This document shows, one piece after another, positions 1-64,000 of a stretch of 64,000 nt of DNA. Positions within the stretch are counted from its first letter, which is position 1, and every line of letters begins with the position of its first letter. The stretch is taken from NCBI GenBank assembly GCA_022844045.1, contig JALHMM010000023.1:1-64000 (forward strand), in the 5' to 3' direction. Source of the stretch: Reyranellaceae bacterium. GTDB lineage: Bacteria; Pseudomonadota; Alphaproteobacteria; Reyranellales; Reyranellaceae. The notes below the pieces were generated by a model. That model was not told the origin of the DNA and did not search any database. It saw only the letters and a list, made by a program, of their open reading frames with translations. A program made the position numbers and the translations under genes.

Positions 1-1
1 G

Positions 2-301
2 CCCGTTGCCGCACCACCCGTCGCCACGCCGCCCGTCGCCACGCCGCCCGTCGCCACGCCGCCCGTGCAGCCGCCACCGACGCCGGACGCGACCATGCCG
101 GAAGAAGACCTGATGACGCTCGAGAATCGTCGGCGCATGCAGGAGGCGTTGAAGCTCTTGGGCTACTACAATGGGCCATTGGACGGCGTATTCGGTCCCG
201 AGACACGGGCCGCGATCCGCCGATTCCAGATGCAGGTCATGTCCGAGCCCACGGGCAGGCTGACGCCGCAACAGGCCAGCCGCCTGGCAACAGTCCGCTA
301 G
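2..301 (+). CDS. Peptidoglycan-binding-domain protein, C-terminal part (truncated by window edge)
   Basis: The reading frame is open from the first base, so the gene begins upstream of the window. The visible part starts with a proline-rich linker of PPVAT-type repeats, followed by a peptidoglycan_binding_1 type domain of about 60 residues. That domain has the usual pattern of an amphipathic helix (RRRMQEALKLLGYY), the NGPLDGVFGPETRAAIRRFQ core, and a closing helix. Such domains anchor envelope enzymes to the cell wall. The catalytic or partner domain is outside the window, so the full function is unknown. The gene stops immediately before the haem-sensor gene, suggesting an operon with it and the kinase behind it. 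Confidence 0.8.
   Translation, partial: PVAAPPVATPPVATPPVATPPVQPPPTPDATMPEEDLMTLENRRRMQEALKLLGYYNGPLDGVFGPETRAAIRRFQMQVMSEPTGRLTPQQASRLATVR
14..67 (+). repeat. 15-bp tandem repeat coding a PPVAT linker
   Basis: About 3.6 copies of a 15-nt unit (ccgcccgtcgccacg, first copy with one change) encode the repeated pentapeptide PPVAT in the linker of the peptidoglycan-binding protein. It continues to the window edge, so the copy number is a minimum. The near identity of the copies at the DNA level suggests recent slippage or unequal exchange. Confidence 0.85.
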
Positions 302-319
302 TTGGGGGAGTGCGACGTC

Positions 320-1192
320 ATGGGACTCAAGGCCAAATTCAACATCGTGATGGCCGTGGCCTTTCTGATCGGCCTCGGCTTGGCGGCGTTCATGTCCAAC
401 CAGGCGCTGCGCGAGAGCGGCCGCCAGCAGGTGCTGCGCGACGCCACGCTGATCCTCGCCCAGGCCGCCGCCGTTCGCGGCTATACCGCGACCGAGGTCG
501 AGCCGCTGCTGCGCGAGCAGATGCAGGCTCGCTTCCTGCCGCACTCCGTGCCGACCTGGGCGGCGCAGACCGTGTGGCGCTCTATGCAGAAGCAGTTCCC
601 CGACTACAACTACAAGGAAGCCGCGCTCAATCCGACCAACCCGGCCGACCGCGCCACCGACTGGGAGGCCGATATCATCGAGCAGTTCCGTAAGGATCCC
701 AAGCTCACGGAATGGGTGACGACGCGCGACTCGCCGACTGGTCCGGTGCTGGTGCTGGCCAAGCCGGTGCGCATCACCAACCCGGCCTGCCTGATCTGCC
801 ACACCACGCCCAAGGAAGCGCCGCAGACCATGGTCGACCTCTACGGTCCCAACAACGGCTTCGGCTGGAAGCTCAACGAGACCGTCGGCGCTCAGGTCGC
901 CACGGTGCCGATGGCGGTGGTCAACAAGCAGGCCGACCGGCTGCTGATGCTCTATGTCGGCGGCGTGGCGGTGGTGTTCGCGGTGGTGATCGTGCTGCTC
1001 AACGTCATGCTGCACTACATCGTCGTGAAGCCGGTGCGCGGCATGTCGTCCGCCGCCAACGACATCAGCCTGGGCAACATGGACGCGCCCGAGGTCGAGG
1101 TGAAGGGCAGCGACGAGATCGCCTCGCTCGCCGAATCGTTCAACCGCATGCGGCGCAGCCTCGCCAACGCGATGAAGATGCTGGGTAGCTAG
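320..1192 (+). CDS. Membrane sensor with Tll0287-like (DUF3365) haem domain and terminal HAMP
   Basis: A 290-residue protein. An N-terminal membrane helix (about residues 6-24) is followed by a periplasmic domain with the Tll0287-like pattern, including CLICH, a CxxCH c-type haem motif. A second helix (about 212-235) and a HAMP segment come next, and the protein ends there with no output domain. The ATG at 320 is chosen because GGGGGAG lies about 11 nt upstream; an earlier TTG at 302 would overlap that ribosome site. The family senses redox state or small ligands through haem. With no kinase or cyclase of its own, it may signal to a partner; the Ser/Thr kinase starts 6 nt downstream. That link is inference. 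Confidence 0.8.
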   Translation: MGLKAKFNIVMAVAFLIGLGLAAFMSNQALRESGRQQVLRDATLILAQAAAVRGYTATEVEPLLREQMQARFLPHSVPTWAAQTVWRSMQKQFPDYNYKEAALNPTNPADRATDWEADIIEQFRKDPKLTEWVTTRDSPTGPVLVLAKPVRITNPACLICHTTPKEAPQTMVDLYGPNNGFGWKLNETVGAQVATVPMAVVNKQADRLLMLYVGGVAVVFAVVIVLLNVMLHYIVVKPVRGMSSAANDISLGNMDAPEVEVKGSDEIASLAESFNRMRRSLANAMKMLGS

Positions 1193-1197
1193 GTCCG

Positions 1198-2547
1198 ATG
1201 CCGCCACCAGCCGCGCCGGACAAGATCGGCCGCTACGTCATCGAGTCGACTATCGGCAGGGGGGCCATGGGCGTGATCTATCGCGCCCATGACCCGATGA
1301 TCGACCGGCGGGTGGCGCTGAAGCTGGTGAACACCGACCTGCTCGAGGGCGACGACCGCGCCGCCTTCGTCGAGCGTTTCCAGCGCGAGGCGCAGGCGGC
1401 GGGCCGTTGCGCCCACGGCAACATCGTGGCGATCTACGACTACGCGCTGCACGGCAACGATCCCTATATCGCCATGGAGTTCGTCGCCGGGCGCAGCCTC
1501 GCCCAGGCGATCGACGGCGGCGGCCGCATGCCGATCGACGTCTCGGCGGCGATCGCGCGCCAGATGCTCGACGCGCTCGCCTGCGCCCACGACCAGGGCG
1601 TGGTGCATCGCGACATCAAGCCGGCCAACGTGCTGCTGACCGGCGATGGCCGCGTGAAGGTCACCGATTTCGGCATCTCCCGCATCGGCGGCTCGTCGTT
1701 GACCCAGACCGGCGCGTTGATCGGCACACCCAACTACATGTCGCCCGAGCAGTGCCGTGGCGAGGAGGTCGACGCGCGCAGCGACCTGTTCTCGACCGCC
1801 GCCGTGCTCTACGAGCTGCTGACCGGCGAGCGGCCCTTCCCGGGGCGCAATTTCCACGAGGTCACCTACCAGCTGCTCTATGGCGAGCTGGTGCCGCTGT
1901 CGAAGCACCTGCCCGAGGCGCCGGCGTCGTTGGTCGCGTTCATGGCCAAGGCGCTGGCGCGCGATCCGGCGCGGCGCTTCGAGACGGCGGACGCCATGAA
2001 CGCTGCGCTGGCCGGCGCCCTGCACGGCCAGGCCCCCACCGTGATGGCGATATCCGCCGTGGCTTCGGACGCCGCGACGGTGATCGCGCCGTCGCCGGCC
2101 GCGGTGATCAGCCCGCACCTGCAGGAGATCGAGCGCAAGCTGGCGGCCTATGTCGGACCGATCGCCAGCTATCTCGTGCGCAGCGCCAGCGGTCGTACGA
2201 CTTCGGTCGAGGAGCTCTGCCGCAGCCTCAGCACCAGCATCGATCGGGCCGAGCAGCGCGAGGCTTTCCTGCGCGACGCGCTCAAGGCCTCGCGAACCCT
2301 GTCGGGCACCGCCGGGTCGACCCTGGTGGCGCCACCACCCAGCGCGGCCGGCCGGGCCATCGCCCAGGCCGACATCGATCGCGCCCAGGCCGATCTCGCC
2401 CGCCATATCGGGCCGATCGCCCCGCTGCTGGTACGCCGCGAGCGGGCGGCGGCGGCGAGCGCCGAGGATCTCTGGCAGCGCCTGGCCAAGCACATCGAAA
2501 AGCCCGCCGACCGTGAGGCTTTCCTGCGCAACCGCGCCCAGCGCTGA
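1198..2547 (+). CDS. Ser/Thr protein kinase with duplicated C-terminal domain
   Basis: A 449-residue Hanks-type kinase. Residues about 10-275 hold the catalytic domain: glycine loop IGRGAMGVIY, VALK lysine, HRDIKPANVLL catalytic loop, DFGIS metal motif, GTPNYMSPEQ activation segment. No transmembrane helix is seen, so it is probably cytosolic. After a short Ala/Pro linker there are two copies of a roughly 50-residue unit (about 310-365 and 400-449), each with a GPIA.LV core and ending in R.AFLR. These resemble small helical domains found behind some proteobacterial kinases. Only 5 bases separate it from the haem-sensor gene, so the two are probably co-transcribed. Substrate unknown. Confidence 0.88.
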   Translation: MPPPAAPDKIGRYVIESTIGRGAMGVIYRAHDPMIDRRVALKLVNTDLLEGDDRAAFVERFQREAQAAGRCAHGNIVAIYDYALHGNDPYIAMEFVAGRSLAQAIDGGGRMPIDVSAAIARQMLDALACAHDQGVVHRDIKPANVLLTGDGRVKVTDFGISRIGGSSLTQTGALIGTPNYMSPEQCRGEEVDARSDLFSTAAVLYELLTGERPFPGRNFHEVTYQLLYGELVPLSKHLPEAPASLVAFMAKALARDPARRFETADAMNAALAGALHGQAPTVMAISAVASDAATVIAPSPAAVISPHLQEIERKLAAYVGPIASYLVRSASGRTTSVEELCRSLSTSIDRAEQREAFLRDALKASRTLSGTAGSTLVAPPPSAAGRAIAQADIDRAQADLARHIGPIAPLLVRRERAAAASAEDLWQRLAKHIEKPADREAFLRNRAQR

Positions 2548-2666
2548 TAGATGCAAATTATCGGCTCAGGCATGTTGCGCCCGCCTACCGCCCGCCCCTA
2601 GCATCGCCGCCGTCCAGACAACGAAGATCGCGCGCGCGGAAGCCGCGCGCGGGGGAGGATGTGACG

Positions 2667-3674
2667 ATGACGGAACTCGGTTCGCGCAAGGCGGCGCCGG
2701 TGCGCAGGCGTATGGTGCTGGGCGGTGCGCTGGTCGCGCCGATGATCGCCTCGGGTGTGGCGCGGGCTCAGGATTCCTGGCCCAACCGCGTGGTGCGCTA
2801 CATCAACCCGTTCCCCGCCGGCGGCGCCACCGACACGCTCTCGCGCATCTATTGCGCCAAGATGAGCGAGCTGACCGGGCAGGCCTGGGTGGTCGAGAAC
2901 CGCGGCGGCGGCGGCGGCGACGTCGGCGTCGACGTGGTCGCGAAGTCCGATCCCGACGGCTACACGCTGGGTCTTGGCGGCATCGCCAGCCACGGCATTT
3001 CGCCGACGCTGAAGAAGGGCAAGCTGCCGTTCGACCCGCGCAAGGATTTCACCTTCATCAGCGGGCTGTGGTTCCTGCCCAACATGCTGATCACCAACCT
3101 CAACCTGCCTGCGAAGGACCTGCCGGAGCTGATCGAGCTCTTGCGCAAGAATCCCGGCAAGTACTCCTACGGTTCGGCCGGCGCCGGCACGACGCTGCAT
3201 CTCAGCGGCGAGCTCTTGAAGCTGATGGCCAAGGTCGACATGTTGCACGTGCCCTATCGCGGCGCGGCGCCGGCGATGGTCGATCTGCTGTCGGGTCAGA
3301 TCCAGCTGATGTTCGACAATATCCCCGGCGCGCTGGCGCAGGTGCGGCCCGGCAAGGTGCGGCCGATCGCGGTCACCACGCTCAAGCGCAGCCCTTCGGC
3401 GCCCGATGTGCCGACGATCAACGAGTTCCTGCCGGGCTTCGACATCACCTCGTGGACCTGCGTCTGCGGCCCGGCGGGCATCCCGAAGCCCATCGTCGAC
3501 CGCATCAACGCCGTCTCCAAGCAGGCGCTGGAATCAGCCGACGTCGCCGGCAAGTACCAGGATCAGGGCGCCACGGCGTGGTGGACCAGCCAGGCGGATA
3601 TCATCGCCTATCGCGACAAGGAGGAGGCGCGGCTGGGAGAAATCATCACGCAGGCCAACATCAAGCTCGACTGA
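2667..3674 (+). CDS. Tripartite tricarboxylate transporter-type (Bug) solute-binding protein
   Basis: A 335-residue exported binding protein of the Bug/TctC family. The N-terminus has a basic RRRM start, a hydrophobic stretch and a cleavage site near ARAQD; the twin arginines allow Tat or Sec export. Family signatures include WPNRVVRYINPFPAGGATD near the mature start and PYRGAAPAMVDLLSGQIQLMFDN in the middle. The ATG at 2667 has GGGGGAGG about 8 nt upstream; the in-frame GTG at 2661 is too close to it. No TctA/TctB permease genes are nearby, so this is an orphan receptor, as is common for the family. The ligand is probably a small carboxylate but cannot be read from sequence. Confidence 0.88.
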   Translation: MTELGSRKAAPVRRRMVLGGALVAPMIASGVARAQDSWPNRVVRYINPFPAGGATDTLSRIYCAKMSELTGQAWVVENRGGGGGDVGVDVVAKSDPDGYTLGLGGIASHGISPTLKKGKLPFDPRKDFTFISGLWFLPNMLITNLNLPAKDLPELIELLRKNPGKYSYGSAGAGTTLHLSGELLKLMAKVDMLHVPYRGAAPAMVDLLSGQIQLMFDNIPGALAQVRPGKVRPIAVTTLKRSPSAPDVPTINEFLPGFDITSWTCVCGPAGIPKPIVDRINAVSKQALESADVAGKYQDQGATAWWTSQADIIAYRDKEEARLGEIITQANIKLD

Positions 3675-3714
3675 CGGTGCGTCAGGGCGTTGATTTTCCT
3701 CAATCTTTCGCCGT

Positions 3715-3742
3715 TTGACTCGGGCGCGGCGATGCGTATAGT
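3715..3742 (+). promoter_or_regulatory. Sigma-70 type promoter of rpsD
   Basis: TTGACT at 3715-3720 and TATAGT at 3737-3742 are separated by 16 bases and sit about 115 bases before the rpsD start codon. This is one of the clearest promoter-like pairs in the window and predicts a leader of about 108 nt. Confidence 0.65.
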
Positions 3743-3766
3743 CCGCGCCTTCTTCCGGAGAACGTG

Positions 3767-3812
3767 GATCGGTGCCTCCGGGCATCGATCCCGCCCGGGT
3801 GCGCCGCACCCG
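3767..3812 (+). promoter_or_regulatory. Two hairpins in the rpsD leader
   Basis: Between promoter and start codon are two strong inverted repeats. The first has a 10-bp stem (one G-U pair) closed by a TCCG loop at 3767-3790. The second has a 7-bp stem with a 3-nt loop at 3796-3812. Leader structures bound by S4 are known for other bacteria; whether this one is an S4 target is inference. Confidence 0.45.
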
Positions 3813-3856
3813 ATCAAGGCCTATCCGGACAAACGTGTGACGAAGGAAAACCGTTC

Positions 3857-4471
3857 GTGAGCAAGCGCGAATCGTCGAAGTACAAGATCGACCGACGCCT
3901 CGGCGTCAATCTCTGGGGCCGTCCGAAGAGCCCGATCAACAAGCGTGAGAGCCGTCCCGGCCAGCATGGCGCCAAGCGCACCAAGCCGACCGACTTCGGC
4001 AATCAGCTGATGGCCAAGCAGCGCATCAAGGGCTACTACGGCAATGTCAGCGAGCGCCAGATGCGCCGCTACTACGCCGAGGCGATGCGCCGCCGCGGCG
4101 ACACCGGCGAGAACCTGATCGCGCTGCTCGAGCGCCGTCTCGACGCCGTCGTCTACCGCATGAAGTTCGCCGCCACCGTGTTCGCATCGCGCCAGCTGGT
4201 GAGCCACGGCCATGTCCGCGTCAACGGCCGCCGCGTCAACATCGCCTCGTACCAGGTGCGCGACAACGACGTGATCTCGCTCGGCAACAAGGCCAAGGAT
4301 CTCGCTGTCGTCATGGAAGCCGCCCAGCTCGCCGAGCGCGACGTGCCGGAATACATGCAGGTCGACCACAAGGAGATGAAGGGCACCTATCTGCGCGCGC
4401 CCAAGCTCTCCGACGTGCCCTATCCGGTCCAGATGGAACCGTCGATGGTGGTCGAGTTCTACAGCCGCTGA
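3857..4471 (+). CDS. rpsD: 30S ribosomal protein S4
   Basis: A 204-residue primary rRNA-binding protein that starts assembly of the 30S body. The N-terminus [20 protein letters not shown] and the internal S4 RNA-binding domain ([20 protein letters not shown], then [16 protein letters not shown]) are standard for alphaproteobacteria. There is no N-terminal zinc cysteine cluster. The GTG at 3857 is chosen because it gives the family N-terminus and has AAGGAAAA just upstream; an in-frame ATG at 3764 would add 31 unrelated residues. It is a single-gene unit here, with its own promoter, structured leader and terminator. Confidence 0.97.
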
Positions 4472-4499
4472 TCTTCTCGTCCCCTACAGGACGCGCGAA

Positions 4500-4525
4500 C
4501 CCCGGGCCGAACGCCCGGGGTTTTT
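4500..4525 (+). terminator. Rho-independent terminator of rpsD
   Basis: An 8-bp perfect stem (ccccgggc / gcccgggg) with a 5-nt loop is followed directly by TTTTT. It lies 29 bases after the rpsD stop codon. Confidence 0.9.
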
Positions 4526-4566
4526 CGTTGGCGATCCTTAGGGCGTCGCGCGGCTCATCAGACGCA

Positions 4567-4599
4567 CCTGTCATCCCGAGCGCAGCGAGGGATGACAGG
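4567..4599. repeat. Dispersed palindromic repeat (TGTCATCCCGAGC type)
   Basis: Arms CCTGTCATCCC and GGGATGACAGG flank GAGCGCAGCGA. The same core recurs, with different middle parts, at 16320, 26792, 58646 and 61931. It lies between the convergent rpsD and nucleotidase genes and could form a stem-loop in either transcript. Confidence 0.8.
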
Positions 4600-4625
4600 G
4601 CGATGCCGATTTCTGACTCGTCGCT

Positions 4626-6140
4626 CTAGCGCGCCGGTCGCCCGCGGGCGACGATGACGCGGCCCTCGAGCTTCGCCGACACCGTGCCGAGCTTGCGGAT
4701 GTGCTCGACGACGTGCCGGGAGACCAGCAGCGCGTCGTTGGGGCCGACCAGCATGCGCGCGCCGATCAGGGCGCTGTAGCCGTCGCCGCCGCGCGCCAGG
4801 AAGTCGTTGGTGACCAGCTTGTAGAGCTTGTCCGGCTCGACCGGCGCGCCGCCGACCAGCAGGGCCACGACGCGATCGCCGTCGGGCCGGGTGAGGTCGG
4901 CGCGGATGGTCATGCCGGAGACCTGCGGGAAGCGCCCGACCTCGTTCTCGGCGCCGGCGAGGCCGGCCTCGATCGCCGCGCGCAGCGTCTTGCCGCTGAC
5001 CTCCAGCACCAGGGCGCGGTTGAGGAAGGGCAGCTCGGTCAGGATCAGCCGCTCGGTGATCTGGCTGTCCGCCGGATAGACGTGGTTGCCGCGGAAGCCG
5101 CCGCCGTTGAGCAGCGCCACGTCGGCGCCGGTGGCGGCGCGCAGCGCGTCGGTGAACAGGTTGCCGATCGCCGCTTCGCCGCCGCGCACCGCGGCGTTGC
5201 GGCTGTCGAGTTCCGACGTCGTGCGGCCGATGACGATGTCGAGCGACTTCGCGAGCCGCGATTCGTAGACCGCGACGCGAGCCGCGACCTCGGGATCGGG
5301 CGCCACGTCGGCGGTGTCGATGATGCGGAAGCGCGGCCACCACGCGACCTTGCGCTTGCCGGCCACCGTGTCGACCTTCACCTGGAGGTCGACGACGGTG
5401 ACGACGAGGCCGTCCATCGCCGCCTCGACGATCGCCACCTGGCCGTTGTAGCGCAGGTAGAGATCGTGATCGTCGCCCGACAGGATCACGTCGGCGACGC
5501 CGGAATCGACCAGCGCTCCGTCGATCTCGCGATTGGAATGCGAGACCAGCACGATGATGTCGGCACCCTCGCGGCGCAGCTTGGCGGCCTGCGCCGTGGC
5601 GGTGTCGAGCATCGAGGTGATCTTCAGCCGGCCGGGCATCGACTTCTTGTGGCTGTCCTCGGCCGTCAGCCCGATGACGCCGACCTTCACTTCACCGAAG
5701 GTGTGGATGCGCGAATCGATGATGCCGGCAATCACCGAGCCGTCGGCCTCGCGCAGATTGGCGGCGTAGACCGGGAAGCGCGCCTCGCGCAGGCGCTCGA
5801 GGAAGATGTCGGGGCCGAAATCGTACTCGTGGTTGCCCGGCACGAAGACGTCGATCGGCATCATGTTGAGCAGATCGACCATGTGGGCGCCCTTGTCGAA
5901 GCCCGACATCAGCGACGGCGAGAACGTATCGCCGGCATGCGCCACGAGCACGTGCGGCGCGCGCGCCTTCTCGGCCTTCACCACGGCGGCGGTGCGGGGC
6001 ATGCCGCCGCGGCCCTCGTTCTCGTTCATGTTGTAGATGTCGCAGATCAGCACCAGCGAGATGCGCGTCTCGCCGGCGTGAGCCGACACCGCCAGCGCGG
6101 CCAGAAACGCCGCCGCGAGGATCCTGGCGATCAGGCGCAT
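4626..6140 (-). CDS. Secreted 5'-nucleotidase / metallophosphatase (UshA-like)
   Basis: A 504-residue protein with a Sec signal peptide (cleavage near AHA-GE, residue 22), a calcineurin-like metallophosphatase domain and a C-terminal 5_nucleotid_C domain. Metal-site motifs seen are HAGDTFSPS, PGNHEYDFG, LVSHSN and LSGDDHD. The substrate domain shows NGGGFRG and DFLARGGDGYS. The first metal motif, usually DxH, reads CDIYNM, so the first histidine is a tyrosine. Family members hydrolyse nucleotides or related phosphate esters in the periplasm. The start codon overlaps neither neighbour; the next gene upstream ends 1 base away, so it is probably co-transcribed with the PCMT-like gene. Confidence 0.85.
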   Translation of the reverse strand: MRLIARILAAAFLAALAVSAHAGETRISLVLICDIYNMNENEGRGGMPRTAAVVKAEKARAPHVLVAHAGDTFSPSLMSGFDKGAHMVDLLNMMPIDVFVPGNHEYDFGPDIFLERLREARFPVYAANLREADGSVIAGIIDSRIHTFGEVKVGVIGLTAEDSHKKSMPGRLKITSMLDTATAQAAKLRREGADIIVLVSHSNREIDGALVDSGVADVILSGDDHDLYLRYNGQVAIVEAAMDGLVVTVVDLQVKVDTVAGKRKVAWWPRFRIIDTADVAPDPEVAARVAVYESRLAKSLDIVIGRTTSELDSRNAAVRGGEAAIGNLFTDALRAATGADVALLNGGGFRGNHVYPADSQITERLILTELPFLNRALVLEVSGKTLRAAIEAGLAGAENEVGRFPQVSGMTIRADLTRPDGDRVVALLVGGAPVEPDKLYKLVTNDFLARGGDGYSALIGARMLVGPNDALLVSRHVVEHIRKLGTVSAKLEGRVIVARGRPAR

Positions 6141-6141
6141 G

Positions 6142-7041
6142 CTAATTCTTCGGCGCGTCGGCGGGCTTGGCGGCCGGCGGCTCGGGCGGCGGCGGCGGCT
6201 CCTTCTGCATCGCGCCGGTCATCGGGATGAAGTAGACGCCGAGGTCCTTCTTGGAATGCACCTTGCCGTCGGCGTCCTTGCTGAAGACGTAGAGGAACTG
6301 CTCGCGTTTGAAGGGCTGGCCGATCGGGATCACCAGGCGGCCGCCGGGCTTGAGCTGCTTCAGGAGCGGCGGCGGCACATACTGGGCCACGCAGGTGACC
6401 ATGATCAGGTCGAAGCCGTCCTTCTCCTCGGGCCAGCCGAAGAAACCGTCGCCGATGCGCGTCTCGAGGTTCTTCTCGAAGCCCAGAGGCGCGAAGATGC
6501 GCGCCACCGCCTTGCCCAACGGCTCGATGATCTCGATCGAGTACGCCTTCTTCACGATGCGCGAGAGGATCGAGATCTGGAAGCCCGAGCCGGTGCCGAT
6601 CTCCAGCGCCACGCTGTCGGCGGTCGGCTTGCACAGCTGGGTCATGTAGGCCTGGCCGCGATAGTCCGACAGCGCCGAGCCCAGCCCGATGCGCCAGGGC
6701 TTGGACTCCGCCTCGTAGGCGACGGCGGCGAAGTCGGCATTGGCGGCATAGTCGTAGTGGTAGTACTCGCGCGGCACCTCGCGGAAGGCGCGCAGGACCT
6801 CCGGATCGGCCGTGCCGAAGTGGTGGCCCAGAACGCTGGCGATGGTGCTGAGCGCGCGCGGCCGGCGCTGCTGCATCACCGCCCAATCCTCGGCCGAGAT
6901 CTTGACGTTGCGCCCTCCGGCCTTCATCGCGGCGACATAGGCGGCGTAGGTCCAGGGCGCGGGTTGGGCGTGGACGACCGCCGGCGCCGCCAGCGTCGCA
7001 CCGGCGGCCGTCATCAACGCGCGCCGTCGGGTCATGATCAT
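6142..7041 (-). CDS. Tat-exported PCMT-like methyltransferase (copy 1)
   Basis: A 299-residue protein. Residues 1-25 look like a Tat signal (MTRRRALMTAAG, then a hydrophobic stretch ending AVVHA-QP). The rest resembles protein-L-isoaspartate O-methyltransferase, with the SAM-binding motif EIGTGSGFQISILSR, an acidic strand (YSIEIIEPLGKA) and the post-motif IMVTCVAQYVPPPLL. The C-terminus is a proline/alanine-rich tail. The ATG at 7041 has GGAAGGGAG 9 nt upstream. It is a paralog of the next gene upstream. PCMTs act on damaged Asp/Asn residues in the cytosol; a Tat signal on a SAM-dependent fold is unusual, because SAM is not expected outside the membrane. The catalytic role is therefore uncertain. 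Confidence 0.75.
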   Translation of the reverse strand: MIMTRRRALMTAAGATLAAPAVVHAQPAPWTYAAYVAAMKAGGRNVKISAEDWAVMQQRRPRALSTIASVLGHHFGTADPEVLRAFREVPREYYHYDYAANADFAAVAYEAESKPWRIGLGSALSDYRGQAYMTQLCKPTADSVALEIGTGSGFQISILSRIVKKAYSIEIIEPLGKAVARIFAPLGFEKNLETRIGDGFFGWPEEKDGFDLIMVTCVAQYVPPPLLKQLKPGGRLVIPIGQPFKREQFLYVFSKDADGKVHSKKDLGVYFIPMTGAMQKEPPPPPEPPAAKPADAPKN

Positions 7042-7144
7042 GAGTCCGGTCTCCCTTCCGGAGGAGCGAAATAAGGGTGTCAACGTAAGGCCTTGTGGTC
7101 GCGATTCCTAGGGCGTCTCCCGCGCCTGGGACGACAGCGTAGCC

Positions 7145-7996
7145 CTATCGCCCCTGCGACATGCGGCCGGTCATCGGAATGAAATACACGCCGACATCCC
7201 GCCTGGAGTGGATCTTGCCGTCGCGGTCCTTGGTGTAGACGTAGAGCACCTGCTCGCGACGGAAGGGCTGGCCGACGGGGATGATCAGCCGGCCGGTGCC
7301 GGGCTTGAGCTGGGCGAGCAGCGGCGGCGGTACGTGCTGGGCGACACAGGTCACCATGATGATGTCGAAGCCCTCTTTCTCCTCCGGCCAGCCGAAATAG
7401 CCGTCGCCCACCTTGGTGACGACGTTGTCGAAGCCCAGCGGCTTGAAGATCTTGGCCACGGCGCGGCCCAAGGGCTCGATGATCTCGATCGAGTAGGCCT
7501 TGGCGCAGACGCGCGAGAGGATGGAGATCTGGTAGCCCGAGCCGGTACCGATCTCGAGCGCGTTCTCGCCCGGCTGTGGCTTCGACAGCTGGGTCATGTA
7601 CATCTGGCCGAGATAGTCCGACAGCGCCGAGCCGTAGCCGATCGCCCAGGGATGCGCGTTGGCCTCATAGGCCGAGGCGCCGAAATCGAAGGCGCCGGCG
7701 TAGTTGTAGTGGAAGTACTCGCGCGGCACCTCGGCATAGGCACGCAGCGTATGCGGGTCGGCCGTGCCGAACTTGCCACGCAGGTAATTCTCGACGATGC
7801 GCAGCGCCTGGTCGCGCCGGCGCATGACGCCGTCGAAGGTCGCCTTGTTCATGGCGATGCGCCGGTCGCTGGCGCGCATCGCCGCGGCGTACTGATCGAA
7901 ATTCCAGCCGCCGCCAAAGGGCTGCGCCAGAGCCGGCGCGGCCAGCGCGGCGGCGGCACCCTGGGCGATCAGGGCGCGGCGGGTCAGCGAGACCAT
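7145..7996 (-). CDS. Tat-exported PCMT-like methyltransferase (copy 2)
   Basis: A 283-residue paralog of the preceding gene. The signal reads MVSLTRRALIAQGAAAALAA, with twin arginines and a likely cut after APALA. The SAM motif EIGTGSGYQISILSR and the strand YSIEIIEPLGRAVAKIF are kept, as is VTCVAQHVPPPLL. The ATG at 7996 is preferred over the TTG at 8002 because GGAG lies 8 nt upstream. It lacks the proline-rich tail of copy 1. Both copies lie behind the large membrane protein gene on the same strand. Tandem duplication with strong conservation of the cofactor motif argues against simple decay. Confidence 0.75.
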   Translation of the reverse strand: MVSLTRRALIAQGAAAALAAPALAQPFGGGWNFDQYAAAMRASDRRIAMNKATFDGVMRRRDQALRIVENYLRGKFGTADPHTLRAYAEVPREYFHYNYAGAFDFGASAYEANAHPWAIGYGSALSDYLGQMYMTQLSKPQPGENALEIGTGSGYQISILSRVCAKAYSIEIIEPLGRAVAKIFKPLGFDNVVTKVGDGYFGWPEEKEGFDIIMVTCVAQHVPPPLLAQLKPGTGRLIIPVGQPFRREQVLYVYTKDRDGKIHSRRDVGVYFIPMTGRMSQGR

Positions 7997-8011
7997 CGAC
8001 AAGGCTCCGGG

Positions 8012-10462
8012 TTATTTGGCCGGGACACGGTCGGCCGGCAGGGAAAAGGCGACGACCGCGTACAGGAACGCGCCCAGCAGCAGCAAAGCCTTGAGCCCGA
8101 TCGATATCGCGATGAGGTTGGCCAGCGGCGTCGAGATGATCGAGCAGGCGCCGTTGACCGCCCAGGCCCAGGGCAGGAAGGCCAGGCGATTGCCGGAGAA
8201 CTGGCTCAAGCCCAGCGCCATCGGCATGCCCAGCGCCACCGAAACCGGCAGGGCGACCGCGAACAGGATGGCGATCTTGACGGCGAACGGTTCGGTGGCG
8301 GTGGCGATCAGCAGCGGATCGAGCCAGAAGAAGGCGACCTGACACCAGACCAGCACCGTCAGGACCGCGATGCCCAGCCAGGTGCGCGGCCGGGCGCGCA
8401 CGCGTTCGGCCAGCAGGCTGCCACCGCCGGAACAGACCAGCATCACGGCGAGCACGAGGCCGAAGGCGAAGACCCGGTCGTGCAGGTACTGCGAGGCTTT
8501 CTCGATCAGGTAAATCTCGAGCGTCAGAAAGCCCAGGCCCAGCCCGGCGAAGTAGATCGCCGATTTGGCGAAGCGACCGATCGGCAGCGCGTCGCCGCGC
8601 CGCGTCAGGAGCGGCATCAGCAGCACGAGCGTGGCGATCACCAGCGCCTGTGCCAGCACCGCTAAATTGATCAGGTAGACCAGCTCCTCACGCGGCACGA
8701 GCTCGATGCGGTCGAGGATGGTCGAGACCTGCGTCAGCGGTAGCACGGCGTTGAAGTACGGCCGGTCGAGGCTGGGCGGCGTCAGCTTGAAGAAGGCGTG
8801 ATAGGGCGAGGCCTGGCCGGCGACCGCCGCGTTGGCCTCCTCGCTGAGCGGATCGGAACCGGGGGCTTGCGCCTGCGTGACGTCGAAGGACACCACCGGC
8901 AGCTCGTTGAAGATGGTGCGCTTCACACCCTCGCGCGCCGGCGGGAAGACGACATCGAAGGAGCGCTCGTCGCAGAATTTCTCGACCGCGGCGATCGCTT
9001 CAGGGGTCCAGGGCGTGGCGCTGAGCAGGATGCGCACGTTCCACGCCGAGCGATAGATGATGATGTGCCTGTCCGGCTCGGCGATGCCGGCGCGGCGCAA
9101 ACCTTCGCGCGCCGTGCGGAACATCTTCACGGCGTAGACCGTGAACTCGCGGATCGACACCGGGATCGACAGCACGCCACCGGGCTTGAGCATGCGGACG
9201 TAGTCGCCGAGCACCTCGACCGACAGCGCCGCGCGGTTGGTGTCGGATTGTCCGAGGAACTCGCGCGTGATGTCGATGACATCGAACGGACCGTCGCGCG
9301 CCACCACGCGTGTCGCCAACGGGCTGGTGTCGCGGATCGTCAACCGCTGATCGGCGGGAAAGGCCGGCGCAGGCCCGATGCCGCGCCGCAGCGCGCCGCG
9401 CAGCGCGTCGTCCGGCTCCAGTACCACGATGCGCGTGGCACCAGCGCGCAGCGCCTCGTGGATGCGGAAGCCTCCGGCGGCGCCCAGCAGCAGCGTTTGC
9501 TCGGGCGGTCGCAGGCGGTAGGGCAGGGCGTCGAGCGCGGCGGCGAAATAGCGCGTGTCGACCTCGGTCGTGCGCGGCAGCGAGGCCAGGCGATTGCCAT
9601 CCGCGTACAGGCCATAGGCACGCGGCATCGTGGCGCCGGCCATGACGTCGGGGTTGTTGGAGATGTCGGTGTCGAGACGCTCGGTGAAATTGTCGAGCAG
9701 CTGGTAGAGGCCCTTGGGCGAGGTCACCGTCGCCAGCACGCGCGCATCCTGCGTGTTCATGGGCGCAAAGACTTCTTTGTACTCGTTGATGCGCGCCTGG
9801 CCGAGGAAGACGGCGGCGACCGCCGAGACGACCAGCGTGACGAGCGCGGCGATGCGCACGCGCGATTGCGGCCAGACCGGCGAGATTTCGAGGCAGGCGG
9901 CGAGCGCCAGCACCGGCAACAGGCAGGGCACCAGCCAGAACGGGTGCACGACGAACATCAGCGCCAGCAGCAGCGCCGCGCCCAGCCCCGCACCGGCGAG
10001 GTCGAAGGCGTACACGCGGCCGATGCGATGGCTGTAGTGCACGAAATAGGCCGAGAGGTAGAGCCCGACCATGAAGAAGAACGGGAAGATCGCGGCGTAG
10101 TACTGCGCGATGTTGAGCAGCTGGTCGTACCAGAGCTGCTTGTTCTGCAGCTCCAGCGGATTGAACGGCACGATGGTGACCCAGACCCAGCCCAGCGACG
10201 CGGCCAGCAGCATCAGGATCGGCAGCAGCGGCAGCAGGATGGGCAGCGAGCGGATCAGCAGGCGCGAGAACAGCGAGGCCACCACGCCGCTGGCCGCCAG
10301 CCCGGCCATGGTCATGGAGATCACCCAGTAGCCGTACTCCGACCAGCTGGCGATGGCGAAGAAGCGCGTCAGCGAGATCTCGTAGGCGATCGAGGCGAGG
10401 CACACGAGAAACAGGGGAAAAAGACGCGCAGCCGGGACGTCCTTGATCGCGTCTGTCGCCAC
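8012..10462 (-). CDS. Integral membrane protein with spermidine-synthase-like domain
   Basis: An 816-residue protein. About seven hydrophobic segments in the first 240 residues are followed by a soluble Rossmann-like region (about 300-560). That region has a degraded nucleotide-binding loop (LLLGAAGGFRIHEAL), an acidic strand (IVVLEPDD) and LKPGGVLSIPV. About six more membrane segments follow to the C-terminus. Proteins of this plan are annotated as spermidine-synthase-like or multi-pass methyltransferase-like proteins of unknown reaction. The start is a GTG at 10462; no better start exists before the first membrane helix. The gene ends 15 bases before the PCMT-like copy 2, so the three probably form one unit. 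Polyamine synthesis itself is not supported. Confidence 0.7.
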   Translation of the reverse strand: MATDAIKDVPAARLFPLFLVCLASIAYEISLTRFFAIASWSEYGYWVISMTMAGLAASGVVASLFSRLLIRSLPILLPLLPILMLLAASLGWVWVTIVPFNPLELQNKQLWYDQLLNIAQYYAAIFPFFFMVGLYLSAYFVHYSHRIGRVYAFDLAGAGLGAALLLALMFVVHPFWLVPCLLPVLALAACLEISPVWPQSRVRIAALVTLVVSAVAAVFLGQARINEYKEVFAPMNTQDARVLATVTSPKGLYQLLDNFTERLDTDISNNPDVMAGATMPRAYGLYADGNRLASLPRTTEVDTRYFAAALDALPYRLRPPEQTLLLGAAGGFRIHEALRAGATRIVVLEPDDALRGALRRGIGPAPAFPADQRLTIRDTSPLATRVVARDGPFDVIDITREFLGQSDTNRAALSVEVLGDYVRMLKPGGVLSIPVSIREFTVYAVKMFRTAREGLRRAGIAEPDRHIIIYRSAWNVRILLSATPWTPEAIAAVEKFCDERSFDVVFPPAREGVKRTIFNELPVVSFDVTQAQAPGSDPLSEEANAAVAGQASPYHAFFKLTPPSLDRPYFNAVLPLTQVSTILDRIELVPREELVYLINLAVLAQALVIATLVLLMPLLTRRGDALPIGRFAKSAIYFAGLGLGFLTLEIYLIEKASQYLHDRVFAFGLVLAVMLVCSGGGSLLAERVRARPRTWLGIAVLTVLVWCQVAFFWLDPLLIATATEPFAVKIAILFAVALPVSVALGMPMALGLSQFSGNRLAFLPWAWAVNGACSIISTPLANLIAISIGLKALLLLGAFLYAVVAFSLPADRVPAK

Positions 10463-10702
10463 TCCTGGCTACTCCCGGGCATACGAAGGCGTCACGCGCC
10501 CGCGGCCGCGACTGTAGCGGCTGGCCGGCGAAGCGCAATCGCGTCGTAGCCGCTATTCGCGAACAACGTGGTGCGGCATGATCCAGCGCGGCATAGAGTT
10601 TGCGAGCATGGAGTTTGCGATAGCGACCGTGAATTCGCGACAGTGACTGCGCGCGGGGCGCCCGAGTGCCGGTCGCCGCCCGCCGCTTCGGGGGAGGGCT
10701 CG
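10463..10702. promoter_or_regulatory. Divergent intergenic region with a 15-bp tandem repeat
   Basis: This 240-base gap separates the divergent membrane-protein and binding-protein genes. Two adjacent 15-mers, GCATAGAGTTTGCGA (10591-10605) and GCATGGAGTTTGCGA (10606-10620), differ by one base. A single copy, GCATAGAGTTTGCGT, lies at 12536-12550 before the paralogous binding-protein gene. The repeats could be regulator sites or part of the duplicated unit. No other structure was seen here. Confidence 0.45.
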
Positions 10703-12271
10703 ATGAAGAATCTCATCCGGTCGGCGCTCGTCGGCGCGATGCTGGCTTTGGCGTCGGGGGCCGGCGCCCAGGCACAGACCCTGCGCGTGGTGATGCATTC
10801 CGACGTGAAGGTGCTCGATCCGGTATGGAGCGGCGCCTACATCACGCGCAACCACGCCTACCTGATCTACGACACGCTGTTCGCCCTCGACGCCAAGTTC
10901 CAGCCGCAGCCGCAGATGGTCGAGAGCTGGAAGGCGAGCGACGACAAGCGCACCTGGACCTTCACCCTGCGCGAGGGGCTGGAGTGGCACGACGGCAAGC
11001 CGGTGACGGCCGAGGACTGCGTCGCCTCGCTCAGGCGCTGGGGCGCGCGCGATCCGATGGGCCAGAAGCTGATCCTGTTCATGCAGGAGATGCGGGTGGT
11101 CGACGCCCGCACCTTCGTGATCGAGATGAAGCAGCCCTATGGCCTGGTCATCGAGTCGCTGTCGAAGCCCAGCGTCGTGGTGCCCTTCATGATGCCCAAG
11201 CGGGTGGCGGAGACCGATCCCTTCAAGCAGATGTCCGAGCACATCGGCTCCGGCCCCTTCGTCTTCAAGCAGGACGAATGGAAGCCGGGCGAGAAGGTGG
11301 TCTACGTCAAGAACGCGAAGTACAAGCCGCGCGCCGAGCCCGCGTCGGGCCTGGCCGGCGGCAAGGTCGTCAAGGTCGACCGCGTCGAGTGGATCTGGAT
11401 CCCCGACGCGCAGACCCAGGTCAACGCCCTGCTCAACGGTGAGATCGACGTGCTGGAGCAGGTGCCCTACGACCTGATCCCGCTGGTCGAGAAGGACAAG
11501 AAGATCAAGCTGGTGAAGGCCGAGATCGGCAACCAGTACGTCTTCCGCCCCAACTGGCTGCACGCGCCGTTCAACAACGAGAAGATACGGCAGGCGGCGC
11601 AGATGGCGCTGAACCAGGAGGACTTCCTCAAGGCCGTCGTCGGCGACCCGCGCTTCTACCGTACCTGCAAGTCGCTCTATCCCTGCGGCTCGCCGCTGGA
11701 GTCGACGGCCGGCATGGAGGGCAAGATCGAGGGCAACGCCGCGAAGGCGCGCGAGCTCTTGAAGGAGAGCGGCTATGACGGCCGGCCGATCACGCTGCTG
11801 CACGCCGCCGACACCGCCGCGCTCGCCAATCTGGCGCCGGTGGCCAAGGCGCTGTTCGAGCGCGCCGGTTTCAAGGTCGACATGCAGTCGATGGACTGGC
11901 AGTCGCTGGTCAACCGCCTGCTAACCAAGAAGGGCCCGCCCTCGGAAGGCGGCTGGGATGTCTTCCTGACCTACTGGTCGATGGCTGATCTGTTCGACCC
12001 GCTGATGACGCCGTTCCTCCAGGCCAATTGCGAGAAGAGCCGCGCCGGCTGGCCCTGCGATGAGCAGATGGAGCGCTTGCGCGAGAAGTACGCGCTCGCC
12101 ACCGACGCCGCCCAGCGCAAGGCCATCGCGCTGGAGGTGCAGCACCATTACATGAAGATCGTCACCCACGTGCATCTCGGCGAGGCCTTCGGCGTCGCCG
12201 GCCTCGGCGCGAAGGTCGAGGGATGGATCAACGCCCCGGTGACGGTGTTCTGGGGCGTGTCGAAGAAGTAA
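10703..12271 (+). CDS. Peptide/nickel-type ABC solute-binding protein (family 5), copy 1
   Basis: A 522-residue periplasmic binding protein (SBP_bac_5, DppA/OppA family). The signal peptide ends near GAQA-QT (about residue 24). Typical features are LDPVWSGAYITRNHAYLIYDTLF near the mature start, WTFTLREGLEWHDGKPVT and a C-terminal lobe ending in WGVSKK. The ATG at 10703 follows GGGGAGGG by 6 nt; an upstream in-frame start at 10568 would put 45 odd residues before the signal. There are no DppBCDF permease genes nearby. Paralogs are at 12612 (adjacent) and 29448. Ligand unknown; peptides, opines or other small solutes are all known for the family. Confidence 0.9.
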   Translation: MKNLIRSALVGAMLALASGAGAQAQTLRVVMHSDVKVLDPVWSGAYITRNHAYLIYDTLFALDAKFQPQPQMVESWKASDDKRTWTFTLREGLEWHDGKPVTAEDCVASLRRWGARDPMGQKLILFMQEMRVVDARTFVIEMKQPYGLVIESLSKPSVVVPFMMPKRVAETDPFKQMSEHIGSGPFVFKQDEWKPGEKVVYVKNAKYKPRAEPASGLAGGKVVKVDRVEWIWIPDAQTQVNALLNGEIDVLEQVPYDLIPLVEKDKKIKLVKAEIGNQYVFRPNWLHAPFNNEKIRQAAQMALNQEDFLKAVVGDPRFYRTCKSLYPCGSPLESTAGMEGKIEGNAAKARELLKESGYDGRPITLLHAADTAALANLAPVAKALFERAGFKVDMQSMDWQSLVNRLLTKKGPPSEGGWDVFLTYWSMADLFDPLMTPFLQANCEKSRAGWPCDEQMERLREKYALATDAAQRKAIALEVQHHYMKIVTHVHLGEAFGVAGLGAKVEGWINAPVTVFWGVSKK

Positions 12272-12340
12272 GGATTGATCGGTTGTCCGTTCCATCGCGC
12301 CGCTTGCGGGGCCGGGCGATCGTATGAGGTCTGCTGTTCT

Positions 12341-12464
12341 ACCTTCCCCCGGAGGGGGAAGGTGGCGCGTAGCGCCGGATGGGGGATGTCGAAGACGGAC
12401 TCCTGCGTTCGTCTTCGACATCCCCCTTCCGCCCTTCGGGCACCTTCCCCCTCCGGGGGAAGGT
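12341..12464. repeat. 124-bp imperfect palindrome between the two binding-protein genes
   Basis: The ends are ACCTTCCCCCGGAGGGGGAA and its complement, themselves short palindromes. Inside is a second inverted pair around GGGGGATGTCGAAGACG and its complement. A second copy with the same modules lies at about 25352-25478. With the rest of the 340-base gap (12272-12611) it forms non-coding sequence; the only other item there is the single 15-mer at 12536-12550. It looks like a mobile palindromic unit of the REP/MITE kind. Confidence 0.75.
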
Positions 12465-12611
12465 AAAGCCAAATCAATTCGGCGACTTGCGATCGCCATG
12501 CCTCGGCGCCGGCTCTGGTAGCGAGGGCAGGTCCGGCATAGAGTTTGCGTCGCAGAACGTCGCGGGCGCGTCCCATCTCGGCGGCCGCCCGCTGGCGTTG
12601 GGGAGGGTTCG

Positions 12612-14192
12612 ATGAAGAACTTTGTCCGGTCCGCCCTGATCGGGGCGGCGCTGAGCTTGGGTGTCGCGCTGGCGCCGCCTGTATCGGCGCAGACCACGCT
12701 CAAGGTGGTCATGCACTCGGATCTGAAGACGTTCGATCCGATCTGGAGCGGCGCCTACATCGTGCGCAACCACGCCTACATGGTGTGGGACACGCTGTTC
12801 GCGATGGACGAGAAGTTCCAGATCAAGCCGCAGATGGTCGACAAGTACGAGACCAGCGCCGATGGCCTGACCTGGACTTTCACCCTGCGCGACGGGCTGG
12901 AGTGGCACGACGGCAAGCCGGTGACGTCGGAGGACTGCGTCGCCTCGATCAAGCGCTGGGCGGTGCGCGACTCGATGGGCCAGAAGCTCGCCCAGGCGGT
13001 CGGCGAGTACAAGATCATCGACGCCAAGACCTTTCAGATCGTGCTCAAGGGCAAGTTCGGGCTGATGCTGGAGTCGCTGGGCAAGCCCAGCGTCGTCGTG
13101 CCGTTCATGATGCCCAAGCGGCTGGCCGACACCGACCCGTTCAAGGCGATCGACGAGGTCATCGGCTCGGGCCCGTTCATCTTCAAGAAGGACGAATGGA
13201 AGCCGGGCGAGAAGGTCGTCTACGTCAAGAACCCGAAATACAAGCCGCGCGCCGAGCCGGCCTCGGGCATGGCCGGCGGCAAGGTGGTCAAGCTCGACCG
13301 TGTCGAGTGGGTGTGGATCCCCGATGCGCAGACCCAGGTCAACGCGCTGATCAACGGCGAGATCGACATGCTCGAGACCGTGCCCAACGACCTGATGTCG
13401 CTGCTCGAGAAGGACAAGGGGGTCACGCTGATCAAGGGATCGGTCGGCTTCCAGTATGTCTTCCGCATGAACTGGCTCAACCCGCCGTTCAACAACCCGA
13501 AGATCCGCCAGGCCGCGATGATGGCGCTGAACCAGGAGGACTTCCTCAAGGGCATCATCGGCGACGCCCGCTTCTATCGCACGTGCAAGGCGCTGTTCCC
13601 GTGCGGCTCGCCGCTGGCGACCGACGCCGGCATGGCGGGGCTGATCGAGGGCAACGCGGCCAAGGCGCGCGAGATGCTCAAGGAGGCCGGCTACGACGGC
13701 ACCGTGGTCGCCATCCCGCATCCCACCGACCTCACGGTGATCGCCAACATGGGGCCGATCGCCAAGTCGTTGCTCGAGAAGGCTGGCTTCAAGGTCGAGC
13801 TGCTGCCCAGTGATTGGACCACGATGGTCAATCGGCTGACGACCAAGAAGGGCCCGCCGTCGGAAGGTGGCTGGAGCGCCTTTTCGACGGCGTGGAGCCA
13901 TGTCGACATCCTCGACCCTGTCATGGCGCCCTATCTTGTCGCGACCTGCGACAAGGCGCGGCCCGGCTGGCCGTGCGACGAGAAGATGGAGAAGCTGCGC
14001 GACACCTATGCCCGCGAGTCCGACGCGGCGCGAAAGAAGGCGATCGCCGAGGAGGTCCAGCTCTATAACCGCGAGATCGTCACCCACGTCCAGCTTGGCG
14101 AATGGTTCGCGGTCACCGCCATGCGCAAGAACGTCACCATCGACGGCGAGCCGCCGCCGGTCCCGGTGTTCTGGGGCGTGTCGAAGAAGTAA
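12612..14192 (+). CDS. Peptide/nickel-type ABC solute-binding protein (family 5), copy 2
   Basis: A 526-residue paralog of the gene at 10703. The signal peptide ends near VSA-QT (residue 26). The mature start (MHSDLKTFDPIWSGAYIVRN) and long internal blocks such as SGPFIFKKDEWKPGEKVVYV match copy 1 closely, and both end in FWGVSKK. GGGAGG lies 6 nt before the ATG. The two genes are separated by a 340-base gap holding a large palindromic repeat, so they are probably transcribed separately. The receptor-only arrangement suggests that a permease encoded elsewhere serves several receptors; this is inference. Confidence 0.9.
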   Translation: MKNFVRSALIGAALSLGVALAPPVSAQTTLKVVMHSDLKTFDPIWSGAYIVRNHAYMVWDTLFAMDEKFQIKPQMVDKYETSADGLTWTFTLRDGLEWHDGKPVTSEDCVASIKRWAVRDSMGQKLAQAVGEYKIIDAKTFQIVLKGKFGLMLESLGKPSVVVPFMMPKRLADTDPFKAIDEVIGSGPFIFKKDEWKPGEKVVYVKNPKYKPRAEPASGMAGGKVVKLDRVEWVWIPDAQTQVNALINGEIDMLETVPNDLMSLLEKDKGVTLIKGSVGFQYVFRMNWLNPPFNNPKIRQAAMMALNQEDFLKGIIGDARFYRTCKALFPCGSPLATDAGMAGLIEGNAAKAREMLKEAGYDGTVVAIPHPTDLTVIANMGPIAKSLLEKAGFKVELLPSDWTTMVNRLTTKKGPPSEGGWSAFSTAWSHVDILDPVMAPYLVATCDKARPGWPCDEKMEKLRDTYARESDAARKKAIAEEVQLYNREIVTHVQLGEWFAVTAMRKNVTIDGEPPPVPVFWGVSKK

Positions 14193-14203
14193 TCAGATTG
14201 ACG

Positions 14204-14219
14204 TTTACGTTAACGTAAA
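14204..14219. promoter_or_regulatory. Perfect 16-bp palindrome, probable operator
   Basis: TTTACGTTAACGTAAA is a perfect palindrome 61 bases before the diiron-protein start codon and 12 bases after the preceding stop. It is AT-rich in a GC-rich setting. The ACGTnnACGT-like form resembles operators of MerR-type regulators of acid and amino-acid catabolism (LiuR group), but the regulator cannot be named from this window. No second copy was seen. Confidence 0.6.
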
Positions 14220-14279
14220 ACGAGTCTAGGTTTTTCGAGCTAGCCGCCGGGAGAGCGGCCTGTACGTGCGGAGGAACCC

Positions 14280-15407
14280 ATGAGCGACTCGTTCCGAGAC
14301 GACCAGCACATCACCCGCGATCCGGCCTATCGCGTGGTCGCGCCCGACGATTTCCCGGCGATGATCGAGGTCGATCGCTACGAGACGCGCTCGGATGCCT
14401 TCGACGGCATCATCGGCGCGACGCACGACCATTTCTGGGATCCGTTCAATCCCGTCTATCTCGACTACACCACGCCCTTCGACGTGACGAAGGAATACAT
14501 CATGCCGCCCGAGCGCGTGCCGGAGCTGCAGAGCGCGGTGGGCGATCGGCTCGACGAGGGCCAGAAGATCCGGCTGGCCAACAACATCACGCGCTTCCGT
14601 ATGTCCGGCATCCTGCACGGCGAGCAGGGCGCGCTGTCGCTCTCGGCGTCGCTGTGCGACATCCTGCTCGATCCCGGCGCGCAGGAATACGCCGCCAACC
14701 AGGCGCGCGAGGAAGCCCGTCACGTCGCCGGCTTCGGGCGCTACATCAAGGCGCGTTGGGGCACGCCCTATCCCTGCAGCCCCGAGCTCGGCCGCTTCCT
14801 CAACGAGATTGTGCTCAGCCCGATCGTCTACAAGAAGCTCGTCGGCATGCAGATCATGCTCGAAGGCCTCGCCATGGGCGCCTTCGCCGACACCTACGCC
14901 TATACGCGCGATCCGCTGCTCAAGCGGCTGGTGCAGCTGGTGATGACCGACGAGGCCTTCCACCACAAGTTCGGCAAGATCTGGGCCGATCGCACCTTGC
15001 CCAACCTGACGCCGGAGGAGCACGACAAGGTCGAGGACTGGGCCGCGCACGTCTTCGAGTCGCTGCTCTTCAACCTCACCAGCATCAGCCAACGCCCTTA
15101 CATCTACGAAGAGTTCGGACTGGATCCGAAATGGGTGCGCGAGGCGATACGGGAGCGCTTCGGCTCGAACAGCCGCAAGAACTCGATGAAGGAGAGCACC
15201 AACCTGTTCCGCGTGCTGGTGAAGACGCTGCTCAAGGCCGGCATCATCACCGAGCGCACGCACCACGTGTACAGCCCGTGGCTCGACATCGAGGAACTGC
15301 ACGGCGAGGGCGACTCGATGATCGGCGACGCCGTCGCCGCCGAAGGCATCGAGTTCCTGCGCGAGATCAACCGCAAGCGCCGGGGCGGCCAGCGGCTGGT
15401 GGGCTAA
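14280..15407 (+). CDS. Ferritin-like diiron protein, copy 1
   Basis: A 375-residue helical protein with the ligand pattern of a ribonucleotide-reductase-R2/ferritin-like diiron site: HGEQGALSLSA (Glu), AREEARHVAGF (ExxH), QIMLEGLAMGAF (Glu) and MTDEAFHHKFG (ExxH). No signal peptide is seen. The reaction is unknown; relatives are hydroxylases, N-oxygenases or oxidases. The start has GGAGGAA 5-6 nt upstream. A clear paralog lies at 42452. It is followed after 30 bases by a PEP-mutase-family gene and may be co-transcribed with it. The palindrome upstream is the likely control site. Confidence 0.8.
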   Translation: MSDSFRDDQHITRDPAYRVVAPDDFPAMIEVDRYETRSDAFDGIIGATHDHFWDPFNPVYLDYTTPFDVTKEYIMPPERVPELQSAVGDRLDEGQKIRLANNITRFRMSGILHGEQGALSLSASLCDILLDPGAQEYAANQAREEARHVAGFGRYIKARWGTPYPCSPELGRFLNEIVLSPIVYKKLVGMQIMLEGLAMGAFADTYAYTRDPLLKRLVQLVMTDEAFHHKFGKIWADRTLPNLTPEEHDKVEDWAAHVFESLLFNLTSISQRPYIYEEFGLDPKWVREAIRERFGSNSRKNSMKESTNLFRVLVKTLLKAGIITERTHHVYSPWLDIEELHGEGDSMIGDAVAAEGIEFLREINRKRRGGQRLVG

Positions 15408-15437
15408 GCTCCACCTCGTCGCAGCGACGAGGTTGAC

Positions 15438-16310
15438 ATGAGTGCCGGACCAATTCTCAAGGACACCATCGCGCGCGAGGGTCTCGCGCACGCGATGGCG
15501 GCGCACAATCCGCTGTCGGCACGGCTGGCCGAGCGCGCCGGCTTCCACGCGATCTGGGCCAGCGGCTTCGAGCTGTCGGCGGCCTATGGCGTGCCCGACG
15601 CCAGCCTGCTGTCGATGACGCAGCACCTGGACATGACTCGGGCGATCTGCGAGCAGGTCGCCATTCCCGTCATCGCCGATATCGACACCGGCTACGGCAA
15701 CGCCATCAACGTCGGCCATGTCGTCGCGGCTTACGGTCGCGCCGGTGTCGGTGCCGTGGTGATCGAGGACAAGACGTTTCCCAAGGACACCAGCCTGCTC
15801 GCCGGCGGCCGGCAGGAGCTGGTCCGTGTCGAGGAGTTCCAGGGCAAGATCGAGGCCGCCTGCGCCGCGCGCTCCAAGGACGGGCCGCTGGTGATCGCGC
15901 GCACCGAGGCGCTGATCGCCGGCGCCGGGCTGGTGGAGGCGCACAGACGCGGCCGCGCCTATGTCGAGGCCGGCGCCGACCTGATCCTGGTGCACTCCAA
16001 GCAGAAGACGCCGCACGAGGTGCTGGCCTTCTGCGCGCATTGGGATCTGAAGACGCCGATCGCGCTGGTGCCGACGGCCTATCCCGATCTCACCGAGTCC
16101 AAGATGCGCGCCACCGGCAAGATCGGCCTGGTGATCTACGGCAACCACGCGATCCGCGCCGCGGTCACAGAGATGAAGCGCGTCTTCGCGCGCATTCGCG
16201 ACGAGGGCGGCATCAAGTCGGTCGACAAGGAGATCGTCTCCGTCGAGGAGATCTTCGAGCTGCAGGACGTGCCGGGCATGAAGGCGCGCGAGAAGCGGTT
16301 CCTGCGGTAG
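15438..16310 (+). CDS. PEP mutase/isocitrate lyase family enzyme, phosphonopyruvate-hydrolase-like
   Basis: A 290-residue TIM-barrel protein. The signature loop reads EDKTFPKDTS. In PEP mutase the conserved loop ends in Asn-Ser, while in phosphonopyruvate hydrolase the Asn is replaced by Thr, as here. Metal and substrate motifs include IADIDTGYG and ARTEALIAG. On that basis a C-P bond hydrolase acting on phosphonopyruvate (to pyruvate and phosphate) is the best guess, with PEP mutase or another C-C lyase as alternatives. The gene lies between the diiron protein and a deacylase. The C-terminal part from about residue 240 is charged and ends MKAREKRFLR. Confidence 0.72.
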   Translation: MSAGPILKDTIAREGLAHAMAAHNPLSARLAERAGFHAIWASGFELSAAYGVPDASLLSMTQHLDMTRAICEQVAIPVIADIDTGYGNAINVGHVVAAYGRAGVGAVVIEDKTFPKDTSLLAGGRQELVRVEEFQGKIEAACAARSKDGPLVIARTEALIAGAGLVEAHRRGRAYVEAGADLILVHSKQKTPHEVLAFCAHWDLKTPIALVPTAYPDLTESKMRATGKIGLVIYGNHAIRAAVTEMKRVFARIRDEGGIKSVDKEIVSVEEIFELQDVPGMKAREKRFLR

Positions 16311-16319
16311 AGCCTCGAC

Positions 16320-16420
16320 GTCGTCCTGAGCGCAGCGAAGGACCTCGCGGTATCGCGGTCACACACAAGCGCCACGTCCGTTCGCAGCACCGCAAGGTCC
16401 TTCGCTGCGCTCAGGACGAC
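16320..16420. repeat. Dispersed palindromic repeat (GTCCTGAGCGCAGCGAAGG type)
   Basis: Arms of about 26 bases match perfectly: GTCGTCCTGAGCGCAGCGAA at 16320 and its complement ending at 16420. About 50 bases lie between them. It fills the gap before the deacylase gene and belongs to the same loose family as the elements at 4567, 26792, 58646 and 61931. Confidence 0.8.
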
Positions 16421-16459
16421 ATCGGGTATGCTGCGCTCTGCTTGTACTCTAGGAGCCCC

Positions 16460-17479
16460 ATGACCGACCGCAAGCCCAGCCGGCTGAGCGCCGACATCGA
16501 TCTCGAAGCCGACGGCAAGCGCACCGGTTTCGTGCGCATCCCGCATTCCGTGCACCGCTCCGCCTATGGCTGGCTGCCGCTGCCGATCGCCTGCATCAAC
16601 AACGGCGACGGCCCCCGCGTGTTGCTGATGGCCGGCAACCATGGCGACGAGTGGGAGGGCCAGCTCGCATTGGGCAAGCTGATCCGCACGCTGGAGCCGA
16701 AGAACGTGCGCGGCAAGCTCACCATCCTGCCGTCGTCGAACTTTCCGGCGGCGATGGCCGGCATGCGCACCTCGCCGATCGACGAGGGCAACTTGAACCG
16801 CTCGTTCCCCGGCAATCCCGACGGCACGGTTACGCAGCAGATCGCCTATTTCATCGAGCATTCACTGATGCCGAAGTGCCAATTCCACTTCGATCTGCAT
16901 TCCGGCGGCAGCTCACTGAACTACATTCCCAGCAGCTTGTGCCGGCTCGACCCCGATCCAGCGCGGCGCAAGGCGCAGATCGCGCGGATGCGCGCCTTTG
17001 GTGCACCCATTGGCTATGTCAGCACGTCGCCGCAGGGCGACGAGCGCACCGCGACGTCGGCGGCGATGCGCCAGGGCGTCGAGCACATGGGTACCGAACT
17101 CGCCGGCGCTGGCGCGGTGACGCCGGCGGCGCTGAAGATCGCCGAGGAAGGCCTGCTGCGCGTGCTGGCGCATATCGGTGTGTTGCACGGCCTCGATATC
17201 CCGCCGCCGCCCAGGACGCCGACGCGGCTGATGCGTGTCGAAGGGCCGGACTACTATGTCTACGCGCCCGACGGCGGCGTATTCGAGCCGTTGGTCGAGC
17301 TCGGCGACGATGTCGTCGCGGGACAGCCGGCGGCGCGCGTGCATCAGCACGACACGCCGTGGCGCGAGCCTGTGGTGGCGCGGTTCGCGCGCGCCGGCAC
17401 GGTGATCTGCAAGCGCCAGCCCGGTCGTACCGAGCGTGGCGATTGCCTGTTCCACCTCGCGACGGATTACGTCGAGTAG
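16460..17479 (+). CDS. Succinylglutamate desuccinylase / aspartoacylase family deacylase
   Basis: A 339-residue zinc carboxypeptidase-like amidohydrolase (AstE_AspA family). The zinc site is seen as GNHGDEWEG (His and Glu) and FDLHSGGSS (second His). NLNRSFPG is the usual substrate-arginine region. The C-terminal beta domain (from about 255) reads YYVYAPDGGVFEPLVELGD. Such enzymes remove acyl groups from N-acyl amino acids; DoeB-type N-acetyl-diaminobutyrate deacetylases look similar. The ATG at 16460 has AGGAG 4 nt upstream. It follows a palindromic repeat, so co-transcription with the PEP-mutase-like gene is uncertain. Confidence 0.83.
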   Translation: MTDRKPSRLSADIDLEADGKRTGFVRIPHSVHRSAYGWLPLPIACINNGDGPRVLLMAGNHGDEWEGQLALGKLIRTLEPKNVRGKLTILPSSNFPAAMAGMRTSPIDEGNLNRSFPGNPDGTVTQQIAYFIEHSLMPKCQFHFDLHSGGSSLNYIPSSLCRLDPDPARRKAQIARMRAFGAPIGYVSTSPQGDERTATSAAMRQGVEHMGTELAGAGAVTPAALKIAEEGLLRVLAHIGVLHGLDIPPPPRTPTRLMRVEGPDYYVYAPDGGVFEPLVELGDDVVAGQPAARVHQHDTPWREPVVARFARAGTVICKRQPGRTERGDCLFHLATDYVE

Positions 17480-17483
17480 GGTG

Positions 17484-17864
17484 CTACTCCGCCGCCTGCC
17501 GCGCGGTGGCCGGCGCCGTCGCGTCCTCGACCAGCCACTTGCGGCCGAGCCCGGCGAGCTGGTCGAGCACGCCACGCAGCTCGTGCCCGCGCGCCGCCAG
17601 CGCATAGGTTACCTTGGGTGGGATGGTCGCCTCGTAGTGGCGCGTGACCAGGCCGGCCTGCTCGAGCGAGCGCAGCCGCTCGGTCAGCATCTTCGCCGAC
17701 ACGCCGGTGACGCGCCGTTTCAGCTCGCCGAAGCGCTGCGGGCCGTGCTCACCCAGCGTGTAGAGGATGTAGGTCGTCCACGGCCCCATCAGCAGCCGCA
17801 GGATGAAGTCCATTGGACAGGATGCGGGATCGTCCCCGCCGCCGTTCTTGCCCTTCAACGTCAT
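17484..17864 (-). CDS. HxlR-family transcriptional regulator
   Basis: A 126-residue winged-helix protein. The N-terminal CPMDFILRLLMGPWTTYILY, the recognition region RFGELKRRVTGVSAKMLTER and the wing GLVTRHYEATIPPKVTYAL are standard for HxlR/MarR-like regulators. One cysteine (residue 16) lies just before the first helix; in related redox or quinone-responsive HxlR proteins a cysteine there senses the signal. It is transcribed away from the flavodoxin-like gene, and the 170-base gap holds repeated AT-rich elements that may be its operators. Confidence 0.9.
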   Translation of the reverse strand: MTLKGKNGGGDDPASCPMDFILRLLMGPWTTYILYTLGEHGPQRFGELKRRVTGVSAKMLTERLRSLEQAGLVTRHYEATIPPKVTYALAARGHELRGVLDQLAGLGRKWLVEDATAPATARQAAE

Positions 17865-17918
17865 GGTCGGAAATCCTCGGCCCGATTGCGTGATGGCGAT
17901 GATTTGGGGATTGTTGGC

Positions 17919-17989
17919 AGTTACAACAAGGTACCTACTTTAAAAAGGTTTGCCTTGCGTCCATCTCCCTCAAGTAACAAAAGGTAATC
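17919..17989. promoter_or_regulatory. Repeated GTTACAA..AAGGTA elements between hxlR-type gene and reductase gene
   Basis: AGTTACAACAAGGTACC (17919-17935) and AAGTAACAAAAGGTAATC (17972-17989) are similar direct repeats about 53 bases apart. A further GGTTACC occurs at about 18000. They lie in an AT-rich divergent gap and are good candidates for HxlR binding sites. Confidence 0.45.
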
Positions 17990-18034
17990 AGAGAGAAACT
18001 GGTTACCAAATCGTACTCTGAAGGAGAGACCACC

Positions 18035-18628
18035 ATGGTCAGTGTCGCTGTCGTCTATCACTCCGGCTTCGGTCACACCCAGGCGCTGGCCGAAGCCGTC
18101 GCCACCGGCGCCCGCTCGGTCGGCAATTCGATCAGCGTCTCGCTGATCCCGGTCGCCGAGGCCGAGGCCCGCGGCGAGGAGCTGGATCGCGCCGACGCCA
18201 TCATCTTCGGCTCGCCCACCTACATGGGCAGCGTCTCGGCGGAGTTCGCCAAGTTCAAGGACTGGACCTCCAAGCGCTGGTACGCAGACGCTTGGAAGGA
18301 CAAGATCGCCGCCGGCTTTACCGGGTCGGCGTCATGGAGCGGTGACAAGCTCAACACGCTGAGTCAGATCATGGCGTTGGCCATGCAGCACGGCATGGTC
18401 TGGGTGGGCCTTGGCCTGAAGCCCGGAAACAACCATTCCAAGGGCAGCAACGCCGACCTCAACCGTGTCGGTTCTTTCCTCGGCGCCATGGCGCAGGCCA
18501 ACGCTGACCAAGGCGTCGAGGGCATCGCGCCAAGCGATTTCGCCACTATGGAGGCGCTGGGCAGGCGCGTCGCCGAGATCGCCCGCCGCCATAAGGTCGG
18601 CTCAGCCGAACTGGCGCGGGCTGCCTGA
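18035..18628 (+). CDS. Flavodoxin-fold NAD(P)H-dependent oxidoreductase (WrbA-like)
   Basis: A 197-residue flavoprotein with the FMN-binding start VAVVYHSGFGHTQALAEAV, the second loop FGSPTYMGSVSAEFAKF and a third near GFTGSASWSGDK. WrbA-type enzymes reduce quinones by two electrons. GAAGGAGAG lies 8 nt before the ATG. The divergent HxlR gene is a common partner of such reductases, which supports induction by electrophiles or quinones; the inducer is not visible. Confidence 0.88.
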   Translation: MVSVAVVYHSGFGHTQALAEAVATGARSVGNSISVSLIPVAEAEARGEELDRADAIIFGSPTYMGSVSAEFAKFKDWTSKRWYADAWKDKIAAGFTGSASWSGDKLNTLSQIMALAMQHGMVWVGLGLKPGNNHSKGSNADLNRVGSFLGAMAQANADQGVEGIAPSDFATMEALGRRVAEIARRHKVGSAELARAA

Positions 18629-18654
18629 GGTTCAACCACGAACCAAGGTAAAGA

Positions 18655-18684
18655 CGGACGATGGCGCTCGCGCGCCATCGTCCG
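18655..18684. terminator. Strong hairpin after the reductase gene
   Basis: A perfect 13-bp stem (CGGACGATGGCGC and its complement) has a 4-nt loop, 27 bases after the stop codon. No T-run follows, so it may protect the 3' end or act with Rho rather than as a classical terminator. The rest of the 286-base gap up to the formate dehydrogenase gene shows no clear structure. Confidence 0.5.
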
Positions 18685-18914
18685 AGGCTCTGCTGCGAGT
18701 GCGTCGCAGTACTTGTTCTTGATCTGGTGGACAGGCGGTCACGAGTGCCGCGCAACTGTCACACTGTGCGTTGATTCCCACAGGTAGCTGGCGGATACTT
18801 TCGTCAGACGAAAGAGTGCGCAATGAACGCACGGGTCGGGGAGCGAAGCGCAACCAGTCATCGCGGACACGCCGCGAGGCCGCTCTCCGCCGACGCAATC
18901 GTCGAGGAGGTGCC

Positions 18915-21900
18915 ATGGGCTCGATGAACATCACCAGGCGCGGTGCGCTGAAGCTGACAGCCGCGAGTGTGGGCGCCTCGACGCTCACCGCGCTGGGCTT
19001 CTCGCCGGCGCAGGCGCAAGGCGCGGTGCGCGCCTTCAAGCTCGATCGCACGACCGAGACACGCAACACCTGCCCGTACTGCTCGGTGGGCTGCGGCGTG
19101 ATCATGTACTCGGTGGGCGATCGCTCGAAGAATGTCACCGGCAAGATCATCCATATCGAGGGTGATCCCGATCATCCGACCAACCGCGGCACGCTCTGTC
19201 CCAAGGGCGCCGGGCTGATCGATTTCATCAACGCCAAGACGCGCCTGCAGTACCCCGAGTACCGCGCGCCCGGCGGCAAGGAGTGGAAGCGCATCTCCTG
19301 GGACGAGGCGATCGACAAGATCGCGCGTCACGTCAAGGCCGACCGCGACAAGAACTTCATCGCCAAGAACGCCGATGGCCAGACGGTGAACCGCTGGCTG
19401 ACGACCGGCTTCCTGGCGGCCTCCGCGACCACCAACGAGACGGCATGGATCACCTACAAGGCGGTGCGATCCATGGGGATGGTCGTCTTCGATAATCAGG
19501 CGAGGGTTTGACACGGTCCGACGGTGTCCAGTTTGGGCCCGACTTTCGGACGCGGTGCGATGACGAACCTGTGGGCTGATATCAAGAACACGGATCTCGT
19601 CGTGATCATGGGCGGCAACGCCGCCGAAGCGCATCCCTGCGGCTTCAAGTGGGTGACGGAAGCCAAGCACCACAAGAAAGCCAAGCTGATCGTGGTCGAT
19701 CCGCGCTTCACGCGCTCGGCGGCGATGTCGGATCTCTTCATCCAGATCCGGCCGGGTACCGACATCGCCTTCCTGGGCGGCGTCATCAAGTACCTGCTCG
19801 ACAACGACAAGCTGCAGAAGGAATACGTCCTCAACTACACCAACGCGGCCTACATCCTGCGGTCCGACTACAAGTTCGAGGACGGCCTGTTCTCGGGCTA
19901 CGACGAGGCCAAGCGCGACTACAACCGCGCCAGCTGGGAGTACGAGTTCGGCGACGACGGCTTCGTCAAGGCCGATACGACCCTGCAGGATCCGCGCTGC
20001 GTCTTCCAGGTGATGAAGGCGCATTTCTCGCGCTACACCCCTGAAATGGTCGAGCGCATCACCGGCGCGGCGAAGGACAAGTTCCTCGAGGCGTGCAAGT
20101 GGATCGCCGAGACGTCGGCGCCCGACAAGGTGATGACGTCGATGTACGCGCTGGGCTGGACCCAGCACTCCAAGGGCTCGCAGAACATCCGCACCATGGC
20201 GATGATCCAACTGCTGCTGGGCAATATCGGCTTGGCCGGCGGCGGCATGAACGCGCTGCGCGGGCACTCCAACATCCAGGGCCTGACCGATATCGGCCTG
20301 ATGAGCAACCTGATCCCCGGCTACCTGACGTTGCCGACGGACGCGCAGGCCGACTTCGCGGCCTACATGCGGCCGCGCGGCTTCAAGCCGCTACGGCCCG
20401 GCCAGACCAGCTTCTGGCAGAACTACGACAAGTTCTTCGTCTCCTTCATGAAGGCGATGTGGGGCCCCGCGGCGACCAAGGAGAACGACTGGGCCTACGA
20501 CTATCTGCCCAAGCTCGACGTCGGTTCCTACGACGTCCTGCGCGGCTGGGAGATGATGCACCAGGGCAAGATCAACGGGTACTTCTGCCAGGGCTTCAAC
20601 CCGCTGATGTCGTTCCCCAACCGCCGCAAGATGCAGGCGGCGATGGAGAAGCTGAAGTTCCTCGTCGTCATCGACCCGCTGGCCACCGAGACCAGCGAGT
20701 TCTGGCAGAACCACGGCGAGCACAATCCGGTCGACCCGGCGAAGATCCAGACCGAGGTGTTCCGTCTGCCGACGACGGTATTCGCCGAGGAGAATGGCTC
20801 GCTGGTCAACTCGGGTCGTTGGCTGCAGTGGCACTGGAAGGGCGCCGAGCCGCCGGGCGAAGCGATCACCGACATCGAGATCATGGCGAAGATCTTCCTG
20901 AAGGTGCGCGAGCTGTATCGCAAGGAAGGCGGCGCCTTCCCCGATCCGATCGTCAACCTGACCTGGGAGTACGAGAACCCGGCCTTCCCGAATCCGGAGG
21001 AACTCGCGCGCGAGCTCAACGGCCGCGCGCTGGCCGACGTGCCCGATCCGCGCGATCCGGCGAGGTTGGTCCTGCGCAAGGGTCAGCAGCTCTCGGGCTT
21101 CGGCGAGCTGCGCAACGACGGCGCGACCATGGGCGGTTGCTGGATCTACTCCGGCTGCTGGACCGAGGCGGGCAATCAGATGGCGCGACGCGACAACACC
21201 GATCCGGGCGGTCTCGGGCTCACGCCGAAATGGGCGTGGTCGTGGCCGGCCAATCGCCGCATTCTCTACAACCGCGCTTCCGCCGACGCGAAGGGCGATC
21301 CCTTCAACCCGAAGCAGAAGCAGATCTGGTGGAACGGCGAGCGTTGGACCGGCTTCGACGTGCCCGACTACGGGCCGTTGGTGAAGCCCGAAGCCAGCGT
21401 CGGTCCGTTCATCATGAACCAGGAGGGAACGGCGCGGCTGTTCACCCGGGGCATGATGCGCGACGGACCATTCCCGGAGCACTACGAGCCTTTCGAGGCG
21501 CCGGTGGCCAACGCGCTGCACCCGAAGGTCGGACCTAATCCAGTCGCCCGCGTCTTCAAGGGCGATATGGAGCAGTTCGGCAAGGCCAGCGACTTCCCGA
21601 TCGTCGCCACGACCTATCGCCTCACCGAGCACTTCCACTTCTGGTCCAAGCACGTGCGCATCAACGCGAGCACGCAGCCCCAGGAGTTCATCGAGCTCGG
21701 CGAGGAACTGGCCAAGGAGAAGGGCATCTCGAGCGGCGACCTGATCGAGATGCGCTCCAACCGCGGCCGCGTGAAGGCCGTCGCCGTTGTCACCAAGCGC
21801 ATCAAGGCGCTGAAGATCGACGGCAAGATGGTGCACACCGTGGGCATCCCGCTGCACTGGGGCTTCACCGGCGAAACCAAGAAGGGCTTCGGCTGCAACC

Positions 21901-21995
21901 AGCTGACGCCCTACGTGGGCGACGCGAACATCGAGACGCCGGAGTACAAGGCGTTCCTGGTGGACGTGAAGAAGCTCGGCACGACGGCGGCATAG
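18915..21995 (+). CDS. fdnG: Formate dehydrogenase catalytic subunit, selenocysteine-containing
   Basis: A 1026-residue molybdenum or tungsten bis-MGD enzyme that oxidises formate, read through a UGA at 19509-19511 (Sec199). The order is: Tat signal with [14 protein letters not shown]; a [4Fe-4S] site with Cys53, Cys56, Cys60 and Cys95; [20 protein letters not shown], then UGA, then HGPTV. In E. coli FdnG the same spot reads NQARV-Sec-HGPTV. The frame continues unbroken to 21995, giving the length expected for FdnG. A SECIS-like hairpin follows the UGA. Tat export places it on the periplasmic side with the next two subunits. GAGGAGG lies 5 nt before the ATG. Translation needs SelA-D, not in the window. 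Confidence 0.95.
19523..19540 (+). promoter_or_regulatory. SECIS element for Sec199 of formate dehydrogenase
   Basis: Immediately after the UGA, GG-U-GUCCA and UGGGC-CC pair around a short loop, leaving a single bulged U. Counting the U of UGA as 1, the bulged U is at 17 and the loop G and U are at 23 and 24. These are the positions that matter for SelB binding in the E. coli fdhF element. Confidence 0.88.
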
Positions 21996-22005
21996 GGAGG
22001 CGACG

Positions 22006-22905
22006 ATGAGCAGTCTTCAGTCTCTCGACATCCAGCGCCGCTCGGCGACGGTGACGCAATCGCCCAGCCAGCGCGAATCGACCGAGATCGCCAAGCTGAT
22101 CGACGTCTCGCGTTGCATCGGCTGCAAGGCCTGCCAGGCCGCGTGCCTGGAATGGAACGACCTGCGCGAGGAGGTCGGCGTCAATGTCGGCGTCTACGAC
22201 AACCCGCACGACCTGACGGAGAACACCTGGACGCTGATGCGGTTCACGGAGATCGATGTCGATGGCCGCTTCGAATGGCTGATCCGCAAGGACGGCTGCA
22301 TGCACTGCGCCGATCCGGGCTGCCTGAAGGCCTGCCCGGCGCCCGGCGCGATCGTGCAGTACAAGAACGGCATCGTCGACTTCATCTCGGAGAATTGCAT
22401 CGGCTGCGGCTATTGCGTGAAGGGCTGCCCCTTCAACATCCCGCGCATCTCCAAGAAGGACGCCAAGGCGTACAAGTGCTCGTTGTGCTCCGACCGCGTC
22501 GCCGTCGGCCAGGCGCCGGCCTGCGCCAAGGTCTGCCCGACGCAGGCGATCTCCTTCGGCACCAAGAAGGACATGGCCGCCTGGGCCGACAAGCGCATCG
22601 CCGATCTCAGGGAGCGCGGCTACAAGAGCGCTGGGCTCTACGACCCGCCGGGTGTGGGCGGCACGCATGTGATGTACGTGCTCAAGCATGCCGACCGGCC
22701 GCAGATCTACGCCGGCCTGCCCAAGGACCCGAAGATCAGTCCGCTGGTCGAGTTCTGGAAAGGCGTGACCAAGCCGCTGGCGCTCGCGGGCGTAGGCCTG
22801 GCGGCGCTGATCGGCTTCTTCCACTATGTCACGCATGGACCGAACGAGGTCCAGGCGGAGGACGAAGAAGCCGCCGCCAAGGCGCGGCGCACGCCGGCGG
22901 AGTGA
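22006..22905 (+). CDS. fdnH: Formate dehydrogenase iron-sulfur subunit
   Basis: A 299-residue FdnH/FdxH-type protein that carries electrons from the catalytic subunit to the cytochrome. Four ferredoxin-type cysteine groups are seen: [37 protein letters not shown] and CSLCSDRV with CAKVCP. A membrane anchor helix lies at about residues 250-270 ([21 protein letters not shown]), as in E. coli. The C-terminus is an acidic alanine-rich tail. It starts 10 bases after the catalytic gene with GGGAGG upstream. Confidence 0.95.
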
Positions 22906-22979
22906 TCGCCGGCGTGGCAACGAGTGGCGCGGGAGCCGGCGTACCCGGCCCCGCTCGGTAGTACAGGGAGGGCCAGGAC

Positions 22980-23612
22980 ATGGCCGACAAGAGCAACATC
23001 CTCGACCGCTACACCACGGGTGCGCGGCTCAACCACTGGATCAACGCCATCCTGATGATATGCTTGGTGCTGTCGGGCATGGCGCTGTTCCATCCCTCGC
23101 TGTTCTTCCTGACCGATCTGTTCGGCGGTGGATCAATGGCGCGCATCGTCCATCCCTGGATCGGCGTGCTGGCGATGCTGAGCTTCCTCGGCCTGTTCAT
23201 CCGTTTCTGGCGTTACAATTTGTGGACCAGGGACGACAGCGCCTGGATGCGCAGCGTCAAGCACGTGGTGTCGGGCGACGAGGCCAAGGTGCCGGAGGCC
23301 GGCAAGTACAATGCCGGCCAGAAGCTGGTCTTCTGGCTGATGTCGATCCTCACCATCCTGCTGCTGACCAGCGGGCTCGCCATGTGGGACTCGCAGTTCG
23401 GCGAGTACACCACGATCGAGCAGAAGCGCCTGGCGGTGGTCGTGCATGCCGCCGCCGCGGTGCTGCTGCTGATCGTGGTGATCACCCACATCTACGCCGC
23501 GATCTGGATCCGCGGCACGATCCGCGGCATGACGCGCGGTTCGGTCACCGGCGGCTGGGCGTGGCGCCATCACCGCAAGTGGCTGCGTGAGGAAGTGGGC
23601 AAGACCAAGTGA
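22980..23612 (+). CDS. fdnI: Formate dehydrogenase cytochrome b556 subunit
   Basis: A 210-residue integral membrane protein with four predicted helices. Haem-ligand histidines are expected in the first (LNHWINAILM), in the second near HPWIG, and in the fourth (VVHAAAAVLLLIVVITHIYA). FdnI passes electrons to quinone. GGGAGG precedes the ATG. Its stop codon TGA overlaps the GTG start of fdhE, so the two are translationally coupled. Confidence 0.94.
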   Translation: MADKSNILDRYTTGARLNHWINAILMICLVLSGMALFHPSLFFLTDLFGGGSMARIVHPWIGVLAMLSFLGLFIRFWRYNLWTRDDSAWMRSVKHVVSGDEAKVPEAGKYNAGQKLVFWLMSILTILLLTSGLAMWDSQFGEYTTIEQKRLAVVVHAAAAVLLLIVVITHIYAAIWIRGTIRGMTRGSVTGGWAWRHHRKWLREEVGKTK

Positions 23613-24568
23613 GTCTCAAAGGACGCGTCGTCCCCGATCCGGTCGATATCGGCCAGATCGCGGCGCCGCCCTTCGTTCGCTTGCCCGACATCGCCACGCT
23701 CTTCGCAGCGCGCGCGGCGCGGCTCGACGCGCTGGCGCCGGGCAACCCGCTCGAGCCGTTTCTGCGCTTTGTCGCCGATATCGCGCGCGCCCAGCACAAG
23801 GCCGCGGTCGCGTTGCCTCCAGGCACGCCGCCCGGCGATGACCACGTCGCTTTCTGCAAGGCGCACGGCTTCGCGCTGATCGAGCGGCTCACCTGGGCGC
23901 GCGACTCCTCGTTCGTATCGGGCGCGCGCGCGCTCGCGAGCGCGCTCGAGGGCGTGACGATGCCCGAGGCGGCCGCGAACGCGCTGGCCGCCTTCGCCGC
24001 GCGTGACGACAAGTCGATCGACGCCCTGGCCGATCGCCTGCTGCGCGACGAGCACGAACCGTGGGACATGGCCGAACTGCCACTGGTCGCGGCGGCGCTG
24101 GAACTGCATTGGGCGCGCATGGCGGCGGCGCTCGACCCGGCGGCGCCGGCGCCGCTGGAGCCGCGCAACCTCTGCCCGGTCTGCGGCTCGACCGCGCTGG
24201 CCTCGGTGATCGAGGCGGCCGCCGGCCGGCAAGGCTCGCGCTTCCTGTGCTGCGGCCTGTGCCAGACGCACTGGAACTACACCCGCATCCAGTGTGCCCA
24301 TTGCGTCTCGACCAAGGGCATCGCCTACCACCATATCGAGGGCGGTTCGAAGGCCGTGCGCGCCGAGACCTGCGACGAGTGCCACACCTACACCAAGGCG
24401 CTCTACCGCGAGGAAGCGCCCGACCTCGATCCGGTGGCCGACGATCTCGCGACCCTGCCGCTCGATCTCCTCGTCAGCGAAGCCGGCTGGCGGCGCGCGC
24501 GGCTGAACTGGTACCTGATGCCGCAGGACGAGGAGGCGCCCGAGCCACTCAGCGCGACCACCGCGTGA
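23609..24568 (+). CDS. fdhE: Formate dehydrogenase accessory protein FdhE
   Basis: A 319-residue cytosolic protein needed to make active formate dehydrogenase. The C-terminal half has the four cysteine pairs of the family, probably for iron or zinc: CPVC (about 188), CCGLC (about 213), CAHC (about 230) and CDEC (about 254). The N-terminal half is helical and alanine-rich. It starts at a GTG that overlaps the fdnI stop, and its own stop overlaps the GTG start of the next gene. The context and motifs make the call firm. Confidence 0.93.
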   Translation: MSLKGRVVPDPVDIGQIAAPPFVRLPDIATLFAARAARLDALAPGNPLEPFLRFVADIARAQHKAAVALPPGTPPGDDHVAFCKAHGFALIERLTWARDSSFVSGARALASALEGVTMPEAAANALAAFAARDDKSIDALADRLLRDEHEPWDMAELPLVAAALELHWARMAAALDPAAPAPLEPRNLCPVCGSTALASVIEAAAGRQGSRFLCCGLCQTHWNYTRIQCAHCVSTKGIAYHHIEGGSKAVRAETCDECHTYTKALYREEAPDLDPVADDLATLPLDLLVSEAGWRRARLNWYLMPQDEEAPEPLSATTA

Positions 24569-25341
24569 TCGGCGCGCTGCGCAAATGGATGGCCGGTCGC
24601 GAACCGGTCGACGCGGCGCTGGCACGTGCGCGCGCCGCTTTCGATGCCGGCGATATCGGCGTCGCCTTCGACCTCTGGCATGCGCTGGCGCATCGCGGCG
24701 TGGCGCGCGCGCAGGCCAATCTGGGCGGCCTGTTCGCCGGCGGTGTTGGCGTCGAGCACGACGACGACGAGGCGGTGCGCTGGTTCCGCATCGCCGCCGA
24801 GGCCGGAGACGCCGTGGCGCAGCAGAATCTGGCGCTGATGTACTACGAGGGCCGCGGCACCGACGGCGACCTGACGCAGGCCGCGCGCTGGTATGCGCGC
24901 GCCGCCGAGGCAGGCGAGACCGAGGCGCAAAACATGCTGAGCTGGATGGCCTACGAGGGCGTCGGCATGGAGCGCGACGTGGCGGTGGCGCGACGCTGGG
25001 CCGAAGCGGCCGCGGCCGCTGGCAGTGCCTCGGCGATGGCTCGGCTGGGCCAGATCTTCCACAACGCCGAAGGCGTGGAGCGCGATCCAGAGGCGGCGGC
25101 GGCGTGGTTCACCAAGGCGGCGCGGCTGGGCGATACCGAGGCCCAAGCGATGCTCGGCGCCGCCTATCACATGGGTCTGGGCGTTCCTCAGGATCAGATG
25201 CTCGCCTATCGCTGGCTGGCACGCGCGCAGCGCCGTGGTAACGAGGTGGCGGCGGGCTTCCTGCTGCGTGTGTCTCCGCTGCTGAGCGAGGCCGAGCGCG
25301 CCGAAGGCGAGCGGCTGATCGCGGCGGGCGATGGCGCGTAA
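24565..25341 (+). CDS. Sel1-like repeat (TPR-type) protein
   Basis: A 258-residue protein almost wholly made of about six Sel1 repeats, each near 36 residues (A...LG..Y..G.GV..D...A..W...AA..G...A pattern). No signal peptide or membrane helix is seen, so it is probably a cytosolic scaffold. The GTG start lies inside the fdhE stop codon (GTGA), so it is the last gene of the coupled formate dehydrogenase operon. This placement suggests a role in assembly or stability of that enzyme; there is no direct evidence. GC content and codon use match its neighbours. Confidence 0.82.
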   Translation: MIGALRKWMAGREPVDAALARARAAFDAGDIGVAFDLWHALAHRGVARAQANLGGLFAGGVGVEHDDDEAVRWFRIAAEAGDAVAQQNLALMYYEGRGTDGDLTQAARWYARAAEAGETEAQNMLSWMAYEGVGMERDVAVARRWAEAAAAAGSASAMARLGQIFHNAEGVERDPEAAAAWFTKAARLGDTEAQAMLGAAYHMGLGVPQDQMLAYRWLARAQRRGNEVAAGFLLRVSPLLSEAERAEGERLIAAGDGA

Positions 25342-25351
25342 GGTCTTCACT

Positions 25352-25478
25352 TACCCCGGAGGGGGAAGGTGCCCGAAGGGCGGAAGGGGGATGTCGAAGA
25401 CGAACAGAGGAGTCCGTCTTCGACGTCCCCCTTCCGTCAGCGCTGCGCGCTGCCACCTTCCCCTCCGCGGGAAGGTAA
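25352..25478. repeat. Second copy of the ~125-bp palindromic unit
   Basis: Ends ACCCCGGAGGGGGAAGGT and ACCTTCCCCTCCGCGGGAAG resemble the ends of the element at 12341. The inner pair GGGGGATGTCGAAGACG / CGTCTTCGACGTCCCCC is shared. Here the inner GCCCGAAGGGC and GCGCTGCGCGC modules sit on the opposite sides compared with the first copy. Confidence 0.75.
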
Positions 25479-25496
25479 GGGAGGAGAGGAACCACG

Positions 25497-25949
25497 ATGC
25501 CGGCCTTTGTCGACGACTTGCGACGGCGCGCGGAGGAGGCGGCGCGGATCGAGGCCGCCTATCGCACCGAGTCGCGCGACCGGCTGGCGGCGCTGGAGCA
25601 GGCGCGCGTGCTCGCCTATCGCCGGGTCGGGCTGATCGACGCGCTGGCCAAGTCGGTCGCCGCTGGCGAGGACCGCACGAGCGCGACCGACGCCGGCGTC
25701 ACGACGCTCTGCGATATGACAGGCTGGTCGTCGACCGACGCGGCCTATGACGAAGTCCGCACGCGGCTCAGCACAGTCGCCGACGAGGCCTGGCTCGCCG
25801 AGCATCCCGCCGAGGCCGACGGCAAGCCGGTCGACGTGGCGCTGGCATTCACGCGCTTTGAGGCATGGTACGCCGAACGCTTCGGCGCGGCCTTCACCTC
25901 GCTGATCGCGCGCGACGTGCCCAGCCTTACGCCGCTGGTCGACTTCTGA
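25497..25949 (+). CDS. Conserved-looking hypothetical protein, 150 aa
   Basis: Not recognised. The protein is acidic and mostly helical, with an N-terminal charged helix (DDLRRRAEEAARIEAAYRTE), no signal peptide and no membrane segment. The start has GGAGAGGAA just upstream. One base separates its stop from the next gene, so the two are probably co-transcribed. It follows a palindromic repeat after the Sel1-repeat gene, and the coding statistics look like those of neighbours. Confidence 0.7.
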   Translation: MPAFVDDLRRRAEEAARIEAAYRTESRDRLAALEQARVLAYRRVGLIDALAKSVAAGEDRTSATDAGVTTLCDMTGWSSTDAAYDEVRTRLSTVADEAWLAEHPAEADGKPVDVALAFTRFEAWYAERFGAAFTSLIARDVPSLTPLVDF

Positions 25950-25950
25950 C

Positions 25951-26316
25951 ATGTCGGCCGCCTTCGACGCCTGGCTGCGCGACACCTTCGCGCGCACCAA
26001 GGGCTTCACCGCGCTGCTGATCCTGGTGAAGCGCGACCGCGCCACGATCTGGCCGTTGGGTTCGTCCTACGCCAACGTGATCGGCAATGAGATGGCGTGG
26101 CGCGACTTCCGGGACATGCTCGACCGCTCGAAGCTGCAGTGGGACGCGGTCGCGATCTTTCCCGCCACGGCGCCCAACGGCGGCCCGCTGCCCGACGGCC
26201 AGGCGCGCTTTCGCCTGAAGCAGGCGCAGGATCGCCTGATCGAGGATCACGCCACGATCAACGAAGGCGCGTTCTTCGACCGCAAGGGCAGGCCGCTTCG
26301 ACTCGATCCGGCCTAG
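25951..26316 (+). CDS. Hypothetical protein, 121 aa
   Basis: Not recognised. A soluble 121-residue protein with an alternating pattern (FTALLILVKRDRATIWPLGS, then VAIFPATAPNGGPLPDG) suggesting a mixed alpha/beta fold. It starts one base after the preceding stop. Its TAG stop lies in a CTAG palindrome shared with the stop of the convergent lipoyl-carrier gene, so the two genes overlap by four bases at their 3' ends. A role with the lipoyl module next door is possible but unproven. Confidence 0.68.
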   Translation: MSAAFDAWLRDTFARTKGFTALLILVKRDRATIWPLGSSYANVIGNEMAWRDFRDMLDRSKLQWDAVAIFPATAPNGGPLPDGQARFRLKQAQDRLIEDHATINEGAFFDRKGRPLRLDPA

Positions 26317-26771
26317 CCGGCAGCGACGGCGCCCTCGCAGCCCTCGAACTCCTCCGCCGCCATCTTGGCGAGGAATGGCTCGATCGCCGCGGGTCCGTAG
26401 AGCAGCGCCGCGCTCGCCGCCGCCCAATCGTCGGGCCGCACCAGCACGAACCAGCCCTCGCCGTAGGGATCGCGATTGACCGGCGAGGGATCGTCCATCA
26501 GCTCTTCGTGGCTCTCGACCACCTCGCAGGCGAAGGCGATCTTGGCCGGGCCGACATACTTGCCGGCTTCGATCACGGCGCAGGCCTGGCCGGGCTCTAG
26601 GTGGCGATCGGCGCGCTTGGGCGTCGCGCCTACCACCTCGCCACCCATCGCGACGGCGATGCGGGTTGGGCCGACGCGTACCAACCCGTCCGCCTCAGGT
26701 CGGTACCACAGCATGTTCTCGGCGTCGTACCAGAGATCGTCGGGCAGCTCGCAGCCCTTCACATCGGCCAT
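26313..26771 (-). CDS. GcvH-like lipoyl-carrier protein, LbpA type
   Basis: A 152-residue protein with a GcvH-like lipoyl domain. It begins MADVKGCELPDDLWYD and has EAGKYVGPAK, where Lys71 aligns with the lipoylated lysine of GcvH, then DPYGEGWFVLVRP. The GC.LPDDL start and the GKYVGP context resemble LbpA, the lipoate-binding protein of sulfur-oxidising sHdr systems, more than GcvH of glycine cleavage. The usual Gly of SGE in the turn after the lysine is Cys (ACE). No gcvT/gcvP or hdr genes are in the window. A DsrE gene lies upstream on the same strand and a lipoate ligase beyond it. The repeat at 26792 lies just before its start. Confidence 0.8.
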   Translation of the reverse strand: MADVKGCELPDDLWYDAENMLWYRPEADGLVRVGPTRIAVAMGGEVVGATPKRADRHLEPGQACAVIEAGKYVGPAKIAFACEVVESHEELMDDPSPVNRDPYGEGWFVLVRPDDWAAASAALLYGPAAIEPFLAKMAAEEFEGCEGAVAAG

Positions 26772-26791
26772 GGTTCGCTTTCCGTCGCGAC

Positions 26792-26855
26792 GGTCATCCC
26801 GAGCACCGCGAGGGATCTAGGGTCGGCCTGGATCCCTCGCTACGCTCGGGACGAC
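26792..26855. repeat. Dispersed palindromic repeat between dsrE-type and lipoyl-carrier genes
   Basis: GGTCATCCCGAGC..GCGAGGGATC and GATCCCTCGCTACGCTCGGGACGAC form an imperfect long hairpin. It fills the 96-base gap between two co-directional genes and may lower or separate their expression. Confidence 0.75.
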
Positions 26856-26867
26856 AGCGAATGCGTG

Positions 26868-27242
26868 TCAGTAGGTCAGCACGCGGCAGTCTTCTTCCAT
26901 GATCTTCTGCACCAGATAGCCGGCTCCGACGAGTCCGGCGCATTCCGGGATCAGCTCGTCCTTGGTCATGTCGAAGAGCTCGAGGTTGTTGGAGCAGGCA
27001 TAGAGCTTGGCGCCGTTCTCGTGCGCCTCCTTGATGAAGTCGTAGACCGTGGTCTTGGCGCCAGCCTTGACGTGCAGGGTCTCGGCCACGCCGCGCTTGA
27101 GCAGCCGGCCGGCGGTGGCGGTGCAGATCACCTCGACCTCGTAGTCCATCGCTGCCGCGACGGCGGCCTGATAGAACGGCGCGCCCAGTTCCTCGCCGTT
27201 GCGCGGATCGGTGTTGACCATCACGATCACGAGCTTCTTCAT
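26868..27242 (-). CDS. DsrE-family sulfur-carrier-like protein
   Basis: A 124-residue protein of the DsrE/DsrF fold. It starts MKKLVIVMVNTDP and has a conserved cysteine in KLYACSNNLELFDM (Cys83), followed by ELIPECAGLVGAGYL (Cys101). Family members carry persulfide sulfur on the first of these cysteines; DsrE3-type proteins accompany LbpA and Hdr proteins in sulfur oxidisers. Its start codon is only 14 bases from the start of the divergent lipoate-ligase gene, so each promoter must lie within the other gene or further back. Confidence 0.85.
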   Translation of the reverse strand: MKKLVIVMVNTDPRNGEELGAPFYQAAVAAAMDYEVEVICTATAGRLLKRGVAETLHVKAGAKTTVYDFIKEAHENGAKLYACSNNLELFDMTKDELIPECAGLVGAGYLVQKIMEEDCRVLTY

Positions 27243-27256
27243 GGCCCGAGGCTAGC

Positions 27257-28363
27257 ATGTCTGCGCTGCGGGTGCTCGATTTCGGCTCCGTCTCGCCTGT
27301 CAAGTCGCTGGCGATATGGCACGGCGTCGCCGACGCCATGGGCGCGGCCGACGATCCCGTCATGACGCTGTCGAACCCCGACGCGCCCTATATCTGCGTC
27401 GGCTTCCACCAGGACGTGGCGCAGGAAGTCGACGAGGCATGGTGCGCGGCGGAGCACATGCCGGTCATCCGCCGCGAAGCCGGCGGCGGCGCCGTCCTGC
27501 TCGACGCGTCACATCTCTTTGTCCACTTCATCTATCCCCGCCAGCTGGCGGCGGGGCGCGCGGCCGCGCTCTATCCCCGCTTCATCGCGCCGCTGGTCGA
27601 GACCTACCGTTCGCTGGGCGTGGCCGCCGAGTACCGCGCCCTGAATGACATCCATGTCGATGGCCGCAAGATCGGCGGCTCGGCCATCGCGGCGATCGGC
27701 GAGGCCGTGGTGTTCGCCGGCATGATCCTGTTCGACTTCGATGCTGAGCGCATGGCGCGGGCGCTACGGGTGCCGTCGGAGAAGTTCCGCGACAAGCTGC
27801 GGACCTCGCTGGCCGACTACATCACCAGCCTGTGCCGCGAGTTGGGCACCCCGCCATCGCGCGAGCGCGTGATCGAGACTTTGCTGAGCCACCTGTCGCG
27901 GACCCTTGACGCCGATCCGAAGCGGAGCGAGGCCCGCGAGGACGAGCGAATGGCCATCGAACGGCGCGCGGTGTCGCTTCTCGACCCGGATTGGACGCAT
28001 AAGCGCGGACGGCGCGCGATTGCCGAGGGCGTGAAGCTCATGGCTGGCGCGGCGCTGGTCGAGATCGACTGGAAGGCGCCGGGTGGACTATTGCGGCTGC
28101 GGGCGCTGGCGCGCGATGGCGTGCTGGTCGATCTGGATCTCGCCGGCGACTTCACCTGCTTGCCGATCGACGGGCCTGCAAGGCTTGCGGCGGCCCTGCA
28201 TGGGCTGCGGCTCGACTCGCCGGACCTGCCGGCGCGGATCGACCACCACATCGCCGCGCTGGGGCTCGACATGCCGGGGGTCGGCGGCGGCGATCTCGCG
28301 GCCGCGCTGATCAGTGGCGTACCCGAATGGGCGGCACGGGCGCCTCTTGCGCCCTCACCTTAG
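27257..28363 (+). CDS. Lipoate-protein ligase (LplA-like)
   Basis: A 368-residue enzyme that adenylates lipoate and transfers it to a carrier lysine. Family motifs are RREAGGGAVLLD (the RRxSGGGAV loop), NDIHVDGRKIGGSA with the conserved lysine, and a C-terminal accessory domain (from about 230, RRAIAEGVKLMAG onward), which suggests that it can activate free lipoate. It stands divergent to the DsrE-like gene and one gene away from the lipoyl carrier, its probable target. Ligases of this type with LbpA and DsrE are known from sHdr clusters; here the oxidoreductase genes are absent. Confidence 0.85.
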   Translation: MSALRVLDFGSVSPVKSLAIWHGVADAMGAADDPVMTLSNPDAPYICVGFHQDVAQEVDEAWCAAEHMPVIRREAGGGAVLLDASHLFVHFIYPRQLAAGRAAALYPRFIAPLVETYRSLGVAAEYRALNDIHVDGRKIGGSAIAAIGEAVVFAGMILFDFDAERMARALRVPSEKFRDKLRTSLADYITSLCRELGTPPSRERVIETLLSHLSRTLDADPKRSEAREDERMAIERRAVSLLDPDWTHKRGRRAIAEGVKLMAGAALVEIDWKAPGGLLRLRALARDGVLVDLDLAGDFTCLPIDGPARLAAALHGLRLDSPDLPARIDHHIAALGLDMPGVGGGDLAAALISGVPEWAARAPLAPSP

Positions 28364-28487
28364 GCGCGGCTTTCCCGGGCAAACGAATTACGCCATCTTT
28401 GCCGCCGCATGCAAAGACGGTGAAGATGATAGTTGCTGGCGATCTCGATCTGGCGCCCAAGGAATTCGGCTTACAGGAATCGCAACG

Positions 28488-29444
28488 ATGACGGGCGCCT
28501 ACTCGCTGGCCGGGAAGAAGGTCTATGTCGCCGGCCACACTGGCATGGTTGGTGGCGCGTTGCTGCGGCGGTTGGCGGGCGAGTCCTGTACCGTGGTGAC
28601 CGCCACCCGTGCCGAAGTCGATCTGCGGCACCAGGCGGCTGTCTTCGACTGGATGCGGCGCGTTCGTCCGCAATGCGTGATCGTCGCCGCCGCGACCGTA
28701 GGCGGCATCCTCGCCAATTCCACGCGCCCGGCGGAGTTCCTCTACGACAACCTCTCCATCGGCAGCAATCTGATCGAGGCGGCGCGCGTCGCTGGGGTCG
28801 AGAAGCTGCTCTACCTGGGCTCGACCTGTATCTATCCGCGCCTGGCGCCACAGCCGATCGCTGAAGAATCGTTGCTGACCGGTCCGCTCGAACCCACCAA
28901 CGAATGGTACGGCATCGCCAAGATCGCGGGCCTGAAGCTATGCGCTGCCTACCGACGCCAGTACGGCTGCGACTTCATCGCGGCGCAACCCACCAATCTC
29001 TACGGCGCTGGCGACAACTTCAATCTCACCACCGCGCACGTCATCCCGGCGCTCATGGCGAAGATCCACGCGGCCAAATCGAGCAACGCGCCCGCCGTGG
29101 AGTTGTGGGGCACGGGGACCCCGCTGCGCGAATTCCTCCATGTCGACGATCTCGCCGATGCGCTGGTTTTCCTGGTGACCCGCTACTCCGACGAGATGCA
29201 CATCAACATTGGCTCGGGCGAAGAGATCTCGATCGGCGACTTGGCCTCGACCCTCGCCGAGGTCATCGGTTTTGGCGGCGCGTTACGCTACGACCGCGGC
29301 AAGCCGGACGGAACGCCGCGCAAGCTGGTCGACTCGACGCGGCTCAGATCCATGGGGTGGCGCGCCTCGACATCGCTGCGCGACGGGCTGGCAAGAACCT
29401 ACGCCTGGTACCTGCGGCACCTCGGCGTCGACATACGCGCCTGA
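28488..29444 (+). CDS. GDP-L-fucose synthase-like epimerase/reductase
   Basis: A 318-residue short-chain (extended SDR) enzyme. NADP-binding start VYVAGHTGMVGGALLRRL, LYLGSTCIYP (Ser), and NEWYGIAKIAGLKLC with the YxxxK active site match GDP-4-keto-6-deoxy-mannose epimerase/reductase (Fcl/WcaG). The ATG at 28488 gives the family N-terminus; an earlier in-frame start at 28314 would add 58 unrelated residues. No other sugar-nucleotide or glycosyltransferase genes are close, so the product may be used in a surface polysaccharide made elsewhere. Confidence 0.87.
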   Translation: MTGAYSLAGKKVYVAGHTGMVGGALLRRLAGESCTVVTATRAEVDLRHQAAVFDWMRRVRPQCVIVAAATVGGILANSTRPAEFLYDNLSIGSNLIEAARVAGVEKLLYLGSTCIYPRLAPQPIAEESLLTGPLEPTNEWYGIAKIAGLKLCAAYRRQYGCDFIAAQPTNLYGAGDNFNLTTAHVIPALMAKIHAAKSSNAPAVELWGTGTPLREFLHVDDLADALVFLVTRYSDEMHINIGSGEEISIGDLASTLAEVIGFGGALRYDRGKPDGTPRKLVDSTRLRSMGWRASTSLRDGLARTYAWYLRHLGVDIRA

Positions 29445-29447
29445 GCG

Positions 29448-31031
29448 TCAGTTGCCCTTCTTCTGGATGTTCCAGAACACCGCCGCCGGGCCCGGCAGCC
29501 AGCCGTTGACGCTGTCCTTGCGATAGGCGCCGAAGGCCTTGTACTGGCCGACGACGAGGAAATGCGCCTGCTCCATCACGCGGTCCTGGATCTTGAACGC
29601 CAGGTCCTTCTTGGCCGCCTCGTCGGTCGCGCGCGAATAGTCAGCGCGCAGCTTCTCGAGCGCCTCGTCGCACGGCCAGCCGAACCATGCCTTGTCGCAG
29701 CCGCCATGGGTGAAGGCGTTGGCCACCGGGTTGGCGGCGTCGACCGCCACCGTGGTGGTGAAGAACATGTTCCAGCCGCCCTGCGCCGGCGGCTCCTTCT
29801 TGGCTCGGCGCGACACCACCGACTGCCAGTCCATCGACTGCATGTCGACCTTGAAGCCCGCCCGCTCGAGCTGAGCCTTGGCCACCGGCGCGAGGCGGTT
29901 CGAGGACTGCAGGTCGGTCTGATGCATCAGCACGATGGGCGTGCCGTCGTAGCCCGACTCCTTCAGGAGCGCGCGCGCTTTCTCGAGGTTTGGCTTGAGC
30001 AGCAGATCGCCATAGGTCTTGGTGTGCGGGTTGCCGCAGGTCAGCGGCGCGTTGCACTCGAAGTAGATGTCCTTGTCGCCGACCTGAGCCTCGAGATAGT
30101 CGATCTGCGCCGTGGCGTAGAACGCCGCCAGCCGCGCCTTCACGTTGTTGAAGGGCGGATGCAGGTGATTGAAGCGGCCGATGATCTGGCTGCCCAGTGG
30201 ATTCCAGCCATAGAGCGCGATGTTCTTGTCCTTCTGCAGGATCGGGAACAGGTCGGGCGGTGGCACCTCGATGATATCGACCTCGCCGGCGAGCAGCGCG
30301 TTGACCGCGGTGAGCGGATCGGGGATCGCCAGCCATTCTACGCGGTCGACCTTGGCCACCTTGCCGCCGGCCATGCCCGAGGGCGGCTCGTTGCGCGGCC
30401 TGTACTTCGGGTTCTTGACGTAGACGACCTTGTCGCCCGGCTTCCAGTCCTTGCCGCTGAAGATGAACGGACCGGAGCCGGTGAAATCCTTGATCTGCTG
30501 GTTCGACGGCGTCGCCGCGACGCGTGCCGGCATGATGAAAGGCACCAGGGAGCTCGGCTTGCCCAGCGTCTCAATCACCAGGCCGTAGGGCTCCTTGAGC
30601 ACCAGCTTGAAGCTCTTGGCGTCGATCGCCGTGATCTCGGCGACGCGTGTCCACAGCTGCTGGGCCATCGAATCGCGATCGGCCCACCGCTTGAGCGAAG
30701 CGACGACATCGGCCGATGTCACCGGCTGGCCGTCATGGAACTCCAGCCCGTCGCGCAGGGTGAAGGTCCAGGTGAGCTTGTCGTCGCTCATCGTCCACTT
30801 TTCGGCCATCTGCGGGCGGATCTCGAGCTTCTCGTCCTGGCCCAGCAGCGTGTCGTAGATCAGGTAGCCGTGGTTGCGCGTGATGTAGGCGGTGGTCCAG
30901 ATCGGATCGAGGATCTTCAGGTCCGAGTGCGCGACGACCCGTAGCGTCGTTTGCGCCTGCGCCGCGACGGCGAGCGTCAGCGCTATCGCGCCGGCCGCGG
31001 CCGATCGCACGACATTCCCGATGAACGACAT
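29448..31031 (-). CDS. Peptide/nickel-type ABC solute-binding protein (family 5), copy 3
   Basis: A 527-residue paralog of the genes at 10703 and 12612. The signal peptide ends near AQA-QT (residue 27). LDPIWTTAYITRNHGYLIYDTLLG and WTFTLRDGLEFHDGQPVTSADV follow the same pattern, and the C-terminus is FWNIQKKGN. GGAG lies 8 nt before the ATG. It is convergent with the fucose-synthase-like gene, with only three bases between the stops. No permease genes are adjacent. Confidence 0.9.
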   Translation of the reverse strand: MSFIGNVVRSAAAGAIALTLAVAAQAQTTLRVVAHSDLKILDPIWTTAYITRNHGYLIYDTLLGQDEKLEIRPQMAEKWTMSDDKLTWTFTLRDGLEFHDGQPVTSADVVASLKRWADRDSMAQQLWTRVAEITAIDAKSFKLVLKEPYGLVIETLGKPSSLVPFIMPARVAATPSNQQIKDFTGSGPFIFSGKDWKPGDKVVYVKNPKYRPRNEPPSGMAGGKVAKVDRVEWLAIPDPLTAVNALLAGEVDIIEVPPPDLFPILQKDKNIALYGWNPLGSQIIGRFNHLHPPFNNVKARLAAFYATAQIDYLEAQVGDKDIYFECNAPLTCGNPHTKTYGDLLLKPNLEKARALLKESGYDGTPIVLMHQTDLQSSNRLAPVAKAQLERAGFKVDMQSMDWQSVVSRRAKKEPPAQGGWNMFFTTTVAVDAANPVANAFTHGGCDKAWFGWPCDEALEKLRADYSRATDEAAKKDLAFKIQDRVMEQAHFLVVGQYKAFGAYRKDSVNGWLPGPAAVFWNIQKKGN

Positions 31032-31114
31032 GGTCCGTCTCCTGTCGTGGTGCCTCATCAGGACGATATCAGGCTGATGCCCTGTGGCCACGTCCAATAT
31101 GGGGCCGGCGCCGA

Positions 31115-31573
31115 TCATCGCTGTCGGGCGTCGTCACTCCACACCACATCCGTGATGTCCGGTGAGGACTCCAGCAGGCGACGAAGCGCGTCGGTCGTCC
31201 GGTCCAAAGCGGGCTTCGTGTCGACGCGCTTGAGCAAGCGCTGAAGAAATCCCGGTTCGGCGGCCACGAATACAACGAACTCGGTGGCATCATCGACCTG
31301 CGTCGCCCCGACGGCCTGTCCCTCGCCATCCTCTTCCGTGGGGTCGTCGATCGGGCCGCACCCGATCCAGAGCGGGAAGCCATCGTTCTTTATGCTCACG
31401 AGCCATCCCCAGTCCTCGTTGAGGATCCCGGTGGTCTGAACGCCGAAACGCGGCAGACCATCGCGAACGAACTCCGCCAGGCGCTTTCCCCAGCAATTCG
31501 CATTCACGATCTCGTCGTCTTCGTTCGGATACTTCGGGAACGCTTTCGACCTGAAATTGACTGTCGTCTTCAT
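31115..31573 (-). CDS. Hypothetical protein, 152 aa
   Basis: Not assigned to a named family. The protein begins MKTTVNFRSKAFPKYPNEDD and contains NEDWGWLVSIKNDGFPLWIGCG, then a C-terminal helix ending DITDVVWSDDARQR. No signal peptide or membrane segment is seen. The pattern looks like small conserved proteins of unknown function that often sit alone in genomes of this group. The ATG at 31573 is preferred because upstream codons to 31747 overlap the opposite promoter region of the alcohol dehydrogenase. Confidence 0.65.
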   Translation of the reverse strand: MKTTVNFRSKAFPKYPNEDDEIVNANCWGKRLAEFVRDGLPRFGVQTTGILNEDWGWLVSIKNDGFPLWIGCGPIDDPTEEDGEGQAVGATQVDDATEFVVFVAAEPGFLQRLLKRVDTKPALDRTTDALRRLLESSPDITDVVWSDDARQR

Positions 31574-31745
31574 GGTGTAGCCGCGGATACGGGGATAGGT
31601 GGCACCTGGATAGTATGCGAGGCGAGCAATCTGGACCAACGGGACAGCGGGAGTCGGCGGGACGTCAAACCGCTTGCATGCGTCGTGTCGCCGCCGCAGG
31701 CTCGCGCCGCTCGGCATGACAACCGGCAAGAGACGGGAGGAACGC

Positions 31746-32915
31746 ATGGCGACGAGTGGCGTCTATCGCTATCCACACATGGATCAGGTGGTGTTCGGCA
31801 AACCCTCCGCCGAGGCGATGGCCGAGGAAACGGCGCGTATCGGCGCCAACAAGGTCTTCATCGTCGCCAGCGGCACGCTCAACCGCACCACAGATGTGGT
31901 CAGGAACGTCGCCGGCAAGCTGGGCAACCGCCACGCCGGCACCTGGGATCGCATCGCCGCGCACACGCCGCGCACAGATTGCGTCGCCGCCGCCAACGCG
32001 GCGCGCGAGGCCGGCGCCGATCTGATCGCCACGGTGGGCGGCGGCTCGGTGACCGACGCGGGCAAGATGATCCAGCTTTGTCTCGCCAACGACGTGACGA
32101 GGCCGGAGCAGCTCGACGACTACAAGCGCGTCACCAACGCCGATCCGCCGACGCGCAAGCCGGTGAAAGCGCCAACGGTGCGCCAAGTCGCCGTGCCGAC
32201 CACGCTGTCAGCCGGTGAGTTCAACGCCGGCGCGGGCTGCACCGACACCGCGACGAAGAAGAAGGAATCGTACTTCCATCCGCTGCACGTGCCGCGTGTC
32301 GTGATCCTCGATTCCGCGGCCACGGTGCACACGCCGCTCTGGCTGTTCCTGTCGAGCGGCATCCGCGCCGTCGACCACGCGGCGGAGGACATCTGCTCGC
32401 CGCGCTGCAACGCCTATTCCGAAGCCGCCGACATCCACGCGCTGAAGCTGCTGAGCCGCGGCCTGCGCGGCGTGAAGGCCAATGAGTCCGACATGGCCGC
32501 AAGGCTCGATTGCCTGATGGGCATGTGGCTCTCGGTGGTGGGATCGCAGGCCGGCGTCGACAAGGGCGCCAGCCACGCCATCGGCCATATCCTCGGCGGC
32601 ACCGCCGGCGTGCCGCATGGCTACACCTCGTGCGTGATGCTGCCCTACGTGATGCGCTGGAACAAATCGGTGAACGCCGAGCGTCAGGCGCTGGTCAGCG
32701 AGGCGCTGGGCCGACCCGGTGTCGATGCCGGCGATGCTTTGCACGAGCTGATCAGCGGGCTCGGCCTGCCGCGCACCTTGAAGGACGTCGGCGTCGAGCC
32801 AGGCCAGTTCGACCTGCTGGCCGAGAACACGATGCACGATCGCTGGACCTACACCAACCCGCGCAAGATCAACGGGCCCGGCGACATCAAGGCGATCCTC
32901 GAGATGGCGGCCTGA
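31746..32915 (+). CDS. Iron-containing alcohol dehydrogenase / maleylacetate reductase-like
   Basis: A 389-residue group III dehydrogenase. It has the nucleotide-binding TVGGGSVTDAGK and metal-ligand motifs AVDHAAED (Asp, His) and DKGASHAIGHILGGTAGVPHG (two His). Maleylacetate reductases and bacterial iron alcohol dehydrogenases share these. GGGAGG lies 6 nt before the ATG. No aromatic-catabolism genes are nearby, so the substrate is open. It stands alone on this strand, divergent from the 152-aa hypothetical gene. Confidence 0.87.
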   Translation: MATSGVYRYPHMDQVVFGKPSAEAMAEETARIGANKVFIVASGTLNRTTDVVRNVAGKLGNRHAGTWDRIAAHTPRTDCVAAANAAREAGADLIATVGGGSVTDAGKMIQLCLANDVTRPEQLDDYKRVTNADPPTRKPVKAPTVRQVAVPTTLSAGEFNAGAGCTDTATKKKESYFHPLHVPRVVILDSAATVHTPLWLFLSSGIRAVDHAAEDICSPRCNAYSEAADIHALKLLSRGLRGVKANESDMAARLDCLMGMWLSVVGSQAGVDKGASHAIGHILGGTAGVPHGYTSCVMLPYVMRWNKSVNAERQALVSEALGRPGVDAGDALHELISGLGLPRTLKDVGVEPGQFDLLAENTMHDRWTYTNPRKINGPGDIKAILEMAA

Positions 32916-32967
32916 CGCGACGGCGCCCCGCCGATGATCATCGCCGAGGCGCCGCGTACCCGACTAG

Positions 32968-33348
32968 CTACTGGTAGATCGGCTGGCGATAGTAGGGGGT
33001 CGGATAGTAGTAGTACCGTCGATCAGGCGAGGCGCCCGGCCCACCGCGCGGGCCCGGCGGGTTTTCCCAGTTCGTGCCTGGACCACCGCGCGCGCCCGGC
33101 GGGTTGTCGTCGCGGTCACCCCAGTAGTCGCGTCCGTAGCGCGGGGCGTAGTATTGGGGCGCGTGGTAGTAGCGCGGCGGCTCCTGCCACACCCAGCGAC
33201 GGCCATCCCAGCGATAGTCGGTCTTCTCTACGGCCGTCCTATCGCTATTGATGGGCATCAAAGGGCCCGCGGCCAGCACCGGCGCCGCGCTAAAAGCGAT
33301 CAAGGCCGCGCCGGCGCCGGCAAGCAGAATCTTCTTCATCGAGGTCAT
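32968..33348 (-). CDS. Small secreted Tyr/Pro/Gly-rich protein
   Basis: A 126-residue protein with a signal peptide (MTSMKKILLAGAGAALIAFS, cut near VLA-AG, residue 27). The mature part has a WDGRRWVWQEPPRYY block, then a low-complexity tail rich in Tyr, Pro, Arg and Gly with two near-repeats (NPPGARGGPG and NPPGPRGGPG). Nothing catalytic is visible. It may be an envelope or matrix protein. GGGAG lies about 9 nt before the start. Confidence 0.7.
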   Translation of the reverse strand: MTSMKKILLAGAGAALIAFSAAPVLAAGPLMPINSDRTAVEKTDYRWDGRRWVWQEPPRYYHAPQYYAPRYGRDYWGDRDDNPPGARGGPGTNWENPPGPRGGPGASPDRRYYYYPTPYYRQPIYQ

Positions 33349-33595
33349 GGGACAACTCCCTTTCTACTGCCCGCTGCTCGCGAGCGATCAGGAGATAAAT
33401 GGTGATGGAGGCGATGGGGTTGCTGGCAGCAAGGGGGCATTTGCGTGTCGAAGCGTGACGGATGAGTCGCCACGTTGCCGCCGCAAGTGCCTTATTCATG
33501 CGTAATCGGGACGCGACGGCTCGGCCAGTCGCCAAACGAAAAGGCCGCGCTGGCGGGCCGAAACTTTTCCGAGGCGCCGTCGTGAGCGCCGTGCC

Positions 33596-34216
33596 TCAAT
33601 CGCGAAAGAACACCGCGCGCGTGCGCCACTGGCCGTCGTCGCCGCGACAGGCGATGCCGCTTATCGTCTCGCGACGCGCGCCGATGGTCTCGACACGCTC
33701 GTATTCGCGGCAGAACTGGTCGCTTTGGTTCTTGAAGGTGCGTGTCGGCTTCACCATTCCCGAGGCGCCGCTGTCGGGGTTTTCCCAGCTTACCGGCGTG
33801 CCGCTCACCTGCGTTTCAAGCGCGCGCCGCAGCGTCGCCTCGGCCAACGCCGTATCGCGCGCGCGCTGTTCGCTCGCCAGCTCGAAGTTGCGCCGCGCGA
33901 GGAATTCGCCCGTGCCGAAGCCCAGGCCGGCGCCGATCAGCAGCGCGACGCTCGCGGCGATGGCGGCATGCGGCGCGAAGCGTCGCCAACTCGTGACGGA
34001 ACGCTCCGTGAAGTCGGGCTGGGGCAGTGGCGGCAGATTGCCATGTGTGGCCGGAGCCAGCGCCGCGTGCAGCAAGGCGCCACTGCCGGCGAAGGCCTGC
34101 AGGCGTTCGGCGAGGCGTGTATCGCGCGCGAGATCGGCTTCGAGCGCCTCGGCTTCGGCGCCGGCGAGCTCGCCGTCGAGATAGGCCAGCAGGGTGGCGT
34201 CGTCGTATGTCGTCAT
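33596..34216 (-). CDS. Anti-sigma factor fused to a surface-antigen-type domain
   Basis: A 206-residue protein. Residues 1-55 form a short cytosolic anti-sigma-like part (DDATLLAYLDGELAGAEAEA), without the zinc HxxxCxxC motif. One membrane helix follows (about 82-102), then a periplasmic domain from about 140: SWENPDSGASGMV, a CREYE motif and ACRGDDGQW. That last pattern resembles the RT0821/Lpp0805 surface protein family. The same domain pattern occurs alone in the secreted protein at 35435. The ATG overlaps the stop of the sigma-factor gene (ATGA), so the pair is translationally coupled. Confidence 0.75.
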   Translation of the reverse strand: MTTYDDATLLAYLDGELAGAEAEALEADLARDTRLAERLQAFAGSGALLHAALAPATHGNLPPLPQPDFTERSVTSWRRFAPHAAIAASVALLIGAGLGFGTGEFLARRNFELASEQRARDTALAEATLRRALETQVSGTPVSWENPDSGASGMVKPTRTFKNQSDQFCREYERVETIGARRETISGIACRGDDGQWRTRAVFFRD

Positions 34217-34737
34217 GAGTGTCCGCCTCCTGTGGCGGTCTGGACGGTCGAGCCGTCGACGAAATCGCGCAGCGCGACACGGGCGCGTGCGACGCGGCTG
34301 GTGAGTGTGCCGACCGGCAGGTCGAGCACCTCGGCGGCGTCGCGATAGGAGAGGCCCTCGACCGCGACCAGCAGCAGCGCCGCGCGCTGCTCCTCGGGCA
34401 GGCGACCGATGAAGCCGCGGACCTTGGCCAGCGTGATGCTGGCTTCCAGCGCGCGCGCGGTGTCGCGCGCGGTGAGCGTGTCCGGGTCGACCGGCTGCAG
34501 ATGCGCGCCGCGCACGCGGTTGGCCTGTTGCCGGTTGATGTGGATGGTCTGCACGATGCGGTACATCCAGCTGTCGAGACGCGTACCCGCCTGCCACTGG
34601 GCGATGCGGCTGATGGCCCGCTCGTACGCGGCCTGCACCAGGTCGTCGGCCTCGTCGAGCGAACCGGTGAGCCCGTACGCGAAGCGCCGCAGACGCGGCT
34701 GCAACGCGGTCATCGCCGTCCAGGTTTCCTTGTTCAT
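34213..34737 (-). CDS. ECF-type RNA polymerase sigma factor
   Basis: A 174-residue extracytoplasmic-function sigma factor. The sigma2 region is seen in FAYGLTGSLDEADDLVQAAY and DSWMYRIVQTIHIN; the sigma4 helix-turn-helix is RLPEEQRAALLLVAVEGLSY with GTLTSRVARARVALR. The ATG at 34737 is chosen; an in-frame GTG at 34755 is possible and neither has a strong ribosome site. It is followed by its membrane anti-sigma factor and divergent from secreted glycine-rich protein genes, which may be its regulon. Confidence 0.88.
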   Translation of the reverse strand: MNKETWTAMTALQPRLRRFAYGLTGSLDEADDLVQAAYERAISRIAQWQAGTRLDSWMYRIVQTIHINRQQANRVRGAHLQPVDPDTLTARDTARALEASITLAKVRGFIGRLPEEQRAALLLVAVEGLSYRDAAEVLDLPVGTLTSRVARARVALRDFVDGSTVQTATGGGHS

Positions 34738-34907
34738 CGTCGGCGTCGGGACCACGCGTTTCCACCGCCAGTGTCGCGCCGTGGCGACTGGACAACAACA
34801 GAACTATTTCTTCGATCGTCGGGACGTGGCGGTCGCGTGAGCTGTTGTCGCCTCGTCAAAGCCTGCCCAGGTAATGGTATTCGCAAGGAAGCGGTCGTAG
34901 AGTCCGC

Positions 34908-35426
34908 ATGGCTTCATTCGACGAGACGTCCATGGACAGCGATAGCGCCTACTCCGAGCTCGTCCGCACGCCGACACGACGGCGCGGTGTGCTGGCCCTG
35001 CTGCTTGCCGCGGCGCTGGGTGTGTCGGCGTCGGTCGCCCTTGCTAGTGGTGGTGGTAGTGGCGGCGGTTCCGGAGGCGGTGGTGGTGGTGGCTCCGGCG
35101 GCGGCAGTGGCGGCTCCGGCGGCAGTGGCGGCTCCGGCGGCGGTGGCGGCGGTAGTGGCGGCTCCGGCGGTAACAGTGGTCCGGGAGGGCCAAGCGGGCC
35201 GGGGGGGCCTGGTGGTTCTGGCAACAGTGGGCCAGGTAGCGGTGGTTCCGGTTCGGGGCCGGGCGCGGGTCCTGGATCGGGACCGGGTGGATCAGGCCCA
35301 GGTGGCGGCCCCGGCAGTATCGGCGATGTGTCACCCGTTGCGCGTGACCTGACACCGAAGGAGGAAGCCGACCTCATCGCGCGCCGGTGGAGCGATCCAC
35401 CCGGGGCTCCGCCACCGAAACGGTAG
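34908..35426 (+). CDS. Secreted glycine/serine-rich protein 1
   Basis: A 172-residue protein with an N-terminal hydrophobic segment (about 26-46, GVLALLLAAALGVSASVALA), then about 95 residues made almost only of Gly, Ser, Asn and Pro. A short charged tail follows (VARDLTPKEEADLIARRW, then a proline end). The tail is more conserved-looking and may be the functional contact. The repeat is coded by varied codons at first (ggtggtagtggcggc), so it is not a pure slippage product. It stands divergent to the ECF sigma gene. Confidence 0.7.
   Translation: MASFDETSMDSDSAYSELVRTPTRRRGVLALLLAAALGVSASVALASGGGSGGGSGGGGGGGSGGGSGGSGGSGGSGGGGGGSGGSGGNSGPGGPSGPGGPGGSGNSGPGSGGSGSGPGAGPGSGPGGSGPGGGPGSIGDVSPVARDLTPKEEADLIARRWSDPPGAPPPKR
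35043..35330 (+). repeat. Gly/Ser-coding low-complexity DNA
   Basis: Runs of ggtggt, ggcggc and tccggcggcagtggc units give the Gly/Ser repeat of secreted protein 1. The three-base periodicity makes open frames on the other strand that are not genes. Confidence 0.85.
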
Positions 35427-35434
35427 GCGGGCGC

Positions 35435-35782
35435 GTGTTCGAGTTCTCGCGCCTTGCGGCAGCGGCGCTGGCGCTGACAATCGCGGCGTCGGCCGCGGTG
35501 GCGCAGGAAGTCGCGCGCGCACCGCTGGCACCGGCCGACCAGGCCATCGCGGATGAGGCGCGGCTTCGCACGCTGGAGACCGCACGTAGTCGCGTGCGCG
35601 TGGGTTGGCGTGGCGCGACGGCGGGCGTCTCCGGCACGATCGAGCCGTTGCGCACATACCTGGCGCGCAACGGCATGATGTGTCGCGAGTTCGAGGAGAC
35701 GACGCAGTTGCCGAGCACGGCCTTGGTCGTCAATCGACTAGCCTGCCGCGACGACAAGGGTCTTTGGCATATCGTCCGCTGA
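35435..35782 (+). CDS. Secreted protein with RT0821/Lpp0805-type domain
   Basis: A 115-residue protein starting at GTG 35435. The signal peptide (RLAAAALALTIAASAAVA) is cut before QEVARAP. The mature part ends in the pattern W-x(4)-G-x-SGTIEPLRTY, MMCREFEETTQ and LACRDDKGLWHIV, the same order as in the periplasmic end of the anti-sigma factor at 33596. It starts 8 bases after glycine-rich protein 1. An earlier in-frame GTG (35387) would overlap that gene and spoil the signal peptide. Confidence 0.7.
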   Translation: MFEFSRLAAAALALTIAASAAVAQEVARAPLAPADQAIADEARLRTLETARSRVRVGWRGATAGVSGTIEPLRTYLARNGMMCREFEETTQLPSTALVVNRLACRDDKGLWHIVR

Positions 35783-35880
35783 CTCGGGGCTTGGGACGCA
35801 AATCCCTCCTCGCCTGTTTTCAGGATGACCGGTGCGGCGTTCGTGTGCGTGCCAGTCGCCCACAAGGCAGGAGGCAAGAC

Positions 35881-36381
35881 ATGACTCTCAACGTCGTGAT
35901 TTCCAGATCGACCGCCCTCTCGAAGCCCGTGCTGCTAGCGGTGCTCGCCACCGCGCTCAGCGTCGCGCCCTACGGGTTCAAGCCTACGCATGACGGCGCC
36001 ACGATCTCCATCGCGTCCGCCGATGCGCGAGGCGGTGGCGGCGGCGGCGGCGGCGGAGGTGGCGGAGGCGGTGGTGGTGGTGGTGGTGGTAGCGGCGGCG
36101 CCAGCAGCAGCAGCGGCAACTCCGGCCCCGGTAGCGGCGGTGGTTCTGGCTCGGGCAACTCCGGTCCCGGCAGTGGCGGCAATGGCGGCAATTCCGGCCC
36201 GTCCGCCAATTCGGGACCGGGCAACGCCGGACACGCTAGCCCTGGGCAGACCAACACCGGCCACTCCGGCCAAGGGCGAGGCGGCCCGAACGGCGGCGCG
36301 CCGGGTGTCGGCCATGAGGCCAACCACGCGACCAACCCCGAAACGCACCACCATTCCGCGGATGCTCCGGGCCATCGCTGA
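35881..36381 (+). CDS. Secreted glycine-rich protein 2
   Basis: A 166-residue protein with a hydrophobic N-terminus (about 13-29), then after SADAR a run of about 20 glycines, Ser/Gly/Asn repeats (NSGPGSGG units), and a His-rich C-terminus (NPETHHHSADAPGHR). AGGAGG lies 7 nt before the ATG. The histidine tail could bind metal ions. Together with the neighbours it forms a block of extracellular low-complexity proteins beside an ECF sigma factor. Confidence 0.68.
   Translation: MTLNVVISRSTALSKPVLLAVLATALSVAPYGFKPTHDGATISIASADARGGGGGGGGGGGGGGGGGGGGSGGASSSSGNSGPGSGGGSGSGNSGPGSGGNGGNSGPSANSGPGNAGHASPGQTNTGHSGQGRGGPNGGAPGVGHEANHATNPETHHHSADAPGHR
36031..36250 (+). repeat. GGC/GGT-rich repeat in glycine-rich protein 2
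   Basis: About 60 bases of nearly pure ggc/gga/ggt triplets followed by aactccggccccggtagcgg-type units. It is prone to slippage and could vary in length between strains. Confidence 0.8.
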
Positions 36382-36405
36382 CGCAAGACGATCGATCACT
36401 CATCG

Positions 36406-36428
36406 AAGGCCGCTCTCAGAGCGGCCTT
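36406..36428. terminator. Terminator-like inverted repeat after glycine-rich protein 2
   Basis: AAGGCCGCTCT and its complement lie almost back to back, followed on the plus strand by cttcttt. It is 24 bases after the stop codon. Confidence 0.65.
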
Positions 36429-36561
36429 CTTCTTTGCGCGCTGTTCGATCGCGGCAGCATCGTGATTATTCCCGCGCGCTGCACGTGGGCTTTCGCGCCC
36501 CTGCTGTCTGGCCGATCGGTCATGCGATCTGGTCATCGACAACAGCCCGACAGTCTCTCTC

Positions 36562-36870
36562 GTGTCTCTGTACATCGAACGGCCCGCCCCTGATCGGCGC
36601 GCCACGCTCCTCGCGCGCGGTCTGCTCGCGGGCGGTGCCTTGGCCATCGCTTCATGCCTTGCGATCGGCGCCGCCGACGCGCGTCCCGGCGAGGGCGGTG
36701 GCCAGCCGAAGGGCATGGGCGGCGGCCAGGGTGGCGCTGGCGGCCAGCAGGGCATGCGTCCGCCAGCGTCGATGAATGGCGGTCAGCAGGACGGCGGACG
36801 GCCGCCGCCGACAGGAACGCCGCGGCGATGGAATGGACAGCCCCACGGCGGCACAGCCGGTTCGTCGTAA
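36562..36870 (+). CDS. Small secreted Gly/Gln/Pro-rich protein
   Basis: A 102-residue protein starting at GTG 36562. A basic start (RRATLLARG) and hydrophobic stretch end at ALAIASCLAIGAADA; cleavage may follow ADA, or the IASC could serve as a lipobox. The mature part is rich in Gly, Gln, Met and Pro with GMGGGQGGAGGQQGM. Function unknown. It lies in the same block as the other low-complexity exported proteins. Confidence 0.6.
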   Translation: MSLYIERPAPDRRATLLARGLLAGGALAIASCLAIGAADARPGEGGGQPKGMGGGQGGAGGQQGMRPPASMNGGQQDGGRPPPTGTPRRWNGQPHGGTAGSS

Positions 36871-36931
36871 CCCCACGCGACGGATCGGCGGGCGGCGGGG
36901 AAAACAGGCACCGCCGTCATCGGCCCGCACG

Positions 36932-36959
36932 AAAAGGCCGCCCTCGGGGGCGGCCTTTG
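36932..36959. terminator. Bidirectional terminator between the secreted-protein gene and grxD
   Basis: AAAGGCCGCCC and GGGCGGCCTTT pair around a TCGG loop, with T-runs or A-runs at both sides. It can end transcripts of both convergent genes. Confidence 0.8.
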
Positions 36960-36984
36960 TTGTCGGAAGGCGGCGCGCGGCGCG

Positions 36985-37320
36985 CTAGGCGGCTTGCTGG
37001 ACCGAGACGCCCTTGTCCTTGAAGACCTGCTCGAGCTCGCCGGTCTCGTACATCTCGCGGATGATGTCGCAGCCGCCGATGAACTCGCCCTTGACGTAGA
37101 GCTGCGGGATCGTCGGCCAGTCGCTGAATTCCTTGATACCCTGGCGGATCGCCGGGTCGACCAGCACGTTCACGCCCTTGAAGCGCACGCCCATGTGGTC
37201 GAGCACCTCGACCACGGCGGCCGAGAAGCCGCATTGCGGGAACACCGGCGTGCCCTTCATGAATAGCACCACATCGTTGGTGGTGACCTCTTCCTTGATG
37301 CGGTTGGCGACATCGCTCAT
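36985..37320 (-). CDS. grxD: Monothiol glutaredoxin Grx4
   Basis: A 111-residue CGFS-type glutaredoxin that carries [2Fe-2S] clusters together with BolA. The active site is FPQCGFS, and glutathione contacts [11 protein letters not shown] and GGCDI are present. The length is typical. It is the last gene of the minus-strand purine/BolA row, 36 bases after bolA, and ends at the terminator at 36932. Confidence 0.96.
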
Positions 37321-37356
37321 CGCTGTCTCCTGTGGATCCTGTATGCCCAGTGTACC

Positions 37357-37596
37357 CTAACTGGCCCCGGGCGCCATGGTCGTCAACTTCAGGGCGTGCA
37401 GTTCCCCGCCCATCCGGCCGCCCAGAGCGGCGTAGACCATCTGATGCTGCTGGATCCGGGACTTGCCAGCGAAGGCCTTGGACACGACCGTCGCCGAGTA
37501 GTGGTCGCCGTCGCCGGCCAGGTCCTCGATCCTCACCTCGGCGTCGGGTAGGCCGGCCTTGATCAGGCTGATGATGTCGTCGGAAGCCATGGGCAT
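37357..37596 (-). CDS. bolA: BolA-family protein
   Basis: A 79-residue BolA-type protein, partner of monothiol glutaredoxins in iron-sulfur handling. The motif DGDHYSATVVSKAFAGKSRI and HQMVYAALGGRMGGELHAL are as in the family. The start may be 37596 or the ATG at 37590. It stands directly behind purL and before grxD, the usual alphaproteobacterial order. Confidence 0.93.
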   Translation of the reverse strand: MPMASDDIISLIKAGLPDAEVRIEDLAGDGDHYSATVVSKAFAGKSRIQQHQMVYAALGGRMGGELHALKLTTMAPGAS

Positions 37597-37608
37597 CGAT
37601 CGGGTCCT

Positions 37609-39846
<2,238 letters not shown>

Positions 39847-39849
39847 GGT

Positions 39850-40536
39850 TCAGGCGATCGCGGCGACGAGGCTCTCGAACAAGGCCTTGCCATCGGTGCC
39901 GCCGAAGCGCGGCTCGATGGCGTTCTCGGGATGGGGCATCATGCCGAGCACGCTCTTGGTCTCGTTGAAGACGCCGGCGATGCCGCGCAGCGAGCCGTTG
40001 GGATTGCCCGCCGCCAGGTCGCCATCGGCGCCGCAATAGCGGAAGGCGATCTGGCCGCGATCCTCGAGCGCCTTCAACGTGTCGTCATCGGCGAAGTAGT
40101 TGCCCTCGGCGTGGGCGACCGGCACGCGGATGATCTGGCCCTGCTGGTAGCGGTTGGTGAACAGGCTCTGGCTGGTTTCGACCTTCAGATGCACGTCGCC
40201 GCAGACGAACTGCAGGTGCGCGTTGCGCATCAAGGTGCCGGGCACGATGCCCATCTCGGCCGCGACCTGGAAGCCGTTGCACACCGCCAGCACCGGCACG
40301 CCCTTCTCGGCGCGCGCCTTGACCTCGCGCATGACGGGTGAGTGCGCCGCCATGGCGCCGCAGCGCAGATAGTCGCCGTAGGAGAAGCCGCCGGGGATCA
40401 CGATCAGGTCGACCTTGGGCAGCTCGCTGTCGCCATGCCACACCATGGCCGGCGGCGCGCCCGACGTCAGCGCGATCGCGTTGGCGATATCGTTCTCGCG
40501 ATTGGTGCCGGGGAAGACGACGACGGCGGCTTTCAT
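39850..40536 (-). CDS. purQ: Phosphoribosylformylglycinamidine synthase, glutaminase subunit
   Basis: A 228-residue class I amidotransferase that supplies ammonia to PurL. The nucleophile is in [13 protein letters not shown], and the catalytic His-x-Glu is near [21 protein letters not shown] is also typical. It follows the 115-aa unknown gene by 19 bases. Confidence 0.97.
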
Positions 40537-40555
40537 GGCAGGGCTTCGAACTCCG

Positions 40556-40903
40556 TCACTCGGCGGCGGAAATGGCAGGTGCGACGTGGATCAGATGGAA
40601 GCCACGCTTGCGGATATCGGCCTTGGCGATCTTCTCGGAAAAGTCGACCCGCCGGGTTCCGGTTTCAGCAAACGACTTGAATCTCTGCCATCGGCCGCCG
40701 TTCGGACAGTTCACATATTTGGTCGGTGCGGTTCCGTCGGCTACCACGATGAGGCTGTGGTCAACAGAGGAGCGATAAAGGTGGAACACCATGCCGCCGC
40801 TGATGGGCGCAGGTGGACGCGGGCCGGCACCGATGAATGCGCCAACCCAGTCCTCACGGGCCGTCGGTGGAATCTCGGGGTCGATCTTGCGCTGCGTGTT
40901 CAT
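40556..40903 (-). CDS. Unknown protein, putative partner of the BrnT-like toxin
   Basis: A 115-residue protein not recognised. It has a charged start ([18 protein letters not shown]), a beta-rich middle ([20 protein letters not shown]), and a basic C-terminal part ([18 protein letters not shown]). It has no ribbon-helix-helix pattern and so does not look like BrnA, the usual antitoxin of BrnT. Its ATG overlaps the stop of the BrnT-like gene (ATGA), in the order toxin then partner seen in brnTA. It lies inside the purine operon. Confidence 0.65.
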
Positions 40904-41193
40904 GATCGCTGTAGGTATCGGGCAGTTTCGATCGGCGTTGCGAAGCGCGCCGTAATGATGTGAAGGCAATCCTCGCGCCACGTGTAGACTACCATGACGA
41001 ACCGACCTCGACACGAGGTGAGGGCGTGCCAGCGGTCTTCGTCCGTCGAGTGGTCCGGATCCTCCTCATAGATCATGTCGGCTTCGAGCGCGGTTGGCAG
41101 GTCGGCGAAATCCACACCATGCTTGCGCAACGTGCGGCGACGCTTCTCGTCGTCCCATTCGTAGGACTGGCCGCGAACGACGACCCTGCCCAC
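40900..41193 (-). CDS. BrnT-family toxin-like protein
   Basis: A 97-residue protein with the BrnT pattern: YEWDDEKRRRTLRKHGVDF, then DEDRWHALT, the strand FVMVVYTWR and IITARFATPIETARYL. BrnT proteins are RelE-fold ribonuclease toxins. It starts at a GTG 7 bases after the purS stop. It is translationally coupled to the next gene, which is not a BrnA. It sits between purS and purQ, so it is probably transcribed with the purine genes. Confidence 0.8.
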   Translation of the reverse strand: MGRVVVRGQSYEWDDEKRRRTLRKHGVDFADLPTALEADMIYEEDPDHSTDEDRWHALTSCRGRFVMVVYTWREDCLHIITARFATPIETARYLQRS

Positions 41194-41200
41194 GTCGTGC

Positions 41201-41443
41201 TCACGCCACCAGCTCGATGCGGTAGTTTTCGATCACGGTGTTGGCCAGCAGCTTGCGGCACATCTCCTCGAGCCGGGCCTTGGCGCGCGCCTCGTCGGTC
41301 TCGGCGATCTCCAGCTCGATGAACTTGCCTTGGCGCACGTCACCGACCTCGGGGAAGCCCAGCCGGTTGAGCGCGTTGCCGATCGCCTTGCCCTGCGGAT
41401 CGAGGACGCCGTTCTTCAGCGTGACGTGGACGCGCGCCTTCAT
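41201..41443 (-). CDS. purS: Phosphoribosylformylglycinamidine synthase subunit PurS
   Basis: An 80-residue small subunit that bridges PurL and PurQ. It starts MKARVHVTLKNGVLDPQGKA and has GFPEVGDVRQGKFIEL, as in the family. It follows purC by 25 bases. In most relatives purQ would come next; here two genes of a toxin-like pair stand between. Confidence 0.96.
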   Translation of the reverse strand: MKARVHVTLKNGVLDPQGKAIGNALNRLGFPEVGDVRQGKFIELEIAETDEARAKARLEEMCRKLLANTVIENYRIELVA

Positions 41444-41468
41444 GGTCTCCTACCCATTGATCTCTGGC

Positions 41469-42233
41469 CTATTGCACGGTGGTCGGGCCGCGATGGTCGC
41501 CGGCGCCGGGGTCGAGCAGGATGCCCAGCCGCCGCGCGACTTCCTGGTAGGCCTCCTCGACCTTGCCGAGGTCGCGGCGGAAGCGGTCCTTGTCCATCTT
41601 CTCGTTGGTCTTCAGGTCCCACAGCCGGCACGAGTCCGGGCTGATTTCGTCGGCCAGCACGATGCGGACCATCTCGTCCTCGTACAGCCGGCCGAACTCG
41701 ATCTTGAAGTCGATCAGCTTGATGCCGATGCCGAGGAACAGGCCGGACAGGAAATCGTTGATGCGCAGCGACAGGGCCACGATGTCGTCGATGTCCTGCG
41801 GCTGCGCCCAGCCGAAGCAGGTGATGTGCTCCTCGGTGACCAGCGGGTTCTTGAGCTGGTCGTTCTTGTAATAGAACTCGAGGATCGAGCGCGGCAGCTG
41901 CTGGCCCTCGGGGATGCCGAATCGCTCGGCCAGCGAGCCTGCGGCGACGTTACGCACCACCACCTCGAGCGGAATGATCTCGACCTGCCGGATGAGCTGC
42001 TCGCGCATGTTCAGCCGGCGGATGAAGTGGGTGGGCACACCGATCTCGTTCAGCCGCGTCATCAGATATTCCGAGATGCGGTTGTTGATCACGCCCTTGC
42101 CGGTGATCGTGCCCTTCTTCGAGTTGTTGAAGGCGGTGGCGTCGTCCTTGAAATACTGGACGATGGTTCCGGGTTCGGGCCCCTCGTAGAGGATCTTGGC
42201 CTTGCCCTCGTAGAGGCGGCGACGGCGGCTCAT
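41469..42233 (-). CDS. purC: SAICAR synthetase
   Basis: A 254-residue phosphoribosylaminoimidazole-succinocarboxamide synthase, step 8 of purine synthesis (CAIR plus aspartate to SAICAR). Motifs are [41 protein letters not shown] and DFKIEFGR. It is the first gene of the minus-strand row purC-purS-(two genes)-purQ-purL-bolA-grxD. The promoter must lie within the 218 bases to the diiron gene. Confidence 0.97.
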
Positions 42234-42451
42234 GGGGCTCTCTCCGGGGCGTCGGCGGAGGAGGCCCGCCGCACCCGTTTCTCAAGCCGGGTTCTAGCAG
42301 GCGCATGCGATCAGGCGCAACACGCTGGGGCGCGCCGCCGCCACCCCTTGTGAGTCATCGCGATCGCTACCAAGTCACTGTCATTCAGCGCTTTTTCCAG
42401 ATAGATGACGCTGTAGTCAGATTGTCGCAAGACCCCTTTCCGGAGCCCGCG

Positions 42452-43579
42452 ATGGCCGCCGCCCAGATCACCTACGACGCCGCCTACGACACCGTCGACC
42501 GCGACGACTTCCCGGCGATGATCGCCATCAAGCGCTATGGCCGGCGATCCGATGCCTTCGACCGCATCATTTCCCAGACCCACGATCACTTCTGGGACCC
42601 GCTGGATCCGACCTACATCGATTTCAGCCAGCCCTTCGACATGGCGACCACGCCGATCCTGCCGCTCGAGAACATCATGGAGCTCAAGAGCGCGGTGGCC
42701 GACAGGTTGGACGACCGCCAGAAGATCCAGCTCGCCAACGACGTCACCCACTGGACGATGAGCAGCCTGCTGCACGGCGAGCAGGGCGCGCTCTCGCTCT
42801 CTGCCAGCCTGTGCCACATCCTGCTCGATCCGGGCGCCCAGGAATACGCAGCCAACCAGGCCCGCGAGGAAGCTCGCCACGTCGCCGGCTTCACCAAGTA
42901 CGTCGGCGTGCGCTGGGGCGATCCGCTGCCGGTGGGCGCCACGGTGGGCAAGCTGCTGACCGAGCTGGTCACCACGACCGAGGTTTACCGCAAGATCGTC
43001 GGCATGCAGATGCTGGTCGAGGGCCTCGCCATGGGTGCCTTCGCCACGCTCAACGCGCAGACCAACGACCCCGTGCTGCGCCGCCTGGTGCAGCTGGTGA
43101 TGAGCGACGAGGCCTTCCATCACCGCTTCGGCCGCATCTGGGCGCAGCGCACCATCGGCAAGCTCACCAAGGAGGAGCACCAGCGCGTCGAGGACTGGAC
43201 CGCCGAGGTCTTCCAGGTGCTGTTCTTCAATCTGGTCAATGCCGAGCAGAAGCAGATCATCTACGGCAAGTACGGCCTGCACTGGGAGTGGGTGCGCGAC
43301 GCCGTGCGCGAGGTGTTCTCGGACGAGGATCGCCGTAAGCAGCTCAGCGACGGCACCAATATCTTCCGTGTGCTGATCAAGACGCTGCTGCACGCCGGCA
43401 TCATCACCGACCGCACGCGGCCGCTTTACGCGGTGTGGGTCGACATGAAGGAGCTGGCGAGCGACGGCGAGGAAATCCCCGGAGCCGCGGTGGCCGAGGA
43501 AACCATGATCATGCTGCGCGAGATCAACGCCAAGCGTCGGCGCATCGTCAGCAAGGACATCGGCCTGGCGGCGCATTGA
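42452..43579 (+). CDS. Ferritin-like diiron protein, copy 2
   Basis: A 375-residue paralog of the protein at 14280, equal in length. The same ligand blocks are present: LLHGEQGALSLSASLC, AREEARHVAGF, MLVEGLAMGAF and MSDEAFHHRFG. The ATG at 42452 gives the same N-terminal layout as copy 1 (then DRDDFPAMI); GGAG lies 6-7 nt upstream. It is divergent to purC and followed by a branched-chain amino-acid type transporter operon. The enzyme reaction is unknown. The palindrome before copy 1 is not repeated here. Confidence 0.8.
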   Translation: MAAAQITYDAAYDTVDRDDFPAMIAIKRYGRRSDAFDRIISQTHDHFWDPLDPTYIDFSQPFDMATTPILPLENIMELKSAVADRLDDRQKIQLANDVTHWTMSSLLHGEQGALSLSASLCHILLDPGAQEYAANQAREEARHVAGFTKYVGVRWGDPLPVGATVGKLLTELVTTTEVYRKIVGMQMLVEGLAMGAFATLNAQTNDPVLRRLVQLVMSDEAFHHRFGRIWAQRTIGKLTKEEHQRVEDWTAEVFQVLFFNLVNAEQKQIIYGKYGLHWEWVRDAVREVFSDEDRRKQLSDGTNIFRVLIKTLLHAGIITDRTRPLYAVWVDMKELASDGEEIPGAAVAEETMIMLREINAKRRRIVSKDIGLAAH

Positions 43580-43606
43580 CCCGGCCTGAACAAGCGTTCA
43601 TATGAT
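43576..43606 (+). promoter_or_regulatory. Possible promoter with embedded inverted repeat before the liv-type operon
   Basis: TATGAT (43601-43606) is a good -10 box; TTGACC (43576-43581) is a possible -35 at the long spacing of 19. Between them lies TGAAC-AAGC-GTTCA (43587-43600), a 5-bp inverted repeat in a repressor-operator position. It could be chance. Confidence 0.4.
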
Positions 43607-43657
43607 CCCGGACAACGCGTAGCCGGTCGTGTGCACGCTCAGTTTCGGGAGGGAATC

Positions 43658-44914
43658 ATGGCGAGGACAGGATTTTCGCGTCGTGGCGTACTGAAGGCCG
43701 CGGCTGCGGGCGCGACTGTCGCCGGCTTTCCGGCGATCCTGAAGGCGCAGGGCGGCAATCCGATCAAGATCGGCGTGCCCACCATCCTGTCCGGCCGCGT
43801 CGCGCTGGTCGGTCAGACCAGCGTCGGCGGGCTGCGTTCGGTGTTCGACAAGGTCAACGCCGAGGGCGGGATCAACGGCCGCAAGATCGAACTGGTGGTC
43901 CGCGACTCCAAGGGCGCGCCGCAGGAAGCTGCCAAGGTCACGCGCGACCTGATCAACAACGACCGCTGCGAGATCATCCTCGACGCCGAGGCGTCGAGCG
44001 GCGCCTTTGCCGTGCACGAAGTGATCCGCGAGATCGGCGTGCTGTGCATCCACACCAACTCCGAGACCTCCTCGCTGACGGCGGATCCCAAGCTGCACGT
44101 GCCGACGGCCTTCCGCTCCGCGCGGCAGGGTATCCATGACGCGATCGGCGGTGGCGACTACGCGGCCAAGATCTCCAAGGCCAAGAACCTCAAGAAGTGG
44201 GTGACCTGTTCACCCGACTACGCCTATGGCCGCGCCAACACCGCGGAGTTCATGGAGTACGCCAAGTATTTCGACGGTGGTATCCAGGTGGTCGACGAAG
44301 CCTGGCCCAAGCTCTTCCAGCCGGACTACACCGAGGTCGTCACCAAGGTGCTGAACTCCAAGGCCGACGCGATGTACTCGGCATTGTGGGGCGGCGATCT
44401 CGTGGCCTTCATCGACCAGGGCAATCTCTACGGCCTGTTCGACAAGCTGCAGAACTTCATGGTCAACCTCGGCGACTACGGCGTGATCACCGAGGTCAAG
44501 CAGTTCCCGCAGGGTGTGCATTCCGGCGGCCGCTACAACAGGACCGTGCCGAAGACACCGGAGAACGAGGCCTGGTACCAGGAGTACGTCAAGAACTACA
44601 AGCACATGCCGACGAACTGGTCGTGGGAGAATGCCGTCGCGGCGACCTTCGTTGTCGATGCGCTGAAGAAGACCAACGGCGACACCAACGGCAAGAAGCT
44701 CGCCGAGGCGATGAAGGGCATGAAGATCAAGTCGATCTTCGGCGTCGACGGCACGCTCACGATGCGCGCCGAGGACAACACGCTGGTCAATTACGTCATT
44801 GGCTACGGCACGTCGCTGCCCAAGGAACCCTACGTCGACAACTTCGTCACCGCGAGCTGGGAGCCGATCTACGAGCTCGAGAAGCAGTGGAAGAAGAAGC
44901 AGGGTTTCGCCTGA
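43658..44914 (+). CDS. Branched-chain amino-acid-type ABC solute-binding protein
   Basis: A 418-residue periplasmic receptor (Peripla_BP_6, LivJ-like). A Tat-type signal (FSRRGVLKAAAAGATVAG) is cut near LKA-QG. The mature start IKIGVPTILSGRVALVGQTS and VNAEGGINGRKIELVVRDSK are typical. GGGAGGGAA lies 4-5 nt before the ATG. It heads a five-gene operon with both permeases and both ATPases. The ligand may be an amino acid, an amide or an aromatic acid; the family does not settle it. Confidence 0.9.
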   Translation: MARTGFSRRGVLKAAAAGATVAGFPAILKAQGGNPIKIGVPTILSGRVALVGQTSVGGLRSVFDKVNAEGGINGRKIELVVRDSKGAPQEAAKVTRDLINNDRCEIILDAEASSGAFAVHEVIREIGVLCIHTNSETSSLTADPKLHVPTAFRSARQGIHDAIGGGDYAAKISKAKNLKKWVTCSPDYAYGRANTAEFMEYAKYFDGGIQVVDEAWPKLFQPDYTEVVTKVLNSKADAMYSALWGGDLVAFIDQGNLYGLFDKLQNFMVNLGDYGVITEVKQFPQGVHSGGRYNRTVPKTPENEAWYQEYVKNYKHMPTNWSWENAVAATFVVDALKKTNGDTNGKKLAEAMKGMKIKSIFGVDGTLTMRAEDNTLVNYVIGYGTSLPKEPYVDNFVTASWEPIYELEKQWKKKQGFA

Positions 44915-44982
44915 GCCGATCACCGCGTGAGGACCGGCGGCTGATGCCGCCGGCCGCGTACTGACCACGGCGGGAGAGCGTT

Positions 44983-45885
44983 TTGGATTTTGACGCGTTG
45001 CTGCGCTGCTTCGGCACGAGCTCGTGCATGGTGACGCAGGTCACCTCCGGCCTGATCATCGGCATGCTGGTGTTCCTGATCGCATCGGGTGTGACGCTGA
45101 TCTTCGGCGTGCTCAAGATCACCAACTTCGCCCATGGCTCGCTCTACATGGCCGGTGCCTACATCGCCTATGCGATGTACCAGCTGAGCGGCAGCTACTT
45201 CCTCGCCGTGATCGTGGCCGCGCTGGGCGTCGCCGCGATCGGCGTGGCCTTCGAGCGCCTGCTGATGAGCAAGGTCTACGGCTCCAATGTGCTGATGCAG
45301 CTTCTCGTCTGCTATGCCGTGGTGCTGATCGCCGACGATCTGGTGAAGATCATCGCCGGGCCGAGCTATCGCTCGATGGGCATGCCGGTGGAGTTCCGCC
45401 TGCCGCCGATCCGCATCGCCGGCGGCGTGATCCCGCCCTTCTACCTGTTCCTGATCGGCACGGCGGCCGTCATCGGCATCGCGCTGTGGGGCGTGATCGG
45501 CTACACGCGCTTCGGCAAGATCGTGCGCGCCGCGGCCGCCAATGGCCCGATGGTCTCGGCGTTGGGTATCCGGGTGAACGTCTACTACGCCGCCGTCTTC
45601 GGTCTGGGCAGCGCGTTGGCCGGCATCGGCGGCGCGCTGGCCGCGCCGGTGCGCTCGCTGACACCGGGCATGGGCTTCTCGATCCTGATCGAGTCCTTCA
45701 TCGTCACCGTGATCGGCGGCATGGGCTCGATCGTCGGCGCCTTCGTCGCGGCGCTGATCCTGGGCTTGACGCGCGCCTTCGGCTCGATCGGCTTCCCGCT
45801 TTTCGTCGATGGCGCGATGTTCCTGATGATGGCGCTGGTGCTGATCTTCAAGCCCAGCGGCCTGTTCGGGCGGGAAATCCGATGA
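44983..45885 (+). CDS. livH: Branched-chain-type ABC permease, LivH family
   Basis: A 300-residue inner-membrane permease with about eight helices. Family motifs are ASGVTLIFGVLKITNFAHGS and, in the middle, GKIVRAAAANGPMVSALGI. The start is a TTG at 44983 with CGGGAG 6-7 nt upstream; an ATG at 45028 is an alternative that would lose the first 15 residues. Its stop overlaps the next start (ATGA). Confidence 0.92.
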   Translation: MDFDALLRCFGTSSCMVTQVTSGLIIGMLVFLIASGVTLIFGVLKITNFAHGSLYMAGAYIAYAMYQLSGSYFLAVIVAALGVAAIGVAFERLLMSKVYGSNVLMQLLVCYAVVLIADDLVKIIAGPSYRSMGMPVEFRLPPIRIAGGVIPPFYLFLIGTAAVIGIALWGVIGYTRFGKIVRAAAANGPMVSALGIRVNVYYAAVFGLGSALAGIGGALAAPVRSLTPGMGFSILIESFIVTVIGGMGSIVGAFVAALILGLTRAFGSIGFPLFVDGAMFLMMALVLIFKPSGLFGREIR

Positions 45886-46859
45886 ACAGGCTCAGCCCCC
45901 GCATGCGCGACTACGCCTGGGCCGGTCTGGCGCTGGTCCTGCTGCTGCTCGTGCCGCTGGTCACCGACCGCCCGGCGGCGCGCGACTTCATCATGTTCAC
46001 CATGGCCTACGGCCTGCTGGCGATGTCGCTGAACCTGCTGGTCGGTTACACCGGGCTGGTGTCGTTCGGCCACGCGATGTTCTTCGCCACCGGCTCCTAC
46101 GCCTTCGGCCTGGCGATGCAATCCGGCCATTTCTCGATACCCGCCGCTTTCGCGCTGGGTGTCGGCTCGACGGCGGTGATCGCGCTGGTGATCGGCGCGA
46201 TCTGCGTACGGCTCAACGAGATCTACTTCGCCTTCCTGACGCTCGCCTTCCAGATGCTGATCTACAACGTGATCCTCGCCTGGGTCTCGGTGACCGGCGG
46301 CGACCAGGGCCTGATGGGCGGCATCCCGAGGCCGAAATTCCTCGGCATCGACCTGGCCGACCGCATGCATCTCTACATCTTCTGCTGCGTCGTCTTCATG
46401 ATCTGCATGCTGATCATGCGCCAGATTGTCGTGTCGCCCTTCGGCTACACGCTGCGCCTGATCCGCGACAACGAGGAGCGCGCGGCGTTCCTCGGCATCG
46501 ACGTCTTCCGCGCCAAGCTCAGCTGCTTCGTGATCTCCGCCTGCATGGCCGCCGTCGGCGGCATCCTGCTGTCGCTGTTCGTCTCGGGGGCCTATCCGAA
46601 TTTCGGCTTCTGGACGACCTCGGGCGAGGCGATCTTCATGATCATGATGGGCGGCATCAACGTGTTCGTGGGCCCGCTGCTGGGCGCGGTGATCTTCCGC
46701 GTGCTCAACGACGTGATCGTCGCCTACACCAGCCACACCGAGCTGGTACTGGGCATCGTCGTGCTGGTCTTCGTGCTGGGTCTGCGCAAGGGCCTGCTCG
46801 ACGTCGTCGCCGAGCAGATCGAGCGGCGCCGCGACGCGGCCCGGCGCAAGGATTCGTGA
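45882..46859 (+). CDS. livM: Branched-chain-type ABC permease, LivM family
   Basis: A 325-residue permease with about nine helices, partner of the LivH protein. Typical blocks: MSLNLLVGYTGLVSFGHAMF and GYTLRLIRDNEERAAFLGID. It is translationally coupled to livH and ends 7 bases before livG. Confidence 0.93.
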   Translation: MNRLSPRMRDYAWAGLALVLLLLVPLVTDRPAARDFIMFTMAYGLLAMSLNLLVGYTGLVSFGHAMFFATGSYAFGLAMQSGHFSIPAAFALGVGSTAVIALVIGAICVRLNEIYFAFLTLAFQMLIYNVILAWVSVTGGDQGLMGGIPRPKFLGIDLADRMHLYIFCCVVFMICMLIMRQIVVSPFGYTLRLIRDNEERAAFLGIDVFRAKLSCFVISACMAAVGGILLSLFVSGAYPNFGFWTTSGEAIFMIMMGGINVFVGPLLGAVIFRVLNDVIVAYTSHTELVLGIVVLVFVLGLRKGLLDVVAEQIERRRDAARRKDS

Positions 46860-46866
46860 GCATGCC

Positions 46867-47619
46867 ATGCTGAAGCTCGAGAACCTGAACAAGTCGTTCG
46901 GCGGCGTGGCGGCGACCCGCGACGTCACGCTGGAGTTCACGACCGGCTCGCTGTCGGCGGTTATCGGCCCCAACGGCGCCGGCAAGACGACACTGTTCAA
47001 CCTGATCACCGGACGGTTCGCGCCGACCAGCGGCCGTATCCTGCTCGACGGTGTGGATATCGCCGGCCACTCGCGCCGCGAGATCGTGCGGCGGGGTATC
47101 GGCCGCGCCTTCCAGGTCGCCAGCCTGTTTCCCACGCTGAGCGTCGCCGATGCGCTGTCGGCGGCGACGCAGACGCACCTCAGGCAGGAAGGCGGCATGC
47201 TGACGCTTTTCGCATCGGGCGAGGCGCGGAAGCGCGCGGCCGAGGTGATGGAACTGCTGGGGCTGTCGCGCGTGGCCGATGTTCCCAGCCGCAACCTCAG
47301 CCACGGCGACCAGAAGCTGCTCGACATTGGCCTGGCGCTGGCAGTGAAGCCCAAGGTGCTGCTGCTCGACGAGCCCACCGCCGGCATGGGGCCGGAGGAA
47401 CGCTGGCAGATGATGGAGACGGTGCGTCGCCTGTGGCAGGCCGGCGGCATGACCCTGGTCTTCATCGAGCACGACATGGACATCGTCTTCGCCATCGCCC
47501 AGTCGGTGCGCGTGCTGTCCTACGGCGCGGTGCTGGCCGAGGGCACGCCCGACGAGATTCGCCGCCATCCCAAGGTGATCGAGGCCTATCTCGGCAAGGC
47601 GCACGGAGCGGCCGCATGA
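46867..47619 (+). CDS. livG: Branched-chain-type ABC ATPase, LivG family
   Basis: A 250-residue ATPase. Walker A is GPNGAGKTTLFNLI; the Q-loop region and signature NLSHGDQKLLDIG follow (LSHGD in place of LSGGQ, usual for LivG). Walker B is LLLDEPTAGMG, and the His switch is FIEHDMD. Its last codons overlap the livF start (ATGA). Confidence 0.95.
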   Translation: MLKLENLNKSFGGVAATRDVTLEFTTGSLSAVIGPNGAGKTTLFNLITGRFAPTSGRILLDGVDIAGHSRREIVRRGIGRAFQVASLFPTLSVADALSAATQTHLRQEGGMLTLFASGEARKRAAEVMELLGLSRVADVPSRNLSHGDQKLLDIGLALAVKPKVLLLDEPTAGMGPEERWQMMETVRRLWQAGGMTLVFIEHDMDIVFAIAQSVRVLSYGAVLAEGTPDEIRRHPKVIEAYLGKAHGAAA

Positions 47620-48329
47620 GCGCGGTGGTGCTGCAAGTCGAGGGCATCGACGTCTTCTACGGCGCCAGCCAGATCCTGTTCGGCGTCTCCCTCGACGTCG
47701 AGCGGGGTCAGTCACTGGCGCTGCTGGGCCGCAACGGCGCCGGCAAGAGCACGACGATGAAGGCGATCATCGGCCTGGCGCCGCCGCGCGTCGGTGCGGT
47801 GCGGGTGGCCGGCGAGGATATGCGCGGCCGCTCGCCCGATCGCATCGCGCGCGCCGGCATCGGCTTCGTGCCCGAAGATCGCCAGGTCTTCCCCGAGCAT
47901 TCGGTCGAGGACAACCTGACCATCGGCGCCAAGAAAGGCATCGATGGCCGCGTCGACTGGACCCTGGAGCGGGTCTACGAAATCTTCCCCATCCTGGCCG
48001 GGATGCGCGGCCGCATGGCCGGCCGCCTGTCGGGCGGCGAGCAGCAGATGCTGACCATCGCCCGCACCTTGATGGGTAATCCCGATGTGCTGTTGCTCGA
48101 CGAGCCCAGCGAAGGCCTGGCACCGATCATCGTCGAGAAGATCGGCGAGCTGATTGGCCGCCTGCGCGAGATGGGCGTCACCTTGGTCGTCGCCGAGCAG
48201 AACATGCATTTCTGCCTGGGTATCGCCAGCCATGTCGCGGTGATCGACAAGGGCCACATCGTCTATCGCGATACGATCGAGGGCCTGAAGGCCAACGACG
48301 AGGTCAAGCGGCGATATTTGGCGGTGTGA
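47616..48329 (+). CDS. livF: Branched-chain-type ABC ATPase, LivF family
   Basis: A 237-residue ATPase, partner of LivG. Walker A GRNGAGKSTTMKAI, signature LSGGEQQMLTIARTL, Walker B LLLDEPSEGLAP and switch VVAEQNMHF are all present. It ends the operon; a dispersed repeat holding an insertion sequence follows. Confidence 0.95.
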   Translation: MSAVVLQVEGIDVFYGASQILFGVSLDVERGQSLALLGRNGAGKSTTMKAIIGLAPPRVGAVRVAGEDMRGRSPDRIARAGIGFVPEDRQVFPEHSVEDNLTIGAKKGIDGRVDWTLERVYEIFPILAGMRGRMAGRLSGGEQQMLTIARTLMGNPDVLLLDEPSEGLAPIIVEKIGELIGRLREMGVTLVVAEQNMHFCLGIASHVAVIDKGHIVYRDTIEGLKANDEVKRRYLAV

Positions 48330-48336
48330 CCCCAGC

Positions 48337-48423
48337 CTCACCCTGAGGAGCGCCCACAGGGCGCGTCTCGAAGGGCGGGCAACACACCGAGTCGGTTGAC
48401 CATGCTTCGAGACGGCCGCTGCG
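48337..48423. repeat. Left part of a dispersed palindromic repeat split by the insertion sequence
   Basis: CCTCACCCTGAGGAGCGCCC, CGTCTCGAAGG and CTTCGAGACGGCCGCTGCG match the modules of the intact copy at 50245-50351. The sequence stops at CCGCTGCG and resumes at 49902 with CCGCTGCGCGGCCTCCTCAG. Confidence 0.85.
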
Positions 48424-49901
48424 AGTTGTGTGCGTCAAGTTCAGCAGAAGGGCGATGTGGCCAGTGGTCATGACGGCGGGCTCGTCCCGGTAGTCCACAG
48501 GGGCCTGCCGTGCGCGCCGCGAAGCGAGCTGCGGACTCCGGCGCAGCGGCGCGCGCGGCGGGTACCTGTGGACCCACCGGGGCGAGAGGACGAGGTGTCG
48601 GCGGCGCTCATGCGGCCTGCCGCAGCATCTGCTTCTGATGCTCGCGCAGGTGCTCCATGTTGAGGTAGCGAGGGCCCTCGAGCCAATTCTCGTGCGTCTC
48701 GGCCGCCAGAGCCCGCACCAGGCGCAGGCAACTCTGCGCGTGCGGGAAGATGCGCACCACATGGCTGCGCCGCTTGATCTCCTGGTTGAGCCGCTCGAGC
48801 ATATTGGTCGACTTCAGGTGCTTGTGGTGCGGCAGCGGCAGCCGGTAGTAGCTCAGCGTCTCCTCGATGTTGTCCTCGACCCAGGCGGTGAGCTTGGGAT
48901 ACTTGCCCTGCCACCTGGCGAGCCAGGTCGCGATGTCGCGCCGAACCTCGCCAAGCTCGCGCCGGTCGTAGAACCAGCGCAGCTCCTGCAGGCAGTCGTC
49001 GTCGACCTTGCGCGGCACGTAATCGAGCGCGTTCCTCAGGAAGTGCACGTAGCAGCGCTGCCACACCGCCTCGGGCAGCGCCTCGCGGATCGCCGCCTTC
49101 AGCCCCGCATGATTGTCGGAGACCGCGAACTGCACGCCGTGCAGGCCGCGCCGGCGCAGCCCGACCAGAAAGTCCTTCCAGCTCGAGCGGCTCTCGCGAT
49201 TGGCCAGCTCCACCGCCAGGATCTGGCGACGGCCTTCCCAGTCGATGCCGATCGCCACCAGCACCGCCTGGCTGACGATCACCCCGCCCTCGCGGATGCG
49301 CTCGTAGCGCGCGTCGAGGATCACATAGGGATAAGCGTCGTCCAGCCGCCGCTCGGCGAACGCCCGCAACCCTTCGTCCAGCGTCCGATTGATCGCGCTG
49401 ATCGAGGACGCCGAGAACTCATGTCCGCACAGCTCCTCGGTCACCGCCTTGACCTTGCGCGTCGAGACGCCCTGCACGTACATCTCCGCCAGCGCCGCCA
49501 CCAAGGCCTTCTCCGAGCGCTGGTAGCGCTCGAACAGCGCCGTCGAGAACCGACCCTCCCGGTCCTGCGGCACCCGCAGCTCCAGCGTCCCCACACGGGT
49601 GATCAGGTTGCGCTCGTAGTAGCCGCTGCGGTAGCCCCGCCGCCCCGCCGTGCGCTCGCTTTTGGCCGCTCCCAGCGCCTCCGTCATCTCCGCCTCGAGC
49701 GCCGCTTGCACCACCCGCTCCACCAGCGGCCGCAGAAAATCCTCTTCCGCCGACAGCAGCGCTTTCACATCCAGCAGCTCCGGCTTACCTTCCTTCTTGG
49801 TCATGGCGTGCTTCCTTTCCACAGGATCGGTGACGTCGAACATCACCAACATGCCATGGCCACCGGCTTCTCGCCGTTTGCTGAACTCCCCGCACACTAT
49901 C
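48424..49901 (-). mobile_element. IS256-family insertion sequence, about 1478 bp
   Basis: One transposase gene lies between inexact terminal inverted repeats. The left end reads AGTTGTGTGCGTCAAGTTCA; the right end in reverse reads GATAGTGTGCGGGGAGTTCA. Both flanks carry CCGCTGCG (48416-48423 and 49902-49909), an 8-bp target duplication as usual for IS256. The element lies inside a dispersed palindromic repeat. The complete transposase and matched ends suggest a recent, possibly active insertion. Confidence 0.9.
48608..49804 (-). CDS. IS256-family (mutator-type) transposase
   Basis: A 398-residue DDE transposase that looks complete. Catalytic residues are expected at Asp164 (VILDARYERIREGG), Asp230 (FAVSDNHAGLKAAI) and Glu337 (STNMLERLNQEIKRR). 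The C-x2-H type motif CYVHFLRN (about 251) also fits the family. The ATG at 49804 is used; upstream in-frame codons to 49924 would run out of the element. Confidence 0.93.
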   Translation of the reverse strand: MTKKEGKPELLDVKALLSAEEDFLRPLVERVVQAALEAEMTEALGAAKSERTAGRRGYRSGYYERNLITRVGTLELRVPQDREGRFSTALFERYQRSEKALVAALAEMYVQGVSTRKVKAVTEELCGHEFSASSISAINRTLDEGLRAFAERRLDDAYPYVILDARYERIREGGVIVSQAVLVAIGIDWEGRRQILAVELANRESRSSWKDFLVGLRRRGLHGVQFAVSDNHAGLKAAIREALPEAVWQRCYVHFLRNALDYVPRKVDDDCLQELRWFYDRRELGEVRRDIATWLARWQGKYPKLTAWVEDNIEETLSYYRLPLPHHKHLKSTNMLERLNQEIKRRSHVVRIFPHAQSCLRLVRALAAETHENWLEGPRYLNMEHLREHQKQMLRQAA

Positions 49902-49933
49902 CCGCTGCGCGGCCTCCTCAGCATGAGGTTGGT
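49902..49933. repeat. Right part of the split dispersed repeat
   Basis: CCGCTGCGCGGCCTCCTCAG followed by CATGAGGT continues the repeat interrupted at 48423. It also codes the last residues of the GIY-YIG gene on the minus strand. Confidence 0.85.
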
Positions 49934-50238
49934 CTTGTTGCGCGGCTTGCGAGCGACCTCAGCGCTTCATAGTCGCCCCTGATCAGGGCTTCCTTCTTGC
50001 GGCGACTCCAGCCCTTGATCTGGCGCTCCACTGTGATCGCATCGGTGATGTTGGTGAAGTGTTGCGACCAGACCAACGCCACTGGTCTGCGCGACGCAGT
50101 ATACCCGCCATACCTCCCGGCGTTGTGCTCCGCGAGCCGCTGATCGAGGCCAAGCCTTGCCGAGCCGACATGGTATGAGTCGTCGGCGCATCGCAGGATA
50201 TAGACGTAAGCACCGGGTTGATCAGGCACGATCGACAA
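49918..50238 (-). CDS. GIY-YIG domain protein
   Basis: A 106-residue protein of the small UPF0213/YhbQ type. It has a single GIY-YIG nuclease domain: AYVYILRCADDSYHVGSA, RLAEHNAGRYGGYTASRRPV and ERQIKGWSRRKKEALI. Such proteins are single-domain nucleases or DNA-binding proteins of unclear role. The last residues (TRPTSC) are coded by the dispersed repeat next to the insertion sequence, so the original C-terminus may have been different. Confidence 0.85.
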   Translation of the reverse strand: MSIVPDQPGAYVYILRCADDSYHVGSARLGLDQRLAEHNAGRYGGYTASRRPVALVWSQHFTNITDAITVERQIKGWSRRKKEALIRGDYEALRSLASRATRPTSC

Positions 50239-50244
50239 TACCCT

Positions 50245-50351
50245 ACCTCATGCTGAGGAGGCCGCGCAGCGGCCGTCTCGAAGCATGGGCAACAGGCAGG
50301 GTGTGTAGCCGACCCTTCGAGACGGCGCTGCGCGCCTCCTCAGGGTGAGGT
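50245..50351. repeat. Intact dispersed palindromic repeat (CTTCGAGACGG type)
   Basis: ACCTCATGCTGAGGAGGCC, GGCCGTCTCGAAGCATG and then CTTCGAGACGGCGCTGCGCG and CCTCCTCAGGGTGAGGT form a long hairpin of about 107 bases. It is the undisturbed relative of the repeat split at 48423/49902. Confidence 0.85.
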
Positions 50352-50360
50352 CGGAGGGCG

Positions 50361-51104
50361 CTACGCCGGCTCGGTCAGGGCCGCCGCCAGCGCCATGCGC
50401 TCGCGGGATCCGATGTTCATCGTGTCCTCGAGGTAGCGCTCGACGGTGCCCCAGCGGCCTTCGATCGTGTCGAGCGCGGCGTTGAGGAAGGATGGCCGTA
50501 CCTTGACCAAGGCGGCGCGCACCTCGTCGGGGAACTCCGAGATCGTCAACACCCTGGGCACGTAATGGTCGTTGCTCAGCAGGTAGTCCTGGACGATGAC
50601 GTCGCGCGGCACGCCCAGCACCGAGAGGATCAGCGCCGCGGCGACGCCGGTGCGATCCTTGCCGGCGGCGCAGTGGAACAACAGGGGCTTGTCGCCGGCG
50701 TTCAGCAGACGCTCGAACATGCGGGCGAACGCGTCGTGCTTCTCCAGCGCGTACCAGCGATAGGTCTGCTCCATCACATCCACGGCGACGGCGGCATCGA
50801 GCGGTCGTGTCTCGCGGCGTCGGCGCAATTCCTCGGCGACCGTCGGCTCGATCGGCGCGTGCAGGCGCACGCCCGGCGCGAACGCCGGCGCGGCGGCGGC
50901 TTCGTTGATGCCGCGGAAGTCGACGATGGTGCCCAGATCCAGCGCGTCGAACCGCGCGCGACCAGATGGGCTGAGCTCGTCGAGGTTCGCCGAGCGGAAG
51001 ATACGGCCGCGCTTCACATGTCGGCCGTCGCGCGTCGCGTAGGCGCCGACGCAACGGACGTTGCTCGTGCCATCGATGGGGATCAGGCGGTCGTAAGTGG
51101 TCAT
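50361..51104 (-). CDS. Tyrosine/phosphoinositide-type protein phosphatase
   Basis: A 247-residue phosphatase of the Y_phosphatase3 (LMO1800/PtpB-like) type. The P-loop HCAAGKDRTGVAAALIL holds the catalytic Cys and Arg; IFRSANLDELSPSG and LGTIVDFRG are also typical. No signal peptide. The ATG at 51104 gives the family start; an upstream GTG would add 18 residues. It follows the degenerate SDR gene after 25 bases. Confidence 0.85.
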   Translation of the reverse strand: MTTYDRLIPIDGTSNVRCVGAYATRDGRHVKRGRIFRSANLDELSPSGRARFDALDLGTIVDFRGINEAAAAPAFAPGVRLHAPIEPTVAEELRRRRETRPLDAAVAVDVMEQTYRWYALEKHDAFARMFERLLNAGDKPLLFHCAAGKDRTGVAAALILSVLGVPRDVIVQDYLLSNDHYVPRVLTISEFPDEVRAALVKVRPSFLNAALDTIEGRWGTVERYLEDTMNIGSRERMALAAALTEPA

Positions 51105-51129
51105 GGCGCCGATGTAGGACGGGAATGTT

Positions 51130-51882
51130 TCAGAATTGATACCGCCGCAACCCGCCATCGACCGGTATCACCGTGCCGGTGATATAACCGGCCAGCGGCG
51201 AGGCGAGGAAGCAGACCAGGGCGGCGATCTCCTCCGGCTCGCCGTAGCGGCCGACCGGGATCTCGTTCTCCGACTGCCACTGGCGGTACTCGGGCGAGTA
51301 GTTGCGCAGGATCTGTTCGCTGTGGATGCGGCCTGGCGGGATGCAGTTGACGGTGACGCCGTGCTTGCCGACCTCGCGCGACAGGCCCTTCGACCACGAA
51401 TGCATCGCCGCCTTGGCGCAGAAGGCGCCGTTGATGCCGTCGGGCTCGGACTTGCCCGTGATGTTGACGATGCGGCCGTACTTGCGCCCGATCATGCTGT
51501 CGATCAACTTGTCGGCGATCTGCCGCTGGCGCGTGAAGTTCAGCGTCATCGCCTCCTGCCACTGCGCTTCGTCGGTGTGCAGCTTGAAGTGACGGCTGCC
51601 GCCGGCGTTGTTGACCAGGATGTCGACGCCGCCAAGTTCCTTGGCCGCCGCGGCCGTGATGGTCGCCGGTGCGTCCTCGCGCATCATATCGCATTCGATC
51701 AGCGCCGGGCGCACGCCACCTGACGCGACGATCTCGTCGGCCAAAGTCTCCAGGAGGTTGCGCCGGCGCGCGACGACGGCGAGCTTGACGCCCTCCGCCG
51801 CCAGCGCCTTGGCGATGCCGCGGCCGATGCCGATGCTGGCGCCGGTGACCAGCGCCGTCCGGCCGGCGATCTTGAGGTCCAT
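51130..51882 (-). CDS. Short-chain dehydrogenase-like protein lacking the catalytic Ser and Tyr
   Basis: A 250-residue SDR fold protein. The cofactor site is intact (VTGASIGIGRG, and NNAGG at 91-95), and the C-terminal PVDGGLRRY is usual. In the active-site region, IVNITGKSEPDGINGAFCAK is about 3 residues shorter than FabG. The positions of the catalytic Ser and Tyr read Gly143 and Ala153; only Lys157 of YxxxK is left. It may bind NAD(P) without standard catalysis, or use another residue. It lies between the phosphatase and the zeta-subunit gene, the same strand as both. Confidence 0.75.
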   Translation of the reverse strand: MDLKIAGRTALVTGASIGIGRGIAKALAAEGVKLAVVARRRNLLETLADEIVASGGVRPALIECDMMREDAPATITAAAAKELGGVDILVNNAGGSRHFKLHTDEAQWQEAMTLNFTRQRQIADKLIDSMIGRKYGRIVNITGKSEPDGINGAFCAKAAMHSWSKGLSREVGKHGVTVNCIPPGRIHSEQILRNYSPEYRQWQSENEIPVGRYGEPEEIAALVCFLASPLAGYITGTVIPVDGGLRRYQF

Positions 51883-51886
51883 CCGG

Positions 51887-52213
51887 CTACTTCGACTCTT
51901 CCATCACCTGCTTCTTGGCCTCGTCGATGAGCTTATCCATCTGCTTGCGCACCGCGCCGGCATCGGCCGGCTTTCCAGCGGCGCCAAGGTCGGCCAGCAC
52001 CTTCTGCAGCACGTCGTCGTCGCCGGCCTTCTCGAAGTCGGCCATCACGACTTCCTTGGCGTAGGCGTCGGCGTCCGGGCCGGCCTTGCCGAGCTGCGCG
52101 GCGACCCACTGGCCGAGCAGGCGGTTACGCCGGTTGTTGACCTTGAACTGCAGGTCCTGGTCGCGCTTGAACTTGTTCTCGAAGGCTTTTTCCCGCTCGT
52201 CGAAAGTGCTCAT
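51887..52213 (-). CDS. F1-ATPase inhibitor subunit zeta (DUF1476)
   Basis: A 108-residue helical protein of the alphaproteobacterial zeta family, which blocks ATP hydrolysis by F1 when energy is low. The N-terminus MSTFDEREKAFENKFKRDQD is the inhibitory segment, followed by LQFKVNNRRNRLLGQW. The ATG at 52213 gives the family N-terminus. The family is almost restricted to Alphaproteobacteria, which supports the assignment of the organism. Confidence 0.92.
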   Translation of the reverse strand: MSTFDEREKAFENKFKRDQDLQFKVNNRRNRLLGQWVAAQLGKAGPDADAYAKEVVMADFEKAGDDDVLQKVLADLGAAGKPADAGAVRKQMDKLIDEAKKQVMEESK

Positions 52214-52328
52214 CGCGATCCGTCTCCCATGGTCCGTCCGGCGGTTTCGCCGAGCACGGTATATAGCGTCGCCAGTGGGCATTCGCCACCCTGCGTGGCA
52301 GAGTGTTCGGCAAACGGGAGGAAACGGC

Positions 52329-53183
52329 ATGAGTGACGATCTGGCGACCTACCGCCAATGGATCGGACGGGGCGAGACGCGCGAGGATTTCGCGGCCCCT
52401 TTTCCACCGCATGCGCTGATCCAGACCTTTGACACCGGCGATTCCCGCCTGAAGACGGGCGATACGCTGCCGCCGCTGTGGCACTGGCTGTACTTTCTCG
52501 ACACCACGCCACGCTCCAAGCTGAGCCCGGACGGGCTGCCGGGCCGCGGCGACTTCATGCCGCCGGTGACCTTGCCCCGACGCATGTGGGCGGGCAGCCG
52601 GTTCACCTTCCATGACGCGCCGCTGAGGCTCGGCGACACGCTGCGCCGCGACTCGGCGATCGCCGCCATCGAGGGCAAGAGCGGCAGCACCGGCGAGATG
52701 GTCTTCGTCACCGTGCGCCACCGCATCTCCGGCGCCGCCGGGCTGGCGGTGGAGGAGGAGATCGACGGTGTCTATCGCGAGGCGGCCAAGCCGGGCGAGG
52801 TGCAGAAGGCCGGCCGTCCGGCGCCGACCGACCCGACCTGGAGCAAGACGATCAAGCCCGATCCGGTCCTGCTGTTCCGCTTTTCGGCGCTGACCTTCAA
52901 CCCGCACCGCATTCATTACGACCAGCCCTACGCGACGACCACCGAGGGCTACCCAGGCCTGATCGTGCACGGGCCGCTGATGTGCCTGCTGCAGGTCGAG
53001 CTGGCGCGCCGCTCGGTGCCGGATCGCAAACTGAAGAGCTTCGCGCTGCGCGCGCTGGCGCCGGTCTACGACCAGGCGCCCTTCGACGTGCAGGCGCGGC
53101 GCGAGGCCGACGGCTCGGTGACGACCTGGATTCGCGATCCGCACGGCGCGATGGCCCAGCAGGGCAAGGCGGTCTTCGCATGA
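52329..53183 (+). CDS. FAS1-like (MaoC-related) hydroxyacyl dehydratase, copy 1
   Basis: A 284-residue hotdog-fold protein of the mesaconyl-C4-CoA/3-methylfumaryl-CoA hydratase type. N-terminal half: LPPLWHWLYFLD and DFMPPVTLPRRMWAGSR. C-terminal half holds the hydratase segment HRIHYDQPYA with EGYPGLIVHGPL. GGGAGG lies 6 nt before the ATG. Its stop overlaps the next start (ATGA). The acyl-CoA substrate is not visible. Confidence 0.8.
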   Translation: MSDDLATYRQWIGRGETREDFAAPFPPHALIQTFDTGDSRLKTGDTLPPLWHWLYFLDTTPRSKLSPDGLPGRGDFMPPVTLPRRMWAGSRFTFHDAPLRLGDTLRRDSAIAAIEGKSGSTGEMVFVTVRHRISGAAGLAVEEEIDGVYREAAKPGEVQKAGRPAPTDPTWSKTIKPDPVLLFRFSALTFNPHRIHYDQPYATTTEGYPGLIVHGPLMCLLQVELARRSVPDRKLKSFALRALAPVYDQAPFDVQARREADGSVTTWIRDPHGAMAQQGKAVFA

Positions 53184-54043
53184 CCGCGATGATCGACAAG
53201 CTCGACCATTATCGTTCCTGGATCGGCCGAACCGATACCCGCGAGGACCTCGTCACCGCCTATCCGGTGCGCGCGATGATGGCGACGCTCGACACTGGCG
53301 ATGCCGCGCCCAGAATCGGCGACGAGCTGCCGCCCTACTGGCACATGTTCTATTTCCTCGAGGCCGCGCCGGCCTCGAAGATCGGCCCGGACGGCCACCC
53401 GCAGCGTGGCGGCTTCCTGCCGCCGGTCGAGTTGCCGCGCCGCATGAACGCCGGCAACCGCATCGAGCTGATCAAGCCGGTGCGCATCGGCGACACCATC
53501 AGCCGCGAGGCCAGGGTCACCGATGTGCAGGGCAAGACCGGCAGCAGCGGCGCCATGGTGTTCGTCACCGTGCGCAACACGATCAGCGGCAAGGACGGCC
53601 CGGCGATCGTACATGAGCAGGATCTGGTCTATCGCGGCGATCCCGCGCCGGACGCGAAGCCGGTGACGCCGAAGCCAGCACCGACCGACGCGACCTGGTC
53701 ACGCACAGTGACGCCCGATCCGGTGCTGTTGTTCCGCTACTCCGCGCTGGTCTTCGTCGGCCACCGCATCCACTACGACCTACCCTATGTCACCCAGGTC
53801 GAGGGTTATCCCGGCCTTTTGGTGCACGGTCCGCTGATGGGGCTGATGCAACTCGAGCTGGCGCGGCGCGAGAATCCCGGCCGCCGCGTGGCGCGCTACG
53901 AGTTCCGCGCCACCAGCCCGGTCTATCACACCGCGCCATTCACGGTGAACGCGCGGGCGGAGAAGGACGGTACGGTCACGACCTGGATCGCCAACGACAA
54001 AGGCGCGCTCTGCCAGCAGGGCAAAGTGACATTCGCGACATGA
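53180..54043 (+). CDS. FAS1-like (MaoC-related) hydroxyacyl dehydratase, copy 2
   Basis: A 287-residue paralog directly coupled to copy 1. The same layout is kept: LPPYWHMFYFLE, GFLPPVELPRRMNAGNR and HRIHYDLPYVTQVEGYPGLLVHGPL. Both have the His and Asp residues of the C-terminal site. The close pair may form a heteromer, or act on related substrates. A short inverted repeat follows at 54079. Confidence 0.8.
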   Translation: MTAMIDKLDHYRSWIGRTDTREDLVTAYPVRAMMATLDTGDAAPRIGDELPPYWHMFYFLEAAPASKIGPDGHPQRGGFLPPVELPRRMNAGNRIELIKPVRIGDTISREARVTDVQGKTGSSGAMVFVTVRNTISGKDGPAIVHEQDLVYRGDPAPDAKPVTPKPAPTDATWSRTVTPDPVLLFRYSALVFVGHRIHYDLPYVTQVEGYPGLLVHGPLMGLMQLELARRENPGRRVARYEFRATSPVYHTAPFTVNARAEKDGTVTTWIANDKGALCQQGKVTFAT

Positions 54044-54078
54044 GGGCGGTTGCCTCGAAGAGTCGCTGAAGCGGATCA

Positions 54079-54108
54079 TCCTTCTCCCCGCGACGGCGGG
54101 GAGAAGGA
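54079..54108. terminator. Perfect 13-bp hairpin after the dehydratase pair
   Basis: TCCTTCTCCCCGC and its complement flank a GACG loop, 36 bases after the stop. No clear T-run. It could end or stabilise the transcript, or be a short dispersed repeat. Confidence 0.55.
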
Positions 54109-54123
54109 AAGACGGAGCCCCTC

Positions 54124-54675
54124 ATGCCGCTTGTATCCGAAGTCACCGAAGACGGTGGCGATCCCGTCCTGAGCAAGATCTTCGCGCGCCAGCGCGAGAT
54201 GTTCGGCGATCTGCTCAATCCCACCAAGGTGATGGCGCATTGTCCGCCGATCCTGGAGGCGTCCGCCCGCCTGAGCGCGGCGCTGGAGCAGTCCAACCGT
54301 CTGCCTGCCGGTTTGCGCGCGTTGCTCTATCTCAGGGTGGCGACTATCAACGGCTGCCCCTTTTGAATGGACATCAACGCATCACGTGTGATGCAGGCTG
54401 AGAAGAACGGCGAAGAGAAGATGCGGAACGTCGCGCGCTGGCGCGACGCCCCGATATTCAGCGAGTCCGAGCGCCTGGCGCTGGAATTCGCCGAGAAGGC
54501 GACCATCACCGGCCAGCGGGTCGAGCCGGAGCTGATCGGCAAGCTGAAGAAGCACTTCGACGACGCGCAGATTGTCGAGCTGTCGGCGGCCGTGGCGCTG
54601 GAGAATTTCCGCAGCAAGTTCAACGTACCGCTGGGCGTCGAGGCCCAGGGCTTCTGCATTATCCCGGCGCGTTGA
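54124..54675 (+). CDS. AhpD-like (carboxymuconolactone decarboxylase family) protein, probable selenoprotein
   Basis: A 183-residue protein read through an in-frame UGA at 54364-54366. Before it the protein reads LRALLYLRVATINGCPF; after it MDINASRVMQAEKNGE and WRDAPIFSESERLALEFAE, all one family. The UGA sits exactly where the second Cys of the AhpD CxxC site should be, so the active site reads Cys78-Pro-Phe-Sec81. A perfect hairpin with the right spacing follows. CxxU AhpD-like selenoproteins are known from surveys. This genome also makes a selenocysteine formate dehydrogenase. The alternative, a nonsense mutation or two short genes split at the motif, fits less well. Position 85 is Asn, where AhpD has His. 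Confidence 0.85.
54379..54394 (+). promoter_or_regulatory. SECIS-like hairpin of the AhpD-like gene
   Basis: GCATCAC and GTGATGC pair perfectly around GT. Counted from the U of UGA as 1, the loop G and U are at 23 and 24, the same as in the formate dehydrogenase element at 19523. There is no bulged U at position 17. Confidence 0.75.
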
Positions 54676-54753
54676 CCGCTCGTAGGTGCGGAAAATTGAC
54701 CCCCGGTGCCGTCCTGTCATGATGCGTCGGGTGCAGAGCGACGCGGAAATGGC

Positions 54754-56868
54754 ATGGCGGATTCGGCGGAAACCATAGAAAACCATAGAAACGGGGCACT
54801 GGCCGCCCCATGGCGCATCGGCGTCGATGTCGGCGGTACCTTCACCGACCTGGTTCTGCAGGACGCGGCCGGCCGCATGGTGATCGGCAAGGTGCCCTCG
54901 GTGCCGGCCGATCCCAGCAAGGGCGTGCTCGACGCGGTGATCGATGTGGCGCGCAAGCAGGGCATGGCGGTGCGCGAGCTGCTGCGGGGCTGCGCCATGT
55001 TCGTGCATGGCTCGACCATAGCAACCAATACCATTCTCGAGGGCAAGGGCGCCCGGGTCGGCATGCTGACCACCGAGGGCCTGCGCGACTCCGTCGAGAT
55101 CCGCCGGGGCTTGCGCGAAAACATGTGGGACCACCGCACACCGTTTCCGCCGGTCCTGGTGCCGCGCTACCTGCGCCGACCCGTACGCGGGCGCATCACG
55201 GCTGACGGCAACGAGCTGGTGCCGCTCAGGATGGAGGATGTCGACGCCGCCATCGCCATCTTCCGCGCCGAGGGCGTCGACTCGGTGGCGATCTGCCTGA
55301 TCAATAGCTACGCCAACGGCGCGCACGAGGCCGCCGCCGCGCGCCGCGTGCGGGAGGCCAACAACGCCTGGGCGGTCTCGGTCTCGAGCGAGATCATGCC
55401 CGTCGTCGGCGAGTACGAACGCGGCTCGACCACGGTGGTCGACGCCTATGTGGCACCACGCGTCGCACCGTACCTACGCGCGCTCGACGAGACATTGCGC
55501 GCCGAGGGCCTGCCGCGCGGGCTGCTGCTGGTGCAGAGCAATGGCGGCGTGGCCTCGGTGACGCAGGCGGCGTCGCGCCCGGTGAACCTGGCGCTGTCGG
55601 GGCCAGCCGCCGGCGTCGGCGCGCTGCAGATGTTCGCGCGCGCCGCCGGCACCGACGATCTGCTGTCGATGGAGATCGGCGGCACGTCGTGCGACGTGAT
55701 GCTGATGGCCGAAGGCCACGTCGCGGCCGCCGATCACCTGATGGTCGGCGGCTATCATCTCTCGACGCCGGCCATTGAGATCCACACCGTCGGCGCCGGC
55801 GGCGGCACCATCGCCGGCGTCGACACCGCCGGCATGCTGTTCGTCGGCCCCAAGGGCGCGGGCGCGCGACCCGGCCCGGCCTGCTATGGCTTCGGCAACA
55901 CCGAGCCCACCGTCACCGACGCGCTGCTGGCGTTGGGCCGCTTGCGCCCCGGCCCGATCGCCGGCGGTGCGGTGACACTCGATGCGACCTTGGCTGAGAA
56001 AGCGCTGGAGCAGGCCATCGGCCGCAAGCTCGGGCTGTCCGTCGAGCAGGCCGCCTCGGGCGTGATCCGCCTTGTCGAACAGAACCTGCTGCACGCGGTC
56101 GAGCGCATCTCGATCGAGCGCGGCGTCGATCCGCGTCGCCTGACCCTGGTCGCGGCTGGCGGTGCCGGGCCGATGCATGGCGCCTCGGTGGGTCGCGCGC
56201 TGGGCTGCAAGCGCGTGTATGTGCCACGCGTCGCCGGCGCCTTCTGCGCGCTGGGCATGCTGCACACCGACGCGCGGCAGGACTGGCTGCGCGTCTATGA
56301 CGGCGACATCGACTCGCTCGATCCGGCGACGCTCGCCGCCGCTTTCGCGGCGATGGAGACCGAGGCGCGACGCACCCTGCATGCAGAGGGCTTTGGCGAC
56401 GAGCGCCTCAAGATCGTGCGGGCGCTCGACCTGCGCTACACCGGCCAGCAGTCCTCGCTGCAGGTCGAGGTGCCGGTCGCCGGCTTCGACGCGGCGGCGG
56501 TTCGCGCCGGCTTCGAAGCGCAGCACCAGCGGCTGTTCGGTCACATCCAGCCCGGTGGCCGCATCGGCGTCGTGGCGCTACGCGTCGCCGGCATCGGCGA
56601 GGTCGGCGCGGTCGATCCGAAGGGGCCGCCGGCCGCGACGGGCGCAGTGAAGCCCATCGCGGCCCGCCGTGTCTGGATCGGTGAGAAAGAAGGTTGGGCC
56701 GAGGCGAAGGTCTATGCCGGCGCCGATCTGCGGCCAGGCCATGTGCTCGAGGGTCCGCTAATCGTCGAGGAAGTCACCACGACAGTCTTCGCCGGACCGC
56801 GCGACACACTGAGCGTCGACGCGGCGGGCAATTTCGACATCGCGCTGGGGCAGGGAGCGGCATCATGA
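54754..56868 (+). CDS. Hydantoinase/oxoprolinase family protein, subunit A
   Basis: A 704-residue HyuA-type ATP-dependent amidohydrolase subunit. N-terminal WRIGVDVGGTFTDLVLQD, VHGSTIATNTILEGKGARVG, and the middle block MEIGGTSCDVMLMAEG are family motifs; GGAGPMHGASVGRALG lies near 480. Members open hydantoin, N-methylhydantoin or 5-oxoproline rings, or act as acetone or acetophenone carboxylase subunits. The ATG at 54754 is chosen as nearest the family start. It is coupled to the B subunit gene. Confidence 0.9.
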   Translation: MADSAETIENHRNGALAAPWRIGVDVGGTFTDLVLQDAAGRMVIGKVPSVPADPSKGVLDAVIDVARKQGMAVRELLRGCAMFVHGSTIATNTILEGKGARVGMLTTEGLRDSVEIRRGLRENMWDHRTPFPPVLVPRYLRRPVRGRITADGNELVPLRMEDVDAAIAIFRAEGVDSVAICLINSYANGAHEAAAARRVREANNAWAVSVSSEIMPVVGEYERGSTTVVDAYVAPRVAPYLRALDETLRAEGLPRGLLLVQSNGGVASVTQAASRPVNLALSGPAAGVGALQMFARAAGTDDLLSMEIGGTSCDVMLMAEGHVAAADHLMVGGYHLSTPAIEIHTVGAGGGTIAGVDTAGMLFVGPKGAGARPGPACYGFGNTEPTVTDALLALGRLRPGPIAGGAVTLDATLAEKALEQAIGRKLGLSVEQAASGVIRLVEQNLLHAVERISIERGVDPRRLTLVAAGGAGPMHGASVGRALGCKRVYVPRVAGAFCALGMLHTDARQDWLRVYDGDIDSLDPATLAAAFAAMETEARRTLHAEGFGDERLKIVRALDLRYTGQQSSLQVEVPVAGFDAAAVRAGFEAQHQRLFGHIQPGGRIGVVALRVAGIGEVGAVDPKGPPAATGAVKPIAARRVWIGEKEGWAEAKVYAGADLRPGHVLEGPLIVEEVTTTVFAGPRDTLSVDAAGNFDIALGQGAAS

Positions 56869-58622
56869 CCGTCGATCCGAGCACGCTGGATCCCATCGCG
56901 CTGGCGTTGGTGCAGAACCGGCTCGACCATATCAGCCGGCAGATGGGCTGGGTGATGACGCGCACCGCGCGCAGCCCGATCTTCAACCAGAGCCATGACT
57001 TTTCGTGCTTCCTCGCCGACGCGCACGGCACCTTGATCAGCCAGGCCGATGGCATACCCATCCATACCGGCGGCGGCGGCTTCGCCGTGCGCGCCGTGCT
57101 CAAGGCCTTCGGGGGGCGTATCGAGCCCGAGGATGTCTTCCTGCTCAACGATCCCTACGAGGCCGGCGGCAATCATCTGCCGGACTGGGTGATCGCGCGG
57201 CCGGTCTTCGTCGACGGCACGCTGGCGGCCTTCGCCTGCAACCGCGCGCATCAGTCCGATATCGGCGGCGGCGCGGCCGGCACGTACAATTCCGAGGCCA
57301 CCGAGATCTATCACGAGGGCATCAGGCTGCCGGTGCTCAAGCTGGTCGAGCGCGGCGTGATGCGCGAGGATCTCTGGGCGCTGCTGAAGCTGAACTGCCG
57401 CACGCCCGAGCTGCTCGACGGCGATTTGCGCGCGATGATGGGCTCGACCCAGATCGGCGCCGAGCGCCTGCGGGCGCTGCTCGAGGAGTATGGCCTGGAG
57501 CGCGGCCTGGTGCTGATCGAGGGCGTGCTGGCGCATGCCGATCGCAGCTTCCGCAACGCGCTTTCCAGCCTGCCCCGCGGCGTCTGGCGCGGCGAGGAGC
57601 GCACCGACAACGATTGCTTCGAGATCCGCGACGTCTGGATCCGGGTCGCGCTCGACCTGCGCGACGACGGGCTCACGGTCGACTTCACCGGCACCGATCC
57701 GCAGATCAAGGGTTTCAAGAACAGCTCGGTCGCCAACACCTGGTCAGCGGTCTATATGGCGCTGGCCTCGTTCTTCGACCCGGCACTGCCGCGCAACGAG
57801 GGCACCTTCCGCAGCGTGAAGATCATCGCGCCCCTGGGCACGATCGTGAACGCGCGGCCGCCGGCGCCGATGACCATGAACACCGTGTTCATCGCGCACG
57901 AGATCGTGCACGCGATCTGGAATGCGCTGGGCAAGGCCTCGCCCGAGCGCGCCTGCGCCGGCTGGGGCAAGAGCATCCACAATGGCAGCGCCGGGCGTAT
58001 CGGCACCGACAACCCCTACATCGCCTATCACTGGCATTCGATGGCTGGCGGCGGTGCGGTCGACGGGCGCGACGGCTTCAACCAGATCGGCCTGCTGATC
58101 GCGCTGGGCGGCCTGACGATTCCCAATGTCGAGGGCTACGAGCGCACCTATCCGCTGCGCATCGACAAGCACGAGTTCCGCACCGATGGCGGCGGCGCCG
58201 GCAAGTATCGCGGCGGCACCGGCATCCAGTACGAGGTCGAGGTGCTGGAGCCGGCGGAGTTCTCGTTCCGCGGCGAGGGCCTGAACTACGAAACTGGCTT
58301 CGGCATCCAGGGCGGTGGCACTGGCGCCGCCGGCCGGATGGAGCTGACATTGGCCGACGGCACGGTGATCGAACCACCCAAATTCGCGGTGCGCCGCATG
58401 GCCCAGCCGCTCACCGAACGCGCGCTGTCGCCCGGCGGCGGCGGCTGGGGCAGCCCGCTGGATCGCGACCCCGAGCGCGTGCTGCGCGATGTGCGCGACG
58501 AGGTCGTCAGCCTGAAGGCGGCCAACGACGTCTATGGCGTGGTGTTGACTGGTGATGGCCGTGGCATCGATGCCGCCGCGACGGCGGCGCGGCGTGCGGC
58601 GTTGAAGACGGCGGCGGAGTAA
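56865..58622 (+). CDS. Hydantoinase/oxoprolinase family protein, subunit B
   Basis: A 585-residue HyuB-type subunit, partner of the preceding gene. Blocks seen: LDPIALALVQNRLDHISRQM, DVFLLNDPYEAGGNHLPDW, VDFTGTDPQIKG and the C-terminal SPGGGGWGSPLDRDPERV. The start overlaps the stop of subunit A (ATGA). It is convergent with purB across a palindromic repeat. Substrate not visible. Confidence 0.9.
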   Translation: MTVDPSTLDPIALALVQNRLDHISRQMGWVMTRTARSPIFNQSHDFSCFLADAHGTLISQADGIPIHTGGGGFAVRAVLKAFGGRIEPEDVFLLNDPYEAGGNHLPDWVIARPVFVDGTLAAFACNRAHQSDIGGGAAGTYNSEATEIYHEGIRLPVLKLVERGVMREDLWALLKLNCRTPELLDGDLRAMMGSTQIGAERLRALLEEYGLERGLVLIEGVLAHADRSFRNALSSLPRGVWRGEERTDNDCFEIRDVWIRVALDLRDDGLTVDFTGTDPQIKGFKNSSVANTWSAVYMALASFFDPALPRNEGTFRSVKIIAPLGTIVNARPPAPMTMNTVFIAHEIVHAIWNALGKASPERACAGWGKSIHNGSAGRIGTDNPYIAYHWHSMAGGGAVDGRDGFNQIGLLIALGGLTIPNVEGYERTYPLRIDKHEFRTDGGGAGKYRGGTGIQYEVEVLEPAEFSFRGEGLNYETGFGIQGGGTGAAGRMELTLADGTVIEPPKFAVRRMAQPLTERALSPGGGGWGSPLDRDPERVLRDVRDEVVSLKAANDVYGVVLTGDGRGIDAAATAARRAALKTAAE

Positions 58623-58645
58623 AGGGGCTCACCGTCCCCTCTGTA

Positions 58646-58698
58646 ATTCCGAGCGCAGCGAGGAATCTTGAGGAAAGATTCCTCGCTGCGCTCGGAAT
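58646..58698. repeat. Palindromic repeat between convergent hyuB and purB
   Basis: ATTCCGAGCGCAGCGAGGAA and its complement give a perfect stem of about 24 bp with a 4-base GAGG loop. It probably ends both transcripts. It belongs to the dispersed GAGCGCAGCGAGG family. Confidence 0.85.
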
Positions 58699-58704
58699 GA
58701 TAGG

Positions 58705-60030
<1,326 letters not shown>

Positions 60031-60109
60031 CGAGGCCTCACCGTTGCGGCGGTCTTTTACCCGATCTATGGGAGAAGTCACTCACCACTGACTGAACAGA
60101 AAGCCCCCT

Positions 60110-60922
60110 GTGGACGACCGACGCCTACGGCCGATCGCCGAGTTTCCCGCCGCCGACCGCCGCGCCATCCGAGGCGTCTTTACCGACATCGACGAGACCG
60201 TCTCGACCGACAGCCGGCTGACCGCCGAGGCCTATGCCGCGCTGGAGCAGCTCAAGGCCGCCGGGCTTATGGTGATCCCCGTGACTGGCCGGCCGGCGGG
60301 CTGGTGTGATCTGGTCGCGCGGTTCTGGCCGGTCGACGCCGTGGTGGGCGAGAACGGCGCCTTCTGGATGTGGCTCGATCGTTCGGCCGGGCGGCTGCGT
60401 ACCCGCTATGTGCAGGACGATGCGACGCGCGCCGAGGGCCGTCGGCGGCTGGAGGCGGTGAAGGCCGATGTGTTGCGGGAGGTGCCGGGAGCGGGCATCG
60501 CCTCGGATCAGCCGTATCGGGCGGCCGACCTGGCGATCGATTTCTGCGAGGACGTGCCGGCCCTGCCGCGCGACGCGGTCGATCGGATCGTGGCGATCTT
60601 CGAGCGCCATGGGGCGCAGGCCAAGATCAGCTCGATCCACGTCAATGGTTGGTTCGGCGATTACGACAAGCTGACTACGACGCGGTTGATGATGGCCGAG
60701 CTCTATGGCGTCGACCTGGAAACGGCGCGAAACGAGTGGGTGTTCAGCGGCGACTCGCCCAACGACTCGCCGATGTTCGGCTTCTTTCCCAACGCCGTGG
60801 GCGTGGCCAACGTGGCGGACTTCGCCGATCGGATGCCGTATCTGCCGCGCTGGATCACGAGCGCCCGCTCGGGCGCGGGCTTCGCCGAAATGGCCCGCGC
60901 GCTGCTCGACGCGCGTCGATAG
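60110..60922 (+). CDS. HAD-superfamily (IIB, Cof-type) phosphatase
   Basis: A 270-residue HAD phosphatase, start GTG 60110. The nucleophile motif is FTDIDETVSTDSRL (DxDET), motif II VIPVTGRPAGW, and motif IV FSGDSPNDSPMFGFF. The cap type resembles sugar-phosphate phosphatases such as mannosyl-3-phosphoglycerate or phosphomannomutase-like members. Divergent from purB with an 79-base gap. The substrate is unknown. Confidence 0.82.
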   Translation: MDDRRLRPIAEFPAADRRAIRGVFTDIDETVSTDSRLTAEAYAALEQLKAAGLMVIPVTGRPAGWCDLVARFWPVDAVVGENGAFWMWLDRSAGRLRTRYVQDDATRAEGRRRLEAVKADVLREVPGAGIASDQPYRAADLAIDFCEDVPALPRDAVDRIVAIFERHGAQAKISSIHVNGWFGDYDKLTTTRLMMAELYGVDLETARNEWVFSGDSPNDSPMFGFFPNAVGVANVADFADRMPYLPRWITSARSGAGFAEMARALLDARR

Positions 60923-60994
60923 CTTGACCCTGCGGCCGGGCTGTCCGACTGTACGGCCCGGACGGCAACGCCGCCATACGGGGAGACTCATCGC

Positions 60995-61864
60995 ATGCGC
61001 CTGTGCACCATCCAGCGCGACGGCAAGGCTGTCGTGGGCGTCAAGACCGACGCGGGAATCATCGATCTCAGCAAGCAGATGCCCAGGGGGCCGAAGTCCG
61101 TCGTCGAGATCCTGGCCGGCGGCAAGGCCGTGCAGGACGCGGTCAAGAAGGCCTGTGCCAAGCCCAGGGCCGGCGCCGTGGTCAAGGAGGCGCAGGCCAA
61201 GTATCTGCCGCCGATCCCCAACCCCGGCAAGATCCTGTGCATCGGCCTGAACTACCGCAAGCACGCCGAAGAGACCAACAACCCGATCCCGGCCTATCCG
61301 ATCGTCTTCTGCCGCTTCAACAACACGCTGGCGGCGCACAACACGCCGATGCTCTCGACCACGCATTCCGACCAGTATGACTGGGAGGCCGAGCTCGCTG
61401 TCGTGATCGGCAAGCGCACGCGCAACATCGCCAAGGAGAAAGCGCTGTCGGCGGTGGCCGGCTACGGCGTGTTCAACGACGGCTCGGTGCGCGACTGGCA
61501 GCGCAAGTCGGGTGGCCAGTTCACCCTGGGCAAGAACTTCGACGGTTCGGGCGGCTTCGGCCCTGACATCGTCACCTCGGACGAGTTGCCCAAGGGCGGC
61601 GCGCCGCTGCGCATCATGTGCCGGCTCAACGGCCAGGTCATGCAGGACAGCAACACCGAGGACATGATCTTCGACACCAAGACCCTGGTCTCGGAGCTGT
61701 CCAAGGTCATGACGCTCGAACCGGGCGACATCATCATCACCGGCACGCCCTCGGGCGTCGGCGCCGGTCGCACCCCGCCGGTATGGATGAAGCCGGGTGA
61801 CGTCTGCGAAGTCGAGATCGAGAAGATCGGTGTGCTGCGCAACCCGATCAAGGCGGGGAAGTAG
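60995..61864 (+). CDS. Fumarylacetoacetate hydrolase family protein
   Basis: A 289-residue FAH-domain enzyme. The core starts KILCIGLNYRKHAEETNN, and metal ligands lie in YDWEAELAVVIGKR (two Glu) and FNDGSVRDWQ (Asp). TGTPSGVGAGRTPPVWMKPG is the usual C-terminal motif. Members are hydratases, decarboxylases or hydrolases of beta-diketo or oxo acids (e.g. ureidoglycolate lyase, acylpyruvate hydrolase). It is followed by a good terminator. Confidence 0.88.
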   Translation: MRLCTIQRDGKAVVGVKTDAGIIDLSKQMPRGPKSVVEILAGGKAVQDAVKKACAKPRAGAVVKEAQAKYLPPIPNPGKILCIGLNYRKHAEETNNPIPAYPIVFCRFNNTLAAHNTPMLSTTHSDQYDWEAELAVVIGKRTRNIAKEKALSAVAGYGVFNDGSVRDWQRKSGGQFTLGKNFDGSGGFGPDIVTSDELPKGGAPLRIMCRLNGQVMQDSNTEDMIFDTKTLVSELSKVMTLEPGDIIITGTPSGVGAGRTPPVWMKPGDVCEVEIEKIGVLRNPIKAGK

Positions 61865-61890
61865 CCGCCACGCGCGTCTCTCGAAACGCG

Positions 61891-61916
61891 AAGCGCGCCC
61901 CTCGGGGCGCGCTTTT
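61891..61916 (+). terminator. Terminator after the FAH-family gene
   Basis: AAGCGCGCCCC and GGGGCGCGCTT pair around TC and are followed by TTC and further Ts. It lies 27 bases after the stop. Confidence 0.85.
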
Positions 61917-61930
61917 CGTTGAGGCCGAGC

Positions 61931-61998
61931 CTGTCATCCCGAGCGTAGCGAGGGATCCATGGTGGCGACTGGATCCCTCGCTACGCTCGGGATGACAG
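61931..61998. repeat. Dispersed palindromic repeat before the aap genes
   Basis: CTGTCATCCCGAGCGTAGCG through GGGATCC, and the exact complement ending GGGATGACAG, surround a 12-base middle. It stands between the convergent FAH and aapP genes. Confidence 0.85.
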
Positions 61999-62004
61999 CA
62001 TGCG

Positions 62005-62772
62005 TTAGTGCCGCAGGATCTGGCCCAGGAACGTCTTGGTCCGCTCGTTCTGCGGGTTGTTGAAGAACGCCTTGGGCTCGTTCTGCTCGACGATCTCGCC
62101 GCGGTCCATGAAGATCACGCGATCGGCGACGGCCTGGGCGAAGCCCATCTCGTGTGTCACCACCAGCATGGTCATGCCTTCGCCGGCCAGCTCGACCATG
62201 ACGTCGAGCACTTCCTTGACCATCTCGGGGTCGAGCGCCGAGGTCGGCTCGTCGAACAGCATGATCTTGGGCCGCATGCACAGCGCGCGCGCGATGGCGA
62301 CGCGCTGCTGCTGGCCGCCGGAGAGCTGGCCGGGATACTTCTGCGCCTGCTCCGGGATACGCACCCGCGTGAGCAGGCTCATGGCGATCTCCTCGGCCTC
62401 CTTCTTGGGCATCTTCTTCACCCAGATCGGCGCCAGCGTGAGGTTCTCCATGATGGTCAGGTGCGGGAACAGGTTGAACGACTGGAACACCATACCGACC
62501 TCGCGGCGAATGGCCTCGATGTTCTTGACGTCGTTCGACAGCACCACCTTGTCGACCTTGATCTCGCCCTGCTGATGCTCCTCAAGCCGGTTGATGCAGC
62601 GGATCAGCGTCGACTTGCCCGAGCCGGACGGACCACAGATCACGATCTTCTCGCTCTGCTTCACCGAGAGGTTGATGTCGGTCAGCACGTGGAACTGGCC
62701 GTACCATTTGTTGACCTGGGTCAGGCGAATGACCTCGGGCTGCCCAGAAAGATCGCGTGCGCTCTGCGCCAT
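62005..62772 (-). CDS. aapP: General L-amino-acid ABC transporter ATPase
   Basis: A 255-residue ATPase of the polar amino-acid (AapP/GlnQ) type. Walker [16 protein letters not shown]-loop [13 protein letters not shown], signature [15 protein letters not shown], Walker [15 protein letters not shown] and switch VVTHEMGFA are all intact. It comes last in the minus-strand row after the AapM permease. The fixed pair AapQ-AapM-AapP is typical of rhizobia and relatives. Confidence 0.93.
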
Positions 62773-62794
62773 CGTGAACTCCGTCCCCGCGGCG

Positions 62795-63907
62795 TTAGCG
62801 CCGCACGCTCTTGTTCATCTCGCGCTCGAGATACTTGCTGTAGCGCGACATCGAGTAACACATGATGAAGTAGATGATCGCCAGGAAGACATGGATCTCG
62901 TTGGCGAAGCCTGACCAGTTACGATCGACGATCGCCTGCTCGCCGGCGTTCAGCAGATCGAAGATGCCGATGATCAGCACCAGCGATGTGTCCTTGAAGA
63001 AGCCGATGAAGGTGTTGACCAACGGCGGGATCACAACCTGCAGCGCCTGCGGCAGGATGATGAAAAACGTCTTCTGGGCATAGTTCAGGCCCATCGCGTC
63101 GGCGGCCTCGTACTGGCCTTTGGGGATCGACTGCAGGCCGCCGCGGATGATCTCGGCGATATAGGCGCCGGCGAACAAGGTCACCGCCACCAGCGCGCGC
63201 AGGAACTTGTCGATGGTCATGCCGGATGGCAGGAACAGCGGCAGCATCACCGACGCCATGATAAGCAGCGAGATCAGCGGCACGCCGCGGATCAGCTCGA
63301 TATAGCCGACGCACAGACCCTTGATCAGCGGCAGCTTCGAGCGTCGGCCCAGCGCCGCCAGGATACCCAGCGGGAAGGCCAGCGCCAGGCCGTAGGAGGC
63401 CAGGATCAAGGTCACCGGCAGGCCGCCCCACTTCGATGTCTCGACATAGCTGAGGCCAAGGATGCCGCCGAACATCAGGGTGAGCGTCACCGCGGTGCCG
63501 ACGATCCAGATGACCGCCAGCCGCCAGTTCCAGAACCGCCGGTCGCAGCTCAGGATCAGCATGGCGACGCAGGAAAGGCAGGCGAAGAGCGGTCGCCAGT
63601 GCTCGGCGAAAGGATAGGTGCCGAAGAAGATCAGCCGATACTTGTCGACCACGAAGGCCCAGCAGGCGCCGTCGGGGCTGATCCTGGCGCATTCCGGCCC
63701 GTTCTTGGCGCTGACGACCGACTTGAACAGCGCCCAGTCTAGGAAGTTCCACAGCGCCATCCCGATCAGGACGACCAGCACGACGGTGATGATCGAATTG
63801 GCGACGCTGTTGAACAGGTTGCGCCGCATCCAGCCGATAGCGCCGGGCGCCTCGGACGGCGGCGGGCGGTAGACGCGGGCAGGTGCGCTTTGGGCGATGT
63901 CTGCCAT
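62795..63907 (-). CDS. aapM: General L-amino-acid ABC transporter permease
   Basis: A 370-residue permease. A long N-terminal part with four or five helices and a periplasmic loop ([17 protein letters not shown]) comes before the standard permease domain (from about 150) with the EAA-like [20 protein letters not shown]. This long N-terminus is typical of AapM/BztC. The ATG at 63907 is 3 bases after the stop of the next gene upstream. Confidence 0.93.
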
Positions 63908-63910
63908 GGT

Positions 63911-64000
63911 CTAGCGCTCCACCAGGGCGATTTTCTTGTTGTACCAGTTCATGAACAGCGAGATCGACAGGCTGACCGACAGATACGCGGCCATGATGAA
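63911..64000 (-). CDS. aapQ: General L-amino-acid ABC permease AapQ, C-terminal end (truncated by window)
   Basis: The last 29 codons are in the window: AAYLSVSLSISLFMNWYNKK then IALVER and stop. This matches the C-terminal end of the first Aap permease (usual end MNxYNxxVxLxER). The rest is beyond the window edge. Its position directly before aapM supports the name. Confidence 0.75.
   Translation of the reverse strand, partial: FIMAAYLSVSLSISLFMNWYNKKIALVER

Follow-up and report, generated by a model that had tools for sequence, protein, structure and literature searches.

Does the in-frame UGA of an AhpD-like gene end one protein, or is it read as selenocysteine (Sec) within a longer one? 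The question arose in a 64,000-nucleotide stretch of Reyranellaceae DNA, here called the window, from an assembly of 6.4 Mb in 144 contigs (92% complete, 5.8% contaminated). On the forward strand, at 54124..54675, a frame that opens with ATG at 54124 meets a TGA at 54364-54366 (codon 81), runs on for 102 further sense codons and ends at a second TGA (54673-54675). These coordinates agree exactly with those of an earlier note on this DNA, which had proposed that the first UGA encodes Sec in place of the second Cys of a CxxC motif. Read with translation table 11, the frame falls into open reading frames of 80 amino acids (54124-54366) and 102 amino acids (54367-54675), and standard gene callers would probably cut the gene in two at the UGA. 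Read through, it gives a predicted selenoprotein of 183 amino acids with Sec at codon 81; the protein sequence that we used, P0001, is one residue longer, the terminal TGA having been translated as Cys. The best explanation of the locus as a whole, with a probability of roughly 0.92, is that it codes for an oxidoreductase with the AhpD/CMD fold that contains Sec.

To follow the UGA through related genes, we searched 193 genomes, the source genome included, and obtained matches at E <= 1e-20 in 75 of them. Seventy close orthologues (E <= 7.7e-60), found in 69 genomes (G053 has two), each contained exactly one internal TGA, and in 70/70 it stood at the Sec81 position. The carriers, whose titles include Reyranella, Vineibacter terrae and Enhydrobacter aerosaccus, are 68 of the 75 members of the family plus one genome, G131, of another family; the other six matched genomes have only genes of 33-37% identity with no stop. 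The gene is not universal in the family, since seven of its 75 genomes had no orthologue at E <= 1e-20. A second scan, of genome contigs, kept 80 of 99 relatives and overlaps the first set. TGA occupied the Sec81 position in all 80 kept loci, 18 of which are titled Rokubacteria or Rokuibacteriota and some Betaproteobacteria. Metagenome-assembled genomes titled Klebsiella, Asaia, Rhizobium and Burkholderiales also occur among the carriers, probably under wrong names. The gene of G131 (L052, L097), from another alphaproteobacterial family, is 62% identical and keeps the UGA in a genome that has SelB, selA, selD and tRNASec; it was perhaps acquired by horizontal transfer.

The earlier note had named UAA, UAG or a frameshift at this place in homologues as signs of a pseudogene; every orthologue and kept locus has TGA there. 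Selection on the two parts of the gene was estimated against two relatives of the same genus. Before the UGA dN/dS was 0.07 and 0.16, and after it 0.12 against each, which indicates that the downstream part is under purifying selection as protein. We give next to no credence to a pseudogene in which a Cys codon has mutated to a nonsense UGA: one locus, L088/L166, does look damaged after the UGA, but the same UGA in 70/70 and 80/80 loci, the low downstream dN/dS and the covariation of the hairpin described below all oppose it, and the conservation of the UGA refutes it.

The column of Sec81 could then be compared with Cys-containing relatives, using 79 Sec rows and 26 Cys rows; L166 and L168 were left out, and L002 and L003 are absent from the Cys rows because they gave no tblastn match (L003 has an in-frame TGA of its own). 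Sec81 (54364..54366) aligns with the second Cys of 26/26 Cys relatives and of Pseudomonas aeruginosa PA0269, which bears out the claim that UGA stands in for that Cys. The first residue of the CPFU motif, Cys78 (54355..54357), is Cys in 79/79 Sec and 26/26 Cys rows, and Cys178 (54655..54657), in a C-terminal QGFC motif, is Cys in 79/79 and 23/26. Relatives with Cys at codon 81, which the earlier note had proposed to look for among homologues, do exist, all of them distant. Across all samples searched there was no close Cys version, and full-length Cys relatives begin at about 41% identity. In 398 genomes sampled from the phylum and 385 from the class, no full-length match fell between about 41% and 59% identity, and matches at 41% or below had no stop; L204, 47% identical and also free of a stop, matches residues 58-173 only. 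In a phylogenetic tree that took in 40 of the 81 available Sec rows (the window and 39 of the 80), the 40 rows of the window clade formed one group with support of 100/99, a grouping to be read with caution given the long branches. At present sampling the clade is apparently Sec-only.

Downstream of the UGA, at 54379-54394, lies the palindrome GCATCAC-GT-GTGATGC, described in the earlier note as a perfect 7-bp hairpin. The palindrome is there as stated; as RNA, however, a loop of 2 nt is too tight, so it is better read as a SECIS-like hairpin with a 6-bp stem (54379-54384 / 54389-54394) and a CGUG loop (54385-54388). If the U of the UGA is numbered 1, the G and U of this loop (54386-54387) take positions 23 and 24. 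The window's other Sec site, 35 kb away on the same strand, carries a SECIS_3 element at 19506..19564 (Rfam RF01989, 73.2 bits against a gathering score of 63), in a gene that we take, from the earlier reader's label, to be that of a formate dehydrogenase. By reading, its loop G and U also lie at 23-24, in agreement with the likeness that had been drawn between the two.

The hairpin at 54379-54394 stayed below every gathering score in Rfam, so the evidence for it must be comparative. We aligned 65 distinct ungapped sequences from the 70 loci, counting identical ones once and leaving out L088/L166. A 7-bp stem around the G23/U24 loop was paired in 88.6% of cells, and five of its pairs had changed on both sides. 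Cells with changes on both sides numbered 71, compared with 18.8 in shuffled alignments (0 of 500 as high), and registers slid along the sequence paired in at most 54.3% of cells. Seven sequences, from the window genus and the Vineibacter group, have the stem one base off (GCATCA-CGTG-TGATGC) and were scored as unpaired in this fixed-register count. When the register was allowed to vary, 67/70 genes had a stem of at least 6 bp, 68/70 had G23/U24 and 66/70 had both. At control codons of the same genes, which are related and hence not independent, a stem occurred at 466 of 9,668 and a stem with G23/U24 at only 4. The exceptions among the 70 are L076 and L084, with stems of 5 bp, L082, with GG, and L088, in which the region is deleted. 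In the 80 kept loci of the second scan, 75 had the stem, and positions 23-24 read GU in 68, GG in nine, GC in two and CC in one. The five without it are L172, L179, L129, L141 and L166; L129 and L141 have, by eye, one stem mismatch each. In the Rokubacteria loci L172 and L179 the hairpin (9 and 6 bp, respectively, with a GGUCU loop) is displaced by one codon downstream. L088 and L166 are the same locus (VBAF01000424), where the UGA is kept and a deletion directly after it, due to decay or assembly error, removes the hairpin. When 54360-54410 was folded as a single sequence, z was -0.25, 74 of 200 shuffles did as well or better, and a somewhat different pairing was preferred; RNAalifold on the ungapped alignment recovered three inner pairs only (-0.87 kcal/mol). 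With a weak fold beside clear covariation, the case for the hairpin rests on comparison and not on stability. Judged by the sequences compared, the combination of conserved UGA and covarying hairpin is well beyond chance.

These data also bear on a second way to read the locus, as a natural split protein, its two polypeptides arising through translational coupling at TGA-ATG. An ATG does come directly after the UGA in the window, and each half is an open frame. Of the 70 orthologues, however, only 25 have ATG there, while ATT, ATC, ATA, ACC and GTC also occur, which speaks against coupling of stop and restart. A split would leave unexplained both the covarying hairpin at the distance expected for SelB and the position of the UGA exactly on the second Cys of CxxC, and we regard it as very improbable. 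Decoding as Sec would proceed with SelB and Sec-tRNASec reading the UGA of codon 81, guided by the hairpin beginning 12 nt past it.

We looked for the Sec machinery, whose absence from the genome was to count against the proposal in the earlier note. Of selABCD, selB and tRNASec were found in the source genome, together on contig C85 (UCA anticodon; SelB at 466 bits), while neither selA nor selD reached its cut-off in the assembly, which is 92% complete. Some 160 bp upstream of selB, C85 comes to an end. In 5/5 relatives selA is found on that side, no more than 0.8 kb from selB and in the same orientation; selD lies about 3.7 kb upstream in G003 and about 17 kb in G002, and was over cut-off in 8/9 genomes, the one miss being the source assembly. 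The contig break beside selB could explain why selA and selD are missing. SelB was detected in 72/75 family genomes (E <= 1e-60), so its co-occurrence with the gene says little inside the family; two carriers, G033 and G054, lacked it. Among 118 genomes outside the family, 16 had SelB and 102 did not; the gene occurs in one of the 16 (G131) and in none of the 102. Another set of carriers, 25 genomes with titles of Rokubacteria or other proteobacteria, had 22 members that passed the SelB cut-off and three with no match above it. Carriers without a SelB match are taken for assembly gaps. The UGA in 70/70 orthologues, the covarying G23/U24 hairpin, tRNASec and SelB, dN/dS far under 1 both before and after the UGA and an AhpD fold uphold the proposal, and on this evidence 54124-54675 very probably encodes a selenoprotein.

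Placement in an AhpD-like family was likewise upheld: the protein passed Pfam PF02627 (CMD) with 39 bits over a cut-off of 23, and a structure model of the selenoprotein has the AhpD fold. More specific models did not claim it. It scored 20.1 bits with TIGR00778 (AhpD core domain; cut-off 27.8), 43.9 with TIGR01926 (peroxidase-related enzyme; cut-off 81.8) and 115.9 with NF053654 (GroundWater_YciW, a YciW-related (seleno)protein; cut-off 310), the last being the best NCBIfam match and near full length yet below cut-off. Eight other clade members were similar (129.6-154.1 bits with NF053654, below cut-off, and also below that of TIGR01926), and two of the eight pass TIGR00778 (L179 at 29.9 bits, L125 at 30.1). 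P. aeruginosa proteins of the AhpD family (7xw1; PA0269, 2ijc, 2o4d) differ in having Cys instead of Sec, as seen in the aligned sequences of 2ijc and 2o4d, and a shorter N-terminal part. E. coli YnjA (L209), 36% identical, has Cys at this position and Thr at +4. In YnjA and other Cys relatives the CxxC motif aligns with CPFU, and R71, D83, E152 and the C-terminal QG(F/L)C are mostly common to both sides, whereas E160 and R163 of the Sec clade are replaced by Q (25/26) and S (24/26).

AhpD proper combines CxxC with a His at +4 and a Glu relay. That His, present in the aligned sequences of 2ijc and 2o4d, is absent from the window clade, where Asn85 (54376..54378) occupies the position in 79/79 Sec rows. 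The earlier note had remarked on the substitution, correctly, and had seen in it a hint of different chemistry; this second part did not hold up, since Asn is also found in 23/26 Cys relatives and is therefore a mark of the subfamily that alone gives no argument for different chemistry.

From the fold and the CxxU motif, we consider redox chemistry at CPFU likely. Sec81, at the position of the second Cys of AhpD, would be the attacking nucleophile, with a hydroperoxide or some other electrophile as its oxidant. The predicted resolving Cys, Cys78, would then resolve the oxidised Sec81 as a selenenylsulfide, and a thiol donor would regenerate the enzyme. That a hydroperoxide is the natural substrate has a little less than an even chance in our estimate. 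CxxC proteins of the AhpD type serve as thiol-disulfide partners too, and the Sec protein may, as a tentative second choice, be a disulfide reductase or a lipoyl- or thiol-linked carrier instead of a peroxidase; the title of structure 1knc speaks of thioredoxin-like activity, and fold and motif fit this role and that of a peroxidase alike. Sec-dependent reductive dehalogenation, or reduction of another electrophile, as in the homologue Bmp8, seems unlikely: PA0269 and Atu0492 are closer by sequence and fold, and none of eight scanned neighbouring ORFs points to halogen chemistry. We hold it similarly doubtful that the clade (Reyranellaceae, Rokubacteria and a few other proteobacteria) is an obligate-Sec group with no Cys counterpart that does what a Cys AhpD cannot, for example a Bmp8-like reduction of halogenated or poor electrophiles by selenium. 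Gene neighbours vary between clades, so gene context is no help on function. In the window, a minus-strand ORF of 438 amino acids (48608-49924) is presumably a mutator-type transposase, and 51887-52330, also on the minus strand, encodes an ATPase inhibitor subunit zeta (Pfam PF07345, 134.6 bits).

The explanation that we prefer is a Sec-only CPFU thiol/selenol oxidoreductase, a new member, on the comparative evidence, of the AhpD-like CxxU kind of selenoprotein that is already known. The passages on this kind in published surveys record 27 Sargasso Sea sequences in 2005 (PMC1088965), further examples from sequenced bacteria (PMC1794560) and, for AhpD-like 1 in the GOS survey, 299 Sec and 902 Cys forms (PMC2398784); tables in reviews include it as well (PMC9312934, PMC13188914). 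The statement in the earlier note that such proteins occur in bacterial surveys agrees with the counts given there (PMC1088965, PMC2398784). As those sources describe the known proteins (COG2128 / TIGR01926), the window protein resembles them in its CxxU motif and in a predicted hairpin downstream (PMC1088965, PMC2398784, PMC9312934, PMC13188914). Unlike the survey families, with their many Cys homologues, the window clade has no full-length Cys version above about 41% identity, a comparison with the published descriptions only. In the open-licence literature no paper came up that treats such selenoproteins in Reyranella or Rokubacteria. The bacterial selenoproteome would thereby gain a clade that has no model of its own and is apparently Sec-only, and a gene expected to be split by gene callers would be corrected in soil and freshwater bacteria. 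Since the Cys versions are distant, the clade is well suited to the question of what an AhpD-fold enzyme gains from selenium. Its carriers include cultured strains, with records titled Reyranella massiliensis 521, Reyranella soli, Reyranella aquatilis, Vineibacter terrae and Enhydrobacter aerosaccus.

Other AhpD-like CxxU candidates were encountered in the lineage. In the source genome, outside the window, contig C26 holds a weak paralogue (L003:1441-1998) with NCYYU and His at +4, which belongs to another AhpD-like group than the window gene. Besides this copy, genes of the same type were found at 69% identity or more in 9/61 genomes, the source genome being counted among those searched (L217-L225), with one TGA at the CYYU position in 9/9. 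By eye they have a short hairpin, GCTC-GGTCG-GAGC or similar, whose GU is some three bases more distant from the UGA than that of the window gene. A strict hairpin scan of L003 detected a 4-bp stem only. With a further CxxU candidate in the same genome, the lineage may use selenium in the AhpD fold more than once. Two Reyranella-family genomes encode a different AhpD-like CxxU protein, NGCEFU or NGCPFU (L191:501-974 in G050; L192 in G045), 38% and 34% identical to the window protein, each with its own TGA and in a different clade of the tree. Both score 233-253 bits with NF053654, below the cut-off of 310, and by eye both have a 6-bp hairpin after the UGA. A Cys version of this type, NGCEYC, is present in G053 (L193).
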